Position numbers and translations under genes: made by a program. 64,000 nt of DNA from Defluviicoccus sp. GTDB taxonomy: Bacteria; Pseudomonadota; Alphaproteobacteria; MPNO01. The stretch lies in the NCBI GenBank assembly GCA_022823775.1, contig JAJEHI010000195.1, positions 1-64,000 of the forward strand, in the 5' to 3' direction. Position 1 is the stretch's first letter. The number at the start of each line of letters is the position of its first letter. Positions 1 to 64,000 of this stretch are shown here, piece after piece. Below the pieces are notes generated by a model. It saw nothing but the letters and a program-made list of their open reading frames with translations, was not told the origin of the DNA and did not search any database.

Positions 1-1
1 C

Positions 2-220
2 ATCGAGCTCGCGACCGGCGCGTGGTTCGATCCGGTCGATCCGGCGACCCCGGGGAGCCTGGACAAGCACGGCAATCCCAACGTGCTGACCGTCGACAAG
101 CCGACCTCGACGCTCACACAGTGCTGCGCGGCGCAGACCGCGCTGGTCGAGGTCGAGCGCTACGACGAGGAGCCCCCCAGGATCACCGCGTTCGCCCCGC
201 CGGCCTTCGTCGAAGCGTGA
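2..220 (+). CDS. C-terminal end of an unrecognised protein (gene runs off the left edge)
   Basis: An open frame enters from the left edge and ends at the TGA at 218-220, giving the last 72 residues of a protein. The visible part contains a KHGNPN stretch, a Cys-Cys pair (TQCCAAQ) and an acidic segment ending in PAFVEA. I do not recognise the family from this fragment. Its stop codon overlaps the GTG start of the next gene (GTGA), so the two are probably translationally coupled and co-transcribed. No function is assigned. Confidence 0.6.
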   Translation: MELATGAWFDPVDPATPGSLDKHGNPNVLTVDKPTSTLTQCCAAQTALVEVERYDEEPPRITAFAPPAFVEA

Positions 221-801
221 AGGTACTCCTCGTCTTCGCCCATCCGGGCGCGGACAGCCTGAACGCGGCGATCCGCGACCGCGCCATCGCGGCACTGGAG
301 AAGGCGGGCCACGCCGTCGACCTCTGCGACCTCTACGCCGAGGGGTTCGACCCGGTGCTGACGGCGGAAGAGCGCGCCGCCTATTTCGACACCGAGGCGA
401 ACCGCGCGCGGAACGCGGCCTATGTCGAGCGCCTGTTCGCGGCCGAGGGGCTGGTCTTCGTGTTCCCGACCTGGACGCTGGGTCCGCCGGCGATCCTCAA
501 GGGCTTCTTCGACCGGGTGATGGTGCCGGGGGTCTCGTTCCGCCTTGACGAGCGGGGCGGGCTCCACCCCAACCTCCGGCACATCCGCTCGCTCGCTACC
601 ATCGTCACCTACGGCCGCGGCCGCCCCATCCTCCGGTGGTTCGGCGATCCGCCGCGCAAGACGTTCACCCGCTACATGCCCTGGTTCCTGGCGAGGCGCG
701 CGCGGGTCCGGTACCTCGCGCTCTATGGATTGCACAAGCCGTCGCCGGCACGGATCGAACGGTTCATGCACCGGATCGAACGGGAGATGGCGGGGTTATA
801 G
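217..801 (+). CDS. NAD(P)H dehydrogenase (quinone)-like flavoprotein, flavodoxin_2 fold
   Basis: A 194-residue protein of the NQO1/MdaB/KefF flavodoxin-like family, which binds FMN or FAD and passes hydride from NAD(P)H to quinones or similar acceptors in the cytoplasm. The N-terminus MKVLLVFAHPGADSLN is the usual beta-strand and phosphate-loop start of this fold. The FPTWTLGPPAILKGFFDRV stretch near residue 90 matches the family pattern of an FP-W-x(n)-P-LKG-DRV block. The start chosen is GTG at 217, because it overlaps the upstream stop (GTGA) and begins exactly at the conserved first strand. The physiological acceptor cannot be read from sequence. Confidence 0.82.
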   Translation: MKVLLVFAHPGADSLNAAIRDRAIAALEKAGHAVDLCDLYAEGFDPVLTAEERAAYFDTEANRARNAAYVERLFAAEGLVFVFPTWTLGPPAILKGFFDRVMVPGVSFRLDERGGLHPNLRHIRSLATIVTYGRGRPILRWFGDPPRKTFTRYMPWFLARRARVRYLALYGLHKPSPARIERFMHRIEREMAGL

Positions 802-842
802 AGTCTGTCCGTTTCGGTTGGAAGCGCTGGCGCGGCCGGTGT

Positions 843-951
843 GCGTCCTTCGATACGCGGCTTCGCCGCTACTCAGGATGAGGGAAGCATCGCGGACGGC
901 CGAAGAACGCCCTCATCCCGAGTAGGCCCGAAGGGCCGTATCGAAGGACGC
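843..951. repeat. Palindromic intergenic repeat, family B, copy 1
   Basis: Imperfect palindrome of about 109 bp with outer arms gcgtccttcgatacg and cgtatcgaaggacgc. The inner arms contain ctactcaggatgaggg and ccctcatcccgagtag. A second, diverged copy lies at 48,635-48,740. An additional 10-bp arm pair (tccgtttcgg at about 809 and ccgaaacgga at about 970) flanks this copy. It sits between two convergent genes and could act as a transcription stop or a REP-like mobile repeat. Confidence 0.8.
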
Positions 952-986
952 CTCGGCGGAACGGCTCGATCCGAAACGGATACGCC

Positions 987-1541
987 CTATACCCTCGTCG
1001 ACAGCCAGATCGCGAGGCGGGAGCCCGTCTTGACCGCGCGGGTGAGGAGCTCGTAGCCAGGCGCTTCGCGCGCCTCGTGCTCGATTGCGAGGTCGCGGTG
1101 CTCGATCTCGTCGGCGCGGAACTTGTCTATGGTGTCGCGGAGTTCCACCTCGTCGTCGCCGAGCGCGGCGGATTGTTCGGCATAGTGCCGATCGATCACG
1201 TTCTCCACCGCCTCGGTGCACGCCATCGCCGCGCGCTCGCCCATCAGCGCGGTCGCCGCGCCCAGCGCGTAGCCGGCGACATGCCAGAGCGGCATCAGCG
1301 CGGTCGGCCGAATGCCGCGCTCCGCGACGAGAGCGTTGAAGGTCTCGAGATGCTCGGCCTCCTTGGCGGCCATCTCGTCCACCGCGTCGGCCGCGGCGCC
1401 GCGCCGGAGGAACGCGCGCTGGCCGGCATAGATCCGGACCGCGCCGAATTCGCCCGCCTGGTCGACGCGGATCATGCGTGCCACCGTCTCCTCGCGATCC
1501 GGATCGCCCGGCAGCCTGTCTTCGGCGGTTGTACGCGTCAT
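987..1541 (-). CDS. coq7: COQ7-type demethoxyubiquinone hydroxylase
   Basis: A 184-residue di-iron carboxylate enzyme that hydroxylates the demethoxyubiquinol ring in ubiquinone biosynthesis, working as a peripheral membrane protein. The ligand motifs are visible: RVDQAGEFGA (first Glu, near residue 32), AAKEAEHLETF (ExxH, near 65), the EAVENVIDRHY helix, and ADEIEHRDLAIEHE (ExxH, near 155). The length equals that of bacterial short COQ7 proteins. The start at 1541 gives an ATGA overlap with the dsbB stop, so coq7 is the last gene of a DedA-dsbB-coq7 operon. Confidence in the function is high. Confidence 0.93.
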   Translation of the reverse strand: MTRTTAEDRLPGDPDREETVARMIRVDQAGEFGAVRIYAGQRAFLRRGAAADAVDEMAAKEAEHLETFNALVAERGIRPTALMPLWHVAGYALGAATALMGERAAMACTEAVENVIDRHYAEQSAALGDDEVELRDTIDKFRADEIEHRDLAIEHEAREAPGYELLTRAVKTGSRLAIWLSTRV

Positions 1542-2032
1542 GCCGCGCGCCTCCATCTCCGCGCCGCAACGAAGAAGCACCCCACCGCGAGCGCGATCGA
1601 TGCGATCAGATTGAACCCGGCGAGCGAAACGCCCATCAGCGACCACTGTACCTCGTCGCAGCGGATCACGGGGGTCGCCAGGAGTTGGCGCTTCAAGTCT
1701 TCGACGGTCGTCGCGTCGATGGCCGAGGCGGAGCAGCCGGCGGGACCCTGGAACCATCCCTCCTCCACCCCGAGATGATAGAACGCGACCGCTCCGCCGA
1801 CCGCGAAGGCGATCCCGCAAAGCCCGACGACCGCGGACCGCGCCGCCGGGCGCCGCAGCACGGTGAGGGCCACTAGCGAGAGCCCGATCGCCGCCGCGTA
1901 GGGCCAGCGCTGCACGATGCAGAGCTCGCACGGCGCGAGCCCGCCGAGATATTGCGAGGCGAGCGCGGTCCCGAGGATCAGGGCGCTGGCGGCAAGGATC
2001 GCGGCGGGCGCGGATTTTTCGACCGTCGTCAC
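1538..2032 (-). CDS. dsbB: DsbB-family disulfide bond formation protein
   Basis: A 164-residue inner-membrane protein with four hydrophobic helices that reoxidises the periplasmic thiol oxidase DsbA and passes electrons to quinone. The first redox pair is the CELC motif at residues 35-38. The second pair is the Cys of GPAGCSA and the Cys of PVIRCDE in the second periplasmic loop. Translation starts at GTG (2032), overlapping the TGA of the upstream membrane gene by four bases. The downstream gene coq7 overlaps by ATGA. Placing a quinone-reducing enzyme beside a ubiquinone biosynthesis gene is biologically sensible. Confidence 0.92.
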   Translation of the reverse strand: MTTVEKSAPAAILAASALILGTALASQYLGGLAPCELCIVQRWPYAAAIGLSLVALTVLRRPAARSAVVGLCGIAFAVGGAVAFYHLGVEEGWFQGPAGCSASAIDATTVEDLKRQLLATPVIRCDEVQWSLMGVSLAGFNLIASIALAVGCFFVAARRWRRAA

Positions 2033-2610
2033 AGAACGTATTTGGCAACCACGAAGCCGCCGAGCAAGAGCGCGACGAAAACGAGCGTCACCAGCTCCAG
2101 GCGGCGCTCGACGAACGCGCGTATCGGCGGACCGATCCAGTAGAGCAGCGCGGCCACGATCAGGAAGCGGAGGCCGCGCGCGACGACCGATGCGACCACG
2201 AAAGTCGCGGGGTCAAGACGGGTCGTGCCGCTCGCGATCGCGATCACCTTGTAGGGGAACGGCGTGAAGCCGGCGGTAAACACGATCCACGCGCCCCATT
2301 CGTTGTAGCGGGCGCCGAACGCGGCGAACGTCTCCCCGTAACCGTAGAGGTCGAGGATCGGCTGGCCGATGGTTTCGAGCAGGAACCAGCCGATGGCGTA
2401 GCCGAATATCCCGCCCGCGACCGACGCCGCCGTGCAGACCGCGGCGTAGAGCCACGCCCGGTCGCGCGCCGCCAGCACCATCGGGATCAGCAGGACATCG
2501 GGCGGGATCGGGAAGAAGAAACCCTCGACGAAAGCAATGGCCGCCAGCGCCCAGACCGCGTCCCTGCGCGCCGCGAGCCCCATCGTCCGGTCGTAGAGGC
2601 GTCTGAGCAC
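2029..2610 (-). CDS. DedA/YqaA-family membrane protein
   Basis: A 193-residue integral membrane protein of the DedA/SNARE-associated (VTT) superfamily, YqaA-like branch. The characteristic segment FVEGFFFPIPPDVLLIPMVLA lies near residues 27-47, and the second half has the WGAWIVFTAGFTPFPYKV block typical of this branch. Members are implicated in lipid flipping, membrane integrity and proton-motive-force maintenance, but the substrate here is unknown. It is the first gene of a three-gene minus-strand operon with dsbB and coq7, all joined by four-base overlaps. Confidence 0.85.
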   Translation of the reverse strand: MLRRLYDRTMGLAARRDAVWALAAIAFVEGFFFPIPPDVLLIPMVLAARDRAWLYAAVCTAASVAGGIFGYAIGWFLLETIGQPILDLYGYGETFAAFGARYNEWGAWIVFTAGFTPFPYKVIAIASGTTRLDPATFVVASVVARGLRFLIVAALLYWIGPPIRAFVERRLELVTLVFVALLLGGFVVAKYVL

Positions 2611-2706
2611 CCGTCCCCCTTCGCTGTCGCGACTATAGACTGCGCGGAGAAGGCCACGGATTCGTTGTTACCGGGGGAGAATTGCGGCACATTGCCGCGC
2701 GGAATT

Positions 2707-2793
2707 GCGGGTGTGGCGGAATTGGTAGACGCGGCGGCCTCAAAAGCCGCTGTCCGCGAGGACTTGCCGGTTCGAGTCCGGCCACCCGTACCA
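2707..2793 (+). tRNA. tRNA-Leu (anticodon CAA)
   Basis: An 87-nt class II tRNA. The acceptor stem is GCGGGTG paired with CACCCGT (G-U at the first pair), followed by the discriminator A and an encoded CCA. The D-loop contains AATTGGTAGA. The anticodon stem GCGGC/GCCGC encloses the loop CTCAAAA, giving anticodon CAA. A long variable arm (TGTCCGCGAGGACTT region) and the T-loop GGTTCGAGTCC follow. All parts are as expected for tRNA-Leu reading UUG. Confidence 0.96.
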
Positions 2794-2816
2794 ACCCACC
2801 GGCGACACCGGCAGCC

Positions 2817-4040
2817 TCAGGTCACCGCGGCGGCGGCCTTGAGGCTGTCGATCAGCTGCGCGCGCCGCATGTAGGCGCGGGCGGCCTCGCGGTCTTCGCC
2901 GGTCCGGCGGAGTTCGTCGAGGCGGCGCCGGCGTATCGCGGGATCGCGCTCCTCAAGCTGCTTCTTGTTGGCGATCGTCTGGGCCTGGGTGAAATCGGCC
3001 GCGGCCGTGTGCCTCTGGCGGCTGTAGAGGTCGAGGAGCTCCGGTTCCGCCTCCCCCTTCCACACTGCGGCGAGCTTCGGCGCAAGGTTCATCGCGTCGT
3101 GGATGCCGCCGTTGAGGCCCATGCCGCCGATCGGGTTGTTGACGTGGGCCGAATCGCCGGCGAGCAGCACCCGGCCGTTGCGGAAAGTCTCGGCGACGCA
3201 CTGGCTGACCGTGTAGACGTTCGCATAGGCGACCGGGTAGTCGCCCTCCTTCGGGAAGAAGCGCTGGAGCCGGGCCTGGATGGCGTCCTCGCTCTTCGCC
3301 TCGTCTTCCGTCTCGTCGACCCGCATCGGGATCACGCAGCGCCAGATGGCGGGCAGCGGCGGCTCGCCCGCGACCTTGAACAGATTTCCCCACTCGTCCG
3401 GGGCGGAGAAGTAGTTGCGGTAGGCGACCTTATCGTCCTGTTCCATGTAGTCGAAATAGGTGCCGATCTTGATGAACTTCTCCGGGTAGGTGAAACCGAC
3501 GAAGTCTATGCCGGCGCCCTTGCGCACGGTCGAACGGCCACCGTCGCAGCCGACCAGCCAGGAACCGCGAAGCGTCTCCGCCGTGCCGTCGGGGAGCTCG
3601 ACTTCGACCGTAACACGGTCGGCATGCTGCGCGAGCCCGGTGACGGTGTGGGAGAAACGGACGTCGAAATCCGGCCTGTCGCCGTGGAGCGCGAGGATCT
3701 TGCGCACCAGCTTGTACTGCTCGTATTGAAGGACGAAGGGAAAGGGGAGCTCGTCGGCGAGATCGCCGAGGTCGAATTCGGCCACCGTCTCGCGCGAGAG
3801 CCGGTCGTGAAACCGGTAGACGGGCGCCTTGAGCCCCTCCGGGACGATTTCGGCCGCGAGCCCGAGCGAATCGAGCATCTCAACCGTGGGCGGGTGGTAG
3901 GACGCGGCCCGCTGGTCGACAAAGGGCTCGTCCAGCGTCTCCAGCGCCACGAAGGGCGCGCCCTCGCGATGGAGCGCCAGCGCGAGCACCATGGCGACCG
4001 GCCCGCCGCCGGCGATGACGATAGGGTCCTTTTCCGTCAT
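2817..4040 (-). CDS. FAD-dependent aromatic-ring monooxygenase (class A, PheA/TfdB-like)
   Basis: A 407-residue single-component flavoprotein hydroxylase that would use NAD(P)H and O2 to hydroxylate a phenolic or aromatic acid. Three class A fingerprints are seen: the N-terminal nucleotide-binding loop IVIAGGGPVAMVLA, the DG motif LVGCDGGRSTVRK near residue 165, and the GD motif VLLAGDSAHVNNPIGGMGLNGG near residue 290. It stands alone between the tRNA and a divergent luciferase-like oxidoreductase (4174), which may share its promoter region. The substrate is not predictable. A 3-(3-hydroxyphenyl)propionate or polyketide-type hydroxylase would look the same at this level. Confidence 0.87.
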   Translation of the reverse strand: MTEKDPIVIAGGGPVAMVLALALHREGAPFVALETLDEPFVDQRAASYHPPTVEMLDSLGLAAEIVPEGLKAPVYRFHDRLSRETVAEFDLGDLADELPFPFVLQYEQYKLVRKILALHGDRPDFDVRFSHTVTGLAQHADRVTVEVELPDGTAETLRGSWLVGCDGGRSTVRKGAGIDFVGFTYPEKFIKIGTYFDYMEQDDKVAYRNYFSAPDEWGNLFKVAGEPPLPAIWRCVIPMRVDETEDEAKSEDAIQARLQRFFPKEGDYPVAYANVYTVSQCVAETFRNGRVLLAGDSAHVNNPIGGMGLNGGIHDAMNLAPKLAAVWKGEAEPELLDLYSRQRHTAAADFTQAQTIANKKQLEERDPAIRRRRLDELRRTGEDREAARAYMRRAQLIDSLKAAAAVT

Positions 4041-4173
4041 GTCTCTCGCCCGAATGTCCGGCGGCGGAGCCTAGCCCATCTCCGCCGCCGGTTTAATCGC
4101 CGCGCAGCCGTTTTGTTGTTCCGCCCTACCCTATCCCCTACACTCGATCCGCACACAGGACAGGATGCGCGCG

Positions 4174-5346
4174 ATGAAGGTCTTCCTCTTTCATTTGATG
4201 CCCTACGCCTATCTCGACCTCGACTACGACAAGAAGTACCGGTCGGCGTGGGTGGTTCTGCCCAACAGCTATTTCGACCCCAAGAAGGGGCACGAGCTCT
4301 ACAACCGCTATCTCGACGAGCTCGAATACGGCGAGGAGCTCGGCTTCGACGGGCTCTGCGTGAACGAGCACCACCAGAACGCATACGGCATCATGCCGTC
4401 CCCGATCGTCACAGCGGCGGCGCTGGCCAGGCGCACCGAGCGCGTCAAGCTCGCCATCGTGGGATCGGCCTTCGGCATTCGCGAGCATCCGCTGACGCTC
4501 GCCGAAGAGCACGCGATGATCGACTGCATCTCGGGCGGGCGGCTGATCAGCGGCATGGTGCGCGGCATCGGCTGCGAGTACTACTCGATGGGCGCCAACC
4601 CGGCGTTCTCGCACGACCGCTTCCACGAGGCGCACGACCTCGTGATCCGCGCCTGGACCGAGGAAGGGCCGTTCACCTTCGAGGGCGAGCACTACCATTT
4701 CGAATACGTCAACCTCTGGCCCCGCCCCTATCAGGATCCGCACCCGCCGATCTGGTGCCCGTCCCAGGGCTCGACCGAGACCATCGAGTGGACCGCCCAT
4801 CCGGACCGCAAATACACCTATCTGCAGACCTACAGCCCGTTCCGCGCGGTCAAGCGGTTCATGGACGCCTACCGCGACAAGGCGCGGGACTACGGCTACG
4901 AGGCGAGGCCCGACCAGCTCGGCTGGCTGGTGCCGATCTACGTCGCCGACACCGACGAGCAGGCGCGCGACGAGGCGAGGCCCCATATCGAGGCGTTCGC
5001 CAACAAGTTCCTGCGCAACCCGCCGGAGATGTTGCTGCCGCCCGGTTACACCTCGATCGCCTCGCTGAAGAACGTGCGCAAGCACAAATCGAGCCTGAGC
5101 AAGGCCCAGACCGTCGAGTCGCTGATCGAGGACGAGGTGGTGGTGATCGGGAGCCCCGACACGGTGCGCGAGAAACTGCTCGACTGCCAGCGCCGGGTCG
5201 CGCTCGGCAACGTGCTCGCGCTCTGCCAGTTCGGCACCCTGCCCGCCGACCTGACGAAGAAGAACATGGAGATGTTCGCGGCCGAGGTGATGCCGACGCT
5301 GCAGGCGTCCCATATCGAGCAGCCGGAGCTTGTCGCGGCCGAATAG
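4174..5346 (+). CDS. Luciferase-like (LLM-class) flavin-dependent oxidoreductase
   Basis: A 390-residue TIM-barrel monooxygenase of the bacterial luciferase superfamily, which uses reduced flavin supplied by a separate reductase to oxygenate small organic substrates. The start at 4174 (MKVFLFHLMPYAYLDLD) is preferred to the ATG at 4165, because the purine-rich site aggacagg is at a workable distance only from 4174. Family marks are LCVNEHHQNAYGIMPSP near residue 65, ISGGRLISGMVRGIGCEYYS near 115, and IGSPDTVREKL near 330. Length is at the upper end of the family. The following molybdopterin gene begins 27 bp downstream, suggesting co-transcription. Confidence 0.88.
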   Translation: MKVFLFHLMPYAYLDLDYDKKYRSAWVVLPNSYFDPKKGHELYNRYLDELEYGEELGFDGLCVNEHHQNAYGIMPSPIVTAAALARRTERVKLAIVGSAFGIREHPLTLAEEHAMIDCISGGRLISGMVRGIGCEYYSMGANPAFSHDRFHEAHDLVIRAWTEEGPFTFEGEHYHFEYVNLWPRPYQDPHPPIWCPSQGSTETIEWTAHPDRKYTYLQTYSPFRAVKRFMDAYRDKARDYGYEARPDQLGWLVPIYVADTDEQARDEARPHIEAFANKFLRNPPEMLLPPGYTSIASLKNVRKHKSSLSKAQTVESLIEDEVVVIGSPDTVREKLLDCQRRVALGNVLALCQFGTLPADLTKKNMEMFAAEVMPTLQASHIEQPELVAAE

Positions 5347-5373
5347 CGCACCCGCAGGCGGCGCCGGTCCGCG

Positions 5374-7698
5374 ATGACGGCGAACGGGATCGGCGTCCCG
5401 GTTCCCCGGGAAGACGACCGCCGGCTGCTGACCGGCGGCGGGCGCTATCTCGACGATATTGCGTTCGAAAGGCTCGCGCGGGGCGTGGTCCTGCGCTCGC
5501 CCCATGCGCACGCCCGGATCGCCGCCATCGACACGGCGGAGGCGGCGCGAATGCCGGGCGTGCTCGCGGTCCTCGACGGACGGGACTGGCAAGCCGACGG
5601 CCACGGCTGCCTGCCCTGCGAGGACAAGGCCGCCCGCGCCGACGGCACCCCGATGATCGACCCGCCGAGACCCGCGCTGGTGCGGGATTGTGTGCGGTTC
5701 GTGGGCGACCCGGTCGCGTTCGTCGTGGCGGAAACCGAGGCGCTCGCCATGGATGCGGCCGAGCGCATCGCGATCGACTACGAGCCCTTGCCCTCGGTCG
5801 TCACCATAGACGGGGCGCTTGCGGAGGGCGCGCCGGCGGTCTGGCCCTTCTGCCCCGGAAACGTCGCATTCGCGCATGGCGAAGGCGACGCCGAGGCGGT
5901 CGCCGAGGCGTTCGAACGAGCGGCGCATACGGTCCGCCGGCGCTTTGAGATCAACCGGATCACCGGGGCGATGATGGAGCCGCGCGGCTGCGTCGGGCTC
6001 TACGACCCGCGCGACGGTCGCTACACGCTCCATTCCGGGGTCCAGAACGCACATACCCTGCGCGGTCATCTCGCGCGGACGGTATTCGGCGTGGCGGAAA
6101 GCCGGGTCCGGGTCGTGTGCGACGACATCGGCGGCAGCTTCGGGACGCGCGGAGCGAACTATCCAGAGCTGATCCTCGTCCTCTGGGCGGCGCGCAGGGT
6201 GGGGCGGCCGGTGAAGTGGGTGTCGAGCCGGAGCGAGGGGCTGGCGACCGACGACCACGCGCGGGAGTGCATTATCGAGATCGGCCTCGCGCTCGATGAA
6301 GATGGGCGGTTCCTCGCACTGGATGTCTCGACGAGCGCCAATCTCGGCGCCTACCTGTCGACCCGGGGTCCCCGGCCGCCGGTCGGCAATCTCGGCACCC
6401 TGGCGGGCGTCTACCGGACGCCGGCCGCCCATGTCGCGGTGCGGGGAATACACACCCACACCACCTCGACCTCGCCCTATCGCGGATCGGGCGCGCCGGA
6501 AGCGGCCTTCGCGCTCGAACGAACGGTCGACATCGCCGCACGCAGGCTCGGCATGGACCCGGAGGAGATCCGCCGTATCAACACCGTCGAGCCGGACCGG
6601 ATGCCGTGGACCAATGCGCTCGGCTACGTATACGACTGCGGCGATTTCCCGAAGAATCTGAGCCGTCTTCTTCAACAGGCCGACATCGGGGGATTTCCCG
6701 AACGACGGCGGAAGACCGAAGCGCGCGGCCGGCTGCGCGGGTTCGGCTTTGCCAATACCGTCAAGAAGACGTCTACCCCGATCGTCGAGACTGCGGAAAT
6801 CCGCGTCGATCCGTCGGGCGGGCTGACGCTGATGACCGGAACGATCGACCACGGCCAGGGCCACTCGACGATCTTCCGGCAGATACTGTGCGAGAGCCTG
6901 GGCGTCGCGCCGGGCGATATCCGTTTCGTCCAGGGCGATACCGATCTGGTGGTCTACGGCCGGGGCACGTTCAATTCGCGCTCGACGGCAATCGCCGGGT
7001 CGGCGATCCGCCTCGCCGCCGACAAGGTCATCGACAAGGGCAAGCTTATCGCCGCCCACCTTCTCGAAGCGGCCGAAACCGACATCGCCTACGACGATGC
7101 CCGCTTCTCGGTGGCGGGCACGGACCGGTCGGTTTCGCTCGCGGAAGTCGCGCGTGCCGCGGTCGAGCCCACGTCCCTGCCGGCCGGTCTCGAACCCGGG
7201 CTCGGCGCGCAGGCCTGGTTCGCCCCGGAATACTGGAACTGGCCCAGCTCCGCGCAGGCCTGCGAGGTCGAGATCGATCCCGACACGGGCGTCGTCGAAA
7301 TCGTGCGCTACACCGGAATTTCGGACGCCGGGCGGGTGATCAACCCGATGCTCTATGCCGGCCAGCTGCACGGCGGTATCGCCCAGGGCATCGGCCAGGC
7401 GCTGCTGGAAGAGATCCGCATCGATCCCGAAAGCGGACAGCTTCTGACCGGGTCGTTCATGGACTATGCGCTTCCGCGCGCCGACGACCTTAGCGCATTC
7501 GCGGTGGCGAGCGCGGGCATCCCTACCGTTTCCAACCCGATCGGCGCCAAGGGTGTGGGCGAATCGGGGCCGACCGGAGCGCTCCCGGCGACGATCAACG
7601 CCGTCGCCGACGCGCTGGCCTCGGACGGGGTCGAAGACATCCCGCTTCCGGCGACCCCGGAGCGCATCTGGCGGGCACTGAACGGCGGCGGCGCGTAG
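5374..7698 (+). CDS. Xanthine dehydrogenase/CO dehydrogenase-type molybdopterin-binding large subunit
   Basis: A 774-residue protein with the two consecutive domains of molybdenum hydroxylase large subunits (aldehyde oxidase a/b hammerhead, then the Moco-binding region). It starts IGVPVPREDDRRLLTGGGRYLDDI and contains VRVVCDDIGGSFGTRG, SPYRGSGAPEAAFALER and, near the C-terminus, GAKGVGESGPTGALPATINA with the catalytic Glu (GVGESG). It lacks the Ser-Cys active-site loop of true CO dehydrogenase. The FAD and 2Fe-2S subunits normally encoded beside it are not found in this window. It probably hydroxylates a purine, aldehyde or N-heterocycle; which one cannot be told. Confidence 0.88.
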   Translation: MTANGIGVPVPREDDRRLLTGGGRYLDDIAFERLARGVVLRSPHAHARIAAIDTAEAARMPGVLAVLDGRDWQADGHGCLPCEDKAARADGTPMIDPPRPALVRDCVRFVGDPVAFVVAETEALAMDAAERIAIDYEPLPSVVTIDGALAEGAPAVWPFCPGNVAFAHGEGDAEAVAEAFERAAHTVRRRFEINRITGAMMEPRGCVGLYDPRDGRYTLHSGVQNAHTLRGHLARTVFGVAESRVRVVCDDIGGSFGTRGANYPELILVLWAARRVGRPVKWVSSRSEGLATDDHARECIIEIGLALDEDGRFLALDVSTSANLGAYLSTRGPRPPVGNLGTLAGVYRTPAAHVAVRGIHTHTTSTSPYRGSGAPEAAFALERTVDIAARRLGMDPEEIRRINTVEPDRMPWTNALGYVYDCGDFPKNLSRLLQQADIGGFPERRRKTEARGRLRGFGFANTVKKTSTPIVETAEIRVDPSGGLTLMTGTIDHGQGHSTIFRQILCESLGVAPGDIRFVQGDTDLVVYGRGTFNSRSTAIAGSAIRLAADKVIDKGKLIAAHLLEAAETDIAYDDARFSVAGTDRSVSLAEVARAAVEPTSLPAGLEPGLGAQAWFAPEYWNWPSSAQACEVEIDPDTGVVEIVRYTGISDAGRVINPMLYAGQLHGGIAQGIGQALLEEIRIDPESGQLLTGSFMDYALPRADDLSAFAVASAGIPTVSNPIGAKGVGESGPTGALPATINAVADALASDGVEDIPLPATPERIWRALNGGGA

Positions 7699-7700
7699 AC

Positions 7701-8570
7701 GTGGCCGCCCGCCACAACCCTGTTCTCGGCGTCTTGTGGATGTTCGGCGCCGCGGTCGCCTTCTCGGTCACGCTCGCGCTGGTCCGTCACCTTTCGGCGA
7801 CCTACTCGACCTTCGAGATCGTCATCTTCCGCCTCCTCTTCGGGATCGCGGTGCTGCTGCCCTGGCTGTTCCGGGTCGGCCGGGCGGGACTGCGGACCGG
7901 CAATCTCAGGATCTACGCGGCGCGCGCGGTGTTCGCCTACTCGGCGATGTTCTGCGGTTACTACTCGGTGCGGCTGATCACCATCGCCGATTCGGTGGCG
8001 CTCCAGTTCACCTTGCCCATCTTCACCCTGATCCTCGCGGTCATCCTTCTCAAGGAACGCGCCTACGCGCACCGCTGGATCGCCACCGTGCTCGGCTTCG
8101 TCGGCGTGCTCATCATCGTCCGCCCGGGCTTCGCGGAGGTGAACGTGGGCGTCGGGATCGCGCTCGGCGCGGCGTTGTTGTTCGGCGTGGTGGATGTCTC
8201 CACACGCTTTCTCGCGCGCGACGACGGCATCCGGACGATCCTGTTCTACGGCTTCGTCCTGCAGTTGCCGATCGCCGCGCTCCCGGCGGCGGCGACATGG
8301 GTGACGCCGACGCTCGCCGACATCCCGTGGATCGTCGCCTTCGCCATCGGGGCGCTGAGCGCGCAAATCTGCATCACCAACTCGCTCGCCGCCGCAGAGG
8401 CGAGCCTGGTCTCGCCGGTGCTCTATCTGCGCCTGCCGCTGGTGGCGCTGCTGGGCTTCGTGTTCTTCGACGAGCTGCCGAGCGTCTGGACCTGGGTGGG
8501 GGCGGCGCTGCTCTTCGGCTGCACCTATTGGTGCACCTGGCGCGACGCGCGGATGACGCGCTCAGGCTGA
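7701..8570 (+). CDS. EamA-family (DMT superfamily) transporter
   Basis: A 289-residue protein with about ten hydrophobic segments in two EamA repeats (residues 8-140 and 150-280). This is typical of drug/metabolite exporters or small-metabolite permeases in the inner membrane. Conserved repeat ends are seen in IADSVALQFTLPIFTLILAVILLKE and AAEASLVSPVLYLRLPLVALLGFVFFDE. The start is GTG at 7701, only two bases after the stop of the molybdopterin gene, so it is likely the last gene of the 4174-8570 unit. It may export or import the substrate of those oxidoreductases, which is inference only. It overlaps the convergent J-protein gene by nine bases. Confidence 0.87.
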   Translation: MAARHNPVLGVLWMFGAAVAFSVTLALVRHLSATYSTFEIVIFRLLFGIAVLLPWLFRVGRAGLRTGNLRIYAARAVFAYSAMFCGYYSVRLITIADSVALQFTLPIFTLILAVILLKERAYAHRWIATVLGFVGVLIIVRPGFAEVNVGVGIALGAALLFGVVDVSTRFLARDDGIRTILFYGFVLQLPIAALPAAATWVTPTLADIPWIVAFAIGALSAQICITNSLAAAEASLVSPVLYLRLPLVALLGFVFFDELPSVWTWVGAALLFGCTYWCTWRDARMTRSG

Positions 8571-9188
8571 GCCGCCGTCGTCCAGCATCGGCGCGGGCAG
8601 GATTTCCACGACCACGTTGAGGTTGCCGGGCGGCGCGCCGCCGATCCCGGGCAAGCCGAGGCCTTCGAAGGTCAGCGTGCGGCCGTGCTCGGTACCGGGG
8701 GCCACGATCACCTCGACCCGTGCGCCGGTGACCAACTCGACCACCTTGCGGGTCCCCTCCTCCGCCTCCTTGATGGTGATGCCGACGGTCTCGGCAAGGT
8801 CTTCGCCGGGGAGCGCCAGCGAGGTGCTGGCGGCGCCGAACACCCGGCCGCGCCGGTTGCCCGCGATGTCGCCGAACAGATCGATGGGCCGTTCGCCGAC
8901 CCCGTCGTTGAAGTCGAACACGCCGTCGTCGGCTCCCCAGGGCGCTCGCTCGGGCCCGAACCCGTCGGCGTAGCCGCGCCGCCAGCCGCCTGAATCGTAA
9001 TCCGCCCGGCGCTCGGGATCGCTCAACAGGTCGTAGGCCTCGGTGACCTCGCGGAACCGGTTGGCCGCGACCGTGTCGTCCGGGTTGGCGTCGGGGTGAA
9101 GTTCCTTGGCGAGCGCGCGATAGGCCCGCTTGATCTCGTCCAGCGTGGCCGCAGGCTCGACGCCGAGGATGTCGTAGGGATCCTTCAT
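8562..9188 (-). CDS. Short DnaJ-class J-domain co-chaperone
   Basis: A 208-residue protein with an N-terminal J domain (residues 1-65; PYDILGVEPAATLDEIKRAYR, with the HPD motif at residues 31-33) that would stimulate DnaK ATPase. A short linker and one beta-rich DnaJ/CbpA-type C-terminal domain (about residues 120-200) follow, recognisable from IKEAEEGTRKVVEL and VIVAPGTEHGRTLTFEGLGLPG. There is no zinc-finger region and only one of the two usual peptide-binding domains. It is therefore a truncated CbpA-like protein, common in Alphaproteobacteria. The client is unknown. Confidence 0.88.
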   Translation of the reverse strand: MKDPYDILGVEPAATLDEIKRAYRALAKELHPDANPDDTVAANRFREVTEAYDLLSDPERRADYDSGGWRRGYADGFGPERAPWGADDGVFDFNDGVGERPIDLFGDIAGNRRGRVFGAASTSLALPGEDLAETVGITIKEAEEGTRKVVELVTGARVEVIVAPGTEHGRTLTFEGLGLPGIGGAPPGNLNVVVEILPAPMLDDGGSA

Positions 9189-9562
9189 GACGCCAGAATA
9201 CCACGCGTCGCCGCACCGGCGGACCGCGGCTGGAGGGCAGAGTGGATCGGCAGGCAGGCAAGGTCGTCGATCCGTCCCAAGGGGTCTCGGAATTACGCGG
9301 CGAGTTCCACGGTCGTTTCGGCGCGTATCCCGCGGCGGAGTGACTGCCGGGACGAACCGCCGCCAGCCCTATCCTCCGATCTCATCCCCTCCGTCATTTC
9401 GACCGCAGCGCCGCAGGCGCGAAGCGGAGAAATCTTCATGCCGGAGGCTCGAGATTTCTCCGCTCGCTTCGCTCGGTCGAAATGACGGCAGAGGCAGGTG
9501 CGCGGCTCCGGTTCCAACGCCGAGGGATACGCTATAGGCTCGACCCAACTACGGAGGCAGCC
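9189..9562. other. Intergenic region without a gene
   Basis: These 374 bp separate two divergently oriented genes. The right third contains palindromic repeat A1 (9392-9487). The rest has no open frame with coding character. The promoters of both neighbours should lie here, but I could not pick convincing -35/-10 pairs. Confidence 0.6.
9392..9487. repeat. Palindromic intergenic repeat, family A, copy 1
   Basis: A 96-bp imperfect palindrome bounded by cgtcatttcgacc and ggtcgaaatgacg. Inner arms are gcggagaaatct and agatttctccgc. Three more copies lie at 10,995, 13,457 and 46,255. All four are intergenic. Each copy can fold into a long hairpin with a variable loop of roughly 15-30 bases. Confidence 0.85.
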
Positions 9563-10963
9563 ATGGTGCCCGAAGCGGTCGATATCCTGATCAGGAACGG
9601 GACGATTCTCACCGTCGACGGCGAGCGGCGCATCGTCACCGACGGCGCGGTCGCGGTGCGGGGCGACCGGATCGTCGCGGTGGGAAAGACGGCGGAGCTC
9701 GACGCCGCCTACACCGCGGAGAAGACGATCGACGCCTCGCTCAAGCTGGTCATGCCGGGGCTGATCGACGGCCACGCCCATCTGATCGAGCTCGCGCGCG
9801 GGCTGATTCCGGACAATCTGAGGACCAGCGACTGGCTCAAGGACTGGTGCTACCCCTATCTCGACGCGATCACCGAAGAGGACGAGTACTGGTACGCGAA
9901 GTGCCTGATGGCGGAGATGATCCGCAGCGGCACGACATGCTTCGTGGAGCCCGGCTGCAAGTTCCTCGGCAGCACGCTGAGGGCGATCGAGGAAACCGGC
10001 ATGCGGGCGACCACGGGAAGCTGGGTCTGGGACCATAACGGCCCCGACGGCCAGAAATGCCCCGATTATTTCCTGCCGATGACCCTCGACGAGGCGCTGG
10101 ACATCACCGAATCCAACATCAAGGCATGGGACCGCTCGGCCGACGGGCGCATCCGGGTGTTCGCGACCATCGAGGGGGTCGGCACCTGCTCGGACGAGCT
10201 CACCCGTGGAGCCAAAGACATCGCCGCGCAGTACGGCACCTTCTCGCTGATGCACAAGGCAAGCTCTCAGGAGGAGGTGGCGAGCGAGCTGAGGGCGACC
10301 GGCCACCGGCCCGTCGAGCACATGTACGAGATCGGCGCGCTGGGCCCCAACGTCTATCTCAACCACATGACGGCGGTCGAATCCTTCGAGGTCGACATGC
10401 TGGCCGAGACCGACGCCAAGGTCTGCCAGAACCCGCCGGCGGCGCTCAAGCTCGCCAAGGGGACGACCCGGATGGGCAAGTTCCTGGAGATGCGCGAGAA
10501 GGGCGTGACGGTGGCGCTCGGCTGCGACGGGGTGAACTCGGCCGACCACAAGGACATGTTCCAGGCGATGTTCCTCGCCGCCACCCTGCCCAAGGATTCG
10601 CGCCTCGACCCCGAGGTCATCACCGCCGAGGAGGTGATCGAGATGGCTACGCTCGAAGGCGCCAGAGCGACCGGCTGGGAAGACGATCTGGGCGCCATAG
10701 AGCCCGGGCGGAAGGCCGACCTGATCCTGATCGACATCGACCGCCCGGAATGGGTGCCGAGCTACAACCTGGTGTACAGCCTGGTCTATTCGGCGAGTGG
10801 CGACAGCGTGGACACGGTGATGGTGGACGGCAGGATCCTGATGGAAAACCGCGAGCTCGCGACCATGGACCTCGCCGAAGTCCACGCGCGTTGCCGCGAG
10901 CTGGCGCCGAAGCTGATCGAGCGCGCCAGCGTCAAGCCGGTCTCGCGCTGGCCCGTGGTGTAG
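9563..10963 (+). CDS. Amidohydrolase of the TrzA/AtzA/SsnA type
   Basis: A 466-residue metal-dependent hydrolase of the cytosine-deaminase/chlorohydrolase branch. It removes amino, chloro or amide groups from N-heterocycles or related compounds. The N-terminal beta-sandwich strand VDILIRNGTILTVDG is followed by the metal motif GLIDGHAHLIE near residue 72 (HxH), a mid-domain His in NVYLNHMTAVES, and the metal Asp in LGCDGVNSADHKDMF near residue 325. The start at 9563 has a good ribosome site (acggaggcagcc). Homologues are often annotated as guanine or 5-methylthioadenosine deaminases; the real substrate is not evident. Confidence 0.86.
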   Translation: MVPEAVDILIRNGTILTVDGERRIVTDGAVAVRGDRIVAVGKTAELDAAYTAEKTIDASLKLVMPGLIDGHAHLIELARGLIPDNLRTSDWLKDWCYPYLDAITEEDEYWYAKCLMAEMIRSGTTCFVEPGCKFLGSTLRAIEETGMRATTGSWVWDHNGPDGQKCPDYFLPMTLDEALDITESNIKAWDRSADGRIRVFATIEGVGTCSDELTRGAKDIAAQYGTFSLMHKASSQEEVASELRATGHRPVEHMYEIGALGPNVYLNHMTAVESFEVDMLAETDAKVCQNPPAALKLAKGTTRMGKFLEMREKGVTVALGCDGVNSADHKDMFQAMFLAATLPKDSRLDPEVITAEEVIEMATLEGARATGWEDDLGAIEPGRKADLILIDIDRPEWVPSYNLVYSLVYSASGDSVDTVMVDGRILMENRELATMDLAEVHARCRELAPKLIERASVKPVSRWPVV

Positions 10964-10994
10964 GCGCGGCCCAGCGGCGGTCCGCCACCCTACC

Positions 10995-11094
10995 CGTCAT
11001 TTCGACCGAGCGGAGCGAGCGGAGAAATCTGCCGCCCATGGGCGTGAGATTTCTCCGCTCCGCCGCGCTGCGCGCGGCTCCGGTCGAAATGACG
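10995..11094. repeat. Palindromic intergenic repeat, family A, copy 2
   Basis: A 100-bp palindrome with ends cgtcatttcgaccg and cggtcgaaatgacg and inner arms gcggagaaatct and agatttctccgc. It fills nearly all the space between two convergent genes, which suits a role in transcription termination or mRNA end protection. Confidence 0.85.
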
Positions 11095-11104
11095 AGAGGG
11101 GAGG

Positions 11105-11584
11105 TCACTTGCCCTTGCCCGTTCTGGCCTTGTAGGTGGCGATTTCGTCCTTGAGCTCGGTGTATTCCTCGCAGCCGAACGGGCAGGCCCTGTCCAGCAC
11201 CGCGAGGCGCTCCTCGGCCCTGGCGAGGTCGCCGAGCACGAGGTAGAGCTCGCCGAGATACTCGTTGGCGCCGCGATGCCTCGGCGCGATGCGGAGCGCG
11301 ATGCCGTAATGCTTGAGCGCGGCGTCGTACCGCTCGAGCTTGCGCAGCGCGTAGCCTAGATAGTTGTGGACGTCCGCATTGTCGGGCTCGTTCGCCTCGG
11401 CCTTGCGGAGTAGCGGCAGCGCCTCGGCGAATTTTTCAGCCTCGATCAGCTCTTCGGCTTTGGCGTAATCCGGGTTGGAGGGGGCGCTCCGCGGCGCCTC
11501 GCTGGACGGTGCCGCGGCAGCCGCGGCGGAGAGCAGGCAGGCCGCCGCCATCGATGCCAGGAATCCCAACCCGATGCGCCTCAT
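11105..11584 (-). CDS. Secreted tetratricopeptide-repeat protein
   Basis: A 159-residue protein with an N-terminal signal peptide (MRRIGLGFLASMAAACLLSAAAAAAP, cleavage near residue 25), so it is probably periplasmic. It has about three TPR units from residue 38 on: YAKAEELIEAEKFAEALPLLRKA, ADVHNYLGYALRKLERYDAALKHY and GANEYLGELYLVLGDLARAEERL. A Cys pair (ACPFGCEEY) follows near residue 138. The start at 11584 has a strong purine-rich site (ggggagggagag) just upstream. TPR proteins of this kind act as binding scaffolds; no partner is indicated by the neighbours. Confidence 0.85.
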   Translation of the reverse strand: MRRIGLGFLASMAAACLLSAAAAAAPSSEAPRSAPSNPDYAKAEELIEAEKFAEALPLLRKAEANEPDNADVHNYLGYALRKLERYDAALKHYGIALRIAPRHRGANEYLGELYLVLGDLARAEERLAVLDRACPFGCEEYTELKDEIATYKARTGKGK

Positions 11585-11693
11585 CTCTCCCCTCCCCTCG
11601 CCGGAACGCGCCGATGATGCGCCGTGCGAGCATTGCGTGTCACGCGGAATCCGGTCACCATTCGACCGTCGCCTCTCCACGGGAGGACCGAAG

Positions 11694-12977
11694 ATGACCT
11701 CGCCCCGGCGCACCGGGCTCGATATCCGGTGGACGTCCGACGACAGCACACGGGTGCCGTTCGAGGTATTCAACGACCGCGAACTCTACGACATCGAGCT
11801 CGACCGGGTGTTCGGCGGCGCGCACTGGCAATATCTCGCGCTGGAGCGGGAAATCCCCAACGAGGGCGACTATTCGACGACCTATTTCGGCGAGCGCCGC
11901 GTGGTCGTCGTGCGGGGCAAGGAAGGCGCGATTCACGCCTTCGAGAACCGCTGCGCCCATCGCGGCGCGCAGGTGGTCACCCGGCTGCGCGGCAACGCGA
12001 GCCAGTTCCACTGCCCCTATCACATGTGGTGCTACGACCATGCCGGCAGACTGCTCGCGGTGCCCCAGCAAAAGGGGGTGAAGGGCAAGGGCGGTATGCC
12101 GGACGACTTCGAGGTCGCCGGGCGCGGCATGCGAAGTCTGAAAACGGCGTCGTTCCGCGGGCTGGTGTTCGGCTGCTTCGACCGCGACGCCCCGCCGCTG
12201 GAAGACTATCTCGGCCCGGTCGCGATGCGGCATATCGAGCGCATCACCAGCCGGCCGATCCGCATTCTGGGATACTACCGGCAGGTCGTGGAGGCGAACT
12301 GGAAGCTCTACGCCGAGAACACGCGGGATCCCTATCACGCGCCGCTGCTGCATCTGTTCCATGTCAGCTTCGGCATCCAGACGCCGGCGATGACCGGCGG
12401 GACCTATCTCGACGCCGACGGCAAGAACAACTGCATCCATGTCGAGACAGACCCGGACGACGTCAAGGACCACGCGCTGCTGGTCGAGCAGTACAAGACC
12501 AATACGAAGTATCGCCCCGACTACGCGCTCAAGGACCCGCGGATCATCGGCACGGAGAAATCGCTCGGCGACAACACGACGACGGTGATCCTCAGCATCT
12601 TCCCCTCGCTGGTCGTCGCCCAGGTCGATAACGCCTTCCAGATCCGCCACGTGCGCCCCAAGGGGCCGGAGAAGTTCGAGATCTACTGGACCTATTTCGG
12701 CTACGAGGGCGGCAGCGAGAGCGAATTCGAGGACAAGCTGAGGCTCGCCAACATGATCGGCCCGGCGGGCTATATCTCCATGGAGGACGGCGAGGCGGCG
12801 CGTCTCGTCCAGCAGGGCACGCGGACGCAGACGGGCGAGCACTCGTTCATCGAAATGGGCGGGCGCGGACCGGTGGGCGACCGCGACACGCTCGCGCAGG
12901 AAGTCGCCCTGCGCGGTTTCTGGCAGTACTACCGCAAGGTGATGGGTTTTAACGGGGCGCCCGCCAATGGCGGATGA
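11694..12977 (+). CDS. Rieske aromatic-ring-hydroxylating dioxygenase, alpha subunit
   Basis: A 427-residue catalytic subunit of a Rieske non-heme iron oxygenase, which inserts O2 into aromatic substrates using electrons from a separate reductase. The 2Fe-2S ligands are Cys87-x-His89 (NRCAHRGAQ) and Cys107-x2-His110 (FHCPYHMWCY). The mononuclear iron site is in NWKLYAENTRDPYHAPLLH (Asp212, His215, His220). It is followed, with an 11-base overlap, by its beta subunit. No ferredoxin or reductase gene is nearby, so electrons must come from elsewhere. The domain layout resembles salicylate/anthranilate-type oxygenases, but the substrate is not known. Confidence 0.93.
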   Translation: MTSPRRTGLDIRWTSDDSTRVPFEVFNDRELYDIELDRVFGGAHWQYLALEREIPNEGDYSTTYFGERRVVVVRGKEGAIHAFENRCAHRGAQVVTRLRGNASQFHCPYHMWCYDHAGRLLAVPQQKGVKGKGGMPDDFEVAGRGMRSLKTASFRGLVFGCFDRDAPPLEDYLGPVAMRHIERITSRPIRILGYYRQVVEANWKLYAENTRDPYHAPLLHLFHVSFGIQTPAMTGGTYLDADGKNNCIHVETDPDDVKDHALLVEQYKTNTKYRPDYALKDPRIIGTEKSLGDNTTTVILSIFPSLVVAQVDNAFQIRHVRPKGPEKFEIYWTYFGYEGGSESEFEDKLRLANMIGPAGYISMEDGEAARLVQQGTRTQTGEHSFIEMGGRGPVGDRDTLAQEVALRGFWQYYRKVMGFNGAPANGG

Positions 12978-13440
12978 CGGCACGGTCTTCGCCATCCTCG
13001 ACCTTTACAGCGACTACGCCCTCTGCCTCGACGAGCGCCGCTTCGAGGACTGGCCCGGGTTCTTCTCCGAATCCTGTCATTACGAGGTCCAATCGCGCGA
13101 GAACCGCGATCTCGGCCTGCCGGGCGCATTGATCTTCTGCGATTCGAGGGGCGCGGTGGAGGACCGCGTGACGGTGCTCAGGGACACCCTCACCTACCCC
13201 TTCCTCCACATCCGGCACCTGATCGCCAATATCCGCGTGCACGCCGCGCGGGACGGGGCGTTCGAGACCTCGGCGAGCTACCTTGTCCTGCACTCCACCG
13301 AGGAGGGCGAGACCCGGATCTACTCGACCGGTAAATACGAGGACGAGATCGTCTTCGAGGCCGACCGCCCGCGCTTCCGCAAGAAGATCGTGGTCGCCGA
13401 CACCTTCGCGATCGACAACCTGCTCGCCGTGCCGCTTTAA
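12967..13440 (+). CDS. Ring-hydroxylating dioxygenase, beta subunit
   Basis: A 157-residue SnoaL/NTF2-fold protein matching the small structural subunit of Rieske dioxygenases. It begins at the helix FAILDLYSDYALCLDERRFEDWPGFF and includes YPFLHIRHLIANIRV and IYSTGKYEDEIVFEADRPRFRKKIVVADTF motifs. It stabilises the alpha3beta3 assembly and has no cofactor. The overlap of 11 bases with the alpha gene implies coupled translation and fixed stoichiometry. The pair forms a two-gene unit. Confidence 0.9.
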   Translation: MADDGTVFAILDLYSDYALCLDERRFEDWPGFFSESCHYEVQSRENRDLGLPGALIFCDSRGAVEDRVTVLRDTLTYPFLHIRHLIANIRVHAARDGAFETSASYLVLHSTEEGETRIYSTGKYEDEIVFEADRPRFRKKIVVADTFAIDNLLAVPL

Positions 13441-13456
13441 GCGGGGCGCCCCGACC

Positions 13457-13569
13457 CGTCGTTTCGACCGGAGCGAAGCGGAGCGGAGAAATCTGCCAGT
13501 CCGGATGCTGCCCGGTGCGCGACAGATATCTCCATCTTCCGTGCCTCTGGCGCTCCGGTCGATATGACG
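13457..13569. repeat. Palindromic intergenic repeat, family A, copy 3 (diverged)
   Basis: A 113-bp repeat beginning cgtcgtttcgaccgg and ending ccggtcgatatgacg, with inner arm gcggagaaatctg on the left. The right inner arm (cagatatctcc) is degraded. It lies between two convergent genes. Confidence 0.75.
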
Positions 13570-13577
13570 AAGCGGGC

Positions 13578-14645
13578 TCAAGCCAGCTGATAGAAGTCGA
13601 TCATGTTGTTGTAGAGCAGGTTCCGCTTGACCGCGTCGCTGTAGTCGTTCGAGGCGATGAACTCCGGCAGCTCGGTGGTCAGATCCTCTTCGGTCGGCTC
13701 GTGGGGGTAGTCGGAGGCGTAGAGGATCCGCTCCGAGCCCATCGCGTCGATGGCGTATTTGAGCCCGCGCTCGCCGAGCTCCATCGCGACCCAGAAATTC
13801 TTGCCCTCGCGGATATAGTCCGACGGACGCTTGCCGAGCCGGTTCCTGGCGGCGGCGCCGAAGATCGAATCGTACTCGTAATCCATCCGGTCCATCATGA
13901 ACGGCACCCAGGTGCAGCCGCCTTCCAGGAACGCGATGCGAAGCCCGGGCCAGCGGTCGAAGACGCCCGAGAAGACGATGTCGGTGAGATGGATCATCAG
14001 CGGGAACGGGTGTTCCAGCGTGTGCACCTTCACGAACTCGGTGAAGTGGTCGAAGCCGAGCCCGCGGCTGGGCGCGCCGTGGATGGCAAGCGGCATGTCG
14101 TGCTTCTCCGCCGCCTCGAAGATCGGCGAGAAGAAGTCGTCGCCGTAGGTCTTGCCGAGGATCGTCATCGACGGCAGAACGCAGGCCGGAAAGCGCACCC
14201 GATCGGTCTTGCAGCGCGCGATCTCGGCGGCCGCGGCCTCGGGATCCTGTACGGCCAGCATGCCAGCGCCGTAAAGCCGCTCGTCCTGGCTGGTATAGCG
14301 GGCCTCGAGCCAGTTGTTGTAGGCGGTCGCGGTCGCGACGGCCCACTCGACGTCCGAGATGAGCCCGGCGGCGAGCCCGGCCGTGGGATAGAGGACCGTC
14401 CCCTCGATGCCGATCACGTCGACCATCTCGCGCCACACGTCGGCGTCGGTGTGGACGTATTTGCGGTCCGCGTCCTCGGTGCTGTTGATCACGCCGCGCG
14501 ACCAGCCGTCGAGGCTCGGAAAGATCCCGTAGGTCCGCTGCATCCGTATGTTCTGAAAGCGGCCTTCGTAATGCTCGAGCAGCTCGTCGTCGTTCTCGAG
14601 CACATGCCCGTCGCCGTCGAAGACCGGAAAGGGATGTTTCGCCAT
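13578..14645 (-). CDS. Amidohydrolase family 2 (ACMSD-like) metal-dependent hydrolase/decarboxylase
   Basis: A 355-residue TIM-barrel protein of the amidohydrolase-2 family, which includes aminocarboxymuconate-semialdehyde and gamma-resorcylate decarboxylases. Motifs are FDGDGHVLEN at the N-terminus in place of the usual HxH, the HGAPSRG metal His near residue 180, HLTDIVFSG near 210, and YASDYPHEPTEED near 310 with the metal Asp. The start at 14645 is chosen because it begins at the conserved first strand; an upstream in-frame ATG at 14726 would add 27 unlikely residues. Being near the Rieske pair it may act on a ring product, but no operon links them. Confidence 0.82.
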   Translation of the reverse strand: MAKHPFPVFDGDGHVLENDDELLEHYEGRFQNIRMQRTYGIFPSLDGWSRGVINSTEDADRKYVHTDADVWREMVDVIGIEGTVLYPTAGLAAGLISDVEWAVATATAYNNWLEARYTSQDERLYGAGMLAVQDPEAAAAEIARCKTDRVRFPACVLPSMTILGKTYGDDFFSPIFEAAEKHDMPLAIHGAPSRGLGFDHFTEFVKVHTLEHPFPLMIHLTDIVFSGVFDRWPGLRIAFLEGGCTWVPFMMDRMDYEYDSIFGAAARNRLGKRPSDYIREGKNFWVAMELGERGLKYAIDAMGSERILYASDYPHEPTEEDLTTELPEFIASNDYSDAVKRNLLYNNMIDFYQLA

Positions 14646-14739
14646 GCCGCATGATTCCTTCTGGTCGCTCCTGGAGGGCGTATTGAGATGGGCGGTCAGC
14701 GTGGCATCGCGCGGCGGCCGAGGCAAGCCGGGCCGACGA

Positions 14740-15054
14740 TCATGCGCCGTAGACGGACACCTTCTCGAGCCTGTCTTCGAGGCGATCCCGTTCCCGTTCC
14801 AGATCGTATTGACTCTGAAGACCCATCCAGAACTCGGCGGAATTTCCGAAGAACCGCGAGAAATACAGGGCGGTCTCCGCCGTGATCGACCGCTCGCCGT
14901 GGACGATCGCGTGTACCCGCCGGGGATCGACGCCGATCGCCTTGGCCAAGCGGTACTGGGTAACCTTCATCGGGACGAGAAAATCGTCGTTCAGAATCTC
15001 CCCGGGGTGAATGGGCGGCAGCTTCCTATGCTGGCGTGAGTTCGATTCGGTCAT
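14740..15054 (-). CDS. higA: HigA-type antitoxin (XRE-family DNA-binding)
   Basis: A 104-residue protein with a HigA-like N-terminus (LPPIHPGEILNDDFLVPMKVTQYRLAKAIGVDPRRVHAIVHGERSI split by a helix-turn-helix at about residues 30-55) and the FFGNSAEFWMGLQSQYDL segment typical of this family. It should neutralise the HigB toxin encoded 12 bp upstream and repress the shared promoter. Toxin-before-antitoxin order is the normal higBA arrangement. It is complete and of normal length. Confidence 0.93.
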   Translation of the reverse strand: MTESNSRQHRKLPPIHPGEILNDDFLVPMKVTQYRLAKAIGVDPRRVHAIVHGERSITAETALYFSRFFGNSAEFWMGLQSQYDLERERDRLEDRLEKVSVYGA

Positions 15055-15066
15055 GTTCTGGCGTCC

Positions 15067-15348
15067 TCAGTGGTAGTCCGGGATCTCGACGCCGAAAGCG
15101 TCCCCGTGCCTCCAGAAAAAGCAGATCCGCCACTGTTGGTTGATGCGAATGCTGTACTGGCCCTTGCGATCTCCGGAAAGCGCTTCCAAACGGTTTCCCG
15201 GTGGTACCCGCAAGTCGCTCAAGTCATTGGCGTTGTTCAACATCATCAGCTTGGCCTGGGCGCGACGCTGAATGTCAGCTGGAAATCTTCTGCACCGCTC
15301 GCGGCTCGCGACTGCCGCCGTGTCGGCGTCCTTGAAGCTACGGATCAT
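15067..15348 (-). CDS. higB: HigB-type toxin (RelE/ParE superfamily mRNA interferase)
   Basis: A 93-residue protein matching HigB toxins: MIRSFKDADTAAV at the start, a central AQAKLMMLNNANDLSDLRVPPGNRLEALSGDRKGQYSIRI split over the core sheet, and the C-terminal NQQWRICFFW segment with the conserved Arg. Members cut mRNA at the ribosome. The whole family fold is present and intact, so the module is probably active. The operator and promoter lie directly upstream. Confidence 0.92.
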   Translation of the reverse strand: MIRSFKDADTAAVASRERCRRFPADIQRRAQAKLMMLNNANDLSDLRVPPGNRLEALSGDRKGQYSIRINQQWRICFFWRHGDAFGVEIPDYH

Positions 15349-15395
15349 CTATTTGATAGCGCGCTGAACTATTAGTGTATTGCGCTATTACAGGT
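15349..15395 (-). promoter_or_regulatory. Probable higBA promoter and operator
   Basis: An AT-rich stretch just upstream of higB holds an inverted repeat, atagcgc at 15,356-15,362 and gcgctat at 15,382-15,388, as expected for a HigA operator. On the minus strand a TTTACC box and a TAATAG/CTAATA box are spaced about 17-18 bases apart and overlap it. Autoregulation by HigA is the known mode in this family. Confidence 0.6.
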
Positions 15396-15429
15396 AAATC
15401 AATCCGGAAGCGAATTGGGCGACAACCGT

Positions 15430-16227
15430 TCACGGAGTCAGAGGTTCGAGGAATTCGATCGCCGCTTCGTTGAACGCGTCGGGGATTTCCCACAGGAAGC
15501 CGTGGCCGCCGTTCTGCAGGACGCGGAGCGTGGCGTTCGGGATGCCGTCCAGCATCGCCTGCTGGTCCGACATCGGGTTGAGCCATTCCCCGTCGCCCAC
15601 CAGCACCAGAGTGGGCGCGGCGATCCGGTGCAGCATGGGGGTCGTATCGTGGTTCTCGATAGCTTCCACATGGCCCCGGTAGGCGTGGATCGGCATCGGC
15701 TCGTGGACGGGCTCGCCGAGCGCGTCGCTCAACGCCTCGAGTCGGTCCTTGAAATAGTCGTGGGTGAAGGAAATCAGCGGACCGAACGCCGCGGCGGCCT
15801 CGGGGCCGCAGGTCTCGTACAGCCATGCCGAGGCCCGCAGGCTGTAGACGTTGAGCGGATTGGGCTTCGCGGCCGAGGCGGCGAGGATCAGGGCGGAGAC
15901 CCGGTCGGGGTAGCGCGCGGCCATGTCCTGGCCGACCCGTCCGCCCATCGAATAGCCCAGCACATGGGTCCGCTCCACCCCGAGAGCGTCGAGCAGGCCG
16001 ATCGCATCGTCGGAGAACTGCGGGATCGAGTAGCCGTCCGGCGGGGCCTCCGATTCGCCGCTCCCCCGGTGGTCCACCGCGATGGTGCGGAATTTCTCCG
16101 AGAAGGCGGGGATCTGGTTCGCCCACGCGTGCAGGCCGTCACCGAAGCCCATCAACAGGAGCAGGGGGTGGCCGGCGCCCCATTCGTCGTAATTGAGGGA
16201 CACCCCGTTGACGACGGCCCGCGGCAT
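15430..16227 (-). CDS. Alpha/beta-fold hydrolase
   Basis: A 265-residue serine hydrolase. The oxyanion-hole region is HPLLLLMGFGDGLHAW near residue 20. The nucleophile elbow is GYSMGG near residue 92, with Ser as nucleophile. The acid is probably the Asp of LVGDGEWLNP, and the catalytic His lies in QNGGHGFLWE near residue 242. Such proteins cleave esters, lactones or C-C bonds. It starts one base after the stop of the upstream luciferase-like gene, so the two form an operon. Substrate unknown. Confidence 0.87.
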   Translation of the reverse strand: MPRAVVNGVSLNYDEWGAGHPLLLLMGFGDGLHAWANQIPAFSEKFRTIAVDHRGSGESEAPPDGYSIPQFSDDAIGLLDALGVERTHVLGYSMGGRVGQDMAARYPDRVSALILAASAAKPNPLNVYSLRASAWLYETCGPEAAAAFGPLISFTHDYFKDRLEALSDALGEPVHEPMPIHAYRGHVEAIENHDTTPMLHRIAAPTLVLVGDGEWLNPMSDQQAMLDGIPNATLRVLQNGGHGFLWEIPDAFNEAAIEFLEPLTP

Positions 16228-16228
16228 G

Positions 16229-17227
16229 TCAGCCCCTCCCCACGTGCGGAAACACTTCCTTGACGAGCCGTTCGCCCATCTCCGAGCGGTCGGGTCCGAG
16301 CAGGAAGACGTTGATGTGCTCGACGCCGAGCGCGGCGATCCGGTTCAGCCGGTCGATCCAGACCTCCGGCGGCCCGCCCACGGTGAAGGCGTCGATCATG
16401 TCGTCGGTGACGAAGTCCATCGCCGCCTTCGCCTGATCGAAATGCCCGCCGGCATAGGCTGCCCGGATGTTCTCGATCCGCTCCTCCTCCACCCCCGCGA
16501 TCTCCGCGTACTGGCGCGAGGTCTGCGGGAACCACGCGGCCATCGGGCGGCACAGCGCGCGCGCCGCCTCCGCGTCGTCCTGGAGGGAGCCGTAGACCGT
16601 GCAGCCGACATCGAGGGCATCGGGATCGCGCCCCGCCGCTTCCGCGCCCTCGCGGACCCTCTCCATCGCGTAGCGGACGCAATCCTCGTTCACGCCGGCC
16701 AGGAAAAGCACGCCGTCGGCGAGTTCGCCGCCCATCCGGAGCATTCGCGGCCCGGACGCCGCGAGATAGAGAGGCAGCCGCGCCGGAAGCTCGAAGCAGA
16801 GCCGCGCCGAGTCCAGGGTGAACGTCTCGCCCGCGCGCGTCACCGTCTCCCCCGATTCGAGCGCCCGGATCACCCCGATCATCTCGCGCACCACGGCAAC
16901 CTTCGCCATCGGGTAGCCGAGCTCCATCACCGGCCGGTCGCCGGTCGCGACGGCGACGATCCCGCGCCCGCCGGACAGCTCGTGAATAGTCGCCATCGCA
17001 TTCAGGTTGATCGCCGGGTGCCGCGTGTAGGGGTGCGTGCAGTTGGGCCCGATCCTGAGCCTCTTGGAAGCGAGCGCGGCGACGGTGAGATAGCTGTAGA
17101 CGTCGCGCGCATGGAGCGAGGAGTCGCAGACCCACAGATATTCGCAACCGCCGTCGTCGGCGATCTCGACCAGTCGGCGGAACCGGTCCGGCGGCTCGAC
17201 CGCCATCGTCGTCATCCCGAAACGCAT
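16229..17227 (-). CDS. LLM-class (F420/flavin-dependent) oxidoreductase
   Basis: A 332-residue TIM-barrel protein like 5,10-methylenetetrahydromethanopterin reductase and related F420- or FMN-dependent oxidoreductases. Landmarks are EYLWVCDSSLHARDVYSYL near residue 33, RIGPNCTHPYTRHPAINL near 65, GRGIVAVATGDRPV near 90, and LPLYLAASGPRMLRMGG near 160. The start at 17,227 has a ribosome site (ggggaggggtgcc); longer reading frames upstream are arginine-rich and not credible. It is co-transcribed with the downstream hydrolase. Confidence 0.85.
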   Translation of the reverse strand: MRFGMTTMAVEPPDRFRRLVEIADDGGCEYLWVCDSSLHARDVYSYLTVAALASKRLRIGPNCTHPYTRHPAINLNAMATIHELSGGRGIVAVATGDRPVMELGYPMAKVAVVREMIGVIRALESGETVTRAGETFTLDSARLCFELPARLPLYLAASGPRMLRMGGELADGVLFLAGVNEDCVRYAMERVREGAEAAGRDPDALDVGCTVYGSLQDDAEAARALCRPMAAWFPQTSRQYAEIAGVEEERIENIRAAYAGGHFDQAKAAMDFVTDDMIDAFTVGGPPEVWIDRLNRIAALGVEHINVFLLGPDRSEMGERLVKEVFPHVGRG

Positions 17228-17331
17228 GGCACCCCTCCCCCGGCGCGCCGCCAACGCTAGCCATGGGGAAATGCAGATGCAACGCGCCCGCCGGCTCCGC
17301 ATAATCGGGCGAGTTACAGAGGGGGTCGGCG

Positions 17332-18519
17332 ATGCAAACGGGTTTGCTGGAACGCGTGACGGGCGCGCTCGATAACGCGCTTTCGGTCGATGTCACCCAG
17401 GAGCTCGTCCGAACGGACAGCACCTGCGGCAAGGAAGCGGCGCTCGCCGCCGAGCTCGAGGAGCGCATCCGGGCGATCGGCGTCGGCAGGGTGTGGCGTG
17501 AGGAGGTTTTCGACGGGCGAAGCAACACGCTGTGGGAGCTCGATAGCGGCAAGCCCGGCCCGCACCTCCTGTTCACCGGACATCTCGATACCAAGCCGGT
17601 CTGCGAGGGCTGGACCCGCGATCCGTTCGACGGGGCGATCGAGGACGGACGCATGTTCGGCCACGGCGTGATGGACATGAAGGCGGGACTCGGCTGCCAG
17701 GTGGGCGCGATCAAGACGATCCTCGATTCCGGTGTCGACTTCTCCGGCAGGATCACCTTCGCGGCGGTCTGCGACCACATGGGAGACCAGACCGGCAGCA
17801 TCGACCTCTTTCGCCGCCACAGCTTCGACCATTGCATCCTCGGCGAACTGACGGGCATGGAGATCTACGTCGCCCATCGCGGGCGGTACTATTTCGACGT
17901 CTCGACGATCGGTCTCTCCGCCCACACCTGCCACAAGGATCTTGCGGTCAACGCGATCGAGAAGATGCTGCCGGTCGCAGAGGAAATCTCGAAGCTCCGT
18001 TATTTCCCCGAAATCGGCGACGAGATGAAGGCGCTCGTCGGACCCGAGCTCTATATCGCGGTGGGGCGGATTTTCGGGGGGCTGTTCCCGGGCGGCCCCT
18101 CGATGATCCCCGACCGCTGCACGATCCGCGTGGACACCAGGCCGCAGCCGGGCGTGCCGCTGGAGGAGGTCGAGGCGCTCATCCAGGGCGCCATCGAGCG
18201 CGCGAAGGAACGCGACCCGGAGATCCGGGTGGAATTGGAAGTCGCGGACCGGAAGAACTCCTTCACGGTCCCGACCGGCGCGCCGGTGGTCCGCTGCCTT
18301 GCCGATGCCTGGGAGACGGTGATGGGCCGGCCGCCGGTATTCGTTGGGGGATCGTGGCTCGGCGACACGGCGAGCTTCGGCGATCTTTGCGAGACCGTGA
18401 TCTTCGGCCCCGGCGGAGAGCCGGTCTACCAGCCCGACGAATCGCTCTCGCTCTCCGACATCGAGACCGCGACGAAGATCAATGCGCTCGCCGCGCTCAA
18501 CCTGCTGGGCGAGGCATGA
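17332..18519 (+). CDS. M20-family (ArgE/DapE-like) hydrolase with altered active-site motifs
   Basis: A 395-residue protein with the M20 two-domain plan: catalytic halves at about residues 1-185 and 295-395, and a lid domain between. Metal motifs TGHLDTKP (His near 84) and HGVMDMKAG (bridging Asp near 117) are present, as is LGELTG. However the catalytic Glu-Glu pair is replaced in AVCDHMGDQTGS, and the last metal His is replaced by Tyr in GPGGEPVYQPDE. It may therefore use different chemistry or be a binding or inactive paralogue. The downstream amidase overlaps by ATGA, suggesting a joint role in breaking an N-acyl or amide compound. Confidence 0.8.
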   Translation: MQTGLLERVTGALDNALSVDVTQELVRTDSTCGKEAALAAELEERIRAIGVGRVWREEVFDGRSNTLWELDSGKPGPHLLFTGHLDTKPVCEGWTRDPFDGAIEDGRMFGHGVMDMKAGLGCQVGAIKTILDSGVDFSGRITFAAVCDHMGDQTGSIDLFRRHSFDHCILGELTGMEIYVAHRGRYYFDVSTIGLSAHTCHKDLAVNAIEKMLPVAEEISKLRYFPEIGDEMKALVGPELYIAVGRIFGGLFPGGPSMIPDRCTIRVDTRPQPGVPLEEVEALIQGAIERAKERDPEIRVELEVADRKNSFTVPTGAPVVRCLADAWETVMGRPPVFVGGSWLGDTASFGDLCETVIFGPGGEPVYQPDESLSLSDIETATKINALAALNLLGEA

Positions 18520-19952
18520 AGTTCACCGATCTGTCGCCGGATCGCTATCGCCGGCTGACCGCGAAGCGGGCGGCGCGCCTGGTCGCCGACAGGATCGTTT
18601 CCCCGGTCCACCTCGCCGAGCACGCCCTCGCTTCGGCGAAGGCGGCGGAGCCTCGGATCAACGCCTATGTACGCTTTCTGGAGGACGACGCCCTTCGCTG
18701 GGCGGGCGAACGCGAAGCGGAGGCCCGTGCCGGGCGGCTGAGAGGAAAACTGCATGGCGTGCCGATCGCGGTGAAGGACAATTTCTATCTGGCCGGTCAC
18801 CCGGTCTCGCGCGGCTCGCGAACCGCGTCGGACGCCCCCGCGACCGGAAACGCGCCGGCGATCGAGCGGATTCTCGCCGCCGGGGCGGTGATCGTCGGCA
18901 AGACGACCATGCCGGAATTCGGCTGGAAGGGAACCGGAAGCTCGCCGCTGACCGGCATCACCCGCAACCCGTGGGACCCTTCCAGGAATCCCGGCGGTTC
19001 GAGCTCGGGCTCGGCGGCGACGGTCGCCTCCGGCGCGGTCCCGATCGCGCTCGGCTCCGACGCCGGCGGGTCGATCCGCATCCCGGCCGCGTTCTGCGGC
19101 GTGGCTGGCTTCAAGCCGACGCTCGGCCGCATCCCCGTCTGGCCCGGAACCGTGACAGAGTCCCTGTCCCACGTCGGACCCCTCGCCCGCTCCGTCGAGG
19201 ACGTCGCAGTAACCGTAGCGGCAACCGCGGGTCCCGACCCCCGCGATCCGCTGTCCTGCGGCGCTTCCGGGGACACCTCGTGGCAGGCGCTCGCCCGGCT
19301 CCGCGCCGGATCGTTGCGTATTGCGGTCGCCGCCGAGCCCTTCGGCGTCGCCCCCGGGGACGGGGTGGCAGCGGTCTTCGGGCACGCGACCGACCGTCTT
19401 CGGGAGACTATCCCCGCCGACTGGACGGAAACCGACCTCGATATCGCGTTGCCGCGCGGCATCTTCGAGACCCTGTGGGTGACGGGCCGCGGCTTCGGCT
19501 TCAGCAACGTCATCGCCGCGCGGGGCGCGGAGATGGATCCGGGGCTGGTGCGTTGCGGGGCGCTGGCGCAAGCCTATTCGCTCGCGGATTTTCTCGGGGC
19601 GATGGACAGCCGGCGCAGGCTGAACGCCCAACTCGCCGCGACGCTCGAAGCTTGCGACGTGCTGGTCACGCCGACCATGCCGCTGACGGCTTTCGCCGCC
19701 GAGGACGAGGTGCCGCCCGGCGGCGAGGCCGACGCGCCGCTCCCCTGGGTTACCTGGACGCCCTATACATACCCGTTCAACCTGTCGGGACAGCCGGCGC
19801 TTTCGATTCCCTGCGGATTCGACGAGAACCGGCTGCCGGTCGGTCTCCAGGCGATCGGGAAATCGGGCGCCGACCGGCTCGTTCTCGCGGTCGGACGGCG
19901 TTTCGAAAGAATTCTCGGAAGGCCGCGACCGGCCCCGCTCAATGCGCCATGA
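18516..19952 (+). CDS. Amidase-signature-family hydrolase
   Basis: A 478-residue amidase with the Ser-cisSer-Lys triad: the Lys in GVPIAVKDNFYLAG near residue 86, and the Gly/Ser-rich signature NPGGSSSGSAA near residue 165 followed by GSDAGGSIRIPAAFCG near 185 holding the nucleophile. It hydrolyses amides to acids and ammonia. The start at 18,516 overlaps the stop of the M20-like gene (ATGA). The 3' end overlaps the convergent stress-protein gene by 14 bases. A GatA role is unlikely because gatB/gatC are absent and it is linked to a catabolic gene. Confidence 0.9.
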   Translation: MKFTDLSPDRYRRLTAKRAARLVADRIVSPVHLAEHALASAKAAEPRINAYVRFLEDDALRWAGEREAEARAGRLRGKLHGVPIAVKDNFYLAGHPVSRGSRTASDAPATGNAPAIERILAAGAVIVGKTTMPEFGWKGTGSSPLTGITRNPWDPSRNPGGSSSGSAATVASGAVPIALGSDAGGSIRIPAAFCGVAGFKPTLGRIPVWPGTVTESLSHVGPLARSVEDVAVTVAATAGPDPRDPLSCGASGDTSWQALARLRAGSLRIAVAAEPFGVAPGDGVAAVFGHATDRLRETIPADWTETDLDIALPRGIFETLWVTGRGFGFSNVIAARGAEMDPGLVRCGALAQAYSLADFLGAMDSRRRLNAQLAATLEACDVLVTPTMPLTAFAAEDEVPPGGEADAPLPWVTWTPYTYPFNLSGQPALSIPCGFDENRLPVGLQAIGKSGADRLVLAVGRRFERILGRPRPAPLNAP

Positions 19953-20808
19953 ATATCGGCATTTCCGCCCGGGTCAGCACATGCTGGGTTACCCCGCCGA
20001 GGATGAGCTGACGCAGCCGGCTGCGGGAGAATGCGCCCATGACCAGAAGGTCGGCGCCGATGGCGCTCGCTTCCGCCAACAGGACCTCGCCGATGGAACG
20101 GTAGTCCGGGGAGAGATCCCTGATCTCGGCGTCGATCCCGTGCCACGCGAGGTTTTCGCGGATCGCCTCGGCGGACGGTCCCTGCTTCGCGCCGGTGGTA
20201 ACGGAGAGCAGGCGGACCTTCTTCGACCGTTCCAGCAGCAACGCCTTGGCGGCGTGGAACGCGCGCGCCGCCGGGCCGCTCCGGTTCCAGCCGACCAGCA
20301 CGGTCTCGCCGATACTCGCCGGCGGCGTCGGCGGGGCGACCAGCACCGGACGGCCGGTCGAGAAAATAGCCGACTCCACGCTCAGCAGGTCGAGGTTGGA
20401 GGATCCGCCAAGGGGACGGCCGACGACGATCATGTCGTAGGCGCCGCCGCGTCGCGCGACCACGTCGGGGCCGAACTCGTCGACCGCTTCCCAGCTCACC
20501 GACGGGTGATCGGAATGGTCGGCCAGGGTGCGAATTTCGAACCCTGTCTCTTCGACGAAGGCATCGAAACGCGTGCGGGAAGCGGCCTCGATCTCGTTGG
20601 CGCGCTCGATATGCTCCGCCTCAAGGTCGTGGCTGACATAGGCGTGGATGCCCTCGTAACCCATGGCGGCGATCGCCCGCGGCCGCTCGCGGACATGGGT
20701 GACCGCCACGTGAGCCGAGAATTGCCGGGCAATCGTACCGGCGGCATGGAGCACCGAAGCGTCGGTCTCCGGCTCTATCAGCAAGGCGAGAATGGACCGC
20801 GTCGTCAT
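19939..20808 (-). CDS. Tandem universal stress protein (two UspA domains)
   Basis: A 289-residue cytoplasmic protein with two Usp folds, residues 1-150 and 165-289. The second domain carries the ATP-binding G-x2-G-x9-G(S/T) type motif in MGAFSRSRLRQLILGGVTQHV. The first domain has the equivalent region degraded (VGRPLGGSSNLDLLSVESAIF). Two-domain Usp proteins respond to oxidative or energy stress. It is a single-gene unit, convergent with the amidase. Confidence 0.88.
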   Translation of the reverse strand: MTTRSILALLIEPETDASVLHAAGTIARQFSAHVAVTHVRERPRAIAAMGYEGIHAYVSHDLEAEHIERANEIEAASRTRFDAFVEETGFEIRTLADHSDHPSVSWEAVDEFGPDVVARRGGAYDMIVVGRPLGGSSNLDLLSVESAIFSTGRPVLVAPPTPPASIGETVLVGWNRSGPAARAFHAAKALLLERSKKVRLLSVTTGAKQGPSAEAIRENLAWHGIDAEIRDLSPDYRSIGEVLLAEASAIGADLLVMGAFSRSRLRQLILGGVTQHVLTRAEMPIFMAH

Positions 20809-20900
20809 CGTAGCCCCCTACCCCGGGAACGGTATCCTCGCGCCGTCCCGCTTTCAATATAGGCCCGCGAGAGAGAAATTCGAGGCGGACCCAATATCGA

Positions 20901-21230
20901 TCAACTCGTCAGCTTGCAGCGCCGCCAGCGTTCGGCGGCCCCTTCGCCGACCGTCACGTCGAGATCGTATTCGCCGAGCAGGATCATGTTTACCGTCTTT
21001 CCGGCACCGTCCTCGCCGGGGGGAACCACATAGCGGAACCCGTGCCGGTCGTAATCGCCGGTCATCGAGGTGCCGCCCGGCGTCACGATTCTGGGCCCGT
21101 CGATCCGCATCGACCGGCTGCCCTCGCACCACATTCCGTCGATGGCGTCGGCCCGCGCGTCGGGCGCCGTGGCCGCGCAGACGGCCGCCACGATCGACGC
21201 GGTCAGGAAGGCGCGTGCCGATACCCTCAT
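20901..21230 (-). CDS. Small secreted protein of unknown function
   Basis: A 109-residue protein with a clear signal peptide (residues 1-27, ending PDARADA). The mature part of about 80 residues has two Cys (MWCEGSRSM and RRCKLTS) that could form a disulfide, and a beta-rich pattern (PRIVTPGGTSMTGDYDRHGFRYVVP). I do not recognise a named family, although the WCEGSRSMRIDGPRIVTPGG pattern looks like small alphaproteobacterial periplasmic proteins. No neighbour suggests a role. Confidence 0.7.
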   Translation of the reverse strand: MRVSARAFLTASIVAAVCAATAPDARADAIDGMWCEGSRSMRIDGPRIVTPGGTSMTGDYDRHGFRYVVPPGEDGAGKTVNMILLGEYDLDVTVGEGAAERWRRCKLTS

Positions 21231-21352
21231 GGAAGCCTCCTCTCCCGATAATAAGCGAATTTCGGGTTTCGCAAACCACGCCGCGTCCAGGTTGACGCCC
21301 GGTCCCGGCGGTGCCGATACTTGCGCCCGGTCGCGGTCCTGGCGGAGTCGAG

Positions 21353-23416
21353 GTGTTTAGGTCGGTCGAGCAGCTTTTCAGGCCGCGTTCCGTTGCCATC
21401 GTAGGCGCGTCCGATAGCGGGGCCGGCGGCTGGCCGCGCGCGATCTTCGGCAACCTCGAGCATGCCGGCTTCCCTGTCCCCGTCTATCTGATCAACCCGC
21501 GGCGCGAACGCCTCTGGGACCGCGAGGTCTACCCGTCCTTCGCGAGCCTGCCCGAGCCGGTCGACCTCGCGCTCACCCTCATCCCCGCGGAGAGCGTGGC
21601 GGACACGCTCGCCGACGGACTCGCCAACGGGCTCAAGGCCGCGCTGGTCTTCGCCGCGAGGTTCGGCGAGGGCGGCGACGAGGCGGGCGGAGCGCGCGCC
21701 CGCGAGCTCGCGGAGCTCTGCGAGAAGGGGCTCCGGGTCTGCGGACCCAACTGCATGGGCGCGCTCGCGCTTCCCGAGTCCCACCTCTTCTACCCGGCGG
21801 AGCGGGTGCGCTCGCTTCCGCGGGGCGGCGTCGGCGTCGTCTTCCAGTCCGGCGGGACCTTCCAGTACTGGCTTTCCCAGGGCGCCGTCCGCGGCCTCGG
21901 CTTCAGCTACGCGGTGTCAAGCGGAAACGAGCTCGACCTCGACGTCGCCGACTACATCGCCTTCCTCGTCGACGACCCGGAGACCCGGGTCATCGCCTGC
22001 ATGCTCGAGGGGATTCGCCGCCCGGAAGCCTTCATGGCGGCCGCCGCCAAGGCTCTCGCCGCGGGCAAGCCCATCGTGGCGGTCAAGACGGGAGCGAGCG
22101 AACGCGGCCGTTCCGCGACCGAAAGCCATACCGGGGCAGTCGCCGGCGACGACGACATCTTCAACGCGGTTTGCGAGCGGTACGGCATCGTTCGCTGCCA
22201 CGGTCTCGACGACCTGATCGAAACGGCGCTGATGTTCGCGACCGCGCGTCTTCCGAAGGGTCCGCGCGTGGCGTTCGCCGGTTACTCGGGCGGAGCCACG
22301 GGGCTCTTCCTCGACTACGCGAGCGAGGTCGGCCTGCCGGTCGCGGCGTTGAGCGTGGAAACGAAGACGACGATCGCGCCGCTTCTGGACCGGGGACTCC
22401 AACCGTCCAACCCGCTCGACGGCGGCGCCGGGCTCGCCGGACGGCAGGCCGACTTCAGGCAAATCTGCAAGGCGATCGCGGACGATCCCGGCGTCGACAT
22501 CCTTTCGATGCAGGGACAGCTTCCGGCGCGAGAGGACGACCGGGCCGACCCGGAGGTATTCGCTCACGCGGCCCGCGGCGCGGCCTCCGTGGTCGCGCAT
22601 GGGCGCATGGGCCAGAACGTGACCGGCGCGGGGCGCGCGTTCCAGAGAGCGGCCGGCGTGCCCTTCCTGCAGGGGCTGCCGGAGACGGTTCGCGCGCTGA
22701 AGGCCCTCGGTCGTTATGCCGAGCGCAGAGGGCGCGGTGCGGTCCCCGCGCGCGGGCCGGCAACTCCGCTCTCCGGCACGGCCGCGGAATTGCTGGCCGC
22801 CGCGGGTGTTCCGGAACCGGGAGGCGGACATGCCGCGAACGCCGCCGAGGCGGCCGAGGTCGCGGACAGCATCGGCTATCCGGTAGCGCTCAAGATCGTC
22901 TCGCCCCAGGCCGTTCACAAGACCGAGGTCGGCGGCGTGGCGCTCGGTCTTGGCGATGCCGATACCGTCCTCCGAGCCGCGGGGGAGATGGAAACCCGGC
23001 TGGAGCGGGCCCAGCCCGGCGCCCGCCGCGACGGGTTCCTGGTTCAGGAGATGGTGGAGGGGCTCGAAACGTTCGTCGGCCTGCGCGACGACCCGCAGTT
23101 CGGGCCGTTCATCGTGGCGGGGCTGGGCGGTATCCATGTCGAAGCGCTGGGCGACCTCGCCTTCAGGCTTCTCCCCATCGAGGAGGCGGATGCCCGCGAA
23201 ATGCTCGACTCGCTGCGCGGTGGGGCGCTTCTCGGTCCGTTCCGCGGCCAGCCGGCGCGCGACACGGACGCGCTGGTTCGCGCGATGCTGACGGCCGGAG
23301 ACGTCTATCTCGGCGTCCGCGACCGCTTCGCCGATATTGAAATCAACCCGCTGACCGTCCTCGCCGAAGGCGAAGGCGTGCGGGCGGTGGACATCAGGGA
23401 GACACCCCGGCGATGA
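21353..23416 (+). CDS. Acyl-CoA ligase, ADP-forming (acetate-CoA ligase family)
   Basis: A 687-residue protein joining the alpha and beta parts of NDP-forming acyl-CoA synthetases. A CoA-binding domain (residues 1-130; FRPRSVAIVGASD) and a succinyl-CoA-ligase-like domain with the phospho-acceptor His in SATESHTGAVAGDD (near 259) come first. A C-terminal ATP-grasp domain follows (about 465-687; ALKIVSPQAVHKTEVGGVALGL). It makes an acyl-CoA from a free acid with ATP. The GTG start at 21,353 fits the first conserved strand and follows a GGAG site. The next gene overlaps by ATGA, so it opens a catabolic operon. Confidence 0.9.
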   Translation: MFRSVEQLFRPRSVAIVGASDSGAGGWPRAIFGNLEHAGFPVPVYLINPRRERLWDREVYPSFASLPEPVDLALTLIPAESVADTLADGLANGLKAALVFAARFGEGGDEAGGARARELAELCEKGLRVCGPNCMGALALPESHLFYPAERVRSLPRGGVGVVFQSGGTFQYWLSQGAVRGLGFSYAVSSGNELDLDVADYIAFLVDDPETRVIACMLEGIRRPEAFMAAAAKALAAGKPIVAVKTGASERGRSATESHTGAVAGDDDIFNAVCERYGIVRCHGLDDLIETALMFATARLPKGPRVAFAGYSGGATGLFLDYASEVGLPVAALSVETKTTIAPLLDRGLQPSNPLDGGAGLAGRQADFRQICKAIADDPGVDILSMQGQLPAREDDRADPEVFAHAARGAASVVAHGRMGQNVTGAGRAFQRAAGVPFLQGLPETVRALKALGRYAERRGRGAVPARGPATPLSGTAAELLAAAGVPEPGGGHAANAAEAAEVADSIGYPVALKIVSPQAVHKTEVGGVALGLGDADTVLRAAGEMETRLERAQPGARRDGFLVQEMVEGLETFVGLRDDPQFGPFIVAGLGGIHVEALGDLAFRLLPIEEADAREMLDSLRGGALLGPFRGQPARDTDALVRAMLTAGDVYLGVRDRFADIEINPLTVLAEGEGVRAVDIRETPRR

Positions 23417-24597
23417 GGGACGGAGCGCATGACGACGCGATGAATTTCGATCTCCCCGAAGAGCTCGCGATGCTCAGGGAGACGGTCCGGCGTTTCGTCG
23501 ACCGCGAACTGATCCCGATCGAGCGGGAGACCTGCGAGGGCGGCAAGATCAAGCCGGACGTGCGCGGCGTGCTGGAGGAGAAGGCGAAGGCGCTCGGCCT
23601 CTGGCTCTACGACGTGCCGGAGGAATACGGAGGGCTGGGCCTCGGCCTGCTCGCCCGCACGGTGGTGTGGTCCGAGCTCGGCCGCACCATCGCCCTCCCC
23701 TCGCGCAACGCCAGCATATTCGGCCCGTCGGTCAGCCCCATCCTCTACTTCCTCAACGAAGAGCAGAAGGAACGCTATCTGCTGCCGGTCATCGCGGGCG
23801 AGAAGAAGGCATGCTTCGCCCAGACCGAGCCCGATGCCGGGGGCGATCCCGGCGCGATGCGGTCGACCGCGGTCCGCGACGGCGACCATTACGTGATCAA
23901 CGGGACGAAGCGGTTCATCACCGGCGCCGACGAGGCGGATTTCGCCCAGGTCTTCGCCGCAACGGATCGGGAGAAGGGATCGCGCGGCGGCATATCCGGC
24001 TTCCTCGTCGACATGAACACGCCGGGGGTGAAGCTGCTCAGGCCGCAGGAAACGATGATGGACGACCGGCCTTGGGAGATCGCCTTCGAGGACGTGCGGG
24101 TGCCGGTGGAAAACCGCATCGGCGAAGAGGGCGAAGGGTTCAGGTTCGCGCAGAACTGGATCAGCGCCGGACGAATCCGCCATGGCGCGCGCGGCATCGG
24201 CGTGATGGAACGTTGCCTCGAACTGGGCGCCGGCTATGCGAAGGAACGGGTAACCTTCGGCAAACCGCTCGCCGAGCGCCAGGCCGTCCAGTGGATGCTG
24301 GTCGACACCTACGCCGATCTGCACCAGCTGCGGCTGATGGTCCACCATGCCGCCTGGAAAGCCGACCGCGGCGAGGATGTCCGCTACGAGGCTTACATGT
24401 GCAAGTACCTCGGCGACACCAAGTCGTTCGAAGCGGCCGACCGTTGCCTGCAGATCCATGGCGGGATCGGCCTTACCACCGATCTCCCCATCGAACGGAT
24501 GTGGCGCGACCAGCGGAGTTTCGTGATCACCGAGGGCCCGACGGAGATCCTTAAGATGGCACTCGCCCGCCGCGTCCTGCGCGAATACGCCGGATGA
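23413..24597 (+). CDS. Acyl-CoA dehydrogenase
   Basis: A 394-residue FAD enzyme that introduces a 2,3-double bond in an acyl-CoA. Family features are the N-terminal helical domain, FAQTEPDAGGDPGAMRSTAVRDG near residue 137, INGTKRFITGADEADF, and the C-terminal IHGGIGLTTDLPIERMWRDQRSFVITEGPTEI split around the flavin and catalytic region, with the probable base Glu in ITEGP. The ATG at 23,413 overlaps the upstream stop (ATGA). The ATG at 23,440 (MNFDLPEEL) is an alternative start that better matches typical N-termini. It acts after the ligase and before the hydratase in the same operon. Confidence 0.92.
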   Translation: MRDGAHDDAMNFDLPEELAMLRETVRRFVDRELIPIERETCEGGKIKPDVRGVLEEKAKALGLWLYDVPEEYGGLGLGLLARTVVWSELGRTIALPSRNASIFGPSVSPILYFLNEEQKERYLLPVIAGEKKACFAQTEPDAGGDPGAMRSTAVRDGDHYVINGTKRFITGADEADFAQVFAATDREKGSRGGISGFLVDMNTPGVKLLRPQETMMDDRPWEIAFEDVRVPVENRIGEEGEGFRFAQNWISAGRIRHGARGIGVMERCLELGAGYAKERVTFGKPLAERQAVQWMLVDTYADLHQLRLMVHHAAWKADRGEDVRYEAYMCKYLGDTKSFEAADRCLQIHGGIGLTTDLPIERMWRDQRSFVITEGPTEILKMALARRVLREYAG

Positions 24598-24684
24598 CGC
24601 GGGCGCCGCTTTGACTGTCCGCCCCGCTCGAATAAGCTTTTCCCACCCGCGAACGCGAAACGCAGGAAGTCCGAAGGAGAGGTC

Positions 24685-25533
24685 ATGGCCGACTACAATT
24701 ACGAATGCGTGAGGGTCGAGGTCCGGGACGGTATCGGCTGGGCGATCATGAACCGGCCCGAGAAGCGCAACGCCATGAGCCCGCAGCTCCACTACGACAT
24801 GGACGATGCGCTGGGCCGGCTCGAAACCGACCCGGACGCGCGTGTGGTCGTGGTCACCGGGGCGGGCGGCAATTTCAGCGCCGGGCAGGATCTCAAGAAG
24901 TTCTTCCGCGAACTCGAGAACGATCCCTTCGAGCGCAAGAAGGCGCAGCGCTACGCCAACAGCTGGCGCTGGCAGCGGCTCTACAACTACGACAAGCCGA
25001 CCGTCGCGATGATCCACGGCTATTGCGTGGGCGGCGCCTTCATGCAGCTTCTCGCGACCGATTTCGCCATCGCGGCGAAGAGCGCGACCTTTTCGCTGTC
25101 GGAGGTCAACTGGGGCATCCTGCCGGGCGCGCTGGTCGCCAAGGTGGTATCTGACACGGTGCTGCCGCGCCACGCGCTCTACTATGCCTGCCTGGGCGAC
25201 CCGTTCGACGGCGACGAGGCGGCGCGCATCGGCATGGTCAACTACGCTGTCCCGGACGACGACCTCGAGTCGGAGACCGTCAAGCTGGCCGAAAAGCTGA
25301 TGAAGAAGAGCCCGGCGGTGCTGCGCGCGACCAAGCAGGCGGTCCGTCAGGTCCGCACGATGGATTTCGACCAGGCATACGACTACCTCGCCGCCAAGGG
25401 TCAGTCGATCAAGGTGGGCGACGCGGAGGACTCCTACAACACGGGACTTCGCCAGTTTCTCGACGAGAAGAGCTACAAGCCGACATTCGAGCCGTTCAAG
25501 CTCGGAACGCTCTTGTCGGATCAAAGGGACTAG
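24685..25533 (+). CDS. Enoyl-CoA hydratase-family protein, hydroxycinnamoyl-CoA hydratase/lyase-like
   Basis: A 282-residue crotonase-fold protein. The run NRPEKRNAMSPQLHYDMDDA, the SEVNWGILPGALVAK block (Glu near residue 139) and the C-terminal RQFLDEKSYKP strongly resemble p-hydroxycinnamoyl-CoA hydratase/lyase. That enzyme splits feruloyl-CoA into vanillin and acetyl-CoA. At positions matching the phenol-binding residues I read Gln (AGQDL), Phe (KKFF) and Met (GGAFM) rather than the Met, Tyr and Ser I recall for that enzyme. The acyl substrate may therefore differ. It lies 87 bp after the dehydrogenase and 28 bp before tctC. Confidence 0.85.
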   Translation: MADYNYECVRVEVRDGIGWAIMNRPEKRNAMSPQLHYDMDDALGRLETDPDARVVVVTGAGGNFSAGQDLKKFFRELENDPFERKKAQRYANSWRWQRLYNYDKPTVAMIHGYCVGGAFMQLLATDFAIAAKSATFSLSEVNWGILPGALVAKVVSDTVLPRHALYYACLGDPFDGDEAARIGMVNYAVPDDDLESETVKLAEKLMKKSPAVLRATKQAVRQVRTMDFDQAYDYLAAKGQSIKVGDAEDSYNTGLRQFLDEKSYKPTFEPFKLGTLLSDQRD

Positions 25534-25561
25534 ACGGCACACAACAAGGGGAGAGACGACG

Positions 25562-26632
25562 ATGAAACGAGTGCTCAGCACGGCCCTGGCGGGCGCGGCG
25601 ATAGCTCTGGTGGGCCTCGCCGGCGCGGCGGAGGCGCAGTTCTACAAGGGCAAGCGCATAACCATCCTGATCAACTACTCGGCGGGCGGGCCCACCGACA
25701 TCGAGGGGCGGCTCGTCGCCAAGCATCTGAGCAAGCACATTCCGGGCAACCCGCGCATCATCGTGAAGAACGTCCCGGGCGCGGGCGGCATCACCGGCTC
25801 GAATTACATGGGCGAGGTGGCGAAGCCCGACGGGCTGTCGCTTGCGATATTCACCCCGCCGCTGATCTCGCAGGTGCTCCAGGATCCGGGGCTGAGGGTG
25901 GACTTCTCCAAGTTCGTCTGGCTCGCGGGGATCGGCCATCCCCAGGTCTGCTACATCCGCAAGGACGCTGGCTCCGGCGTGAGCTCGGTCGAGGACGTGC
26001 TGAAGATCAAGGGGTTCAAGGCCGCCGGGATGCGGACCACGTCGTCGCACGACCTCCGGTTCCGCATGGCGCTCGATCTGCTCGGCGCGGACTACAAGTA
26101 CGTCACCGGATACAAGGGGCTCGCCAAGGTCGTCGCCGGCGTGATGCAGAACGAGACCCAGTTCTCCTGCGGCTCGGTGCCGGGCTTCCGGAAGAACGTC
26201 GAGCCCAACCTGATCGAGCCCGGCCATGCGATATCGCTCTGGTACTACTCGGCGGTCGATCCGAAGGGCATGGAAGTGCGCAACCCGCATCTCAAGGGCA
26301 TCCCGACCTATCTCGACGTCTACAAGAAGCTGAAGGGCAAGAGTCCTTCCGGCGTGCGCTACGACGCCTTCCAGCTGATCAACAACCTGTCGGTGAGCAT
26401 GCTTCGCGGCTCGTTCGTGCCCGAGGGCACGCCCGACGAGGCGGTCAAGGCGCTCCGCGCGGCCTGGGAGGCGCTCGCCAAGGACAAGGACTTCGCCGCC
26501 GACTACACCAAGGTAATCAAGGCGCCGCCGAACATCATCCTGGCCGCGGCGGCCCAGGCCCATGTCGACGCGGCGGGCAAGGTCTCGCCGGAGATCGTCG
26601 CCTTCTTCAAGGATCTTATCGGCCGGAAATAG
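25562..26632 (+). CDS. Tripartite tricarboxylate transporter substrate-binding protein (TctC/Bug family)
   Basis: A 356-residue periplasmic binding protein with a signal peptide (residues 1-25, ending GAAEA/QFYKG). The family start FYKGKRITILINYSAGGPTDIEGRLVAKHL and the NVPGAGGITGSNYMGEVAKPDG block are present. It captures a carboxylate for the TctAB permease encoded next. It is slightly longer than typical Bug proteins (about 320). The start has a good ribosome site (ggggagagacgacg). A strong hairpin separates it from the permease gene, as is usual where the binding protein is made in excess. Confidence 0.9.
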   Translation: MKRVLSTALAGAAIALVGLAGAAEAQFYKGKRITILINYSAGGPTDIEGRLVAKHLSKHIPGNPRIIVKNVPGAGGITGSNYMGEVAKPDGLSLAIFTPPLISQVLQDPGLRVDFSKFVWLAGIGHPQVCYIRKDAGSGVSSVEDVLKIKGFKAAGMRTTSSHDLRFRMALDLLGADYKYVTGYKGLAKVVAGVMQNETQFSCGSVPGFRKNVEPNLIEPGHAISLWYYSAVDPKGMEVRNPHLKGIPTYLDVYKKLKGKSPSGVRYDAFQLINNLSVSMLRGSFVPEGTPDEAVKALRAAWEALAKDKDFAADYTKVIKAPPNIILAAAAQAHVDAAGKVSPEIVAFFKDLIGRK

Positions 26633-26659
26633 CCGATACGCTCCTGACGCAGTGGCGTA

Positions 26660-26684
26660 CCCGGGCGGCGCGACGCCGCCCGGG
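26660..26684 (+). terminator. Strong stem-loop between tctC and the permease gene
   Basis: A perfect 11-bp stem (cccgggcggcg and cgccgcccggg) with a three-base loop and no T-run. It probably acts as an attenuator or 3'-end protector that raises tctC mRNA relative to the permease message. Confidence 0.7.
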
Positions 26685-26704
26685 CGTCCCGTCCGGACCT
26701 TCCG

Positions 26705-28660
26705 ATGTTCGATGCGGCGCTGAGCGGGCTGGTATCGGTGATCGCCTGGCCGGCGATCGGATACCTGTTTCTCGGCGTATTCATCGGGCTCTATTTCGGC
26801 GCCGTGCCGGGGCTCTCCGGCCTCGTGGGGATGGCGATCCTGCTGCCCTTCACCTTCGCGATGGAGCCGGTCCCGGCCCTCGCCTTCCTGCTCGGCATGT
26901 TCGCCGTGACCACGACCAGCGACACCATCGCCTCGGTGTTGCTGGGAATTCCGGGGACCGCGGCCTCGCAGGCGACGATCCTCGACGGCTACCCCATGGC
27001 GATGAAAGGCGAGGCATCGCGCGCCTTCGGCGCCGCGTTCACGGTCTCGGCGGTCGGCGGCCTGCTGGGCGCGGTCGTGCTCGGCCTCTCGATCCCGATC
27101 GTCAAGCCGCTGATCCTCTCCTTCACCCAGGCCGAATTCTTCATGCTGGGCCTGCTCGGGCTCGCCATGGTGGGCTCGCTCTCGGGCGATTCGATGCTGC
27201 GCGGTCTCACCGCCGCGCTGATCGGGCTGGGGCTCTCCTATGTCGGATACGCGGAGAACGGGGCGGTTCCGCGTTACTGGCTGGGTACGACTTATCTTCT
27301 GGAGGGGCTGCCGCTGATCCCCGTCGTGCTCGGCCTGTTCGCGCTGCCGGAGGTGATCGATCTCGCGGTGAGGAACAGCTCGATCTCGCGCGTACCGGAG
27401 GACCGGGTGGCGGGCGGGATGATGACCGGCATCCGCGATGCCTGGCGCAACTGGTGGCTGGTGCTGCGCTCTACCGCCATCGGCGCCTATGTCGGGATGC
27501 TGCCCGGGCTCGGAGGGTCCATCGTCGACTGGGTGGCCTACGGCCATGTCGTCCAGAGCAGCAAGGACAAGGAAGGGTTCGGCAAGGGGGACGTGCGCGG
27601 GGTGATCGCGCCGGAGACCGCCAACAACGCGATGAAGGGCGGGGCCCTCATCCCCACCGTCGCATTCGGCATCCCGGGCAGCGCCTCGATGGCGATCCTT
27701 CTCGGCGCGCTCATGATCCAGAACATGACGCCCGGACCGGAGATGCTGACCACCAAGCTCGACATCACCTTCTCGCTGATGTGGACGCTGGTGATCGCCA
27801 ATGTCGCGGGCGCGCTCCTGCTGATGCTGCTCGCCCGCCAGGTCGCCCGGGTGACCTTCGTGCGCGGCCATTTCGTGGTGCCGGCGATAACGCTGTTCGT
27901 GTTCATGGGCGCATGGCTCGCCAACTCGAATCTCGGCGACTGGATTACGCTCCTGATCTTCGGGCTGGTCGGCTACGTGATGAAGCAGGGCGGCGTGCCG
28001 CGGCCGCCGATGGTGCTCGGCTTCGTGATCGGCCCGATCATGGAGAACGCGCTCTTCATCACCACCTCGGCGCATGACGGCCTGTCGTGGCTGGGGCGCC
28101 CGATCTGCCTGATCATCGGCGCACTCATCCTGCTTTCCATCCTGTTCGCCGTCCGCCGGCAAAGGAAGAAAAAGGCGGACGATCCCAGGATCGTCGCCGA
28201 TCTGGGGCGAACGGATCCGACGATGTCGCTGGTGGCGGTCGGGCTATTGCTCGCGGTCGCGGTCTACGGGCTGGCGCCGACCTTCGCCTGGCCGGCCGAT
28301 GTGGGCCGAACCCCGATGATCACGATGATCCCGGCGATATGCCTCTCGGCGGTGGCGCTGTGGCAAGGCGCGCGGGAGGTCCGCCGCATCCGCGCCGAGG
28401 GCGGCGACATCTTCCCCGTGCGCGCCGAGATCGCCCCGGTTGCCCACCTCTATCTCTGGTGGATCGGCGTGTTCGCCCTCGCCGTCGTGGCGGGCCAACT
28501 CGTCGCCCTGCCGGTCTTCGTCGCCCTCTACCTCCTCGTATGGGGAGGGTATGCGTGGTGGATCGCCCTGATCTACGCCGCCGCGGGATGGGCATTCCTC
28601 TACGTCATGTTCGACCGCATCGTCGCGGTACTCTGGTATCCCTCGCTGCTGTTCCACTGA
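26705..28660 (+). CDS. Fused TctA-TctB tripartite tricarboxylate transporter permease
   Basis: A 651-residue membrane protein. Residues 1 to about 490 are TctA: IGYLFLGVFIGLYFGAVPGLSGL, TTTSDTIASVLLGIPGTAASQAT and YVGMLPGLGGSIVDWVAYGH blocks within some 10-12 helices. After a charged linker (RRQRKKKADDPRI) the last 150 residues contain four helices of TctB type (TMSLVAVGLLLAVAVYGLAP, then IAPVAHLYLWWIGVFAL). Normally the two are separate proteins, with TctB first. It forms the whole membrane part of the importer whose binding protein is encoded just upstream. Confidence 0.88.
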   Translation: MFDAALSGLVSVIAWPAIGYLFLGVFIGLYFGAVPGLSGLVGMAILLPFTFAMEPVPALAFLLGMFAVTTTSDTIASVLLGIPGTAASQATILDGYPMAMKGEASRAFGAAFTVSAVGGLLGAVVLGLSIPIVKPLILSFTQAEFFMLGLLGLAMVGSLSGDSMLRGLTAALIGLGLSYVGYAENGAVPRYWLGTTYLLEGLPLIPVVLGLFALPEVIDLAVRNSSISRVPEDRVAGGMMTGIRDAWRNWWLVLRSTAIGAYVGMLPGLGGSIVDWVAYGHVVQSSKDKEGFGKGDVRGVIAPETANNAMKGGALIPTVAFGIPGSASMAILLGALMIQNMTPGPEMLTTKLDITFSLMWTLVIANVAGALLLMLLARQVARVTFVRGHFVVPAITLFVFMGAWLANSNLGDWITLLIFGLVGYVMKQGGVPRPPMVLGFVIGPIMENALFITTSAHDGLSWLGRPICLIIGALILLSILFAVRRQRKKKADDPRIVADLGRTDPTMSLVAVGLLLAVAVYGLAPTFAWPADVGRTPMITMIPAICLSAVALWQGAREVRRIRAEGGDIFPVRAEIAPVAHLYLWWIGVFALAVVAGQLVALPVFVALYLLVWGGYAWWIALIYAAAGWAFLYVMFDRIVAVLWYPSLLFH

Positions 28661-28695
28661 TCTGCGTTCGACAACGACACGTTCTCAGGGCGGGC

Positions 28696-28720
28696 CCGAT
28701 AACTTATCGGCCGCGTATCT
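28696..28720 (+). terminator. Possible terminator after the Tct operon
   Basis: A short hairpin (ccgata and tatcgg, three-base loop) at 28,696-28,710 is followed after a few bases by tcttttta-like sequence (tatctttta). It lies between convergent genes. The stem is short, so confidence is low. Confidence 0.35.
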
Positions 28721-28729
28721 TTTAGCCTG

Positions 28730-29575
28730 CTATTCGGCCACCACCTCGTTTTTCAGTACCCCGACCCTTTCGACCTCCACCTCGACCTCCTGACCCGCGC
28801 GGAGCCAGCGCGGCTCGTCCTCGGATACGGCGGAACCGCCGGGGCTCCCGGTCGCGATCATGTCGCCGGGCTCGAACCAGGTGAAACGCGATATGTGGGC
28901 GATCAGGAAGGGCACCTTGAAGATCATCCTGGCGGTGGAGCCGTCCTGCCGGAGCTCGCCGTCGACCCGGGTCCGTATCCGCAGATCGGCGATATCGCCC
29001 ACCTCGTCGGTAGTGACCATCCACGGTCCTATCGAGCCCGAGCGGTAGAAGTTCTTGCCCGGACAGTTCTGGGTGCCGCGATGCTGCCATTCGCGCACCG
29101 AGCCCTCGTTCATGACGGTGTAGCCGGCGACGTAATCCATCGCCCGTTCCTCGGGGATGTGACGGCCGGCCTTGCCGACGACGACGCAGAGCTCGCCCTC
29201 GAAATCGAGCTCGTCGGAGACACGCGGCTTCAGGATCGGCGCGCCGTGCGGCGCGAAGCTCGACGGGAAGCGCGGGAACACGCTCGGCCATTCGGGTCCG
29301 CCATCCTCCAGCACCTCGTGATAGGTGCCGTAGTTCCGCCCGATGCAAAGGATCTTCTCGGGCGCCGTGATGGGAAACATGAACTCGACCTCGTCGAGAC
29401 CGAAATCCGCATCCGCGCCGCCCTCGGCCTCGATCCGGGACAATGCGAGGCCGGCGATCGCGCTTTGCAGCGTCGGGTACTCCTGGCCGACGCGTGCGCC
29501 GAGATCGACGATGCCGCCGTCCTTCGCGACGCCGTAGCCTTCCCTGCCCTCGCGGCGGTAGCTGATCAGTTTCAT
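28730..29575 (-). CDS. Fumarylacetoacetate hydrolase-family protein
   Basis: A 281-residue protein with the FAH C-terminal fold, which hydrolyses, decarboxylates or isomerises beta-diketo acids or related enols using a divalent metal. Signature blocks are EKILCIGRNYGTYHEVLED near residue 73, ELDFEGELCVVVGKAGRHI near 120 with acidic metal ligands, YTVMNEGSVREWQ near 150, and FEPGDMIATGSPGGS near 235. It is the last gene of a five-gene minus-strand operon, 16 bp after the GMC oxidoreductase. The likely role is cleavage or isomerisation of that enzyme's product; this is inference. Confidence 0.9.
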   Translation of the reverse strand: MKLISYRREGREGYGVAKDGGIVDLGARVGQEYPTLQSAIAGLALSRIEAEGGADADFGLDEVEFMFPITAPEKILCIGRNYGTYHEVLEDGGPEWPSVFPRFPSSFAPHGAPILKPRVSDELDFEGELCVVVGKAGRHIPEERAMDYVAGYTVMNEGSVREWQHRGTQNCPGKNFYRSGSIGPWMVTTDEVGDIADLRIRTRVDGELRQDGSTARMIFKVPFLIAHISRFTWFEPGDMIATGSPGGSAVSEDEPRWLRAGQEVEVEVERVGVLKNEVVAE

Positions 29576-29591
29576 CTTCGGACTCCGTTCG

Positions 29592-31289
29592 TTATGCGGC
29601 GGCGAGGATATGCGCGGCGATCTTCTCGCCGATCATGATGGTGGGGATGTTGGTGTTGGCGCACGGCACCGCGGGCATGATGGAGGCATCGCAGACCCGC
29701 AACCCGCCGATACCCCAGACCCGTCCCTCCGGATCGGTCACCGCCCCCGGATCGTCGTACGCGCCCATCCGGTTCGTGCAGGACGGGTGCCAATGGCCCA
29801 GCACCGTATCCCGGATCCAGCCCTTCAGCACGGTTTCGTCGGCGAGGAGATCGTCGATCGACGGGCAATCGGCGATGAGCGCGTCGATCATCCAGCGTCG
29901 GAGCGGCCCCCAGCTGTCCATCAGGTGGCCGCCGAGCCAGGTCTGGAGCCGGTTGAAACGGCTGTACACCGCGACCCGGCGCGCGCGGTCGCCATAGCTC
30001 ACCGGGAAGACCTCGTGAGTCCGGGCCCGGACCGCCGGATGGGTCTGGATTTGCGCCATCAGCCGCGTGCCTTCCATCAGCCGGGCGAGGTCGCGCTCGT
30101 CGGAGACCATGTTGAAGTCGACCTCGGGCTCATGCCGCCAGTCGGCGGAGACCAGCTTCACCTCGCCGGTCGAATAGGACTTGTTGACCCAGAGCATAGT
30201 CAGCGCGAGACGGTCTCCGACCGCGTGCCAGGCCGACTTGTTCATTGGGATGAGATACATATCCCCTGACGGGCATCCCTCCAGGCCGGAGGAATAGCGG
30301 AGCCCCGCATAGAATGGCCGGCGCAGGTCGCCCGGGAGCCTCGCATGCCGCCTCATGTAGCCGCCGAAATTGACGCCGGGGTGTTCCATCAGGTGCTGGC
30401 CCACACCGGGCTTGTCGAGAACCGTTTCGATGCCGAGCGCCGACAGCGCCGCCGCCGGCCCGATGCCCGAGCGCATCAGCAGCGGCGGCGAATGAAGCGC
30501 GCCCATGCACACGATCGTCTCGTTGGCGAAGAGGTCGCGGACGCCTCCCTCGCGGTGGACCCGCACCCCGGTCGCGCGCCTGCCGTCGAACAGCAGCCGC
30601 TCCGCCACCGCCCGGTCGAGAATCCGGAAGTTTTCCCGAGCGCGAACTTCTTCCGTCAAGTAGGCGGTGGCGGTCGAAATCCTCCGCTCGTCGTCGTTGC
30701 AGATGCCGATCGGGAAGTACCCGTCCTCGAACCGCGCGTTCTGATCGCCCAGGTTGCCGAACCCGTGCGCTTCCGCCGCCTCCGCGAAGCCCCTGGTGAA
30801 ACCGGGCCACCTTTCTTCGGGTATCCGGTTTATGCGGATCGGCCCTTCCCTTCCGTGAAGAGGTCCGTCCCGGTCGAGATCGGTTTCGAGCCGGATGAAG
30901 AACGGAAGCACGTCCTCCCAGCCCCAGCCCGCCGCGCCGCGCGCGACCCAATCGGCATAGTCGCTCGGCAGCCCCCGGTTCGATACCATTCCGTTGACCG
31001 ACGATCCGCCCCCCATCACCCGGCCCTGGATGTAGCGTCGCCGCGCGCGTCGGTCGGGCGCGTTGCCGGGGCGAGGCGAAAACGCCGCCTCAAGGCCGGG
31101 CCAGGTGAAGCGCGCGCTCGAATGGGCGGCGCCCGCGAACGTGTCCCTGAGATTTTCCGGCTCCTCGCCGGGAGCGAAGTCCTCCCCGGCCTCGACGAGC
31201 AGAACCCGGTTGGTCGCGCGTTCGGTGAGGCGGCTGGCAAGCACGCATCCCGCCGACCCGCCGCCCACGATGATGAAATCGTAATCCAT
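29592..31289 (-). CDS. GMC-family FAD oxidoreductase (choline/alcohol dehydrogenase-like)
   Basis: A 565-residue flavoprotein that oxidises alcohols to aldehydes or ketones. The N-terminal FAD motif is YDFIIVGGGSAGCVLASRL and the GMC signature 1 region is GRVMGGGSSVNGMVSNRG near residue 88. Signature 2 is MGALHSPPLLMRSGIGPA near residue 257. The C-terminal catalytic region has LGHWHPSCTNRMG (active-site His near 500) and VCDASIMPAVPCANTNIPTIMIGEKIA. The first residues MDYDFIIVGGG fix the start. It lies between chaC and the FAH gene in one operon. Confidence 0.92.
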   Translation of the reverse strand: MDYDFIIVGGGSAGCVLASRLTERATNRVLLVEAGEDFAPGEEPENLRDTFAGAAHSSARFTWPGLEAAFSPRPGNAPDRRARRRYIQGRVMGGGSSVNGMVSNRGLPSDYADWVARGAAGWGWEDVLPFFIRLETDLDRDGPLHGREGPIRINRIPEERWPGFTRGFAEAAEAHGFGNLGDQNARFEDGYFPIGICNDDERRISTATAYLTEEVRARENFRILDRAVAERLLFDGRRATGVRVHREGGVRDLFANETIVCMGALHSPPLLMRSGIGPAAALSALGIETVLDKPGVGQHLMEHPGVNFGGYMRRHARLPGDLRRPFYAGLRYSSGLEGCPSGDMYLIPMNKSAWHAVGDRLALTMLWVNKSYSTGEVKLVSADWRHEPEVDFNMVSDERDLARLMEGTRLMAQIQTHPAVRARTHEVFPVSYGDRARRVAVYSRFNRLQTWLGGHLMDSWGPLRRWMIDALIADCPSIDDLLADETVLKGWIRDTVLGHWHPSCTNRMGAYDDPGAVTDPEGRVWGIGGLRVCDASIMPAVPCANTNIPTIMIGEKIAAHILAAA

Positions 31290-31305
31290 CGCCCTCTCGA
31301 CCCCT

Positions 31306-31866
31306 TCAGCCCTGCCCGCCGTCGACAGCGCGGACCCGGCGGTGCAGCGCGGCGAGACCCCGGTCGCGAATTCCGAACGCTTCGAGACGCGCTATCGTAT
31401 CGTCCAGGTAATCCGCGTTCGTGCCGCGCTCGCCGGCGCAGGTCGCGATCCGGCGGACCTCTTCGGCCGCGGAGACGCCGCGCGCGTAATAGGGCGTCGC
31501 GCGATCGACCACCAGTGTATAGCCCCGCAGTCGGCCCTTCGCGGTTTCCAGCCCGACCCTCCGCAGAAGATAGATGTCTTCGGCCAGCTCGCGCCGGTCG
31601 AGATAACGCGCGGCCGCGTGGCTCCGGCGCTCGGCGATCCGGTAGGCGATGCCGCGGCAGGCTCCCCCCCGGTCGAGCCCGAGCACCAGCCCCGGCCGCT
31701 TCGGCGTTCCCCGATAGACGGTGGAGTCGACGCAGAACTTCCGGTGGTAGCCCCTCAGTAGCGCGCTCCGCGTCTCGACGAAGGCGAAGCCGGGGTCCCA
31801 CATCAGCGAGCCGTAGGCGAAGAACCAGACATCGCCCGGCCTGTCGAAGACGATCTTCGGCGTCAT
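31306..31866 (-). CDS. chaC: ChaC-type gamma-glutamylcyclotransferase
   Basis: A 186-residue protein of the ChaC family, which cleaves glutathione to 5-oxoproline and Cys-Gly. The family start DVWFFAYGSLMWDPGF (YGSL motif) is at residues 11-26, followed by VETRSALLRGYHRKFCVDSTVYRGTPKRPGL split across the core. The probable catalytic Glu is in RRELAEDIY or neighbouring acidic residues. Its start overlaps the stop of the upstream DMT gene (ATGA), and the GMC gene follows after 16 bp. Confidence 0.9.
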   Translation of the reverse strand: MTPKIVFDRPGDVWFFAYGSLMWDPGFAFVETRSALLRGYHRKFCVDSTVYRGTPKRPGLVLGLDRGGACRGIAYRIAERRSHAAARYLDRRELAEDIYLLRRVGLETAKGRLRGYTLVVDRATPYYARGVSAAEEVRRIATCAGERGTNADYLDDTIARLEAFGIRDRGLAALHRRVRAVDGGQG

Positions 31867-32741
31867 CTGGAAGCCAGCGCGAACCCGGTGACCGCGACCG
31901 CCATGCCGATCAGCGATACCGGACCCAGAATCTCGTCGAACATCAGATAGCCCATCGCGGCGGTGATCGCCGGGGTCAGGTAGAACATGCTCGCCACCCG
32001 CGAAGCCTCTCCGAGTCGCAGCAGATAGAAGAGCAGGTTGTAGGCCCCGATGGTGAGGACGAAGACCAGCCAGAAAAGCGAAAACACGAACTCGCCCGTC
32101 CAGTCGATGACCCGCGTCTCCAGCATCAGCACCAGCCCGAGAGTGATCGCCGCGTTGACTCCCTGTTGCAGAGCGGTCCCGGACCGGAGGTCCATGTCGG
32201 CGCAGAAACGCTTCTGATAGACCGTCCCGACGGTGAGCGCGAGAACGCTGGTCACGCCAAGCGCCATGCCGAACAACGTGCCCTCGGCGAGGTCGATCTT
32301 GCGCCACACCACCATGACGACCCCGACGAAACCGAGCACGAAGCCGATCCACTGGATGGCCGTAACGCGCTCGCCGAGCGCGCGTCCGACGATCGTCGCG
32401 GTCAGCAGCGGCTGCAACCCGACGATGAGCGCGAGTGTGCCGATCGCTACCCCCTCGTCGACGGCGACGAACACCGACCAGAGATAACCGCCGTGAACCA
32501 GTACCCCGGCCACGATCACGTGCCCGGCTTCCGCCGCGCTCCCCGGCCACGGCGCCCGCACCGCCGCGGCGACGGCGACCAGGAACAGCGTCCCGAAAGC
32601 GAAGCGCAGCGCGAGGAAGGTGAGCGGCTCGACATAGGGCATGCCGTACTTGGTGAAGATGTTCCCGGTGCTCCATGTCACCGCGAAGATCAGCGGCGCG
32701 GCGGCGAGAAACAGCGCATGCGCGGATCGCGGGGACGTCAT
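31863..32741 (-). CDS. EamA/DMT-family transporter (second of a tandem pair)
   Basis: A 292-residue, ten-helix membrane protein with two EamA domains. It shares several blocks with the adjacent upstream transporter, for example GVAIGTLALIVGLQPLLTA, TAIQWIGFVLGF, QKRFCADMDLRSGT and FYLTPAITAAMGYLMFDE, so the pair arose by tandem duplication and diverged. ATGA overlaps join it to both neighbours. The pair may work as separate exporters or as a heterodimer. Substrate unknown; amino acid or thiol export would suit the chaC neighbour. Confidence 0.87.
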   Translation of the reverse strand: MTSPRSAHALFLAAAPLIFAVTWSTGNIFTKYGMPYVEPLTFLALRFAFGTLFLVAVAAAVRAPWPGSAAEAGHVIVAGVLVHGGYLWSVFVAVDEGVAIGTLALIVGLQPLLTATIVGRALGERVTAIQWIGFVLGFVGVVMVVWRKIDLAEGTLFGMALGVTSVLALTVGTVYQKRFCADMDLRSGTALQQGVNAAITLGLVLMLETRVIDWTGEFVFSLFWLVFVLTIGAYNLLFYLLRLGEASRVASMFYLTPAITAAMGYLMFDEILGPVSLIGMAVAVTGFALASR

Positions 32742-33634
32742 GCGCCGGCTTTCCCGCGCCGGGTCACCAGAAATACGCCCAGGCCCGAGATGGCGAACCC
32801 GGCGAGCGCCGCCGGCCCGAAAGCCTCGCCGAAGCTGAGATAGCCGAGAACGACCGTCGTCGGCGGTGTCAGATAGAACAGGCTCGACACCCGGGCGGCC
32901 TCCCCGCGCCGCAGCAGGATGTAATAGAGGTTGGAGGCGGCGACCGACAGGACGAGCACCAGCCATACCAGTACGAAGCCAAGCTCGACGCTCGGCGTCA
33001 CCTCGTTGCTCTCGATCAGGAGCGCGAGAGTCCCCGTGGTCACAAACGCGGTGCCGTGCTGAATGATCATTCCGGTCCGGAGGTCCATCGCGGCGCAGTA
33101 GCGTTTCTGGTAGAGCGACGCGGCGGTGATCAAAACGGGCGTCAGCCCGGCGAGCGCATAGCCCAGCGGCGAGCCCGCGGAAACGCCCACCCGGTCGCCC
33201 AGCACGCAGGCGAGACCGGCGAATCCGAGAAAGAAGCCGATCCACTGAATGGCGCTTATCCGCTCGCCCAGTGCCCGACCCACCAGCACGGCGGTGAGCA
33301 GGGGCTGCATCCCGGCCATCAGGGCTAGCGTCCCTTGGGCGACCCCCTCGCCCAGCGCGAGAAAAATGCACGAGAGGTAGGCGGAGTGGAGCAGGAATCC
33401 GGCGACTGCGATGTGACCCGCCTCACGCCAGGTCGCCGGCCAGGCGGCGGCAAGGAAAGGAAGCGCCGCGCCCACCGCGATCACGTTGAGCGCCGACCGT
33501 ATCGCGAGCAGCGTCAGGGGCTCGGTGAACTCGATCCCGAGCCGCGTGACCGGAAACCCGGACGCCCAGCACAGCACGAACGCGCCGGGCGCGACGGTCA
33601 CCCAGAGGGGAGCGGACTTTTCCGTGGCGGTCAT
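32738..33634 (-). CDS. EamA/DMT-family transporter (first of a tandem pair)
   Basis: A 298-residue, ten-helix inner-membrane protein, the first gene of the minus-strand operon. Blocks shared with its paralogue are GVAQGTLALMAGMQPLLTA, SAIQWIGFFLGF, QKRYCAAMDLRTGM and FYLTPPTTVVLGYLSFGE. The two halves are ancient repeats of the DMT fold. The downstream paralogue overlaps by ATGA. No regulator is adjacent. Confidence 0.87.
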   Translation of the reverse strand: MTATEKSAPLWVTVAPGAFVLCWASGFPVTRLGIEFTEPLTLLAIRSALNVIAVGAALPFLAAAWPATWREAGHIAVAGFLLHSAYLSCIFLALGEGVAQGTLALMAGMQPLLTAVLVGRALGERISAIQWIGFFLGFAGLACVLGDRVGVSAGSPLGYALAGLTPVLITAASLYQKRYCAAMDLRTGMIIQHGTAFVTTGTLALLIESNEVTPSVELGFVLVWLVLVLSVAASNLYYILLRRGEAARVSSLFYLTPPTTVVLGYLSFGEAFGPAALAGFAISGLGVFLVTRRGKAGA

Positions 33635-33744
33635 CGGCCGGATCGGCCGGGCGAACTAACCATCGGAGCACAATAGCGCCCGCGCGGCCATCGCTCGACC
33701 GACGCCCCGCCGGCGCCTATAAGTCCCGCTCTGGAGGGTCGCGG

Positions 33745-34797
33745 ATGGCGAGGAGGGCCGTATACGGAACGGCGGCGCTTATCGGCCTCGCCACGGTCGT
33801 CTACAGCGCGGCCTGGTGGGTCGCGGCCGACAGGTTCCGCGGGGAGCTGGACGGCTGGGCCGCCGACATGCGGAGCCGCGGCTGGGCCGTCTCGTACGAC
33901 CTCGTGCGGATGGAAGGCTACCCGGCTTCGCTCGCCGCGATCGTCGAGGCGCCGTCGATCGGCGCGCCGGAGAACGCGGGAGGCTGGCGCTGGCGGGGTC
34001 CGCGCATGGCCGCGAAGGTCCGGCCGTGGAACCTCGGCCGGATCGCGCTCGACGGCGCGGGCACTCACCTGTTCCGCGCCGGGGGCGCCGATGAGGATGC
34101 CATCCGGGTCGCCACGGGCAACGCGTTCGGCCTCGTTCTCCGCCTCGCGGACGCAGAAGCCACCAAGATCGTCCTGAGACTTGGGGACATCGCGATCGAC
34201 GCGCCGGGCGGTGTCCTGCCGCGCTGGGTCGGGGACGCGGAGGCAACGGTCTTCCTCCCCGACCGGCCGGGCCGCGCGGACCGGGGACGGGGTCCGGAGC
34301 CCCCCGGTCCGACGGTGACGCTCGATCTCGGGGACATCGATTTCGGCGAGGCCGGATCCGGCGCGCACGTCCGGGCGATCGAAGAGGCGTCGCTGACGGC
34401 CAAGCTGATCGGGCCGCTTCCGCGCGGCGTGGCGGCGAAGTCGCTCGCGGTCTGGCGCGACGGCGGCGGCACGCTGGAGATCGGCGAGGTGTCCCTGCGC
34501 TTGGGGAAGGCAAAGGGGAAAGGGTCGGGTACGGTCGCGCTCGATCGGAATCTGCAGCCGCTCGCGGCGCTCTCCATTAATATCGAGGGGTATGCCGGCC
34601 TGGTTCGCTCGCTGGTCGCTCGCGGATGGTTGACGGCACGCGATGCCGGAGCGCTCCGGTTGGGCCTCGATCTGTTCGCTCGCGCAAGCACGGGCCAGCC
34701 GGGAACGGTCGCCCTGCCGATCACGGTGCAGAACCGCCGCCTCTTCCTCGGCCCGATCTCGGCGATGCGTCTGCCGCGGATCGAATGGGGCAAATAG
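33745..34797 (+). CDS. DUF2125-family protein, probably periplasmic and membrane-anchored
   Basis: A 350-residue protein with one N-terminal hydrophobic segment (residues 5-27, VYGTAALIGLATVVYSAAWWVAADRF). A long beta-rich body follows with the LDGWAADMRSRGWAVSYDLVRMEGYPASL pattern that marks alphaproteobacterial DUF2125 proteins. The family resembles lipid-transfer or envelope AsmA-like folds in its repeating strand content, but no function is proven. It is a single gene, convergent with the tyrosine operon. Confidence 0.82.
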   Translation: MARRAVYGTAALIGLATVVYSAAWWVAADRFRGELDGWAADMRSRGWAVSYDLVRMEGYPASLAAIVEAPSIGAPENAGGWRWRGPRMAAKVRPWNLGRIALDGAGTHLFRAGGADEDAIRVATGNAFGLVLRLADAEATKIVLRLGDIAIDAPGGVLPRWVGDAEATVFLPDRPGRADRGRGPEPPGPTVTLDLGDIDFGEAGSGAHVRAIEEASLTAKLIGPLPRGVAAKSLAVWRDGGGTLEIGEVSLRLGKAKGKGSGTVALDRNLQPLAALSINIEGYAGLVRSLVARGWLTARDAGALRLGLDLFARASTGQPGTVALPITVQNRRLFLGPISAMRLPRIEWGK

Positions 34798-34800
34798 AGA

Positions 34801-35715
34801 TCAGCCCTCTTCGCTCGGCCGCGGCGGAATGTGTTGCTGCGCGGCGACGACACCGCGGCGGATGTCGCGGGTTCTCGTGAACAACGACTCCAGAGCCTCT
34901 CCGTCCCCGACCCGCACCGCGCGCTGAAGCGCTGTCAGGTCCTCGGTGAAGCGGCCCAGCATCTCGAGCACCGCGTCGCGGTTGTTGAGGAAAACGTCGC
35001 GCCACATCACCGGGTCCGAGCCCGCTATCCGCGTGAAGTCGCGGAAACCGGCGGCGGAGTACTTGATCACCTCGGACTTCAGGTGGTCTTCAAGGTCGGT
35101 CGCCGTACCCACGATCGTGTAGGCGATCAGATGCGGGATATGCGAGGTGATCGCCAGCACATGATCGTGGTGCGCCGCATCCATCCGGGCGACCATGCTG
35201 CCGGCCCGGCGCCACAGTTCCGCGACCCTCTCGATCGCCGTCTCGTCGGTCCCCGGCGGCGGCGTGATCAGGAACCAGCGTCCCTCGAAAAGCGTGTCGA
35301 AACCCGCCTCGGGGCCGGTGTTCTCGGTCCCGGCGATGGGGTGGCCCGGAACGAAATGGACTCCCTCGGGCAAATGGGGCGCCACGGACTCCAGCACCGC
35401 GCGCTTTACCGAACCGACATCGGAAACGATGGCGCCCGGCGACAGGCTCGGCGAGATCGCGCGGGCGATCTCGCCATATGTGCCGATCGGCGTGCAGACG
35501 ATCACCAGATCGGCGCCCGCCGCCGCCTCGGCCGGGTCGTGCGTGGTGGAATCGACGATCCGGAGCCGGGCGGCGGCCTCCAGCGTCTCGGCGCGCCGCG
35601 CGCAGGCGACGACATGGTTCGCCAGCCCGTCGCGCTTGATCACCCGGGCCAGCGAGGAGCCGATCAGCCCGATTCCGATCAGGGCGATCCGTTCGAACAG
35701 GACTTCGTTGGACAT
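34801..35715 (-). CDS. tyrA: Prephenate/arogenate dehydrogenase
   Basis: A 304-residue NAD(P)-dependent dehydrogenase that oxidatively decarboxylates prephenate or arogenate toward tyrosine. The Rossmann loop is IALIGIGLIGSSLARVI at residues 11-27. Family blocks follow: TPIGTYGEIARAI near 75, SDVGSVKRAVL near 98, the VPGHPIAGTENTGPEAG motif near 118 (conserved His), and AITSHIPHLIAY near 188. It is the last gene of a three-gene operon with chorismate mutase and hisC. The cofactor and substrate preference cannot be fixed by eye. Confidence 0.93.
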   Translation of the reverse strand: MSNEVLFERIALIGIGLIGSSLARVIKRDGLANHVVACARRAETLEAAARLRIVDSTTHDPAEAAAGADLVIVCTPIGTYGEIARAISPSLSPGAIVSDVGSVKRAVLESVAPHLPEGVHFVPGHPIAGTENTGPEAGFDTLFEGRWFLITPPPGTDETAIERVAELWRRAGSMVARMDAAHHDHVLAITSHIPHLIAYTIVGTATDLEDHLKSEVIKYSAAGFRDFTRIAGSDPVMWRDVFLNNRDAVLEMLGRFTEDLTALQRAVRVGDGEALESLFTRTRDIRRGVVAAQQHIPPRPSEEG

Positions 35716-35718
35716 CGG

Positions 35719-36807
35719 TCAGACCGAAAACGCCTCGATCGCCTCGACGAGGGTACGCATCTCTTCTTCCAGCCCGACGGTGATCCGCAGGTGGTTGGGC
35801 AGGCGGTTGCCGGCGACCGCGCGGGGTATCAGCCCGTACCGCGCCAGATGGGCAAGCGCCGCCTCGGCGTTTCGTCCTTCCTTCTCCGGAAACTCGACAA
35901 GGACGAAATTACCGGCGCTCGGCGTGACCGGAAATCCGGCCGCGGAAATCCGCTCGGAGATCCACGGCAGCCAGGCCGCGTTGTGATCGCGCGACCGGGC
36001 CAGAAAATCGGTGTCCTCGACCGCGGCGATCCCCGCGGCTTGCGCCGGCGCGTTGATGTTGAAGGGGGACCGTATGCGGTGCAGCACATCGGCGATCGGC
36101 TCGGGACAGTAGGCCCAGCCGAGACGGACGCCGCCGAGCCCGTAGATCTTGGAGAAGGTCCGCGTCATTACCGTGTTCCGGCCGCGGTCGACCAGCGATT
36201 CTCCGGCGACGTAGTCGTTGCGGGTCACGTATTCGGCGTAGGCCGAATCGATCGCCAGGACCACGTCGTCCGGCAAGCCCGCGCGCAAGCGCTTAAGACC
36301 GTCCTCGGGGATATAGGTGCCGGTCGGATTGTTCGGATTGGCAATGAAGACGATCCGGGTCCTGGGCGTTACCGCGTCCAGCAGGGCATCGACATCGGCG
36401 GTGAGGTCGGTCTCCGGCACCTCGACCATCTCGGCTCCCACGCTCAACCCGGCGAGCCGATACATGACGAAAGCGTGGGCATGGGTAAGGACCTGATCGC
36501 CCGGTCCGGCGTAGCCGCGCACCAAGAGGGTGATCAGCTCGTCCGACCCGGCGCCGCAGACGATGCGCGCCGGGTCGAGCCCGTGCGCCCGCCCGATCGC
36601 CTCGCGAAGCGCCACCGCCCCGCCGTCGGGATATCTATGGATGTCGGCCGCGGTCTCGGCCAGGGCGCGCATGGCCGCCGGGCTGGGCCCCAACGCTCCT
36701 TCGTTCGACGACAGCTTGATCACGCGCGCCCTGCCCGGGATCGACGAATCTCCAGGCACGTAGGGGGCGATTTCCAGTATGCCGGGCCGGGGAGCGGGCT
36801 CGCTCAT
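35719..36807 (-). CDS. hisC: Histidinol-phosphate/aromatic aminotransferase
   Basis: A 362-residue fold-type I PLP enzyme. The PLP Lys is in TRTFSKIYGLGGVRLGW near residue 215. Other family blocks are KLSSNEGALGPSP near 28, RIVCGAGSDELITLLVRGYAGPGDQVLTH split near 80, and FIANPNNPTGTYIP near 155. Its place between chorismate mutase and tyrA suggests a main role in transamination of prephenate or 4-hydroxyphenylpyruvate. HisC enzymes can serve both histidine and tyrosine synthesis. It starts inside the stop of the upstream gene (ATGA). Confidence 0.91.
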   Translation of the reverse strand: MSEPAPRPGILEIAPYVPGDSSIPGRARVIKLSSNEGALGPSPAAMRALAETAADIHRYPDGGAVALREAIGRAHGLDPARIVCGAGSDELITLLVRGYAGPGDQVLTHAHAFVMYRLAGLSVGAEMVEVPETDLTADVDALLDAVTPRTRIVFIANPNNPTGTYIPEDGLKRLRAGLPDDVVLAIDSAYAEYVTRNDYVAGESLVDRGRNTVMTRTFSKIYGLGGVRLGWAYCPEPIADVLHRIRSPFNINAPAQAAGIAAVEDTDFLARSRDHNAAWLPWISERISAAGFPVTPSAGNFVLVEFPEKEGRNAEAALAHLARYGLIPRAVAGNRLPNHLRITVGLEEEMRTLVEAIEAFSV

Positions 36808-37715
36808 CGTTCGCTCCCGCCTTGTCGGACGTCGATGTCCTTGCGGGCAAAGGGTTCCGCGTAGGCGCCCAGGACCTGGACGATCGCCGGCTCCTCGCCG
36901 CCGGTCTCTTCCGCGATGGCCGCGATCCGGTCGTCCTCGCGGTCGACGAAACCGTCGACCTCAAGGAGGAAAAGGGTGGAACCGCGGTTCACATCGTCGC
37001 CATGCGTCAACGTCATTTTCGGTTCCAGACCGTTTGCCTGGAAGGCGCGGAGGACACGGCTGCGGCTGGTCTCCGTATCGACGATGACGACGACCACGCT
37101 TCGGTCGCGCGCGGAGGGCTGGGGCGCCTGCATCGCGATCGCCAGGGAATCCGGAGACGAGTCGGAATGCCGTTGCGTCGGCACGAAGGGCAGGCGCGCG
37201 ACGATGTGAGGACCGTCGCCGCCCTCCTGCTCCGCTCCGTAGCGCGCCAGACGCGGCCACCAGGGCGCGTCCTCGCCTTCCGCCGGGAACGGCAGGATAC
37301 CCACCGATGCATTGCCGTGGGTCACCGCGTTGAACACGCCGGCCACCGTCCGATGTACGGAAACCGGCGCGGCGGCGCCGAAATGTATCTCCGCGACTTC
37401 CTGGCAGGCATCCGATTCCTCGGCGGCGTAGACGGCGACAACGAATCTCTCCTGAAGGTCCAGGCTCGCCGAGATAATCTGCCGCCAGATCAGCATCAGC
37501 GGGCCGAGCGGGAACTCGCCGTCGTGCCGGTGCAACAGCCGGCGCAATATGTCCGCCTCCCGCCCGGGGCGGTAAGTCGGCGCGCCGGTCTTCGCCTTGG
37601 CTTCGTCCACGGAGCGCACCAGCGCCGCACGCTCCATCAGCAGATCGTGCAACCGATCGTCGATCGAATCGATGCGCTTTCGGACTTCCGCAAGCGACTT
37701 CCCGGAACGATCCAT
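36804..37715 (-). CDS. Chorismate mutase fused to a degenerate prephenate-dehydratase/ACT-like region
   Basis: A 303-residue protein. Residues 1-90 are an AroQ-type chorismate mutase (LAEVRKRIDSIDDRLHDLLMERAALVRSV, then YRPGREADILRRLL and IWRQIISASLDLQ). Residues 95-190 look like a decayed prephenate dehydratase lobe (AGVFNAVTHGNASVGILPFP) without the usual TRF motif. Residues 215-295 resemble an ACT domain (RAFQANGLEPKMT, ending VQVLGAYAEPF). It probably makes prephenate, with the rest regulatory or structural. The start at 37,715 has a ribosome site (cggagctgtg). First gene of the tyrosine operon. Confidence 0.82.
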   Translation of the reverse strand: MDRSGKSLAEVRKRIDSIDDRLHDLLMERAALVRSVDEAKAKTGAPTYRPGREADILRRLLHRHDGEFPLGPLMLIWRQIISASLDLQERFVVAVYAAEESDACQEVAEIHFGAAAPVSVHRTVAGVFNAVTHGNASVGILPFPAEGEDAPWWPRLARYGAEQEGGDGPHIVARLPFVPTQRHSDSSPDSLAIAMQAPQPSARDRSVVVVIVDTETSRSRVLRAFQANGLEPKMTLTHGDDVNRGSTLFLLEVDGFVDREDDRIAAIAEETGGEEPAIVQVLGAYAEPFARKDIDVRQGGSER

Positions 37716-37794
37716 CACAGCTCCGTTGCTACCAGGCGCGCCCGCGCCGACACCCGGCATTCGCCGAACGGTCATGTCCATGGGCGGTTGCGAC

Positions 37795-37822
37795 TTATAA
37801 CCACCCCCCGCATCGGTTACAA
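37795..37822 (-). promoter_or_regulatory. Candidate promoter for the chorismate mutase-hisC-tyrA operon
   Basis: On the minus strand a TTGTAA box (37,817-37,822) and a TTATAA box (37,795-37,800) are separated by 16 bases, about 80 bases upstream of the start codon. The same AT-rich spot could also serve the divergent metX gene (TACAAT at 37,818-37,823). It was found by eye only. Confidence 0.4.
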
Positions 37823-37908
37823 TCGGCGGCGCCATCGAGCGACGATGCGCGGGGATCGTATTGCGGCGATAGCCGGAATTTCAGGAAACTCGAACCCGGC
37901 CGAATGTC

Positions 37909-39084
37909 ATGAAGCCCGTAACGCTCAATCGCCGGACGTCGCTTATGCAGGCGGATATTCCGGGCAATCACGTGCGTCTCGCGGCGGACGAGCCGCTGCG
38001 CCTCGATTGCGGCGTCGAGCTCGGGCCGGTCACCGTCGCCTATCGCACATACGGCACGCTGAACGCCGAACGCTCCAACGCGATCCTCGTTTGCCACGCG
38101 TTGACCGGCGATCAATTCGTCGCCGAGACCCACCCCGTCACGGGCAAGCCCGGCTGGTGGGATCTCCTCGTCGGGCCCGGCAAGGTTCTCGACACCGAGC
38201 GCTATTTCATCGTTTGCTCCAACGTCCTGGGCGGATGCATGGGCACCACCGGGCCGATGTCTCCCGACCCCGAAACCGGAGAGCCCTACGGCCTCGATTT
38301 TCCGGTCATCACCGTCAGCGACATGGTGAACCTCCAGGCGCTGCTGCTCGACCGTCTCGGAATCGACCAGCTGTTCTGCGTGATCGGCGGCTCGATGGGC
38401 GGGATGCAGGTGCTCGAATGGGCGGTGCGCTATCCCGAACGGGTGTTCGCGGCGGTGCCGATCGCGGCCGCGGCGCGCCATTCGTCGCAGAACATCGCGT
38501 TCAACGAGGTCGGTCGCCAGGCGATCATGGCCGACCCCGACTGGTGTCACGGCGATTACCTGCGCCAGGGGAGCATGCCGACCCGCGGGCTCGCCGTGGC
38601 GCGCATGGCGGCGCATATCACCTATCTGTCGGATTCGGCCCTTCACCGGAAGTTCGGCCGCCGGCTGCAGGGCCGGGACGCGCTGAGCTTCGGTTTCGAC
38701 GCCGACTTCCAGGTCGAGAGCTATCTGCGCCACCAGGGAAGCTCCTTCGTCGAGCGTTTCGACGCCAACTCGTATCTCTACATCACCCGCGCGATGGACT
38801 ATTTCGACATCGCCTCGGAGCATGACGGCGTACTCGCCAGGGCATTCTCGGGCACCTCCGTGAGGTTCTGCCTGTTCTCGTTCACCAGCGACTGGCTGTT
38901 CCCGACGATCGAGAGCCGGGAGGTGGTCCGGGCGCTCAACGCGGTCGCCGCCAATGTCAGCTTCGTCGAGGTCGAGACCGACAAGGGGCACGACGCCTTC
39001 CTGCTCGACGAGCCCGAGTTCGCGACCACGCTCCGGGGCTTTCTCGACGGCGCCGGACAGCATCGGGGCCTCGCGGGACCATGA
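37909..39084 (+). CDS. metX: Homoserine O-acyltransferase (MetX)
   Basis: A 391-residue alpha/beta-hydrolase-fold acyltransferase that activates homoserine for methionine synthesis. Typical blocks are [26 protein letters not shown] split near residue 45, [18 protein letters not shown] near 78, [16 protein letters not shown] near 105, and the nucleophile elbow [13 protein letters not shown] near 163. The catalytic His is in [11 protein letters not shown] near 360. It overlaps metW by ATGA. The metXW pair is the standard arrangement in Alphaproteobacteria. Acetyl versus succinyl donor cannot be settled by eye. Confidence 0.94.
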
Positions 39085-39737
39085 CGGACGGGGCGGCGCG
39101 GAGCGGCGCCCCCGCACCGGCGATCCGCCGCGATCTCCAGATCATCGCGGACATGATCGGCCCGGGATCGCGCGTGCTCGACATCGGCTGCGGCGACGGC
39201 GCGCTCCTCTACCACCTGGTCAATTTCAAGGACGTGGATGCGCGCGGAATCGAACTCAGCCAGGACGGGGTGAATTCCTGCGTGAGCCGCGGCCTGTCGG
39301 TGATCCAGGGGGACGCCGACAAGGATCTCGCCGATTATCCGCCGGCCGCGTTCGACTACGCGGTGCTGAGCCAGACCCTCCAGGCGACGCGGGCACCCCG
39401 CGACCTCCTTGCCCAGCTCCTGCGCATCGCCACGCGAGTCGTCGTTTCGTTCACCAATTTCGGGCAGCTCGGCATTCGCTGGCGGCTGGCATGGGAAGGG
39501 CGGATGCCGGTGATCGGCGGGGCCGCCGAGCGCTGGTACGACACCGAGAATATCCACCTCTGCACCATCCGGGACTTCCAGGAGTTGTGCCAGGACCTCG
39601 ATGTCGTGGTGGAACGCGCGGTTTCGCTCGACCTCAGCGGTCGCGCGAGGGCGATCGCCAGGTTCGGCCCGTTCGCCAATCTAAGGAGCCGGCAGGGAAT
39701 TTTCCTGCTGCGGCGCCAGGACGCGCCTGCGGCCTGA
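39081..39737 (+). CDS. metW: MetW methionine biosynthesis protein
   Basis: A 218-residue class I methyltransferase-fold protein with the SAM-binding loop [17 protein letters not shown] near residue 33 and the MetW-specific run [34 protein letters not shown] split near 55-85. The [14 protein letters not shown] segment is near 115. MetW is needed for full activity of MetX in several proteobacteria. Its 3' end overlaps the convergent methyltransferase gene by 57 bases. Confidence 0.93.
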
Positions 39738-40409
39738 CGCGGCGACCGGTGTCGCGGCGTAGATCAGCTTGGTCGCCTCCACGATGAGCACGCCCCCCAG
39801 GCGGGGAAACCAGCGGCCCCCGATGCGCTCCCACGCCGGCGCCGCGGCGTGGAGGACCCGCCGGCGGCTCGGCGGCACGAACAGGCCGTAACGCGCGGCG
39901 ACGGGGTTGAACATCGCGTCCCGGAGGAGCGCCGACAGCTGCGACTGCGAGTAGGGGTGCCCGTGCCCGAACGGCGTGCGGTCGAGCCTCGCCCATATCC
40001 CGGTCCGGTTGGGGACGACCGCGATCATCCTGGCGCCGTCCGCCATCACCCGCCAGACCTCGCGCAGCATGGGCCGGAGCTGTTCCGCCGATTCCAGCGC
40101 ATGAACGAGGATCACCCGGTCCATCGAGAGATCGGGCAGCGGCAATTCGGCCTCGTCGGCGAGCGCCGCCAGGTTGGGCCCCTCTCCCGGCCACCGGATC
40201 ACCCCCTGGCGCGCGGGCATCACGGCAAGGACTCTCTCGGCCTCGCTGCGGAACTGGCCGAGATAGGGTGTGGGATAGCCGATCCCCAGCACGTTCATGC
40301 CGGTCACGTCACCCCAGTAAGCGCGGACATGGTCCCGGATCGTGCGGTGCGCGGTGCCGCCCATGCGCGAGCGGTAGAAATTTCTCAACTCGACCACGTC
40401 GGACCACAT
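39681..40409 (-). CDS. Class I SAM-dependent methyltransferase
   Basis: A 242-residue protein with a Rossmann-like methyltransferase core: MNVLGIGYPTPYLGQF near residue 38 at the SAM loop, MDRVILVHALESAEQLRPMLREVWRVMADG split near 95-125, and VVPNRTGIWARLDRTPFGHG near 130. The C-terminal 60 residues are basic and possibly membrane- or RNA-facing. It is divergent from glyoxalase II (gap of about 90 bp), an arrangement often seen in alphaproteobacterial genomes. Substrate unknown. Confidence 0.86.
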   Translation of the reverse strand: MWSDVVELRNFYRSRMGGTAHRTIRDHVRAYWGDVTGMNVLGIGYPTPYLGQFRSEAERVLAVMPARQGVIRWPGEGPNLAALADEAELPLPDLSMDRVILVHALESAEQLRPMLREVWRVMADGARMIAVVPNRTGIWARLDRTPFGHGHPYSQSQLSALLRDAMFNPVAARYGLFVPPSRRRVLHAAAPAWERIGGRWFPRLGGVLIVEATKLIYAATPVAASGRRRVLAPQQENSLPAP

Positions 40410-40498
40410 CGCCCCAGCCTAACACGGATGGAACGAAGCGTTCCTTCTTGCTAGTTTGCGCCCGCCCTACGGCCACGATTGCGGGAGAAAACTCGGCG

Positions 40499-41269
40499 AT
40501 GTCGACGCTGGAAATCCATCAGATCCCGACCCGGGTGGACAACTACGTCTATCTGGTGCGCGAGTCATCGAGCGGCCAGGCCGCGGTCGTCGATCCGTCG
40601 GACGCGCCGCCGGTGTTCGAGGCGCTGGACACGCTCGGCTGGAACCTCACCCATGTTCTGGCGACCCACCACCACAACGACCATATCGGCGGCGTGCCGG
40701 AGATCAAGGAACGGACCGGCTGCACCGTCGTCGGACCGCGCGCCGACCGCGACCGGATCCCCGGCATCGACATCGAGGTGGGCGACGGCGACACCTACAC
40801 GCTCTACGAGGCGGAAGCGACGGTGTTCGACGTGCCGGGGCACACGCGGGGGCATATCGCCTACTGGTTCCCGGAGTCGAAGGCGCTGTTCTGCGGCGAT
40901 ACCCTGTTCGCGCTCGGATGCGGACGGGTGTTCGAGGGGACCCACGAGCAGATGTGGAACTCGATCTCCAAGTTCAAGCCGCTACCGGACGAGACGATGG
41001 TCTATTGCGCGCACGAATACACCCAGTCCAACGCGCGCTTCGCGGTGACGGTGGAACCGGACAACGCGGACCTCGCCGCCTACGCCGCGGAGATCGACCG
41101 CAAGCGGGCGGCCGGGCAGCGCACCGTGCCCTCCGAGCTCGGCCTGGAGAGGCGGACCAACCCGTTCCTCCGCGCCGACGTGCCCGATTTCGCCGCGGCG
41201 CTCGGCATGGAGGGAAAGACCCCGGTCGAGATCTTCGCCGAGGTCCGCACCCGCAAGGACAATTTCTGA
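40499..41269 (+). CDS. gloB: Hydroxyacylglutathione hydrolase (glyoxalase II)
   Basis: A 256-residue metallo-beta-lactamase-fold thioesterase that splits S-D-lactoylglutathione into D-lactate and glutathione, completing methylglyoxal detoxification. The metal motif THHHNDHIGG is at residues 56-65. A further metal His is in VPGHTRGHIAYW near 114 and the bridging Asp in LFCGDTLFALGCGR near 133. The C-terminal HAGH domain ends with TNPFLRADVPD. The start at 40,499 has a gggaga ribosome site; the longer upstream frame is not credible. Confidence 0.94.
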   Translation: MSTLEIHQIPTRVDNYVYLVRESSSGQAAVVDPSDAPPVFEALDTLGWNLTHVLATHHHNDHIGGVPEIKERTGCTVVGPRADRDRIPGIDIEVGDGDTYTLYEAEATVFDVPGHTRGHIAYWFPESKALFCGDTLFALGCGRVFEGTHEQMWNSISKFKPLPDETMVYCAHEYTQSNARFAVTVEPDNADLAAYAAEIDRKRAAGQRTVPSELGLERRTNPFLRADVPDFAAALGMEGKTPVEIFAEVRTRKDNF

Positions 41270-41287
41270 CCGGGGCGGCGGTTTACG

Positions 41288-43669
41288 TCACCCCCGCCCG
41301 GCTGCGATCGCGTCCAGGATCCTTCCGGGCGTGAACGGCATCGCGGTCACCTTCGCGCCGAAGGGCGAGAGCGCGTCGTTGATCGCGTTCATGGCGACCG
41401 CCGGGGCGCCGCAGGTGCCGGCCTCGCCCGCCCCCTTGGCACCGAGCTCGGACGAGCCGGTCATCGAGACCACGTGGCCGCAGTCGATGTCGCACAGCTC
41501 GTTCGACTGCGGCACGAGGTAGTCCGCCATGGTGCCGTTCAGGAGCTGGCCCGCGTCGTCGTAGACGCAGTGCTCCCAGAGCGCGCCGCCGAGCCCTTGG
41601 ACGATGCCGCCGCGGATCTGCTCGTCGACCATCTGCGGGTTGATGACGGTGCCGCAATCCTCGACGCACCAGTGGTTCAGCAGCGTCAGGAACCCGGTCT
41701 CGGCGTCGATCTCGACATAGGCGCCCTGCACCCCGTTGGTGAAGGCGAAGGGATAGTCCTTGGGCACGTAGTGGCGGGTCGCGACCAGCTCGGCCTGGAA
41801 ATCCTGCGGCAGGGTGTCGGGGCGGAAGTAGCAGATGCGGCCGATCTCATCGAGGCCGATGCGCTCCGCTCCGGTCTCGCGATCGACCACGACGCCGTTC
41901 CTGATGTCGAGGCTTTCCGCCTCGGCCTGCAGCATCACGCCGGCCACGTCGAGTATCTGCGCGCGCAACGCCTTGCCCGACTGGGCGATCGCCTCGCCGC
42001 CGATCCCGGCCGCGCGGGACGCCCAGGTGCCGCCGCCATAGGGGGTATGCTCGGTATCGCCCGAGATCACCCGGACGCGCTCGATGGGGACCCCCATCGC
42101 CGTCGCCGCGACCTGGGCCGCGACGGTCTCCATCCCCTGACCCTGCTCGGTGGCGCCGGTCGATACGAACACGTTGCCGCGTGCATCGAGGCGGATCGTC
42201 GCCCCGTCCTGGGCAGAGATGCGGGCGCCGCCGATGCCGTAGAACATCGCCGACGGGTTGGTGACCTCGATGAAGCTCGCGAGCCCGATGCCGCGCCAGA
42301 CTCCCTCGCCCCGCAGCCGGTCGCGTTCCGCGCAGAGCGACTCGTAGTCCATCATCTCGAGGATCTTCCTGAGGCTCTCCTGGTGGGACAGCTTCTCGAA
42401 GTTCATCCCCTGGGCGGATTTCTTCGGATACTCGTCGTCGCGGTGGACGTTGATCCGGCGCACCTCGGCCGGGTCCACGCCGACCGCGCGGGCGCCCGAG
42501 TCGACCAGACCCTCGGTCACCGCGCACATGATCGGGTGACCGACCGCGCGGTACTGGCACATCATGTTTTTGTTGAGGAACACCACCCGGGCGCGGGCGC
42601 GGTAATTGTCGAACGCGTAGGGCCCGCCGATCATGTTGACGATCTGGTTGGCCTCGATCGCGCTGGTCCTGGGATACATCGAATACGGGCCGACGCCGGT
42701 CAGGTCGTCGATCTCCATCGCCAGGATCCGGCCGTCCTTCGCCATCGCGATCTTGGCGTCGATCCGGTGATCGCGCGCGTGGATGTCGGACAGGAAGGAT
42801 TCCAGCCGGTCGGCGATGAACTTCACCGGCCGCTTGAGCGCGATCGACAGCCCCACCGTCGCCATCTCGTCGGCATAGGTGTGGACCTTGATCCCGAACG
42901 AGCCGCCGACGTCCTTGGCGACCACCCGCACGCGGTGCTCCTCGAGCCCGAAATGGAGCGCGAAGATGCCCTGCATCATGTGCGGCGACTGGGTCGAGTG
43001 GTGAACCGTCAGGTTGCGGGTCGACGGATCGAAATCGGCGACCAGCCCACGAGGCTCCAGCGTCACCCCGGTATGGCGGCCGAACACGTAGGTCTCTTCC
43101 ACCACCTCGTCGGCCTCTTCATAGGCCGCGTCGACGTCGCCCGCGGCGTATTGCCGCTGCCAGGCGAGGTTGTCGCCGAGCTCGGCATGGATGACGGGGG
43201 TTTCGGGATCGAGCGCGGTCTCCATGTCGGTCGCGGCGGGAAGCTCCTCCCATTCGATCCCGACCAGCTCGGCCGCGTCCTCGGCCTGCTCGCGCCGTTC
43301 GGCGACGACGGCGACCACCGCTTCGCCCTGCCAGCGCGCGATTTCGACCGGAAGCGCCCGCTGGGGCGCGGACTTGAGTCCTTCGAGATGGGTGAGCACG
43401 CCGACCCACGGATCGTGGATGCGCGCCAGGTCCTCGCCCGTCACCACGGCCACCACACCGGGCGCGGCCTCGGCCGCCGCGGTGTCGATGGAGACGATGC
43501 GGGCATGGGCATGAGGGCTGCGAACGAACGCGGCATGGACCATCCGCGGCAGCACGATGTCGTCGACGAAGGTCCCCCGCCCGTGCGTCAGGCGCCTCGC
43601 ATCGGGCCGCGGCACGCTGCGGCCGATATAGGAGTTGGGCCGGTCTAGAATCCAGCGAGCTTCGGTCAT
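41288..43669 (-). CDS. Xanthine dehydrogenase-type molybdopterin-binding large subunit
   Basis: A 793-residue molybdenum hydroxylase large subunit. It begins SYIGRSVPRPDARRLTHGRGTFVDDIVLPRM, continues with VRVVAKDVGGSFGIKVHTYADE and QYRAVGHPIMCAVTEGLVD, and ends with GAKGAGEAGTCGAPAVAMNAI holding the catalytic Glu (GAGEAG). The QYRAVGHPIMCAV loop lies where CO dehydrogenase has its Cys loop but does not match it. The start at 43,669 overlaps the cupin stop by ATGA. Medium and small subunits are absent from the window. A second, distant paralogue is at 5374. Confidence 0.9.
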   Translation of the reverse strand: MTEARWILDRPNSYIGRSVPRPDARRLTHGRGTFVDDIVLPRMVHAAFVRSPHAHARIVSIDTAAAEAAPGVVAVVTGEDLARIHDPWVGVLTHLEGLKSAPQRALPVEIARWQGEAVVAVVAERREQAEDAAELVGIEWEELPAATDMETALDPETPVIHAELGDNLAWQRQYAAGDVDAAYEEADEVVEETYVFGRHTGVTLEPRGLVADFDPSTRNLTVHHSTQSPHMMQGIFALHFGLEEHRVRVVAKDVGGSFGIKVHTYADEMATVGLSIALKRPVKFIADRLESFLSDIHARDHRIDAKIAMAKDGRILAMEIDDLTGVGPYSMYPRTSAIEANQIVNMIGGPYAFDNYRARARVVFLNKNMMCQYRAVGHPIMCAVTEGLVDSGARAVGVDPAEVRRINVHRDDEYPKKSAQGMNFEKLSHQESLRKILEMMDYESLCAERDRLRGEGVWRGIGLASFIEVTNPSAMFYGIGGARISAQDGATIRLDARGNVFVSTGATEQGQGMETVAAQVAATAMGVPIERVRVISGDTEHTPYGGGTWASRAAGIGGEAIAQSGKALRAQILDVAGVMLQAEAESLDIRNGVVVDRETGAERIGLDEIGRICYFRPDTLPQDFQAELVATRHYVPKDYPFAFTNGVQGAYVEIDAETGFLTLLNHWCVEDCGTVINPQMVDEQIRGGIVQGLGGALWEHCVYDDAGQLLNGTMADYLVPQSNELCDIDCGHVVSMTGSSELGAKGAGEAGTCGAPAVAMNAINDALSPFGAKVTAMPFTPGRILDAIAAGRG

Positions 43670-44250
43670 GGCCGGGCCGCCGGCGGATCGAAGTGGAACA
43701 CGCCCTGGATCGCCTCGAGCACCCTGTCGCCGTGGGCGTCCTCGATCTGTCTGGCGATCGAATCGGGCATCGAGACGTCGTCCCGGTCGTCGCCGAGCCC
43801 GGTGATCACGGTGAGCTGCACCGCGTCGATGTCGCCGACATTGTGGAATCCGCGATAGACGCCGGGCGGGCAGGAGAAGGTGTCCCACTTGCCGAGCCGC
43901 GCCCGGTGCTCGACCGGCTCGCCGACGTAATATTCGATCTCGCCCTGGAGCACCATGAAGGTCTCGAAGGTGGTGTTGTGCGAGTGCAGGCACGGCCCCT
44001 GCCCCGGCGGCATGATCGAGACGAACATGGTCGACCCGGCGGCGCCGAATATCGGCGCGTCGTTGCCGAACGGGTTCTTGGTGTCGTCGTCCAGGATCAC
44101 CGGCATCAGCTTGCGGGCGAAGATGATGTCCATCGCATCCTGTCCGACCCAGCCGATCTCGCCCGCGGTCGACATCGGCTTCAGGTCCTCGAACCTGCCG
44201 ATGCGGCTCTCGAACTCCTCCTTGCTCGGAGTGTAGATCGAATTCGCCAT
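43666..44250 (-). CDS. Cupin-domain protein
   Basis: A 194-residue protein with one cupin barrel. The first metal-motif region is GQGPCLHSHNTTFETFMVLQGEIEYYVG (HSHN and the later Glu, near residues 84-110), and the second motif region is CPPGVYRGFHNVGD near 128. It may bind metal and act as a dioxygenase, isomerase or sensor. The start at 44,250 is preceded by aggaggga. It is coupled by ATGA to the molybdopterin gene and divergent from the TRAP transporter genes. Confidence 0.84.
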   Translation of the reverse strand: MANSIYTPSKEEFESRIGRFEDLKPMSTAGEIGWVGQDAMDIIFARKLMPVILDDDTKNPFGNDAPIFGAAGSTMFVSIMPPGQGPCLHSHNTTFETFMVLQGEIEYYVGEPVEHRARLGKWDTFSCPPGVYRGFHNVGDIDAVQLTVITGLGDDRDDVSMPDSIARQIEDAHGDRVLEAIQGVFHFDPPAARP

Positions 44251-44384
44251 CTCCCTCCTCCGTTCGTTGCCTCCGGTTTCCCCTATCATGGCGCGAGGGC
44301 GCCGGGTGGGGGAAGAAATTTGTGCACCTCACCGCATCCCTCTAGTGTGTCCTCCGCGACGAAAAGGGCAACCGGGCTTCGGCA

Positions 44385-44915
44385 ATGGCGAACGACCCAG
44401 ACGTGACCGCGCCGGCGGGCAAGCAGGACTTCGTCACGCGCGCGACGGAGACGCTGAGCACGATTTCGGCGTTCTGGATCCTGCTGCTGGCCGCGATCTT
44501 CCTTTACGACATCGTCGGCCGCGAGCTGTTCGACACACCGTTTCTCGGCACCCACGAGATCGTCGGCAACTCGATCGTCGGCATCCTGTTCCTCGAACTG
44601 CCGTCCACCATCAAGCGCGGCGCGATGCTGCGCACCACCATCGTCTACTACGCCGTCTCCAGGATCTCGCAGCGGACGATCGATTGCGCGTCGTACCTGC
44701 TCGGCGTCCTGCTGTTCCTCGCGATCGTCTTCGGCGGCTGGGACGCGATGATCGTGAGCTGGGAGCTGCTGGAGATCGAGGGCGCGGGCGCCTTCGAGGT
44801 GCCGATCTACCCGGTGCGGACGCTGATCATCCTGTTCAGCGCGATCTGCGCGCTGATCTACCTGCAACTTTTCTACGTCACCGTCACCGGCAGGGCGGAG
44901 ACCGAACGCGCCTAG
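44385..44915 (+). CDS. TRAP transporter small permease (DctQ family)
   Basis: A 176-residue membrane protein with four predicted helices (about residues 20-42, 58-78, 95-118 and 142-162). The family pattern is FLGTHEIVGNSIVGILFLELPSTIKRGAMLRTTIVY split across the second loop. It joins the DctM subunit to form the membrane part of a TRAP importer, which takes up organic acids with sodium. The large permease gene begins 23 bp downstream. The binding protein is encoded about 2.5 kb away on the other strand. Confidence 0.9.
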   Translation: MANDPDVTAPAGKQDFVTRATETLSTISAFWILLLAAIFLYDIVGRELFDTPFLGTHEIVGNSIVGILFLELPSTIKRGAMLRTTIVYYAVSRISQRTIDCASYLLGVLLFLAIVFGGWDAMIVSWELLEIEGAGAFEVPIYPVRTLIILFSAICALIYLQLFYVTVTGRAETERA

Positions 44916-44938
44916 GGGCGCGCCCGGGGGAGAGGGTC

Positions 44939-46237
44939 TTGGAGCCGGAAGTCGTCCTCGTCATCATCCTGTTCGCGCTGATCGGGCTGATCGTCGCCGG
45001 CCTCCATATCGGCATCGTGCTCGCCATGGTCTCGCTCGGCGGCACCTACCTGCTGTTCGACGACCTCGCCATCGCCATGGAGCTCGCCAACCAGGCCGCC
45101 TATGCGGTGCTGCGCAACTCGGTCTTCGCTGCGATCCCGCTGTTCGTCCTGATGGGCGAGTTCATGTCGAAATCCGGCATGGCGCGAGACCTCTACAAGA
45201 TCTGCAACTACTTCCTGCGCGCCCTGCCGGGCCGGCTGGCGGTAGCGACCGTGTTCGGCAACGCGGTCTTCTCCGCGGTCACCGGCGTCAGCATCGCCTC
45301 CGCGATGGCGTTCTCGCGCGTCTCCTACCCGGAGATGCGGCGCTTCGGCTACAACCGATCCTACGCGCTCGGCGCCATCGCCGGGTCGTCGAGCCTCGGC
45401 ATGCTGATCCCGCCAAGCGTGCTGCTGATCGTCTGGGGGATCGTGATCGAGGAATCGATCGGCAAGCTGTTCCTCGCCGGCTTCATCCCGGGGCTGATCC
45501 TGGCCGCGCTGATGGGGCTCTATTGCGCGGGATACGCCAAACTCCGGCCCGAGGCGGCGCCCAGCATGGCCGAGCTCGACGAGGAGCCGCCGAACCTCGC
45601 CGAGGTGGTGAGTGGGCTCGGCGTGGTGGTGCTGATCCTGCTGGTCCTGGGGGGGTTGTTCGCGGGGTTGTTCACGCCGTCGGAGTCGGCGGCGGTGGGC
45701 TGTGCGGGCGCGCTGCTGTTCTCGGCGATGAAAAAGCTCAAGGGCTGGGAGTACCGCGAGGCGATCATCGACTCGGGCAAGACCATCGCGCCCATCCTGT
45801 TCCTCCTGATGACCGCTTCGATGTACGCCAAGTTTCTCGCTCTGGGCGGCATCATCGGGGTCATCCAGGACACTATCGACGGGCTCGGGCTCGGCCCGTT
45901 CGGGGTCACCGTGCTGATGATCCTCATCTGGCTCGCCATGGGGACGCTGATCGACTCGATCTCGATCATCCTCCTGACGGTGCCGATTTTCTGGCCGCTC
46001 GCCGAAGCCAGCGGCTGGAATACCTACGCCTTCGCGATCTTCGGCATCCTCGCCATCGAGGCCGGGCTGCTGACCCCGCCGTTCGGGCTGCTCGTCTACA
46101 CCGTCAAGGGCGCGGTGCCCGATGCGTCGGTCACGCTGAAGGAGATCTTCGGCGGCTCGATCCCCTACTGGATCCTGATGCTCGTCGTCATGGTCGTGAT
46201 CTGGATCTGGCCGGTGACGGCGACCTTCCTGACCTGA
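44939..46237 (+). CDS. TRAP transporter large permease (DctM family)
   Basis: A 432-residue membrane protein with about 12 helices. Typical DctM blocks are AAIPLFVLMGEFMSKSGMARDLY near residue 65, GNAVFSAVTGVSIASAMAFSRVSYPEM split near 105-130, SSLGMLIPPSVLLIVWGIV near 150, and GLLTPPFGLLVYTVKG near 375. A TTG start at 44,939 is inferred, since it follows gggggagaggg and begins the first conserved helix. It works with the small permease just upstream. Confidence 0.91.
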   Translation: MEPEVVLVIILFALIGLIVAGLHIGIVLAMVSLGGTYLLFDDLAIAMELANQAAYAVLRNSVFAAIPLFVLMGEFMSKSGMARDLYKICNYFLRALPGRLAVATVFGNAVFSAVTGVSIASAMAFSRVSYPEMRRFGYNRSYALGAIAGSSSLGMLIPPSVLLIVWGIVIEESIGKLFLAGFIPGLILAALMGLYCAGYAKLRPEAAPSMAELDEEPPNLAEVVSGLGVVVLILLVLGGLFAGLFTPSESAAVGCAGALLFSAMKKLKGWEYREAIIDSGKTIAPILFLLMTASMYAKFLALGGIIGVIQDTIDGLGLGPFGVTVLMILIWLAMGTLIDSISIILLTVPIFWPLAEASGWNTYAFAIFGILAIEAGLLTPPFGLLVYTVKGAVPDASVTLKEIFGGSIPYWILMLVVMVVIWIWPVTATFLT

Positions 46238-46254
46238 TAGCCGCGCCGCGCCCT

Positions 46255-46357
46255 CGTCATATCGACCGGAGCCGGCCCGCAGGGGCGGCGAAGCGGAGAT
46301 ATCTGTCACGCATGTGCCGACAGATTTCTCCGCTCGCTCCGCTCGGTCGAAATGACG
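46255..46357. repeat. Palindromic intergenic repeat, family A, copy 4
   Basis: A 103-bp palindrome, left end cgtcatatcgaccgg and right end cggtcgaaatgacg, with inner arms gcggagatatctgtc and gacagatttctccgc. It lies between the convergent dctM and Gfo/Idh genes. Confidence 0.83.
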
Positions 46358-46371
46358 GGTGGAGACTCGCC

Positions 46372-47367
46372 CTACCCGACCTTCTCGGTCCGGCCGGACT
46401 CGGTCGATTTCACGATCGCCTCGAGGATTTCGACGTTGTGGACCTTCTGCGGATCGGTGAACTTGTATTCGGCACCGTCCTCGACGGCCGCCGCCCAGGC
46501 TTCCAGATTGGCGCGGACCTGGTCGATCGGCTCGAAAGTCCGGCTCCAGATCTCCTCGTCGAGTCCCCGCCAGGTGACGAGCGCGGGGTCGGGATCCTGG
46601 ATGTGGGCGGTCTCGCGATGCTCGACCCAGCCCTCGTCGCCGAACAGCGTTATCCGCTGGTAGTAGGGCGTCGGCCCGATATTGCACATGTAGCCCGTCG
46701 CCCCCGAGGCGAAGTCGAACCGGACCGCGAGCGTCGCGTCGGAGGGGCGGTCCTCGCGGTGCCGGGTGAGCGTCGCGTTCAGCGCGGCGACGGGTCCCGC
46801 AATACTCTGCAAATAGTCGGTAATGTGGACGCCGACCGCGGTCATCAGCCCGGCCGGGGCCTGCGCCGGGTCCTGGCGCCAGGCGGGAATCTGCGCCGAG
46901 GCCATCAGGGCGTAGGACCAGTTGACCTCGAGATGGCGCAGCGTCCCGATCTCGCCGTCGTCGACCATCCGCTTGACCTCGATCATCGCCGGTTCGTAGC
47001 GGCGCTCGTGGCCGATGCCGAGCAGGATTCCGCGCGCGGTGCACGCTTCCATCATGCGCCGGGCCGACGCGCCGTTGAGCGCCAGCGGCTTCTCGCAGAA
47101 TATCCGCTTGCCCGCCTCGGCGGCGGCGACCACCTGCTCCTCGTGCAGCCCGTGCGGGGTGGTGAGGATCACCGCATCGACGGTGGGATCCCGCAGCACC
47201 TCCTCGTAACTGCCGGTCAGCGGCAGCCCCGACCGCTCGGCGAATTCGGCGAGGTGGTCGAAGGTCACATCCACGCCGCGCACGACCTCGATCCGTTCGC
47301 TTCCCTGGAGCGAACTCCAGATCCGCTGGCCCCACCAGCCGAGGCCGACGACCGTCGCCCTGATCAT
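46372..47367 (-). CDS. Gfo/Idh/MocA-family NAD(P)-dependent oxidoreductase
   Basis: A 331-residue dehydrogenase with an N-terminal Rossmann fold (IRATVVGLGWWGQRIW), the TTPHGLHEEQVVAAAEAGKRIFCEKPLAL region with the conserved EKP Lys near residue 95, and a C-terminal alpha/beta domain with LMTAVGVHITDYLQ near 175. Members oxidise or reduce sugars, polyols or similar hydroxy compounds. It lies downstream of dctP in the same direction, so it may act on the transported compound. Confidence 0.88.
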   Translation of the reverse strand: MIRATVVGLGWWGQRIWSSLQGSERIEVVRGVDVTFDHLAEFAERSGLPLTGSYEEVLRDPTVDAVILTTPHGLHEEQVVAAAEAGKRIFCEKPLALNGASARRMMEACTARGILLGIGHERRYEPAMIEVKRMVDDGEIGTLRHLEVNWSYALMASAQIPAWRQDPAQAPAGLMTAVGVHITDYLQSIAGPVAALNATLTRHREDRPSDATLAVRFDFASGATGYMCNIGPTPYYQRITLFGDEGWVEHRETAHIQDPDPALVTWRGLDEEIWSRTFEPIDQVRANLEAWAAAVEDGAEYKFTDPQKVHNVEILEAIVKSTESGRTEKVG

Positions 47368-47399
47368 GTTGCGCTCCCCGGTTTCCAGACGCCTGTGGC

Positions 47400-47430
47400 G
47401 GCCGCCCCCGCCGCGCGGGCGGGGGCGGCC
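47400..47430 (-). terminator. Strong stem-loop between dctP and the Gfo/Idh gene
   Basis: A perfect 13-bp GC stem (ggccgcccccgcc and ggcgggggcggcc) with a five-base loop, located 20 bases past the dctP stop. No T-run follows. It likely stabilises the dctP mRNA end or partly stops transcription into the next gene. Confidence 0.7.
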
Positions 47431-47450
47431 GGACGGTTACGAAAGCCCCG

Positions 47451-48533
47451 CTAGTCGAGGTCGTACTTGTGCGGCAGCTTGATGCCGGCGGCTTCCGCGT
47501 TCTTGAGGTAGGCCTTCATCAGCGCGGTGCCGGGCAGGCCCTGGCCGTCGAACTTCCTGGCGTTCTCCTTCGGCCAGTCGCCGAGCGCCGCGGCCATCTT
47601 GGCGCGCTCCTCGAACGGCAGGTACTGGATCGTGCTGCCGGTCTCCTTGAGCTTCTTGAGCGAGGCGTCGAACCGCTTCGAGGACTCCTGGGCGGACTTG
47701 TCCATCCAGGTCTCGGACTCCTCGTCGATGATCTTCCTCACCTCCGGCGGCAGCTTGTTGTAGCTGTTGAGGTTCATCGTCATCTGGTAGAGCGACGTCG
47801 AGCCCCAGCCCACCACGGTGAAGACCTTCGCGGGCTCGTTGAGCTTGAAGCCGAGCCAGGCCGTCGGAAAGATCACCAGCCCCTCGTAGACGCCCGACTG
47901 AAGCGAATTGTAGGCCTCGTTCAGGCTGGTTTGGACCGCGGTCGCCCCTGACAGCTTGAGCCACGGCAGGTTGGGGCCGGCGCCCGCGATCTTGTGGCCC
48001 TTGAGGTCGGCCATCTTGGACCACTTGAACTTGGTGCCGAGCCCGTAGGACGAGAACGTGCCGGCGCCGAGCCACTTCTGGTTATATTTGTGCAGCGACT
48101 CGGTCCATTTGGGGAACTGCTTGTAGGTCTTCCGCGTGATCTTGTCCTGCAGCACCGGATCGTCGGTGACGAAGGGCACGAAGTAATGGAAGGCGAAATG
48201 CACCGCCTTGGTGGGCTCGAAGCAGGCGCACCAGAGACCGATGTCGAACACACCCTTCTCGACCGATTCGAGCACGTCGAACGGCCCGGCGACGGTGCCG
48301 CCATAGGCTTCGATGAAGCGGATCTTGTGCTCGGTCTCCTTTTCGACCCGCGCCTTGACCGTCGGCACGAAATACTTGCTGGCCATGAAGATGGGCTCCA
48401 GCGGCTTCATCGCCTGACCGGCGCCGATGCGCAGTGTAAAGTTCTTGGCGTCGACCGAGGCCGGCAGCGCCGCGGCAAGCCCGAGCGCGGCAACGCCGAA
48501 CGCGAGCGGTTTCATACTTTTACCCAGTGACAT
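47451..48533 (-). CDS. TRAP transporter substrate-binding protein (DctP family)
   Basis: A 360-residue periplasmic protein with a signal peptide (residues 1-29, LGLAAALPASVDA). The mature part begins KNFTLRIGAGQAMKPLEPIF, and family features include GTVAGPFDVLESVEKGVFDIGLWC and KWSKMADLKGHKIAGAGPN. It captures an anionic ligand for the DctQM permease at 44.4-46.2 kb, although encoded on the opposite strand. The start at 48,533 follows a gggagaag ribosome site. Confidence 0.88.
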   Translation of the reverse strand: MSLGKSMKPLAFGVAALGLAAALPASVDAKNFTLRIGAGQAMKPLEPIFMASKYFVPTVKARVEKETEHKIRFIEAYGGTVAGPFDVLESVEKGVFDIGLWCACFEPTKAVHFAFHYFVPFVTDDPVLQDKITRKTYKQFPKWTESLHKYNQKWLGAGTFSSYGLGTKFKWSKMADLKGHKIAGAGPNLPWLKLSGATAVQTSLNEAYNSLQSGVYEGLVIFPTAWLGFKLNEPAKVFTVVGWGSTSLYQMTMNLNSYNKLPPEVRKIIDEESETWMDKSAQESSKRFDASLKKLKETGSTIQYLPFEERAKMAAALGDWPKENARKFDGQGLPGTALMKAYLKNAEAAGIKLPHKYDLD

Positions 48534-48634
48534 GTTTCGCTTCTCCCTGTAGCAGACGCATTGCGCGTGCCAGCAACCTATACGCGGCCGCCCGCCCGTG
48601 CCAGATCGAATCGCGGCGGATTTCCAAGCACAAT

Positions 48635-48740
48635 GCGTCCCTCGATACGGCACTCACGCGCCTACTCGGGATGAGGTGATTTGAGTGTTCCTTCGGCACC
48701 CTCATCCTGAGTAGCCGCGAAGCGGCGTATCGAAGGGCGC
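48635..48740. repeat. Palindromic intergenic repeat, family B, copy 2
   Basis: A 106-bp palindrome with outer arms gcgtccctcgatacg and cgtatcgaagggcgc and inner arms cctactcgggatgagg and ccctcatcctgagtag, matching the copy at 843-951. It lies between dctP and the SDR gene, both on the minus strand. Confidence 0.82.
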
Positions 48741-48750
48741 TCCGTTGCTT

Positions 48751-49518
48751 TCACCACGCGTTCCAGCCGCCGTCCACAACGAGCGCACTGCCGGTGATCA
48801 GCGCCGCCGCCGGCGAGGCGAGGAACACCACCGCTCCCATCACGTCCTCCAGGTTGCCGAGGCGGCCGAGCGGGATGCGCGAGATCGTGTCGTCATGGAA
48901 TTCCTTGTTCTCGAAGAACGGCGCCGTCATCGGCGTCAGGATGAAGGTGGGCCCGATCGAATTGACCCGGATGCGGTATTGCGCGAGGTCGAGCGCCATC
49001 GACCTGGTGAGCCCCTCGACCGCGTGCTTCGAGGACGCGTAGACGGTCCGGTTGGGGGCGCCGACATGGCCGAGCTGGGACGAGATGTTGATTATCGCCC
49101 CGCCCCGCCCGCCCTCGACCATCTTCCTGGCGGCGGCCTGCCCCACCATGAAGACCGCCTTCAGGTTGAGATTCATGATCGTGTCGTAATGCTCCTCGGT
49201 CACGTCGAGAAAGGGCTCGGGGATGTTGCAGCCGGCGTTGTTGACCAGGATGTCGAGGCGTTCGAGGCCGGCGATGGCCGACGAGATGGTCGGCGTGTCG
49301 GTGACGTCGCACACCAGGGGTTCGGCGCTACCGCCGTCGTCGCAAATCAGGGCGGCGACCTCATCCAGGTCGGCTTGGGTGCGGCTGATGGCGACGACAT
49401 GAGCGCCAGCCTGCCCGAGGGCCAGCGCGGCGGCCCGCCCGATGCCCCGCCCGGCGCCGGTCACCGCGGCCGCCAGCCCGTCGAGCCGCATCGACGGCGT
49501 TTTCAGCCCTTCGGTCAT
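48751..49518 (-). CDS. Short-chain dehydrogenase/reductase (SDR)
   Basis: A 255-residue classical SDR. The cofactor loop [16 protein letters not shown] is at about residues 20-35, the NNAG motif in [13 protein letters not shown] near 90, and the catalytic Ser in [11 protein letters not shown] near 143. The YxxxK pair is in [11 protein letters not shown] near 156. Arg near the cofactor loop (ISRTQ) may favour NADP. It probably oxidises a hydroxy compound brought in by the TRAP system. The start at 49,518 follows gaaggggaagggg. Confidence 0.91.
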
Positions 49519-49595
49519 CCCCTTCCCCTTCGCGAGTGTTGACTCGGCTATTGACCTCGAACCTAATCGTGCCGCCATCACCAAGGGGGGCTCGG

Positions 49596-50564
49596 ATGCC
49601 GCGACGATACAGCGAGGGCAAGCTCGACATGGCGATCCTCCGCGAGACCGCGGAGCGTTGCAAGAACTGGGGCAAGTGGGGGCCGGACGACGAAATCGGC
49701 ACTCTGAACTACATCGCGCCGGAGACGGTCGTCGCCGCGGCGGGGCTGATCCGCAAGGGGCGCACCTTCTCGCTCGCGCTCAACTTCGACCGGAACGGGC
49801 CGCAAAAGGGGCTCTGGGGCAACCGCTTCAACCCGATCCACACGATGCTGGCGACCGGCACGGACGCGATCTCAGGAACCCAGGACGAGGGCGGGATCCG
49901 CTACGCCGACGACATGGTCTCCCTCCCGCTTCAGTGCGGCACCCAGTGGGACGCGCTGGGCCATATCTTCTACGACGACAAGATGTGGAACGGTTACGAC
50001 GCGCGGCTGGTCGATTCCGACGGCGCCCAGAAGAATGGCATCGAGAAGGTCAAGGACAAGATGGCCGGGCGCGGCGTGCTGCTCGACGTCGCCCGCCATT
50101 GCAAGGCGGACTTCCTCGAGGACGGCACGGCGATCACCAACCGGGACCTCGACGACACGGCCGAGGCCCAGGGCGTGGAAATCCGGCGGGGCGATTTCGT
50201 GATCGTTCGCACCGGGCAAATGGAGCAGCGCCTCGCCATCGGCGAATGGGGCGGCTATGCCGGCGGCGACGCGCCGGGCCTCGCCTTCGAGACCGCGGAC
50301 TGGATCCACCAGAAGGAAATCGCCGCGATCTGCACCGACACCTGGGGCTGCGAGGTCAGGCCCAACGAGACCACGGAGGCGCAGCAGCCCTGGCACTGGG
50401 TGGTGATCCCGATGATCGGCATCACCATGGGCGAGATCTTCTACCTCAAGGACCTCGCCGAGGACTGCGCGGAGGACGGGGTGTACGAGTTCTTCTTCTG
50501 CGCGCCGCCGCTGCCGATCACCAAGGCGGTCGGCTCTCCCCTCAACCCGATGGCGATCAAGTAA
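49596..50564 (+). CDS. Cyclase-family (kynurenine formamidase-like) metal-dependent hydrolase
   Basis: A 322-residue protein of the cyclase family (PF04199). It begins [22 protein letters not shown], a pattern typical of the longer branch. The metal region is [25 protein letters not shown] near residue 110, where Gln replaces the first His of the usual HxGTHxDxxxH motif and the last His is kept. [13 protein letters not shown] is near 155. It may open a ring or hydrolyse an amide or lactone. The next gene begins 5 bp downstream, so the two form an operon. Confidence 0.84.
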
Positions 50565-50569
50565 TCGCG

Positions 50570-51874
50570 ATGACCAGGATCCTGAAAGACGCCAGGAGCG
50601 CCGAAGACAAGCAGGCCGAGGACGACGCTGTCCGCCGCACGGTCGAGGACATCCTCGCCGACATCGAAGCCCGGGGCGACGAGGCGGTCCGCGCGCTTTC
50701 CGAGAAGTTCGACGACTGGTCGCCGGAGAGTTTTCGCCTGACGTCCGACGAGATCGAGGGGCTGATCGCGGCGGTGCCCGCCGACGTCAGGGAGGACATC
50801 GAGTTCGCCCAGACCCAGATCCGCAACTTCGCCCGGGTCCAGCGCGACTCGATGGCGGACGTGGAGGTCGAGACGATTCCGGGCGTGGTCCTCGGCCACC
50901 GAAACATTCCGGTCGGCAGCGTCGGCTGCTACGTGCCGGGCGGGCGCTACCCGATGGTCGCTTCGGCGCATATGAGCGTGATCACCGCCAAGGTCGCCGG
51001 AGTGGAACGCATCGCCGCCTGCACGCCGCCCACCGACGGCGCGCCGCACCCGGAAACGGTGGCCGCGATGGCTCTCGCCGGCGCGGACGAGATCTACATC
51101 CTGGGCGGGGTCCAGGCGGTCGGCGCCATGGGGCTGGGGACGGAGAGCGTCGCGCCGGTCGACATGCTGGTCGGGCCGGGCAACGCCTACGTGGCGGAAG
51201 CCAAGCGGCAACTCTACGGCCGGGTCGGCATCGACCTGTTCGCCGGGCCGACCGAAATCCTCGTGGTCGCCGACGAGACGGCGGACGCGGAAATGGTCGC
51301 CACCGATCTGCTCGGCCAGGCCGAGCACGGGCCGACCTCGCCGGCGACGCTGATCGCCACCTCCGCGGCGCTCGCGGACGCGGTGCCGGCGGAGATCGAA
51401 CGCCAGCTCGCCGTCCTCCCGACGGCGGAGGTCGCCGGCGCGGCGTGGCGCGACTACGGCCGGATTATCCTGGTCGATTCGGACGAGGAGGCGCTCGCCG
51501 AGGCGGACAAGGTCGCCTGCGAGCATGTCGAGATCCTGACCCGTGAGCCGCGCTGGTTCCTCGAGCGGATGCGCAATTACGGCTCGATGTTCCTCGGGCC
51601 CGAGACCAACGTCTCCTATGGCGACAAGGTGATCGGCACCAACCACACCCTGCCGACCAAGGGGGCGGCGCGCTACACGGGCGGGCTCTGGGTCGGCAAG
51701 TTCCTCAAGACCGTCACCTACCAGAGCTGCACCGAGGAGGCGAGCGTCGCCATCGGCGATTACTGCTCGCGGCTCTGCGCCATCGAGAAGTTCTGGGGCC
51801 ACAAGGAGCAGGCCGACCTCAGGCTCCGCCGCTACGGCGGCCGCAATATCGGCCTGGGCGTCGAGCAGCGGTAG
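50570..51874 (+). CDS. Histidinol-dehydrogenase-family NAD-dependent dehydrogenase, probably catabolic
   Basis: A 434-residue protein of the HisD family. The metal-site residues of true HisD appear conserved: [10 protein letters not shown] (Gln and His), [13 protein letters not shown] (Asp), and the C-terminal [12 protein letters not shown] (His). The catalytic pair is in VACEHVEIL. The setting beside TRAP transporter genes and a cyclase, far from any his genes, points to a catabolic paralogue. The best known such paralogue is sulfopropanediol 3-dehydrogenase (HpsN). The TSPATLI segment differs from the usual HisD run. Exact substrate uncertain. Confidence 0.85.
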
Positions 51875-51899
51875 GGCGGCTTCGGCCCCCTCACCCCGA

Positions 51900-51969
51900 C
51901 CCTCTCCCCGGTGGGGAGAGGGGACCTGCCGACCCCTTCCTTACCTTCCCCTCCCGCTTGCGGGAGGGG
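51900..51969. terminator. Pair of GC hairpins downstream of the HisD-like gene
   Basis: Two perfect 10-bp stems lie in tandem between convergent genes: ccctctcccc/ggggagaggg (51,900-51,922) and cccctcccgc/gcgggagggg (51,948-51,969). Such hairpins recur in many proteobacterial intergenic regions and may stop transcription from both sides. Confidence 0.6.
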
Positions 51970-51982
51970 CCGGGGGATACCT

Positions 51983-52450
51983 CTAGGGATTCTGGTCCCA
52001 GTCGGGGTCGTCGCTGGGAGATAGCGGGGTGTCGGCGGCGAGCAGGCCCTTGCCGGGGACGTGATTGATCTCGAGCCTGATCCCGTCCGGGTCCTCGAAC
52101 ACGATGTAGTAATAGCCGGGCGCCCAGTCGCCTTCGGTGGGCCCGCGGTCGATCGTGGCGCCCATTTCGCGCAGCTTCGCCGCCGCCGCGTCCACGTCGT
52201 CCCTCGACCGCGCGCGCAGGCAGAGATGGTGCAGCCCCACCCGGTTCTGCTCGAAGCGCTCGTTCGCGTATTCCGGAGACGGGCGCTGGATGCCGAGCGC
52301 CGTGCGCCCGCCCACGTGGTAGACGAAGTTGTTGCCGTCATAGACCTTGTGCATCCCGAGGAAGGGCAGCAGCTCGCAATAGAATTCGCGCGATTCCTCG
52401 AAACGGCTGACCGTCAGGATGACATGCGCCATCCCGTTGACCTCGATCAT
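51983..52450 (-). CDS. VOC-family (glyoxalase/bleomycin resistance-like) protein
   Basis: A 155-residue protein with two beta-alpha-beta3 modules. The first starts VNGMAHVILTVSRFEESREFYCELLPFLG, with a metal His in MAHVIL. The second starts GLHHLCLRARSRDDVDAAAAKL and ends YYYIVFEDPDGIRLEINH with the C-terminal metal Glu. Members include isomerases, lyases and ring-cleaving dioxygenases. Its ATG overlaps the stop of the GST gene (ATGA), so both are made together. A glutathione-dependent reaction on an unknown substrate is possible. Confidence 0.88.
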   Translation of the reverse strand: MIEVNGMAHVILTVSRFEESREFYCELLPFLGMHKVYDGNNFVYHVGGRTALGIQRPSPEYANERFEQNRVGLHHLCLRARSRDDVDAAAAKLREMGATIDRGPTEGDWAPGYYYIVFEDPDGIRLEINHVPGKGLLAADTPLSPSDDPDWDQNP

Positions 52451-53148
52451 CGCGTATCTCCGGGGTTCGCGTGCGCCATCAGGTGCTTGCGCGCTTCCTT
52501 GTCCCACTCGCCGGTGGGCCGGCCGAACTCCTTGCCCACGTCGTAGCCGCGTCTCAGCCCCGGCCGCTGCTGCAGCGCCTTGTACCAGCGCTTCACGTTC
52601 GGAAAGCTGTCGAGATCGACTTCCTGCTGCTTGTAGGTGATGACCCAGGGCCAGCAGGCCATGTCGGCGATGGAGTAATCGCCGGCGATGAATTCCCGCC
52701 CCTCCAGCCGCCGGTCGAGCACGCCGTAGAGCCGCAGCATCTCGGCGGTGTAGCGCTCGACGGCATACGGGATCTTCTCCGGCGCGTAGAACTTGAAATG
52801 GCCCGACTGCCCCAGCATCGGCCCGAGACCGCCCATCTGCCACATGAGCCACTCCGTCACCTCGACGCGGCCGCGCAGGTCGGTCGGCAGGAACTTCCCG
52901 GTCTTCTCGGCCAGATAGAGCAGGATCGCGCCCGACTCGAATACCGGTACCGGCGCGCCGCCGCCGGGCGGGTCGTGGTCGACGATCGCCGGCATCCGGT
53001 TGTTGGGGCTTATCTTGAGGAAATCCGGCTCGAACTGGCCGCCGCGGCCGATATTGACCGGCACCACGCGGTAGTCGAGCGCCATCTCCTCCAGCGCGAT
53101 GGAGATTTTCCAGCCGTTCGGCGTGGGCCAGTAATGCGCGTCGATCAT
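52447..53148 (-). CDS. Glutathione S-transferase-family protein (YghU/YfcG-like)
   Basis: A 233-residue protein with an N-terminal thioredoxin-like domain (WPTPNGWKISIALEEMALDY, then PNNRMPAIVDHD with cis-Pro, and FESGAILLYLAEKTG contacting glutathione). An all-helical C-terminal domain follows, with IAGDYSIADMACWPWV near residue 165. The TPNGWK start resembles nu-class disulfide-bond oxidoreductases of the YghU/YfcG group. First gene of a two-gene operon with the VOC protein. Confidence 0.92.
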   Translation of the reverse strand: MIDAHYWPTPNGWKISIALEEMALDYRVVPVNIGRGGQFEPDFLKISPNNRMPAIVDHDPPGGGAPVPVFESGAILLYLAEKTGKFLPTDLRGRVEVTEWLMWQMGGLGPMLGQSGHFKFYAPEKIPYAVERYTAEMLRLYGVLDRRLEGREFIAGDYSIADMACWPWVITYKQQEVDLDSFPNVKRWYKALQQRPGLRRGYDVGKEFGRPTGEWDKEARKHLMAHANPGDTR

Positions 53149-53269
53149 CGTTTCAACTCCAGTGGCGAACCGGCAGCGCGGAAATAAAGCAGCTTCGGTC
53201 CGCGCTTGCCAATCTCGCCGGCCGGCCATAGCGTGCGGGCAACCCGTTCGTCCCCGGAAGGAACCGATT

Positions 53270-53836
53270 ATGTCGACCTACGTCCTCGTCCACGGCGCCT
53301 GGCATTCGGGCGATCTGCTGGAAGCGACCGCCGCTCCGATCCGCGCCGAGGGCCACGAGGTCCACTGCCCCACCCTCGCCGGAAACCGGCCGGGCGACGC
53401 CAAGACGGCGGGCCTCGCCGACGCCATCCAGTCGATCGTCGACTATCTCGAGGAAAACGACCTCAACGACGTGCTCCTGATGGGGCACTCATACGGCGGA
53501 ATGGTGATCACCGGCGTCGCGGACAAGGCAGCGGACCGCATCCGCCGGCTGATCTACTGGAACGCCTTCGTGCCGAACGACGGCGAATCGCTGAACGACA
53601 TGGTGCCGCCTCACTACGTCCACATGTTCGACGAGATGCACGCCGAGATCGGCGACGGCTCGGTGGCCATGCCCTACCCGATCTGGCGCGAGGCCTTCAT
53701 GAACGACGCGGATGCCGACCTGTCGCGGTCCGCCTACGACAAGCTGAACCCCCACCCCTACGCCACCTTTGCCGACAAGATTTCGCTCTCGACGAACCCG
53801 GCGGAGATGGAAGTGGCGAAGTCCTACATCAACTGA
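53270..53836 (+). pseudogene. 5' part of an alpha/beta-hydrolase gene split by the integrated element
   Basis: This 188-residue fragment starts at ATG 53,270 after a ggaagga site. It has the esterase fold start YVLVHGAWHSGDL and the nucleophile elbow MGHSYGG (Ser74), then stops at TGA just after EVAKSYIN. It lacks the catalytic His. The missing 53 residues (CTEDTSLPHS onward, with the GGHEVCF His) are at 62,144-62,303. Joining 53,835 to 62,144 restores a 241-residue hydrolase in frame. Whether the truncated form keeps any activity is doubtful. Confidence 0.9.
53828..53835 (+). other. attL core of the integrated element
   Basis: The 8-bp sequence atcaactg occurs here and at 62,136-62,143, exactly where the two halves of the hydrolase separate. 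It encodes the Ile-Asn of the interrupted protein plus two bases of the next codon. Confidence 0.88.
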
Positions 53837-53849
53837 GACTTGGTTTCTT

Positions 53850-53866
53850 GGGACTTGAATGGGACA
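53850..53866 (+). promoter_or_regulatory. Candidate integrase arm-type site, left end
   Basis: The 17-mer gggacttgaatgggaca lies 14 bp inside the attL core. Its reverse complement, with one mismatch, occurs 20 bp inside attR (62,099-62,115). Each copy holds two tgggac units spaced about 11 bp, as expected for arm-binding sites. Confidence 0.72.
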
Positions 53867-54412
53867 CGGGGCCGGGCCAGTAGGCCCCACACCGCTTGAC
53901 TTTCCCGCCAGCCGCGCCCTCGCCCATAGAGCGCGCTACAGGGGCGAAGGCGCTTTGCGGGTAGCTCTACGCCCCGCCGCTCGCCTCGGCCATGGGCGGC
54001 GCTCTATGGCAGTCGCGCGACTTTTTTGTTGTTGCTCTCTTCCGCTTCCCTATGATTGACGTTGGTCGATGGTGGACGGCCCCGATATGAGACCGTCCCG
54101 CGTCACGCTTCGGCACTGACTTACGGCTTTCGGGCCACCATCGACCGCGATGCGCCTTGCGGTCGGCGCGGCGAAATAGATCGCAACGCCCTTGAAAGCG
54201 GATCGAGGGCGACGCGCCCGGAAACGGCTTACACGCCAGCGCCCGGCATCCCAAAGCAACGACGCTGCATGACGCGGCGTTACAACCTTGTTGCGGGAGA
54301 CCGGGCGACCATGCTGCATCCCAAATCACTTTTGACGGCGTTCGCGCTGGCCTTGGCCTTGGTCGGCATGACCGCCCCTCCCGTTGCCCAACCCATGACG
54401 GGAGAGACTGTC
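53867..54412. other. Non-coding left end of the element, rich in hairpins
   Basis: No credible gene is seen in this stretch. Inverted repeats are ggggcc/ggcccc (53,868-53,888), ccatagagcgc/gcgctctatgg (53,924-54,009), and ggtcgatggtgg/ccaccatcgacc (54,064-54,146). The palindrome gtcgcgcgac is followed by six T (54,012-54,027), like a rho-independent stop. It could hold a structured RNA, a packaging site or the capsid promoter. An in-frame upstream extension of the capsid gene (from ATG 54,311) is described with that gene. Confidence 0.6.
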
Positions 54413-55660
54413 TTGAACAAACGACTTCAACTCGAAAGCCAGTTGCGAAAGCTGGCGAAGGAACGCCGGACGCTTGGCGACAGGCTCGGCGAAATTTCGC
54501 TCATGTCCGACGAAGAGCGGACGGACGAAATCCAGGCGGAGGCGCGCAAGGCGACCGAACAGCTTGTCGGCATCGGCCCGAAGATGGACGAGGTCGAGGC
54601 GGCGCTCGACGCCATGCCGCAAGACGTGGCGAAGGGCGATCCGGCAACCGACGAATTCGCCACGCTCAAGGCGCAGGCGTCGCGCCATGCGCTCGGAGCA
54701 ATCGCGGCGATGATGGCGGACGGCAAAAGCTCGCATAGCGACGGGCCGCTTGCCGAGTTCCAAGAGCATCACAAGCTCGCGGCGAACGTCTACCCGGTCG
54801 AATTCCTGTCCGCCCCTGCGCGCGACGCCAAGAGCATCGAAGCCGCCGCAGGTCTGACGAGCGCGCCAACGAATGTCGGCACCGGCGAAGCGCCCATCGA
54901 AACGCCGGTGTTCGCGGATGGTGACGCGGCTTTCATGGGCGTCGTGCAGCCAATCGTACCGGGCGGCGATCAAGTCTACCCGACCATTACCACGCGCCCG
55001 GACGTTGGCGGGCCGCATTCCGACGACACCGACGTTGCCGAAACGCAACTCACAATCGGAAGCGAATTGCTCGCGCCGACGCGGTTGCAGGCGAGCGTCA
55101 CCGGCCTTCGCACGCAAGAGCTACGTTTGCCGGCGTTCGAGCCTGCCATTCGCGAAACGCTGCGCGGCGCGCTTTCCGAGGCGTTCGACGACCAGTGCAT
55201 CGCCGAGCTTTTGACCGTGGCGCAAGTCGCGGCGGGCGCGGTTGAGACGTTCGCGACCGGCATCAAGCGCCTTGTGTTCGACAACGTCGAAGGGCGATAC
55301 GCGCGGCAGGAAAGCGATTTGCGCGTGCTGCTCGGCGCTTCGACGATGCAATTCCTCGCGAGCCTGTACCGCACCAACAATTCCGACGACAGCTTGCTTG
55401 ACGCCATCCGCAACCGCGCGTCAGGCGTTCGCGTTTCGGCGCATACGCCAGCCGTCGCGAACAACAAGCAAGACGCGCTAATCGCGCTCGGCGTCGGGCG
55501 ACGCGCGGCGGTATGCCCGATTTGGCAAGGCGTCGAAATCACGGTGGATCGCGTTACCGGCGCGGGCAAGGGGCAGGTCGAAATCTTCGGGGCGATGTTC
55601 GCGGCATTCAGCATCGCCGACGCCTCGGCCTTCCGCCGCGTCGAAACGCAACACGCCTGA
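54413..55660 (+). CDS. HK97-family phage major capsid protein
   Basis: A 415-residue protein. A coiled-coil N-terminal region (KRLQLESQLRKLAKERRTLGD and following, to about residue 75) resembles the scaffolding delta domain removed by the prohead protease. The HK97 fold follows, ending with SAHTPAVANNKQDALIALGVGRRAAVCPIWQGVEITVD split near residues 340-375, a strong family mark. The TTG start at 54,413 follows cgggagaga at good distance. An alternative ATG at 54,311 would add 34 residues looking like a signal peptide, which is odd for a capsid protein. Function confidence is high. Confidence 0.87.
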   Translation: MNKRLQLESQLRKLAKERRTLGDRLGEISLMSDEERTDEIQAEARKATEQLVGIGPKMDEVEAALDAMPQDVAKGDPATDEFATLKAQASRHALGAIAAMMADGKSSHSDGPLAEFQEHHKLAANVYPVEFLSAPARDAKSIEAAAGLTSAPTNVGTGEAPIETPVFADGDAAFMGVVQPIVPGGDQVYPTITTRPDVGGPHSDDTDVAETQLTIGSELLAPTRLQASVTGLRTQELRLPAFEPAIRETLRGALSEAFDDQCIAELLTVAQVAAGAVETFATGIKRLVFDNVEGRYARQESDLRVLLGASTMQFLASLYRTNNSDDSLLDAIRNRASGVRVSAHTPAVANNKQDALIALGVGRRAAVCPIWQGVEITVDRVTGAGKGQVEIFGAMFAAFSIADASAFRRVETQHA

Positions 55661-55826
55661 TCGGACAGCGCCGCTCCAAGGGCGGTTTCCGTTAGCCCGA
55701 ACCGCCCTTGCGCGAGGCGGACAGGTAAACGGCGAAAGCGCATTCCATGCGCGCGATGCACGGCATTTGCGGCGCGTGTCGGTCGCCCGAGCCTGTCCGC
55801 CCTTTCGCCATTCGGAGATATGAAAC
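55661..55826 (+). promoter_or_regulatory. Structured intergenic leader between capsid and protease genes
   Basis: This 166-bp gap contains a 10-bp stem aagggcggtt/aaccgccctt (55,678-55,709) right after the capsid stop. A second stem ggcggacagg/cctgtccgcc (55,716-55,801) encloses a small hairpin gcgcat-tcc-atgcgc. The first may limit read-through; the second may form a leader for the protease message. Confidence 0.55.
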
Positions 55827-56324
55827 ATGCAACAACTCAAATGCAGCTTCGCCGCTGACATTGCGCTTGATGGGCGCAAACTGTCCGGCGTCGCGCTTCC
55901 CTTCAACAAGGTCGGCCATCCGAGCGACGGCATACCGACCATCGTTCGCGCCGGAGCGTTCGCGCCCATCGGCGACGTGCTCCTAAACGTCCAGCATGAC
56001 GCCGGGCGCGTCATCGCCCGGACGACTGGCGGCACCATGCAGCTATCCGAGACCGACGAAGCGATCCGCCTTGAGGCGACGTTGCCCGAGACGCGCGAAG
56101 CGGACGACACAATCGCGCTCATCAAGGCGGGCGTGTTGGCCGGGCTTTCGATTGAGGCGTCGGCGCTTCGCGCGGTCACGCGCAAGGGCGTTCGCACGGT
56201 GGAGCGCGGCACCTTGACCGGGATAGCCGTTGTCGCGCGTCCGGGGTTTCAGGAAACGAGCGTCAAAGTCGCCGCGCAAAGCGGCACCGGGCGCGCGATC
56301 AATCCGCCATGGTGGCTGGCATGA
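55827..56324 (+). CDS. HK97-family prohead protease
   Basis: A 165-residue protease-fold protein (Caudovirales prohead protease, herpesvirus assemblin-like). Marks are LDGRKLSGVALPFNKVG near residue 15, FAPIGDVLLNVQHDAGRVIARTTGGTMQLSE split near 45-70 with the probable catalytic His in VQHDAGR, and the catalytic Ser region IKAGVLAGLSIEA near 108. It would cut the capsid delta domain during head maturation. Unusually it lies after the capsid gene. The next gene starts within its stop codon (ATGA). Confidence 0.86.
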   Translation: MQQLKCSFAADIALDGRKLSGVALPFNKVGHPSDGIPTIVRAGAFAPIGDVLLNVQHDAGRVIARTTGGTMQLSETDEAIRLEATLPETREADDTIALIKAGVLAGLSIEASALRAVTRKGVRTVERGTLTGIAVVARPGFQETSVKVAAQSGTGRAINPPWWLA

Positions 56325-57274
56325 GCAACGTCATACCCTTGACCGTTCGCGAAGGCGTGCCGGGCGCTTCGCCAGCGTCATACGCGAATGCTCAAGTCGC
56401 CTTCATTCGCGCCGCCGCAAATCTCTACGCGAGCGCGCTTGCCGTCGCCTCGCCAGGCGAAACGCTCGACGCCTCGACGTGCCACGCCATCGGCAAGGCG
56501 CTTGCGACGCGCGGATGGTTTACCGGCTTGATCGAGATCGACGCGGACGGCTCGCCAATCGTGACGCCGATGGACGCTTGGCTAAATCGCGGGCGGTGGA
56601 TCGGCACGACGCGGCCTTTGAATGGAGACACCGGCCTTTCCGTTTCCGCGCCGGACGACGCGGTTTTGAGCGTGCGATATGCCGATGGCGAAGCGCCGAT
56701 TGCGCGGATCAATCCGCTTGCCGACCTTGCCGCGAAGCTCGACGCGGCGATGATCGAGGAGGCAGAAACGCCAGTGCTTCGCGTCCTCGGGCTCGATGCG
56801 ACCGGCATAGCGTCCGGGCCGGATCAACGCGGCGACATTACGACCGGCGTCATGGACGCGGGCAAAGACGGATTGCGCGTTGTAACCGTGCCGGCGATGG
56901 TCGAGCAATCGCGCATAGGCAAGATCGGCCCGGAACCGGAGCGCGGCGCGGTGGAGCTACGAAAGCAAGTGCGCGAGGATGTTGAAGCCGCGTACGGCGT
57001 CCAAGGGCTTTTGTCCGATAGCGGCTCGACCGAAACGCATGGCTATTGGCGCGTCGCGACGGTGCGCACCTTCACGCCTCTTGCCATGATGATCGAGCGC
57101 GAGGCGGCGCGCAAACTGGATAGCGCGCCAGTGTTCCGGCGCGAGGCTTGGATCGCCGCGCCTCATAGCGAAGTCGCAAGGGCGACGGCACAACGCGCGA
57201 CGGCGGTGCAAAGGCTCGTCGCGGCGGGCGTCGACGTAGAGCGCGCGATTGAGATTGCGGGCTTGGCAACATGA
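56321..57274 (+). CDS. Short HK97-type portal-like protein
   Basis: A 317-residue protein. The best family hint is the C-terminal half: VELRKQVREDVEAAYGVQGLLSDSGSTE split, then WRVATVRTFTPLAMMIEREAARKLDS, and ATAQRATAVQRLVAAGVDVERAIEIAGL. This follows the order of portal proteins (pocket, wing helix, then the terminal KAG-x-s-x-eAl-aGL-like end). The N-terminal region (ALAVASPGETLD, WLNRGRWIG) is weaker. Typical portals are 380-450 residues, so this one is reduced. ATGA overlaps join it to the protease upstream and the next gene downstream. Confidence 0.68.
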   Translation: MSNVIPLTVREGVPGASPASYANAQVAFIRAAANLYASALAVASPGETLDASTCHAIGKALATRGWFTGLIEIDADGSPIVTPMDAWLNRGRWIGTTRPLNGDTGLSVSAPDDAVLSVRYADGEAPIARINPLADLAAKLDAAMIEEAETPVLRVLGLDATGIASGPDQRGDITTGVMDAGKDGLRVVTVPAMVEQSRIGKIGPEPERGAVELRKQVREDVEAAYGVQGLLSDSGSTETHGYWRVATVRTFTPLAMMIEREAARKLDSAPVFRREAWIAAPHSEVARATAQRATAVQRLVAAGVDVERAIEIAGLAT

Positions 57275-57711
57275 ATGCGATTGAGACGGAAATCGCGCGG
57301 ACATTGCGCGACGGCGGTGACGGCCATGCGCTCGCGTTGTTCCACGCCTTCGCCGCGACGCTTCGGGAGACTGGCAATCCGCGTTTGGCGTTTCACGCCG
57401 CGCGCATCGTCGGCAAGCGCATGAGCGCGCTCGACGCATTTCCCAACGTCGCGGCGATCATGGCGGGCGACGACACGCCAGCGCAATTGATCCTCGCGCC
57501 GTTGATGTTGCCGGGCGCGGCGGACGTGGAGACCAATGTTTACGCTCATGCGGCATGGGCGCGACATGAAGGCGACGCGGACATTGCCGAGGCGGTGGCA
57601 ACGGCGATTGCGGCCATGCGGCGCTTTGAGCGCGAGATCGACGCGCCGCGCCAACCGCCAGCGCCGACGATGCGGCAACAAGTCCAAGACGCTTTACAGG
57701 GAGACGATTGA
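57271..57711 (+). CDS. Unknown element protein, 146 residues
   Basis: A mostly helical, alanine-rich protein of 146 residues with no family I recognise. Segments include ALALFHAFAATLRETGNPRLAFHAARIVGKRM near the start (split for length) and a C-terminal tail rich in Pro and Gln (DAPRQPPAPTMRQQVQDA). It overlaps the portal-like gene by ATGA and precedes another small gene by one base, so it is made as part of the head operon. A small terminase-like or head accessory role is possible but not shown. Confidence 0.65.
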   Translation: MNAIETEIARTLRDGGDGHALALFHAFAATLRETGNPRLAFHAARIVGKRMSALDAFPNVAAIMAGDDTPAQLILAPLMLPGAADVETNVYAHAAWARHEGDADIAEAVATAIAAMRRFEREIDAPRQPPAPTMRQQVQDALQGDD

Positions 57712-57712
57712 C

Positions 57713-57961
57713 ATGGCGACCGGAAGCAAGACGCCCAAACGCTGGTACACGAGCGCGAAGGTGCGCGCGATGGTGCTGCAATTGGTCGAGGAAACCGGCC
57801 TATCGCCGAATGACGTGATCGAGGGGTCGCTCGCCATGGCGATCAACGCCAATGCCCGCACCGGCCAGCCGCTCTCGGCACTTGGCGGAAAGCTGAATGA
57901 CGCCGTGGCGCAATTGCGGCGGCGCACCGAACGCGAGGGGCGGGCGCATGACGGAGCTTGA
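57713..57961 (+). CDS. Unknown small element protein, 82 residues
   Basis: A basic 82-residue protein. The middle, MVLQLVEETGLSPNDVIEGSLAMAI, looks like a helix-turn-helix or ribbon-helix-helix-sized helical pair, and the end is arginine-rich (QLRRRTEREGR). It might bind DNA. The start at 57,713 follows a cagggaga site. The next gene overlaps it by 14 bases. Confidence 0.6.
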   Translation: MATGSKTPKRWYTSAKVRAMVLQLVEETGLSPNDVIEGSLAMAINANARTGQPLSALGGKLNDAVAQLRRRTEREGRAHDGA

Positions 57962-58241
57962 AATCGCCTTGTCGTCGCTCACTGGCGACGTGCCGACGAC
58001 CTTCGCCGGGCTCGACGCGCGGATGCGCCAGTGCCGCAAGGCATGGTCCGACGAGGCGCAACGCTTGGAGGATGACGCCGGGCCGGGCGCGTTGGCGGTT
58101 GCCTGGCGCGAGCTTGTCGTCCTGACCGAAAAGGCACTCGGCGACATGAAGTCGGCGAACCGCCAAGGCGGATACACGCTGGCGAGGATGAAATGGGCTT
58201 ACTGGCGGCGCGTCGCGATCCGCAGGCTCGAAGTCATTTGA
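57948..58241 (+). CDS. Unknown small element protein, 97 residues
   Basis: A 97-residue, mostly helical protein (MTELEIALSSLTGDVPTTF at the start; LARMKWAYWRRVAIRRLEVI at the basic end). I do not recognise a family. Its overlap with the gene before it and shared direction place it in the head operon. The basic aromatic C-terminus could contact DNA or membrane. Confidence 0.58.
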   Translation: MTELEIALSSLTGDVPTTFAGLDARMRQCRKAWSDEAQRLEDDAGPGALAVAWRELVVLTEKALGDMKSANRQGGYTLARMKWAYWRRVAIRRLEVI

Positions 58242-58493
58242 AACCGCACGACAGTCGCCCGGAGCGCGCGCGTGAGTGGCCATGCCCGTTTCGCGGGTAT
58301 GGCTATGCCCGGAATAGGGACCATGCGCCAGCGACCACGACAGGCGCTTTTCGGCGAAGGCGCACTAACCCCGGTGTCGTAATATGTTACGCCGAGAAAA
58401 TTGAATTCCGCCATGCGATGTGGGCGAGGCAAGTCGGCGGCGGGTCCCATCCCAACGCGGCGCGCGAGCGGCGACAAAGCGAAAGGCAAAGCG
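58242..58493. other. Intergenic gap inside the element
   Basis: No convincing gene is seen in this 252-bp gap. It contains a short dyad, cgtaa-tatg-ttacg (58,378-58,391), in a locally AT-richer patch (gaaaattgaattc follows), which could be an operator or promoter for the genes downstream. Confidence 0.45.
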
Positions 58494-58739
58494 ATGACAA
58501 CTGACGGCTTCACGCCAACCGAGATCGACGGCTACGCGAGCGTCGGTGTCGGCATGGCGCTTGACAAGGACGGCAAGCCAATCGTCGCGCTTGTCATACT
58601 GACGGAAGACGGGCGCAAATACGTCGCGCCGTTGGACTTGGAACAAGCGGTCGGTTTCGTAGGATCGTTTCGCGATGCGGCAGATCGTATGTTGATGGAA
58701 GCGATGAAGCCGGACGAATTTCCGGGCGGCAGGCAATGA
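58494..58739 (+). CDS. Unknown small element protein, 81 residues
   Basis: An 81-residue acidic protein, starting MTTDGFTPTEIDGYASVGVG, with a two-strand then helix pattern (PIVALVILTEDGRKYVAPLDLEQAVGFVGSF split). The ATG at 58,494 follows a gcgaaaggcaaagcg stretch. No family recognised. It sits just before the connector gene and may be a head or tail-joining accessory protein. Confidence 0.55.
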   Translation: MTTDGFTPTEIDGYASVGVGMALDKDGKPIVALVILTEDGRKYVAPLDLEQAVGFVGSFRDAADRMLMEAMKPDEFPGGRQ

Positions 58740-58754
58740 CGCAGGCGCGTAGCG

Positions 58755-59372
58755 ATGGCTCGCAACGCTCTTGAGATAGTGCCGATCATCGAGGCGCGTA
58801 GCGCCATGCGGCTTGTCGGCGATGACGCGCAACACGATGCGTTGATCGCGAGGTACATAGTCGGCGCGGTGGAATGGGTCGAGCGCCTTTGCCGCATCGG
58901 CATTGTCGACACTCCGCTTAGCGAAACGGTCGGCGCGCCGGCTGGCGACGAGCCGCTTGTCATCCGCCATAGGTCGCACGCCATCCGCGACGTGTCCGCC
59001 CGCCCGAGCGACGAGCCGCTGGCGACGCCTATGGCTTTGAGCCTCGCGCCCGCGACGGAAGCCGGCAAGGGCTTTTCGCTAATCGCCATGCCGGCGGGCG
59101 GTTGGCCGAATAGCTCCATGCGCGTCGACTACACGCTCACAACGCCCGCCGACGCCGTGCCAGGCGCGATCCGTACCGCGATCATCCTGCTATGCCGCGA
59201 CATGTACGACATGCGCGAGGAAGTGGGCGGATCGGGCGGCGTCGGCAGCGGCAGGCCATGGGCGGTATATGCGATGATCGCGCCTTACCGCGACAATCGC
59301 TTGACGCTGGAAGACGCCGGTTGGCCGACGCCAGCGACGCTCGACGCGTTTCCCTTGACGCCGGAAGGGTAG
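58755..59372 (+). CDS. Head-tail connector protein (gp6-like/phiE125 gp8-like)
   Basis: A 205-residue protein resembling phage head-tail connectors that form a ring under the portal. The start IEARSAMRLVGDDAQHDALIARYIVGAVEWVERL split, the central beta part, and the typical final helix PGAIRTAIILLCRDMYDMREEVG followed by YAMIAPYRDNRL near residue 180 match this family. It should join heads to tails. No tail genes are present, so tails would have to come from another phage. Confidence 0.78.
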   Translation: MARNALEIVPIIEARSAMRLVGDDAQHDALIARYIVGAVEWVERLCRIGIVDTPLSETVGAPAGDEPLVIRHRSHAIRDVSARPSDEPLATPMALSLAPATEAGKGFSLIAMPAGGWPNSSMRVDYTLTTPADAVPGAIRTAIILLCRDMYDMREEVGGSGGVGSGRPWAVYAMIAPYRDNRLTLEDAGWPTPATLDAFPLTPEG

Positions 59373-59413
59373 AGCTATGGCGTCGCCCCTCTTTTCGCGC
59401 GTTGGCGTAGGCG

Positions 59414-59505
59414 TCGAGCATCACATCAGGAACCCTCCTATTCCTCTTTTTTAAAACTACTACTTTTTTAGGTAAAAGGTATGCTAAGTGATGTTTGATG
59501 CTCGA
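59414..59505. promoter_or_regulatory. AT-rich inverted repeat region, possible promoter/operator
   Basis: Arms tcgagcatca (59,414-59,423) and tgatgctcga (59,496-59,505) flank the most AT-rich stretch of the element (cctcttttttaaaactact onward). A TATGCT box is a plausible -10 for the gene at 59,540. Confidence 0.5.
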
Positions 59506-59539
59506 TGCTTAGAGCCAGGACCAACGGAGCGCCGTCGCG

Positions 59540-60037
59540 ATGGATGACATAGAGCGCCACGCCAAAGCCGCCATACGCGAATATCTCGGGCGATGCGGCG
59601 CGCGGGAGCGTTGGGAGTTTGTCGGACGCTTCACGCCGACCAAACCGCATAGCGCGGAAGGCTGGACGCTGCTCGGCCAAATTCGCTTGCGCCGCAAAGG
59701 TCATTTCGCGCGCTTGATCGCGCTCGACGCATGGCTACATGATACGGACGGTTCGTTGCGTTGGGGTTGCGTAGTGCGGGCCGACCATCCGAACAAAGCC
59801 AAGCCGCATTTTGTCAATCGCCACCCGCGCGGGATCGTTAGCGGGCGCGGCGCGGTGTCGCCGGTCGAGGCATTTCACGCGGCGATCCGATGGGCGAGGC
59901 AAGCCGCGTTGGACGGGCACGATTGGGAGGACGACTTGCCAAAGCGGTTGCCTGACGTGGCCGGGCCGACAAGCGCGCCGCCAGTCGCGCAATTGTCGCC
60001 CGACGAATTGCCCTTGTTCGGAGCAAGCGACGAATGA
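59540..60037 (+). CDS. Unknown element protein, 165 residues
   Basis: A 165-residue protein with a compact centre rich in aromatic and basic residues (WEFVGRFTPTKPHSAEGWTLLGQIRL split; FHAAIRWARQAALDGHDWEDDL). The proline-rich acidic tail ends LPLFGASDE. I do not recognise a family. It follows an AT-rich promoter-like region, so it may belong to a separate transcript, and a ribosome site (acggagc) precedes it. It could be a helper-interference or regulatory protein, which is speculation. Confidence 0.62.
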   Translation: MDDIERHAKAAIREYLGRCGARERWEFVGRFTPTKPHSAEGWTLLGQIRLRRKGHFARLIALDAWLHDTDGSLRWGCVVRADHPNKAKPHFVNRHPRGIVSGRGAVSPVEAFHAAIRWARQAALDGHDWEDDLPKRLPDVAGPTSAPPVAQLSPDELPLFGASDE

Positions 60038-60055
60038 CAGCCAAGGGAGATTGCT

Positions 60056-60316
60056 TTGACGCCGCTCGACGAAGGCTATGCGCTGGCGGCGCTCCATGCG
60101 ATAGAGGAATGCGCCATCATGCTCGATGCGCCGTTGCGCGCCGCGTGGATCGAACAAGCCCGCGCGGCGATGGCGCTCATGCGCGACGCGACGCGCGCCG
60201 TACAGGATGAATTGATCCACGACCTTGTTGTCCAAGTGCCAACGGACGACGCGCGCTACGAATGCGCGCGCGGGCTAATCGGCGCGGTCGTCCGGCATCT
60301 TGGCGGCGCGCTTTGA
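60056..60316 (+). CDS. Unknown small element protein, 86 residues
   Basis: An 86-residue, all-helical acidic protein (ALAALHAIEECAIMLDAPLR; AAMALMRDATRAVQDELIHDL). Start TTG at 60,056 is inferred from the aagggaga site six bases upstream. It follows the 165-residue gene by 18 bases. No family recognised. Confidence 0.55.
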   Translation: MTPLDEGYALAALHAIEECAIMLDAPLRAAWIEQARAAMALMRDATRAVQDELIHDLVVQVPTDDARYECARGLIGAVVRHLGGAL

Positions 60317-60330
60317 AACAACAGGGACGA

Positions 60331-60489
60331 ATGACAGAGGCGGAAAGGCAATATTGCCCGTCCGCCCCTCCGCTCACGGCAATTCTCGGCGACTTCGTTG
60401 CGCCTGGCCGTAGCCAAGTGCGACGAGATCGCCGAGAATTGCGCTTTAGCTTGTTGCGCTTGTCAGGAAATCCGCCCATTCGGCCATGA
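60331..60489 (+). CDS. Possible very small protein, 52 residues
   Basis: A 52-codon frame starting MTEAERQYCPSAPPL after an acaggga site. It overlaps the inverted repeat at 60,379-60,442 and the 3' end of the integrase gene. The second half is arginine-rich as expected for chance frames. It may not be real. Confidence 0.2.
   Translation: MTEAERQYCPSAPPLTAILGDFVAPGRSQVRRDRRELRFSLLRLSGNPPIRP
60379..60442. terminator. 14-bp inverted repeat between convergent element genes
   Basis: Perfect arms gcaattctcggcga (60,379-60,392) and tcgccgagaattgc (60,429-60,442) with a 36-base spacer, just past the 3' end of the integrase. It may be a two-way transcription stop or a protein-binding site. Confidence 0.5.
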
Positions 60490-62047
60490 TCGGCTTACGG
60501 CGCTCCAACGCGTCGCCTCGCAAGTAAGCTCGTTCCGTCGCGCTTCCTGGCGCATGGGCGATGCACAACTCGGCAAGGTGGTAGTCGTATTCTTGCGCGT
60601 CGCACCATTCCCGGAACGTCGAGCGTAATCCATGGACCGTTGTGCCCGGCGCAACGCGCTTAGCGACGCGCCACAATGGGCGTTGCGGTTGCGCGAGCTT
60701 CGCAATGCGAGGAAACACATAGTCGCCATCGCGCGCCGCTTCGCGCGCCTGCAATAGCGCAACGGCGGCATCGGACAATGGCACGCGATGGCGGACGCCC
60801 GCTTTCATACGCTCGGCAGGGATAGTCCAAACGCGCTTGCGCAAATCAAATTCAGACCATGCCGCAAGCGCGCATTCAATCGCGCGAACGCCAGTTAAGG
60901 CGAGCAATGCCAATGCGCATTCGTCTTCGTTCGACGTGTCGAGCTTGGCGTACATGTCCGGCGCGTCTTCATGGTCGAGCGACGCATAGTTGCCGCGCTC
61001 CGGCAATGCGGGTAGCCATGTCGTAAAGTCGCCGTCTGCCGGGTTAGTCTCGCAATGCCGCTTGTGCATCGCCCATTTGAACACGCGCGCCATATCGCTT
61101 CGGACTTTCAACGCAACGCGCTTGCCGTCGCGATGAAGCGGCGCTAACACAGTTTCAATATCGTTCCGCGTGATGCGGTCTATCTGTATCGGACCGAGAA
61201 TGCGCAACGCGTAATTGTCCAGTCGCGACATGACTTGCGCCCTATGACGCTCGTGGCATTTGAATAGCGGCACGGCTTCGGCGCACGCTTCGGCGAATGA
61301 CGGCGCGCTTGCAACTGGTGACGGATCATCCGCGCCGGGCGTTGGGCGTTCAAACGCTTCGACGCCTGGTCCGGTCGCGCAATCGCGCGCGGCGGTGGCG
61401 ACGCGCTCAATCCAGTCGCGCCGCGTGGCCGTGTCGGCGATCCGCACGGCGACCGCTTCAATCGTCTCGCGTTGCTCTTCCGGCGTCGCGCCGAGCATGT
61501 ACGGCCATGCGTCATTCGCCGCGACGATCCAGTCGTAGCCGGCAAGCGGATCGTTGAAGCTCGCGAGCGCCGTCATGCACGCGCCGGCATACGCCTCGCG
61601 AAACGCCGGGAATACGTCATCGCCAACGCGAGCGGCGGCACGCTCGACGGCGGCTTGCGCGGCGCTCGCGGCGGCTACCTTGATCGCCGTTTCGCGAACC
61701 TCGGCTTCCCGTGCGGCGGCTTGGGCCTTGGCGGCTTCGCGTGCCTGCCGTTCAGTCTCGGCGGCTTCAGTCTCGGCGGCTTCACGCTTGCGAGCGTCGG
61801 CCTTGGCGGCTTCGGCTTCGGCTTCGGCGGACCATGTAGCGGCTTGCTCGCGAGCTTCGACCAAAGTCATCTTGAGCGCCGGGCCGATGTTCCGCTCGCG
61901 ACGCCCGCCGCCCGCATGACCAATCCATTGAAACGAGCGCGACAGATTGCCGGACTTCGTGCGCCGGACCCGAAGTCGCAAGCCGTTGGCTCCGTCCGGG
62001 TAAGCGCCGGGCTCGGCGCTCGCGACGATTTCCGGGGTTAGCTTCAT
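60446..62047 (-). CDS. int: Tyrosine recombinase (phage/P4-type integrase) with an extended linker
   Basis: A 533-residue integrase. Residues 1-75 are the arm-binding DUF4102-like domain (LTPEIVASAEPGAYPDGANGLRLRVRRT split, ending NIGPALKMTLVEAREQA). Residues 75-250 form an unusual Ala/Glu-rich, probably coiled-coil insert. A SAM-like core-binding domain (about 250-345) and the catalytic domain follow. Catalytic residues are Arg388 (TGVRAIE), Lys near 415, His472 and Arg475 (TVHGLRSTF), His498 and Tyr508 (ERAYLRGD). It starts 89 bp from attR, the normal position for an integrase gene. Confidence 0.93.
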   Translation of the reverse strand: MKLTPEIVASAEPGAYPDGANGLRLRVRRTKSGNLSRSFQWIGHAGGGRRERNIGPALKMTLVEAREQAATWSAEAEAEAAKADARKREAAETEAAETERQAREAAKAQAAAREAEVRETAIKVAAASAAQAAVERAAARVGDDVFPAFREAYAGACMTALASFNDPLAGYDWIVAANDAWPYMLGATPEEQRETIEAVAVRIADTATRRDWIERVATAARDCATGPGVEAFERPTPGADDPSPVASAPSFAEACAEAVPLFKCHERHRAQVMSRLDNYALRILGPIQIDRITRNDIETVLAPLHRDGKRVALKVRSDMARVFKWAMHKRHCETNPADGDFTTWLPALPERGNYASLDHEDAPDMYAKLDTSNEDECALALLALTGVRAIECALAAWSEFDLRKRVWTIPAERMKAGVRHRVPLSDAAVALLQAREAARDGDYVFPRIAKLAQPQRPLWRVAKRVAPGTTVHGLRSTFREWCDAQEYDYHLAELCIAHAPGSATERAYLRGDALERRKPIMAEWADFLTSATS

Positions 62048-62098
62048 GGCTCAAATCCTCAATCCGGTTGCGATGGCAGGACAATACAGCAACCGCTA

Positions 62099-62115
62099 TG
62101 TCCCATGCAAGTCCC
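62099..62115 (-). promoter_or_regulatory. Candidate integrase arm-type site, right end
   Basis: tgtcccatgcaagtccc, the reverse complement of the left-end site at 53,850-53,866 except for one base. It lies between the integrase start and the attR core. Confidence 0.72.
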
Positions 62116-62135
62116 ATTCGATTAGTCGAGCCGCG

Positions 62136-62143
62136 ATCAACTG
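62136..62143 (+). other. attR core of the integrated element
   Basis: Second copy of atcaactg. Downstream of it the hydrolase reading frame resumes (Cys-Thr-Glu-Asp). Confidence 0.88.
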
Positions 62144-62303
62144 CACCGAGGACACGTCCCTGCCGCACAGCATGACCTGGCATCCGCGCCTGTCGGAAAA
62201 GCTCGGCCTGTTCCGGCTGATCCAGATCCCGGGCGGGCACGAGGTCTGCTTCACGGCGCCCGACCGTCTCGCCCAGGCGATCATGGACGCCGGACGCGAT
62301 TAA
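62144..62303 (+). pseudogene. 3' part of the split alpha/beta-hydrolase gene
   Basis: The last 53 codons of the interrupted hydrolase: CTEDTSLPHSMTWHPRLSEK, then LGLFRLIQIPGGHEVCFTAP with the expected catalytic His, to the TAA at 62,301-62,303. An open frame continues upstream into the element to an ATG at 62,046, but the added 32 residues come from attachment-site DNA and are unlikely to mean anything. It overlaps the convergent deaminase gene by four bases. Confidence 0.88.
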
Positions 62304-63592
62304 CCGAAGAGGCGGTCCAGCTCCCGGTAGTCGGGGAGCGTCGTGTCGATCGTCTCGCCGTTTCGCAGCACCGTCCGGTCGGCCTGCGGCCGGGAGAGCA
62401 GTTCGCTGTAGCCGCGCCCCCTGAACAGGACCAGATCGGCGGGCGCGCCCACGCCGATCGTGCCCGGGCCGTCGAGCCTCATCACCTCGATCGGCGTCGC
62501 CGTGACGCTGCGCGGCCAGTCTCCCATCGGCAGATCGATATGGGCGATGCGGGCGGCCTGCGCGAACACCTCCAGCATGTCGTGATCGCCATAGCCGTAA
62601 AACGGATCGCGGCAATTGTCGCTCGCGAACGAGACGGGAATGCCGCGCGCCGCCATCTCGCGCACCAGGGTGACGCCGCGCCTGCGCGGGGTGCGGCCGG
62701 CCTCGCGGTCCATCAGGAAGACATTGCACATCGGCAGGCTGACCACCGCGATGCCGGCTTCCGCCACCATGTCGAGGGTGCGGTCCGCGTCGTCCTCGGG
62801 CTGGACGGCGAGGCTGCAGCAATGGCCGCACTGGATCCGCCCCTCGAAACGGTTGCGCCGCGCCGCCTCGGCCACGTGCCGAAGGGTCCTGTCGCGCGCC
62901 TCCAGGCTCTCGTCGACATGCAGGTCGAGATCGAGCGAGCGGTCGGCCGCGAGACGGAAAATGTCGTCCAGAATGTCGTCTATGTCGGGAACCATGAAGA
63001 TCACCGCGCCGACGATGCCGCCCGATTCGGCAACCAGGTCGACGATGGCGTCGCTTTTTCCGCCCCGGAACTCCTCGACCAACAGCAAATTGACGCCCTG
63101 AAGGTCGATCCTGCCGCGCCATTCCTCGCGCAGCTCGCGGAACACGCCCCAGGTCGTCGCCGCCTGCCCGGGCGGCGACTGCAGATGCGTGCGGATGGCG
63201 CGCGTCCCGTGCGCGTAAGCGCAGCGGAGCCCGAACTCCATCCGGGCGCGGAGGTCGTCCGCCGACCAGTTCGCGTCGCGGTCGTTCGCCACGGCATTCG
63301 CCGCGGTCCAGAACGAGCCGTCGGCATTCGGCGCGCGCGTCCAGATGTGGCCGATGTCGAGATGGGTGTGGATATCGGCGAAACAGGGCCAGACCTGCCC
63401 GCCGTCGAGGTCACGGTCGCCCGGCTCGACGACGCCCGCGGGCCGCCCGATGGCCGCTATGCGGCCGTCCGAGATGGAAATGTCGACTCTCGCGAGACCC
63501 TCGGCATCGACCTCGAGGTCGGCATGGGAGTCGGCAATCAGGGCGCGCGGCGCCCGCGCGTTGCGCAATGCAAATGTCGTCACGGTCGTCAT
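62300..63592 (-). CDS. Cytosine deaminase-like amidohydrolase
   Basis: A 430-residue metal-dependent hydrolase of the CodA group. Motifs are FADIHTHLDIGH near residue 65 (HxH), LDLHVDESLEARD near 205 (His), QCGHCCSLAV near 240 (His), and SFASDNCRDPFYGYGDHDML near 315 with the metal Asp. It removes an amino group from cytosine or a related N-heterocycle. The start at 63,592 begins the first conserved strand. It is preceded by a small NTF2-like gene, 11 bp upstream. Confidence 0.9.
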   Translation of the reverse strand: MTTVTTFALRNARAPRALIADSHADLEVDAEGLARVDISISDGRIAAIGRPAGVVEPGDRDLDGGQVWPCFADIHTHLDIGHIWTRAPNADGSFWTAANAVANDRDANWSADDLRARMEFGLRCAYAHGTRAIRTHLQSPPGQAATTWGVFRELREEWRGRIDLQGVNLLLVEEFRGGKSDAIVDLVAESGGIVGAVIFMVPDIDDILDDIFRLAADRSLDLDLHVDESLEARDRTLRHVAEAARRNRFEGRIQCGHCCSLAVQPEDDADRTLDMVAEAGIAVVSLPMCNVFLMDREAGRTPRRRGVTLVREMAARGIPVSFASDNCRDPFYGYGDHDMLEVFAQAARIAHIDLPMGDWPRSVTATPIEVMRLDGPGTIGVGAPADLVLFRGRGYSELLSRPQADRTVLRNGETIDTTLPDYRELDRLFG

Positions 63593-63603
63593 TTCCCGGA
63601 TAC

Positions 63604-63999
63604 CTAGGTGAAGTCCGCGTCGATCTGTTTCCAGTAGGTGTCTTTTCCGACCACCTTGCCGTCCCGGAACCGCCACAGGTCGCAGCCCAGGAGTTCGAGC
63701 CTTTCGCCGTTCGCGGCGGTGCCGGTCAGCAACCATTCCGACACGCCGACCTCGCCCGACACCCAGTTGCCCCGGTCCTCCCAGCGCGCATCGGGGATCG
63801 ACCTGAAGCGCTCGACGAGGGCTTCGCGGACCGCGGCGGCGCCTTCGAACCTGCGGCCCCAGGGATGAGGCCCCCTCGCCATCATCCAGACCACGTCGGC
63901 CACGCAGTAGCTCATGATCGCATCGACGTCGTGGCGGTTGAAGGCGTCGACGATCGCCGCCACGGTTTCGACCGTGACAGAGGGGGATCGGTCGTTCAT
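63604..63999 (-). CDS. NTF2-like/SnoaL-like protein
   Basis: A 131-residue protein with the cone-shaped NTF2 fold pattern: IVDAFNRHDVDAIMSYCVADVVWMM near the start, RRFEGAAAVREALVERF near 50, and LLGCDLWRFRDGKVVGKDTYWKQ at the end. Members act as small-molecule isomerases, hydrolases or binding proteins. It is complete; its start codon is one base from the right edge. It is probably co-transcribed with the deaminase-like gene. Confidence 0.87.
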   Translation of the reverse strand: MNDRSPSVTVETVAAIVDAFNRHDVDAIMSYCVADVVWMMARGPHPWGRRFEGAAAVREALVERFRSIPDARWEDRGNWVSGEVGVSEWLLTGTAANGERLELLGCDLWRFRDGKVVGKDTYWKQIDADFT

Positions 64000-64000
64000 G

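Follow-up and report, generated by a model that had tools for sequence, protein, structure and literature searches.

A compact integrated element with capsid, protease, portal and connector genes and no detectable terminase: a candidate capsid-forming phage satellite

In a 64,000-nucleotide stretch of a Defluviicoccus genome (in the following, the window), we found a discrete integrated element with its own integrase and attachment sites, which encodes a capsid, a prohead protease, a portal and a connector, and in which no terminase could be detected. That it is a discrete element follows from the attL and attR repeats, from the reading frame restored by joining the flanks and from the empty site in two congeners, and such an element is what the general criterion for phage satellites describes. 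With about even confidence, we read it as a capsid-forming phage satellite that would build its own procapsid from these four proteins and depend on a helper phage to supply its packaging motor and tail.

The integrated element is complete at both ends. It extends from 53828 to 62143, and its 8,308 bp lie within an alpha/beta-hydrolase gene (Table 1). In two congeners (G389 and G386) the hydrolase gene is uninterrupted and 88% identical along its full length, with ATCAACTG at the site. Judging from their position just inside both ends, the halves of an 18-bp inverted repeat are possible arm sites of the integrase. The integrase matches that of L002, the relative introduced below, at 32%. The extent of 54413-60316 proposed in the first-pass annotation was therefore too narrow, and left out, for example, the integrase at 60446-62047.

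Table 1. Features of the element and its insertion site (positions in the window)
Feature	Position	Strand	Basis
Interrupted alpha/beta-hydrolase gene, 5' part (insertion target)	53270..53835	+	One open frame when joined to 62136-62303
attL core, 8-bp direct repeat ATCAACTG	53828..53835		Repeat at both ends; single copy at empty sites L019, L020
Leader, 577 nt, without detectable gene or remnant	53836..54412		tblastn with relatives' TerL/HNH/primase
18-bp inverted repeat, left half	53849..53866		Inverted match, one mismatch, to 62099-62116
HK97-type major capsid protein, N-terminal helical (delta-like) domain, TTG start	54413..55660	+	Capsid matches in relatives
Hairpin directly 3' of capsid gene	55676..55712	+	12-bp stem, predicted RNA; intergenic z=-2.3
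S78 prohead protease	55827..56324	+	Pfam PF04586 E=1.4e-15, phrog_2263 8e-30
Short HK97-type portal protein	56309..57274	+	L002 portal match, profile match, fold match
146-aa orphan, overlapping portal stop	57271..57711	+	GC3-GC2 0.25; no family or database match
82-aa orphan, possibly ribbon-helix-helix (by eye)	57713..57961	+	GC3-GC2 0.27; no significant family match
97-aa orphan, helical by eye	57948..58241	+	GC3-GC2 0.32; no match
81-aa orphan	58494..58739	+	GC3-GC2 0.27; no match
gp6-like head-tail connector (adaptor)	58755..59372	+	phrog_442 1.9e-11, TIGR01560 over cut-off
165-aa orphan	59540..60037	+	GC3-GC2 0.19; no match
86-aa orphan	60056..60316	+	GC3-GC2 0.30; no match
P4-type tyrosine integrase, 533 aa	60446..62047	-	PF00589 1.9e-13, PF22022 1.8e-12
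18-bp inverted repeat, right half	62099..62116		Partner of 53849..53866
attR core ATCAACTG	62136..62143		Direct repeat matching attL
Interrupted alpha/beta-hydrolase gene, 3' part	62136..62303	+	Frame restored with 53270..53835

The four head genes, which the first-pass annotation had recognised and judged intact, are indeed all present as open frames with neither frameshift nor stop. Note that open-frame length by itself is weak evidence in this GC-rich DNA (runs in shuffled sequence reach 417 codons). The TTG start of the capsid gene at 54413 is preceded by an SD-like GGGAGA and agrees in position with the starts of the relatives; for these reasons a signal-peptide-like frame at 54311, upstream of the gene, was set aside. 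Taken alone, the capsid matches PF05065 with E=1.3e-3, which is under the Pfam cut-off; its matches to the L002 and L006-L011 capsids have E=1e-14 to 1e-26. Its AlphaFold model (pLDDT 39) was too poor for use. In the alignment, a G-x-G loop that is conserved in the other family capsids is missing, and the capsid departs from 53% and the portal from 58% of the family-conserved positions, the highest values of all members. The protease keeps the aligned His and Ser, which, from general knowledge of the family, we take to be the catalytic residues.

The portal has no direct family match in Pfam, PHROGs or NCBIfam, and was assigned in several steps. It matches the L002 portal (BLASTP E=1e-9); a profile of these two portals and that of L006 matches the portals of L015 and L018 (hhalign probability 98.4%), which in turn exceed the Pfam portal cut-off (PF04860). 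A profile search of the PDB with the portals gave no match, and the best PDB matches of the predicted fold are HK97 and other portals, a statement at the level of the fold only (pLDDT 62).

Searches with Pfam, PHROGs and NCBIfam bore out the first-pass annotation in revealing neither a terminase nor tail or lysis genes in the element; HNH genes were likewise not detected. These profile searches also gave no primase or rep family match; a replication gene is common, though not universal, in phage satellites. Using tblastn with the TerL, HNH and primase proteins of the relatives, the best E across the whole element was about 0.1, and a family TerL profile had no match anywhere in the whole assembly. 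By the gene coordinates, about 1.4 kb of the element lies outside the genes, spread over several gaps, and since the largest of these is 577 nt, a terminase of about 1.5 kb cannot fit. On the tblastn search, the TerL profile and the lack of room, we rejected a hidden or remnant terminase.

A small terminase (TerS) had no family match in the element (Pfam, PHROGs, NCBIfam), which also holds six small orphan genes. Their GC3 bias is coding-like, and no relatives of them were detected in these family libraries, in phages or in plasmids. A weak PADLOC match of the 82-aa protein to Cas2 (E=0.002) was taken as chance. A packaging or regulatory role of the 97-aa protein is possible, though speculative.

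We found the relatives of the element through several searches. The capsid first matched L002, which lies in a MAG of the Pseudomonadales; searches of the class and of plasmids gave L015 and L018 (Pseudorhodobacter turbinis, NZ_CP039965), the L015 capsid retrieved 26 contigs of 4-17 kb from IMG/VR, and a portal profile gave four further chromosomal copies (L082-L085). The relatives are compact head elements of about 8-12 kb, from Alphaproteobacteria, the one Pseudomonadales MAG and IMG/VR. Their conserved order is TerL-HNH-capsid-protease-(connector)-portal, usually with the integrase next. L015, L018 and L082-L085 lie in assembled chromosomes, have an integrase and are flanked by host genes on both sides; the genes listed for the chromosomal copies, of which only part was scanned against tail families, showed no evident tail gene. 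The family is widespread, its chromosomal copies being mostly in Alphaproteobacteria, and we found no description of it in the open-licence PubMed Central literature. Moreover, a second family portal lies at the edge of another contig of the source assembly (C62), beside a different integrase and a gltD-like gene, so two elements of this kind have been present in the source genome, at separate positions.

Among the 39 elements whose upstream side could be judged, which excludes L053, L059 and L073 on account of their short length, TerL is present in 36; it is missing from the element in the window, from L060 and from L074. The L060 contig measures 10,163 bp and has a terminal repeat of 123 bp, from which we conclude that it represents a complete circle of 10,040 bp. 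Its genes code for a replication-initiator-like protein, an HNH protein, two HEC-01-like proteins, capsid, protease, portal and integrase; we found none for a terminase. L074 encodes primase, capsid, protease, portal and integrase, likewise with no terminase found; the split capsid frame of L074 could reflect an error in sequencing, or else decay. In the capsid tree, L060 and L074 group with the L073 fragment in a supported clade that stands well apart from the element in the window, and supported branches force two terminase changes. Since the terminase is absent both here and from this separate lineage, it was lost at least twice. With 5.1 changes per site, the branch of the element itself is very long, which makes its precise position in the tree uncertain.

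Several lines of evidence support the satellite reading. The att repeat, the restored frame, the empty site in two congeners and the matching terminal inverted repeats delimit an element; its head genes are all open, with the protease residues kept and the portal fold matched; TerL, HNH and primase were not detected and there is no room for a terminase; and the relatives are compact, with no tail genes seen, and include a separate terminase-less lineage with the circular L060. On the other hand, the reading is weakened by the following observations. Close copies sharing its gene set were not found among the genomes sampled at class, order and phylum level, nor in IMG/VR, phages or plasmids, where single-protein collection scans need near-exact 8-residue matches and so miss distant copies; the syntenic intact copies at other sites that the first-pass annotation had named as support did not turn up in these collections, and selection on the element cannot be measured as a result. 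In both capsid and portal it has diverged further than any other member of the family, and the capsid lacks the G-x-G loop. Finally, no replication gene was found and no TerS-like specificity factor was recognised.

If the element is such a satellite, infection by a helper or induction would lead to its excision, its head genes would assemble a prohead, the helper terminase would dock on the satellite portal and package the satellite DNA, and the satellite connector would be the point at which helper tails are joined. A motor borrowed while the portal is kept would mean that the helper terminase must work on a foreign portal and on foreign DNA, and motor-portal compatibility would become directly testable. 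More tentatively, and somewhat short of even confidence, we suggest that there is a class of satellites in Proteobacteria that still encode their heads, including the portal, but have dispensed with the motor more than once, and that depend on a helper for the terminase, which would dock on the satellite portal, as well as for the tail. On contig C85 of the same assembly there is a P22-like head module (L027) accompanied by a TerL; this is a candidate helper only, as we see nothing that ties it to the element, and the contig could be misbinned.

A serious alternative, which we nevertheless lean against, is that the element descends from a capsid satellite with a terminase and is now inactive: a left rep/primase-TerL-HNH block of about 3-4 kb would have been lost, and the remainder would be drifting. 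In relatives of the same polarity, exactly this block separates the capsid gene from the left end, where the window has the 577-nt leader, and most of the family carries TerL. The long branch, the conserved positions lost from capsid and portal, the missing capsid loop and the failure to find close copies would also fit decay. However, the genes have no frameshift or stop, the protease His and Ser are kept, and both ends with their inverted repeats are intact. No traces of TerL or HNH were found by tblastn, six extra element-specific genes look coding, and a second lineage also has members that lack the terminase, among them a circular one. As far as sequence can tell, the intact frames and ends, the lack of a remnant and the same gap in circular L060 argue for a functional element.

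It is improbable that the head genes were retained to serve some other end, for instance a gene-transfer-agent-like particle, a protein shell or a host-domesticated function. Head genes are indeed present with neither motor nor tail and with no known helper, but the element is an accessory insertion with its own integrase, absent at the sites of two congeners and not a conserved host locus, and a portal and a connector make little sense in a protein shell. Less probable still is that we are looking at one end of an ordinary large prophage, which the HK97 type of the head genes might suggest: this we reject on the att sites, which lie 8.3 kb apart within a single gene, on the empty site in the congeners and on the relatives, likewise compact head elements with no tails detected.

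How does the element compare with known systems? A tailed prophage would have head, tail, packaging and lysis modules, of which Pfam, PHROGs and NCBIfam detected only head genes. Capsid-forming PICIs are defined by both terminase subunits and HNH (PMC10690885). Like them, the element is integrated, encodes a capsid, protease, portal, connector and integrase of its own, and has no tail genes that we could find; in contrast to them, it has no detectable TerL or HNH and no recognised TerS. By this definition it is not a cf-PICI, since those bring both subunits and HNH, though a similar way of working would apply. The Streptomyces satellites MulchRoom and MiniFlayer also have their own capsid genes, and MulchRoom has a lysogeny module, but both encode both terminase subunits and have linear genomes with direct terminal repeats (PMC10690885).

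Within the family, the element shares homologous capsid, protease and portal genes, their order and an integrase downstream of the portal with L002, L015, L018, L082-L085 and the IMG/VR contigs, which differ in having TerL and HNH, often with primase/rep, upstream of the capsid gene. With L060 and L074, both of about 10 kb, it shares capsid, protease, portal and integrase without terminase. These two and L073, however, form the separate capsid clade and have a standard long HK97 portal, a rep or primase and no connector that we could see; L060 in addition carries its HEC-01-like genes, a candidate defence system.

Mycobacterial islands of the phiRv1/phiRv2 type have been called candidate PICIs on the basis of an integrase and a capsid gene in a phage-like region (PMC10654092), and the element has both. 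One of them, phiBN42_1, is reported to have integrase, excisionase, primase, protease and capsid as its genes of assigned function, a terminase not being among them (PMC3986857). The element resembles these islands of about 10 kb in being integrated and in having integrase, prohead protease and capsid (PMC3986857, PMC10654092); compared by description, it differs from the mycobacterial, primase-bearing phiBN42_1 in adding a portal and a connector. A lack of terminase is thus not without precedent. Of the earlier suggestion of a minimal new type, the small discrete element with compact relatives stands, while its novelty was overstated, capsid-plus-protease islands for which a terminase is not listed having been described in mycobacteria (PMC3986857, PMC10654092). 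Within the open-licence PubMed Central literature, what appear to be new are the terminase-less form that bears a portal and a connector, and its repeated origin.

The small genomes L006-L011, whose capsids match that of the window element, share a gene set of TerL, HNH, capsid, protease and portal, and no tail tube or lysis gene was noticed in their gene content. One of them, L010, is circular (11,632 bp), as judged from its 99-bp terminal repeat. Beside the head genes they also encode a protein of 600-1000 aa; its N-terminus reads as a Sec signal peptide, and GDHVHP repeats are numerous in several of these proteins.

Further loci are found on other alphaproteobacterial contigs and in the window's own genome, G000 (see table). 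Note that L071 also carries two integrases. The P22-like module could be a helper or else an unrelated prophage.

Loci and features
Locus	Genome, contig	Positions	Content
L006	G389 C237		Small genome with head genes, grouped with L007-L011
L067	G065 C149		Portal-like frame adjoining connector related to the window's
L071	G288 C173		As L067
L027	G000 C85	1-9528	P22-like head module: TerL, portal, capsid-like genes
L064	G000 C62	2-2549	Second portal of the family, at contig edge; portal, two small genes, integrase adjoining gltD-like gene
Window		55655-55830	Capsid-protease intergenic region
L060		2071-4030	HEC-01A/B-like genes

In the intergenic region strong RNA hairpins are predicted (z = -2.3), which may act as a transcription attenuator. 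On L060, a circular capsid element without terminase, the ATPase of the HEC-01A/B-like pair has a PADLOC match (E = 3.5e-38), and we regard these genes as a candidate defence system.
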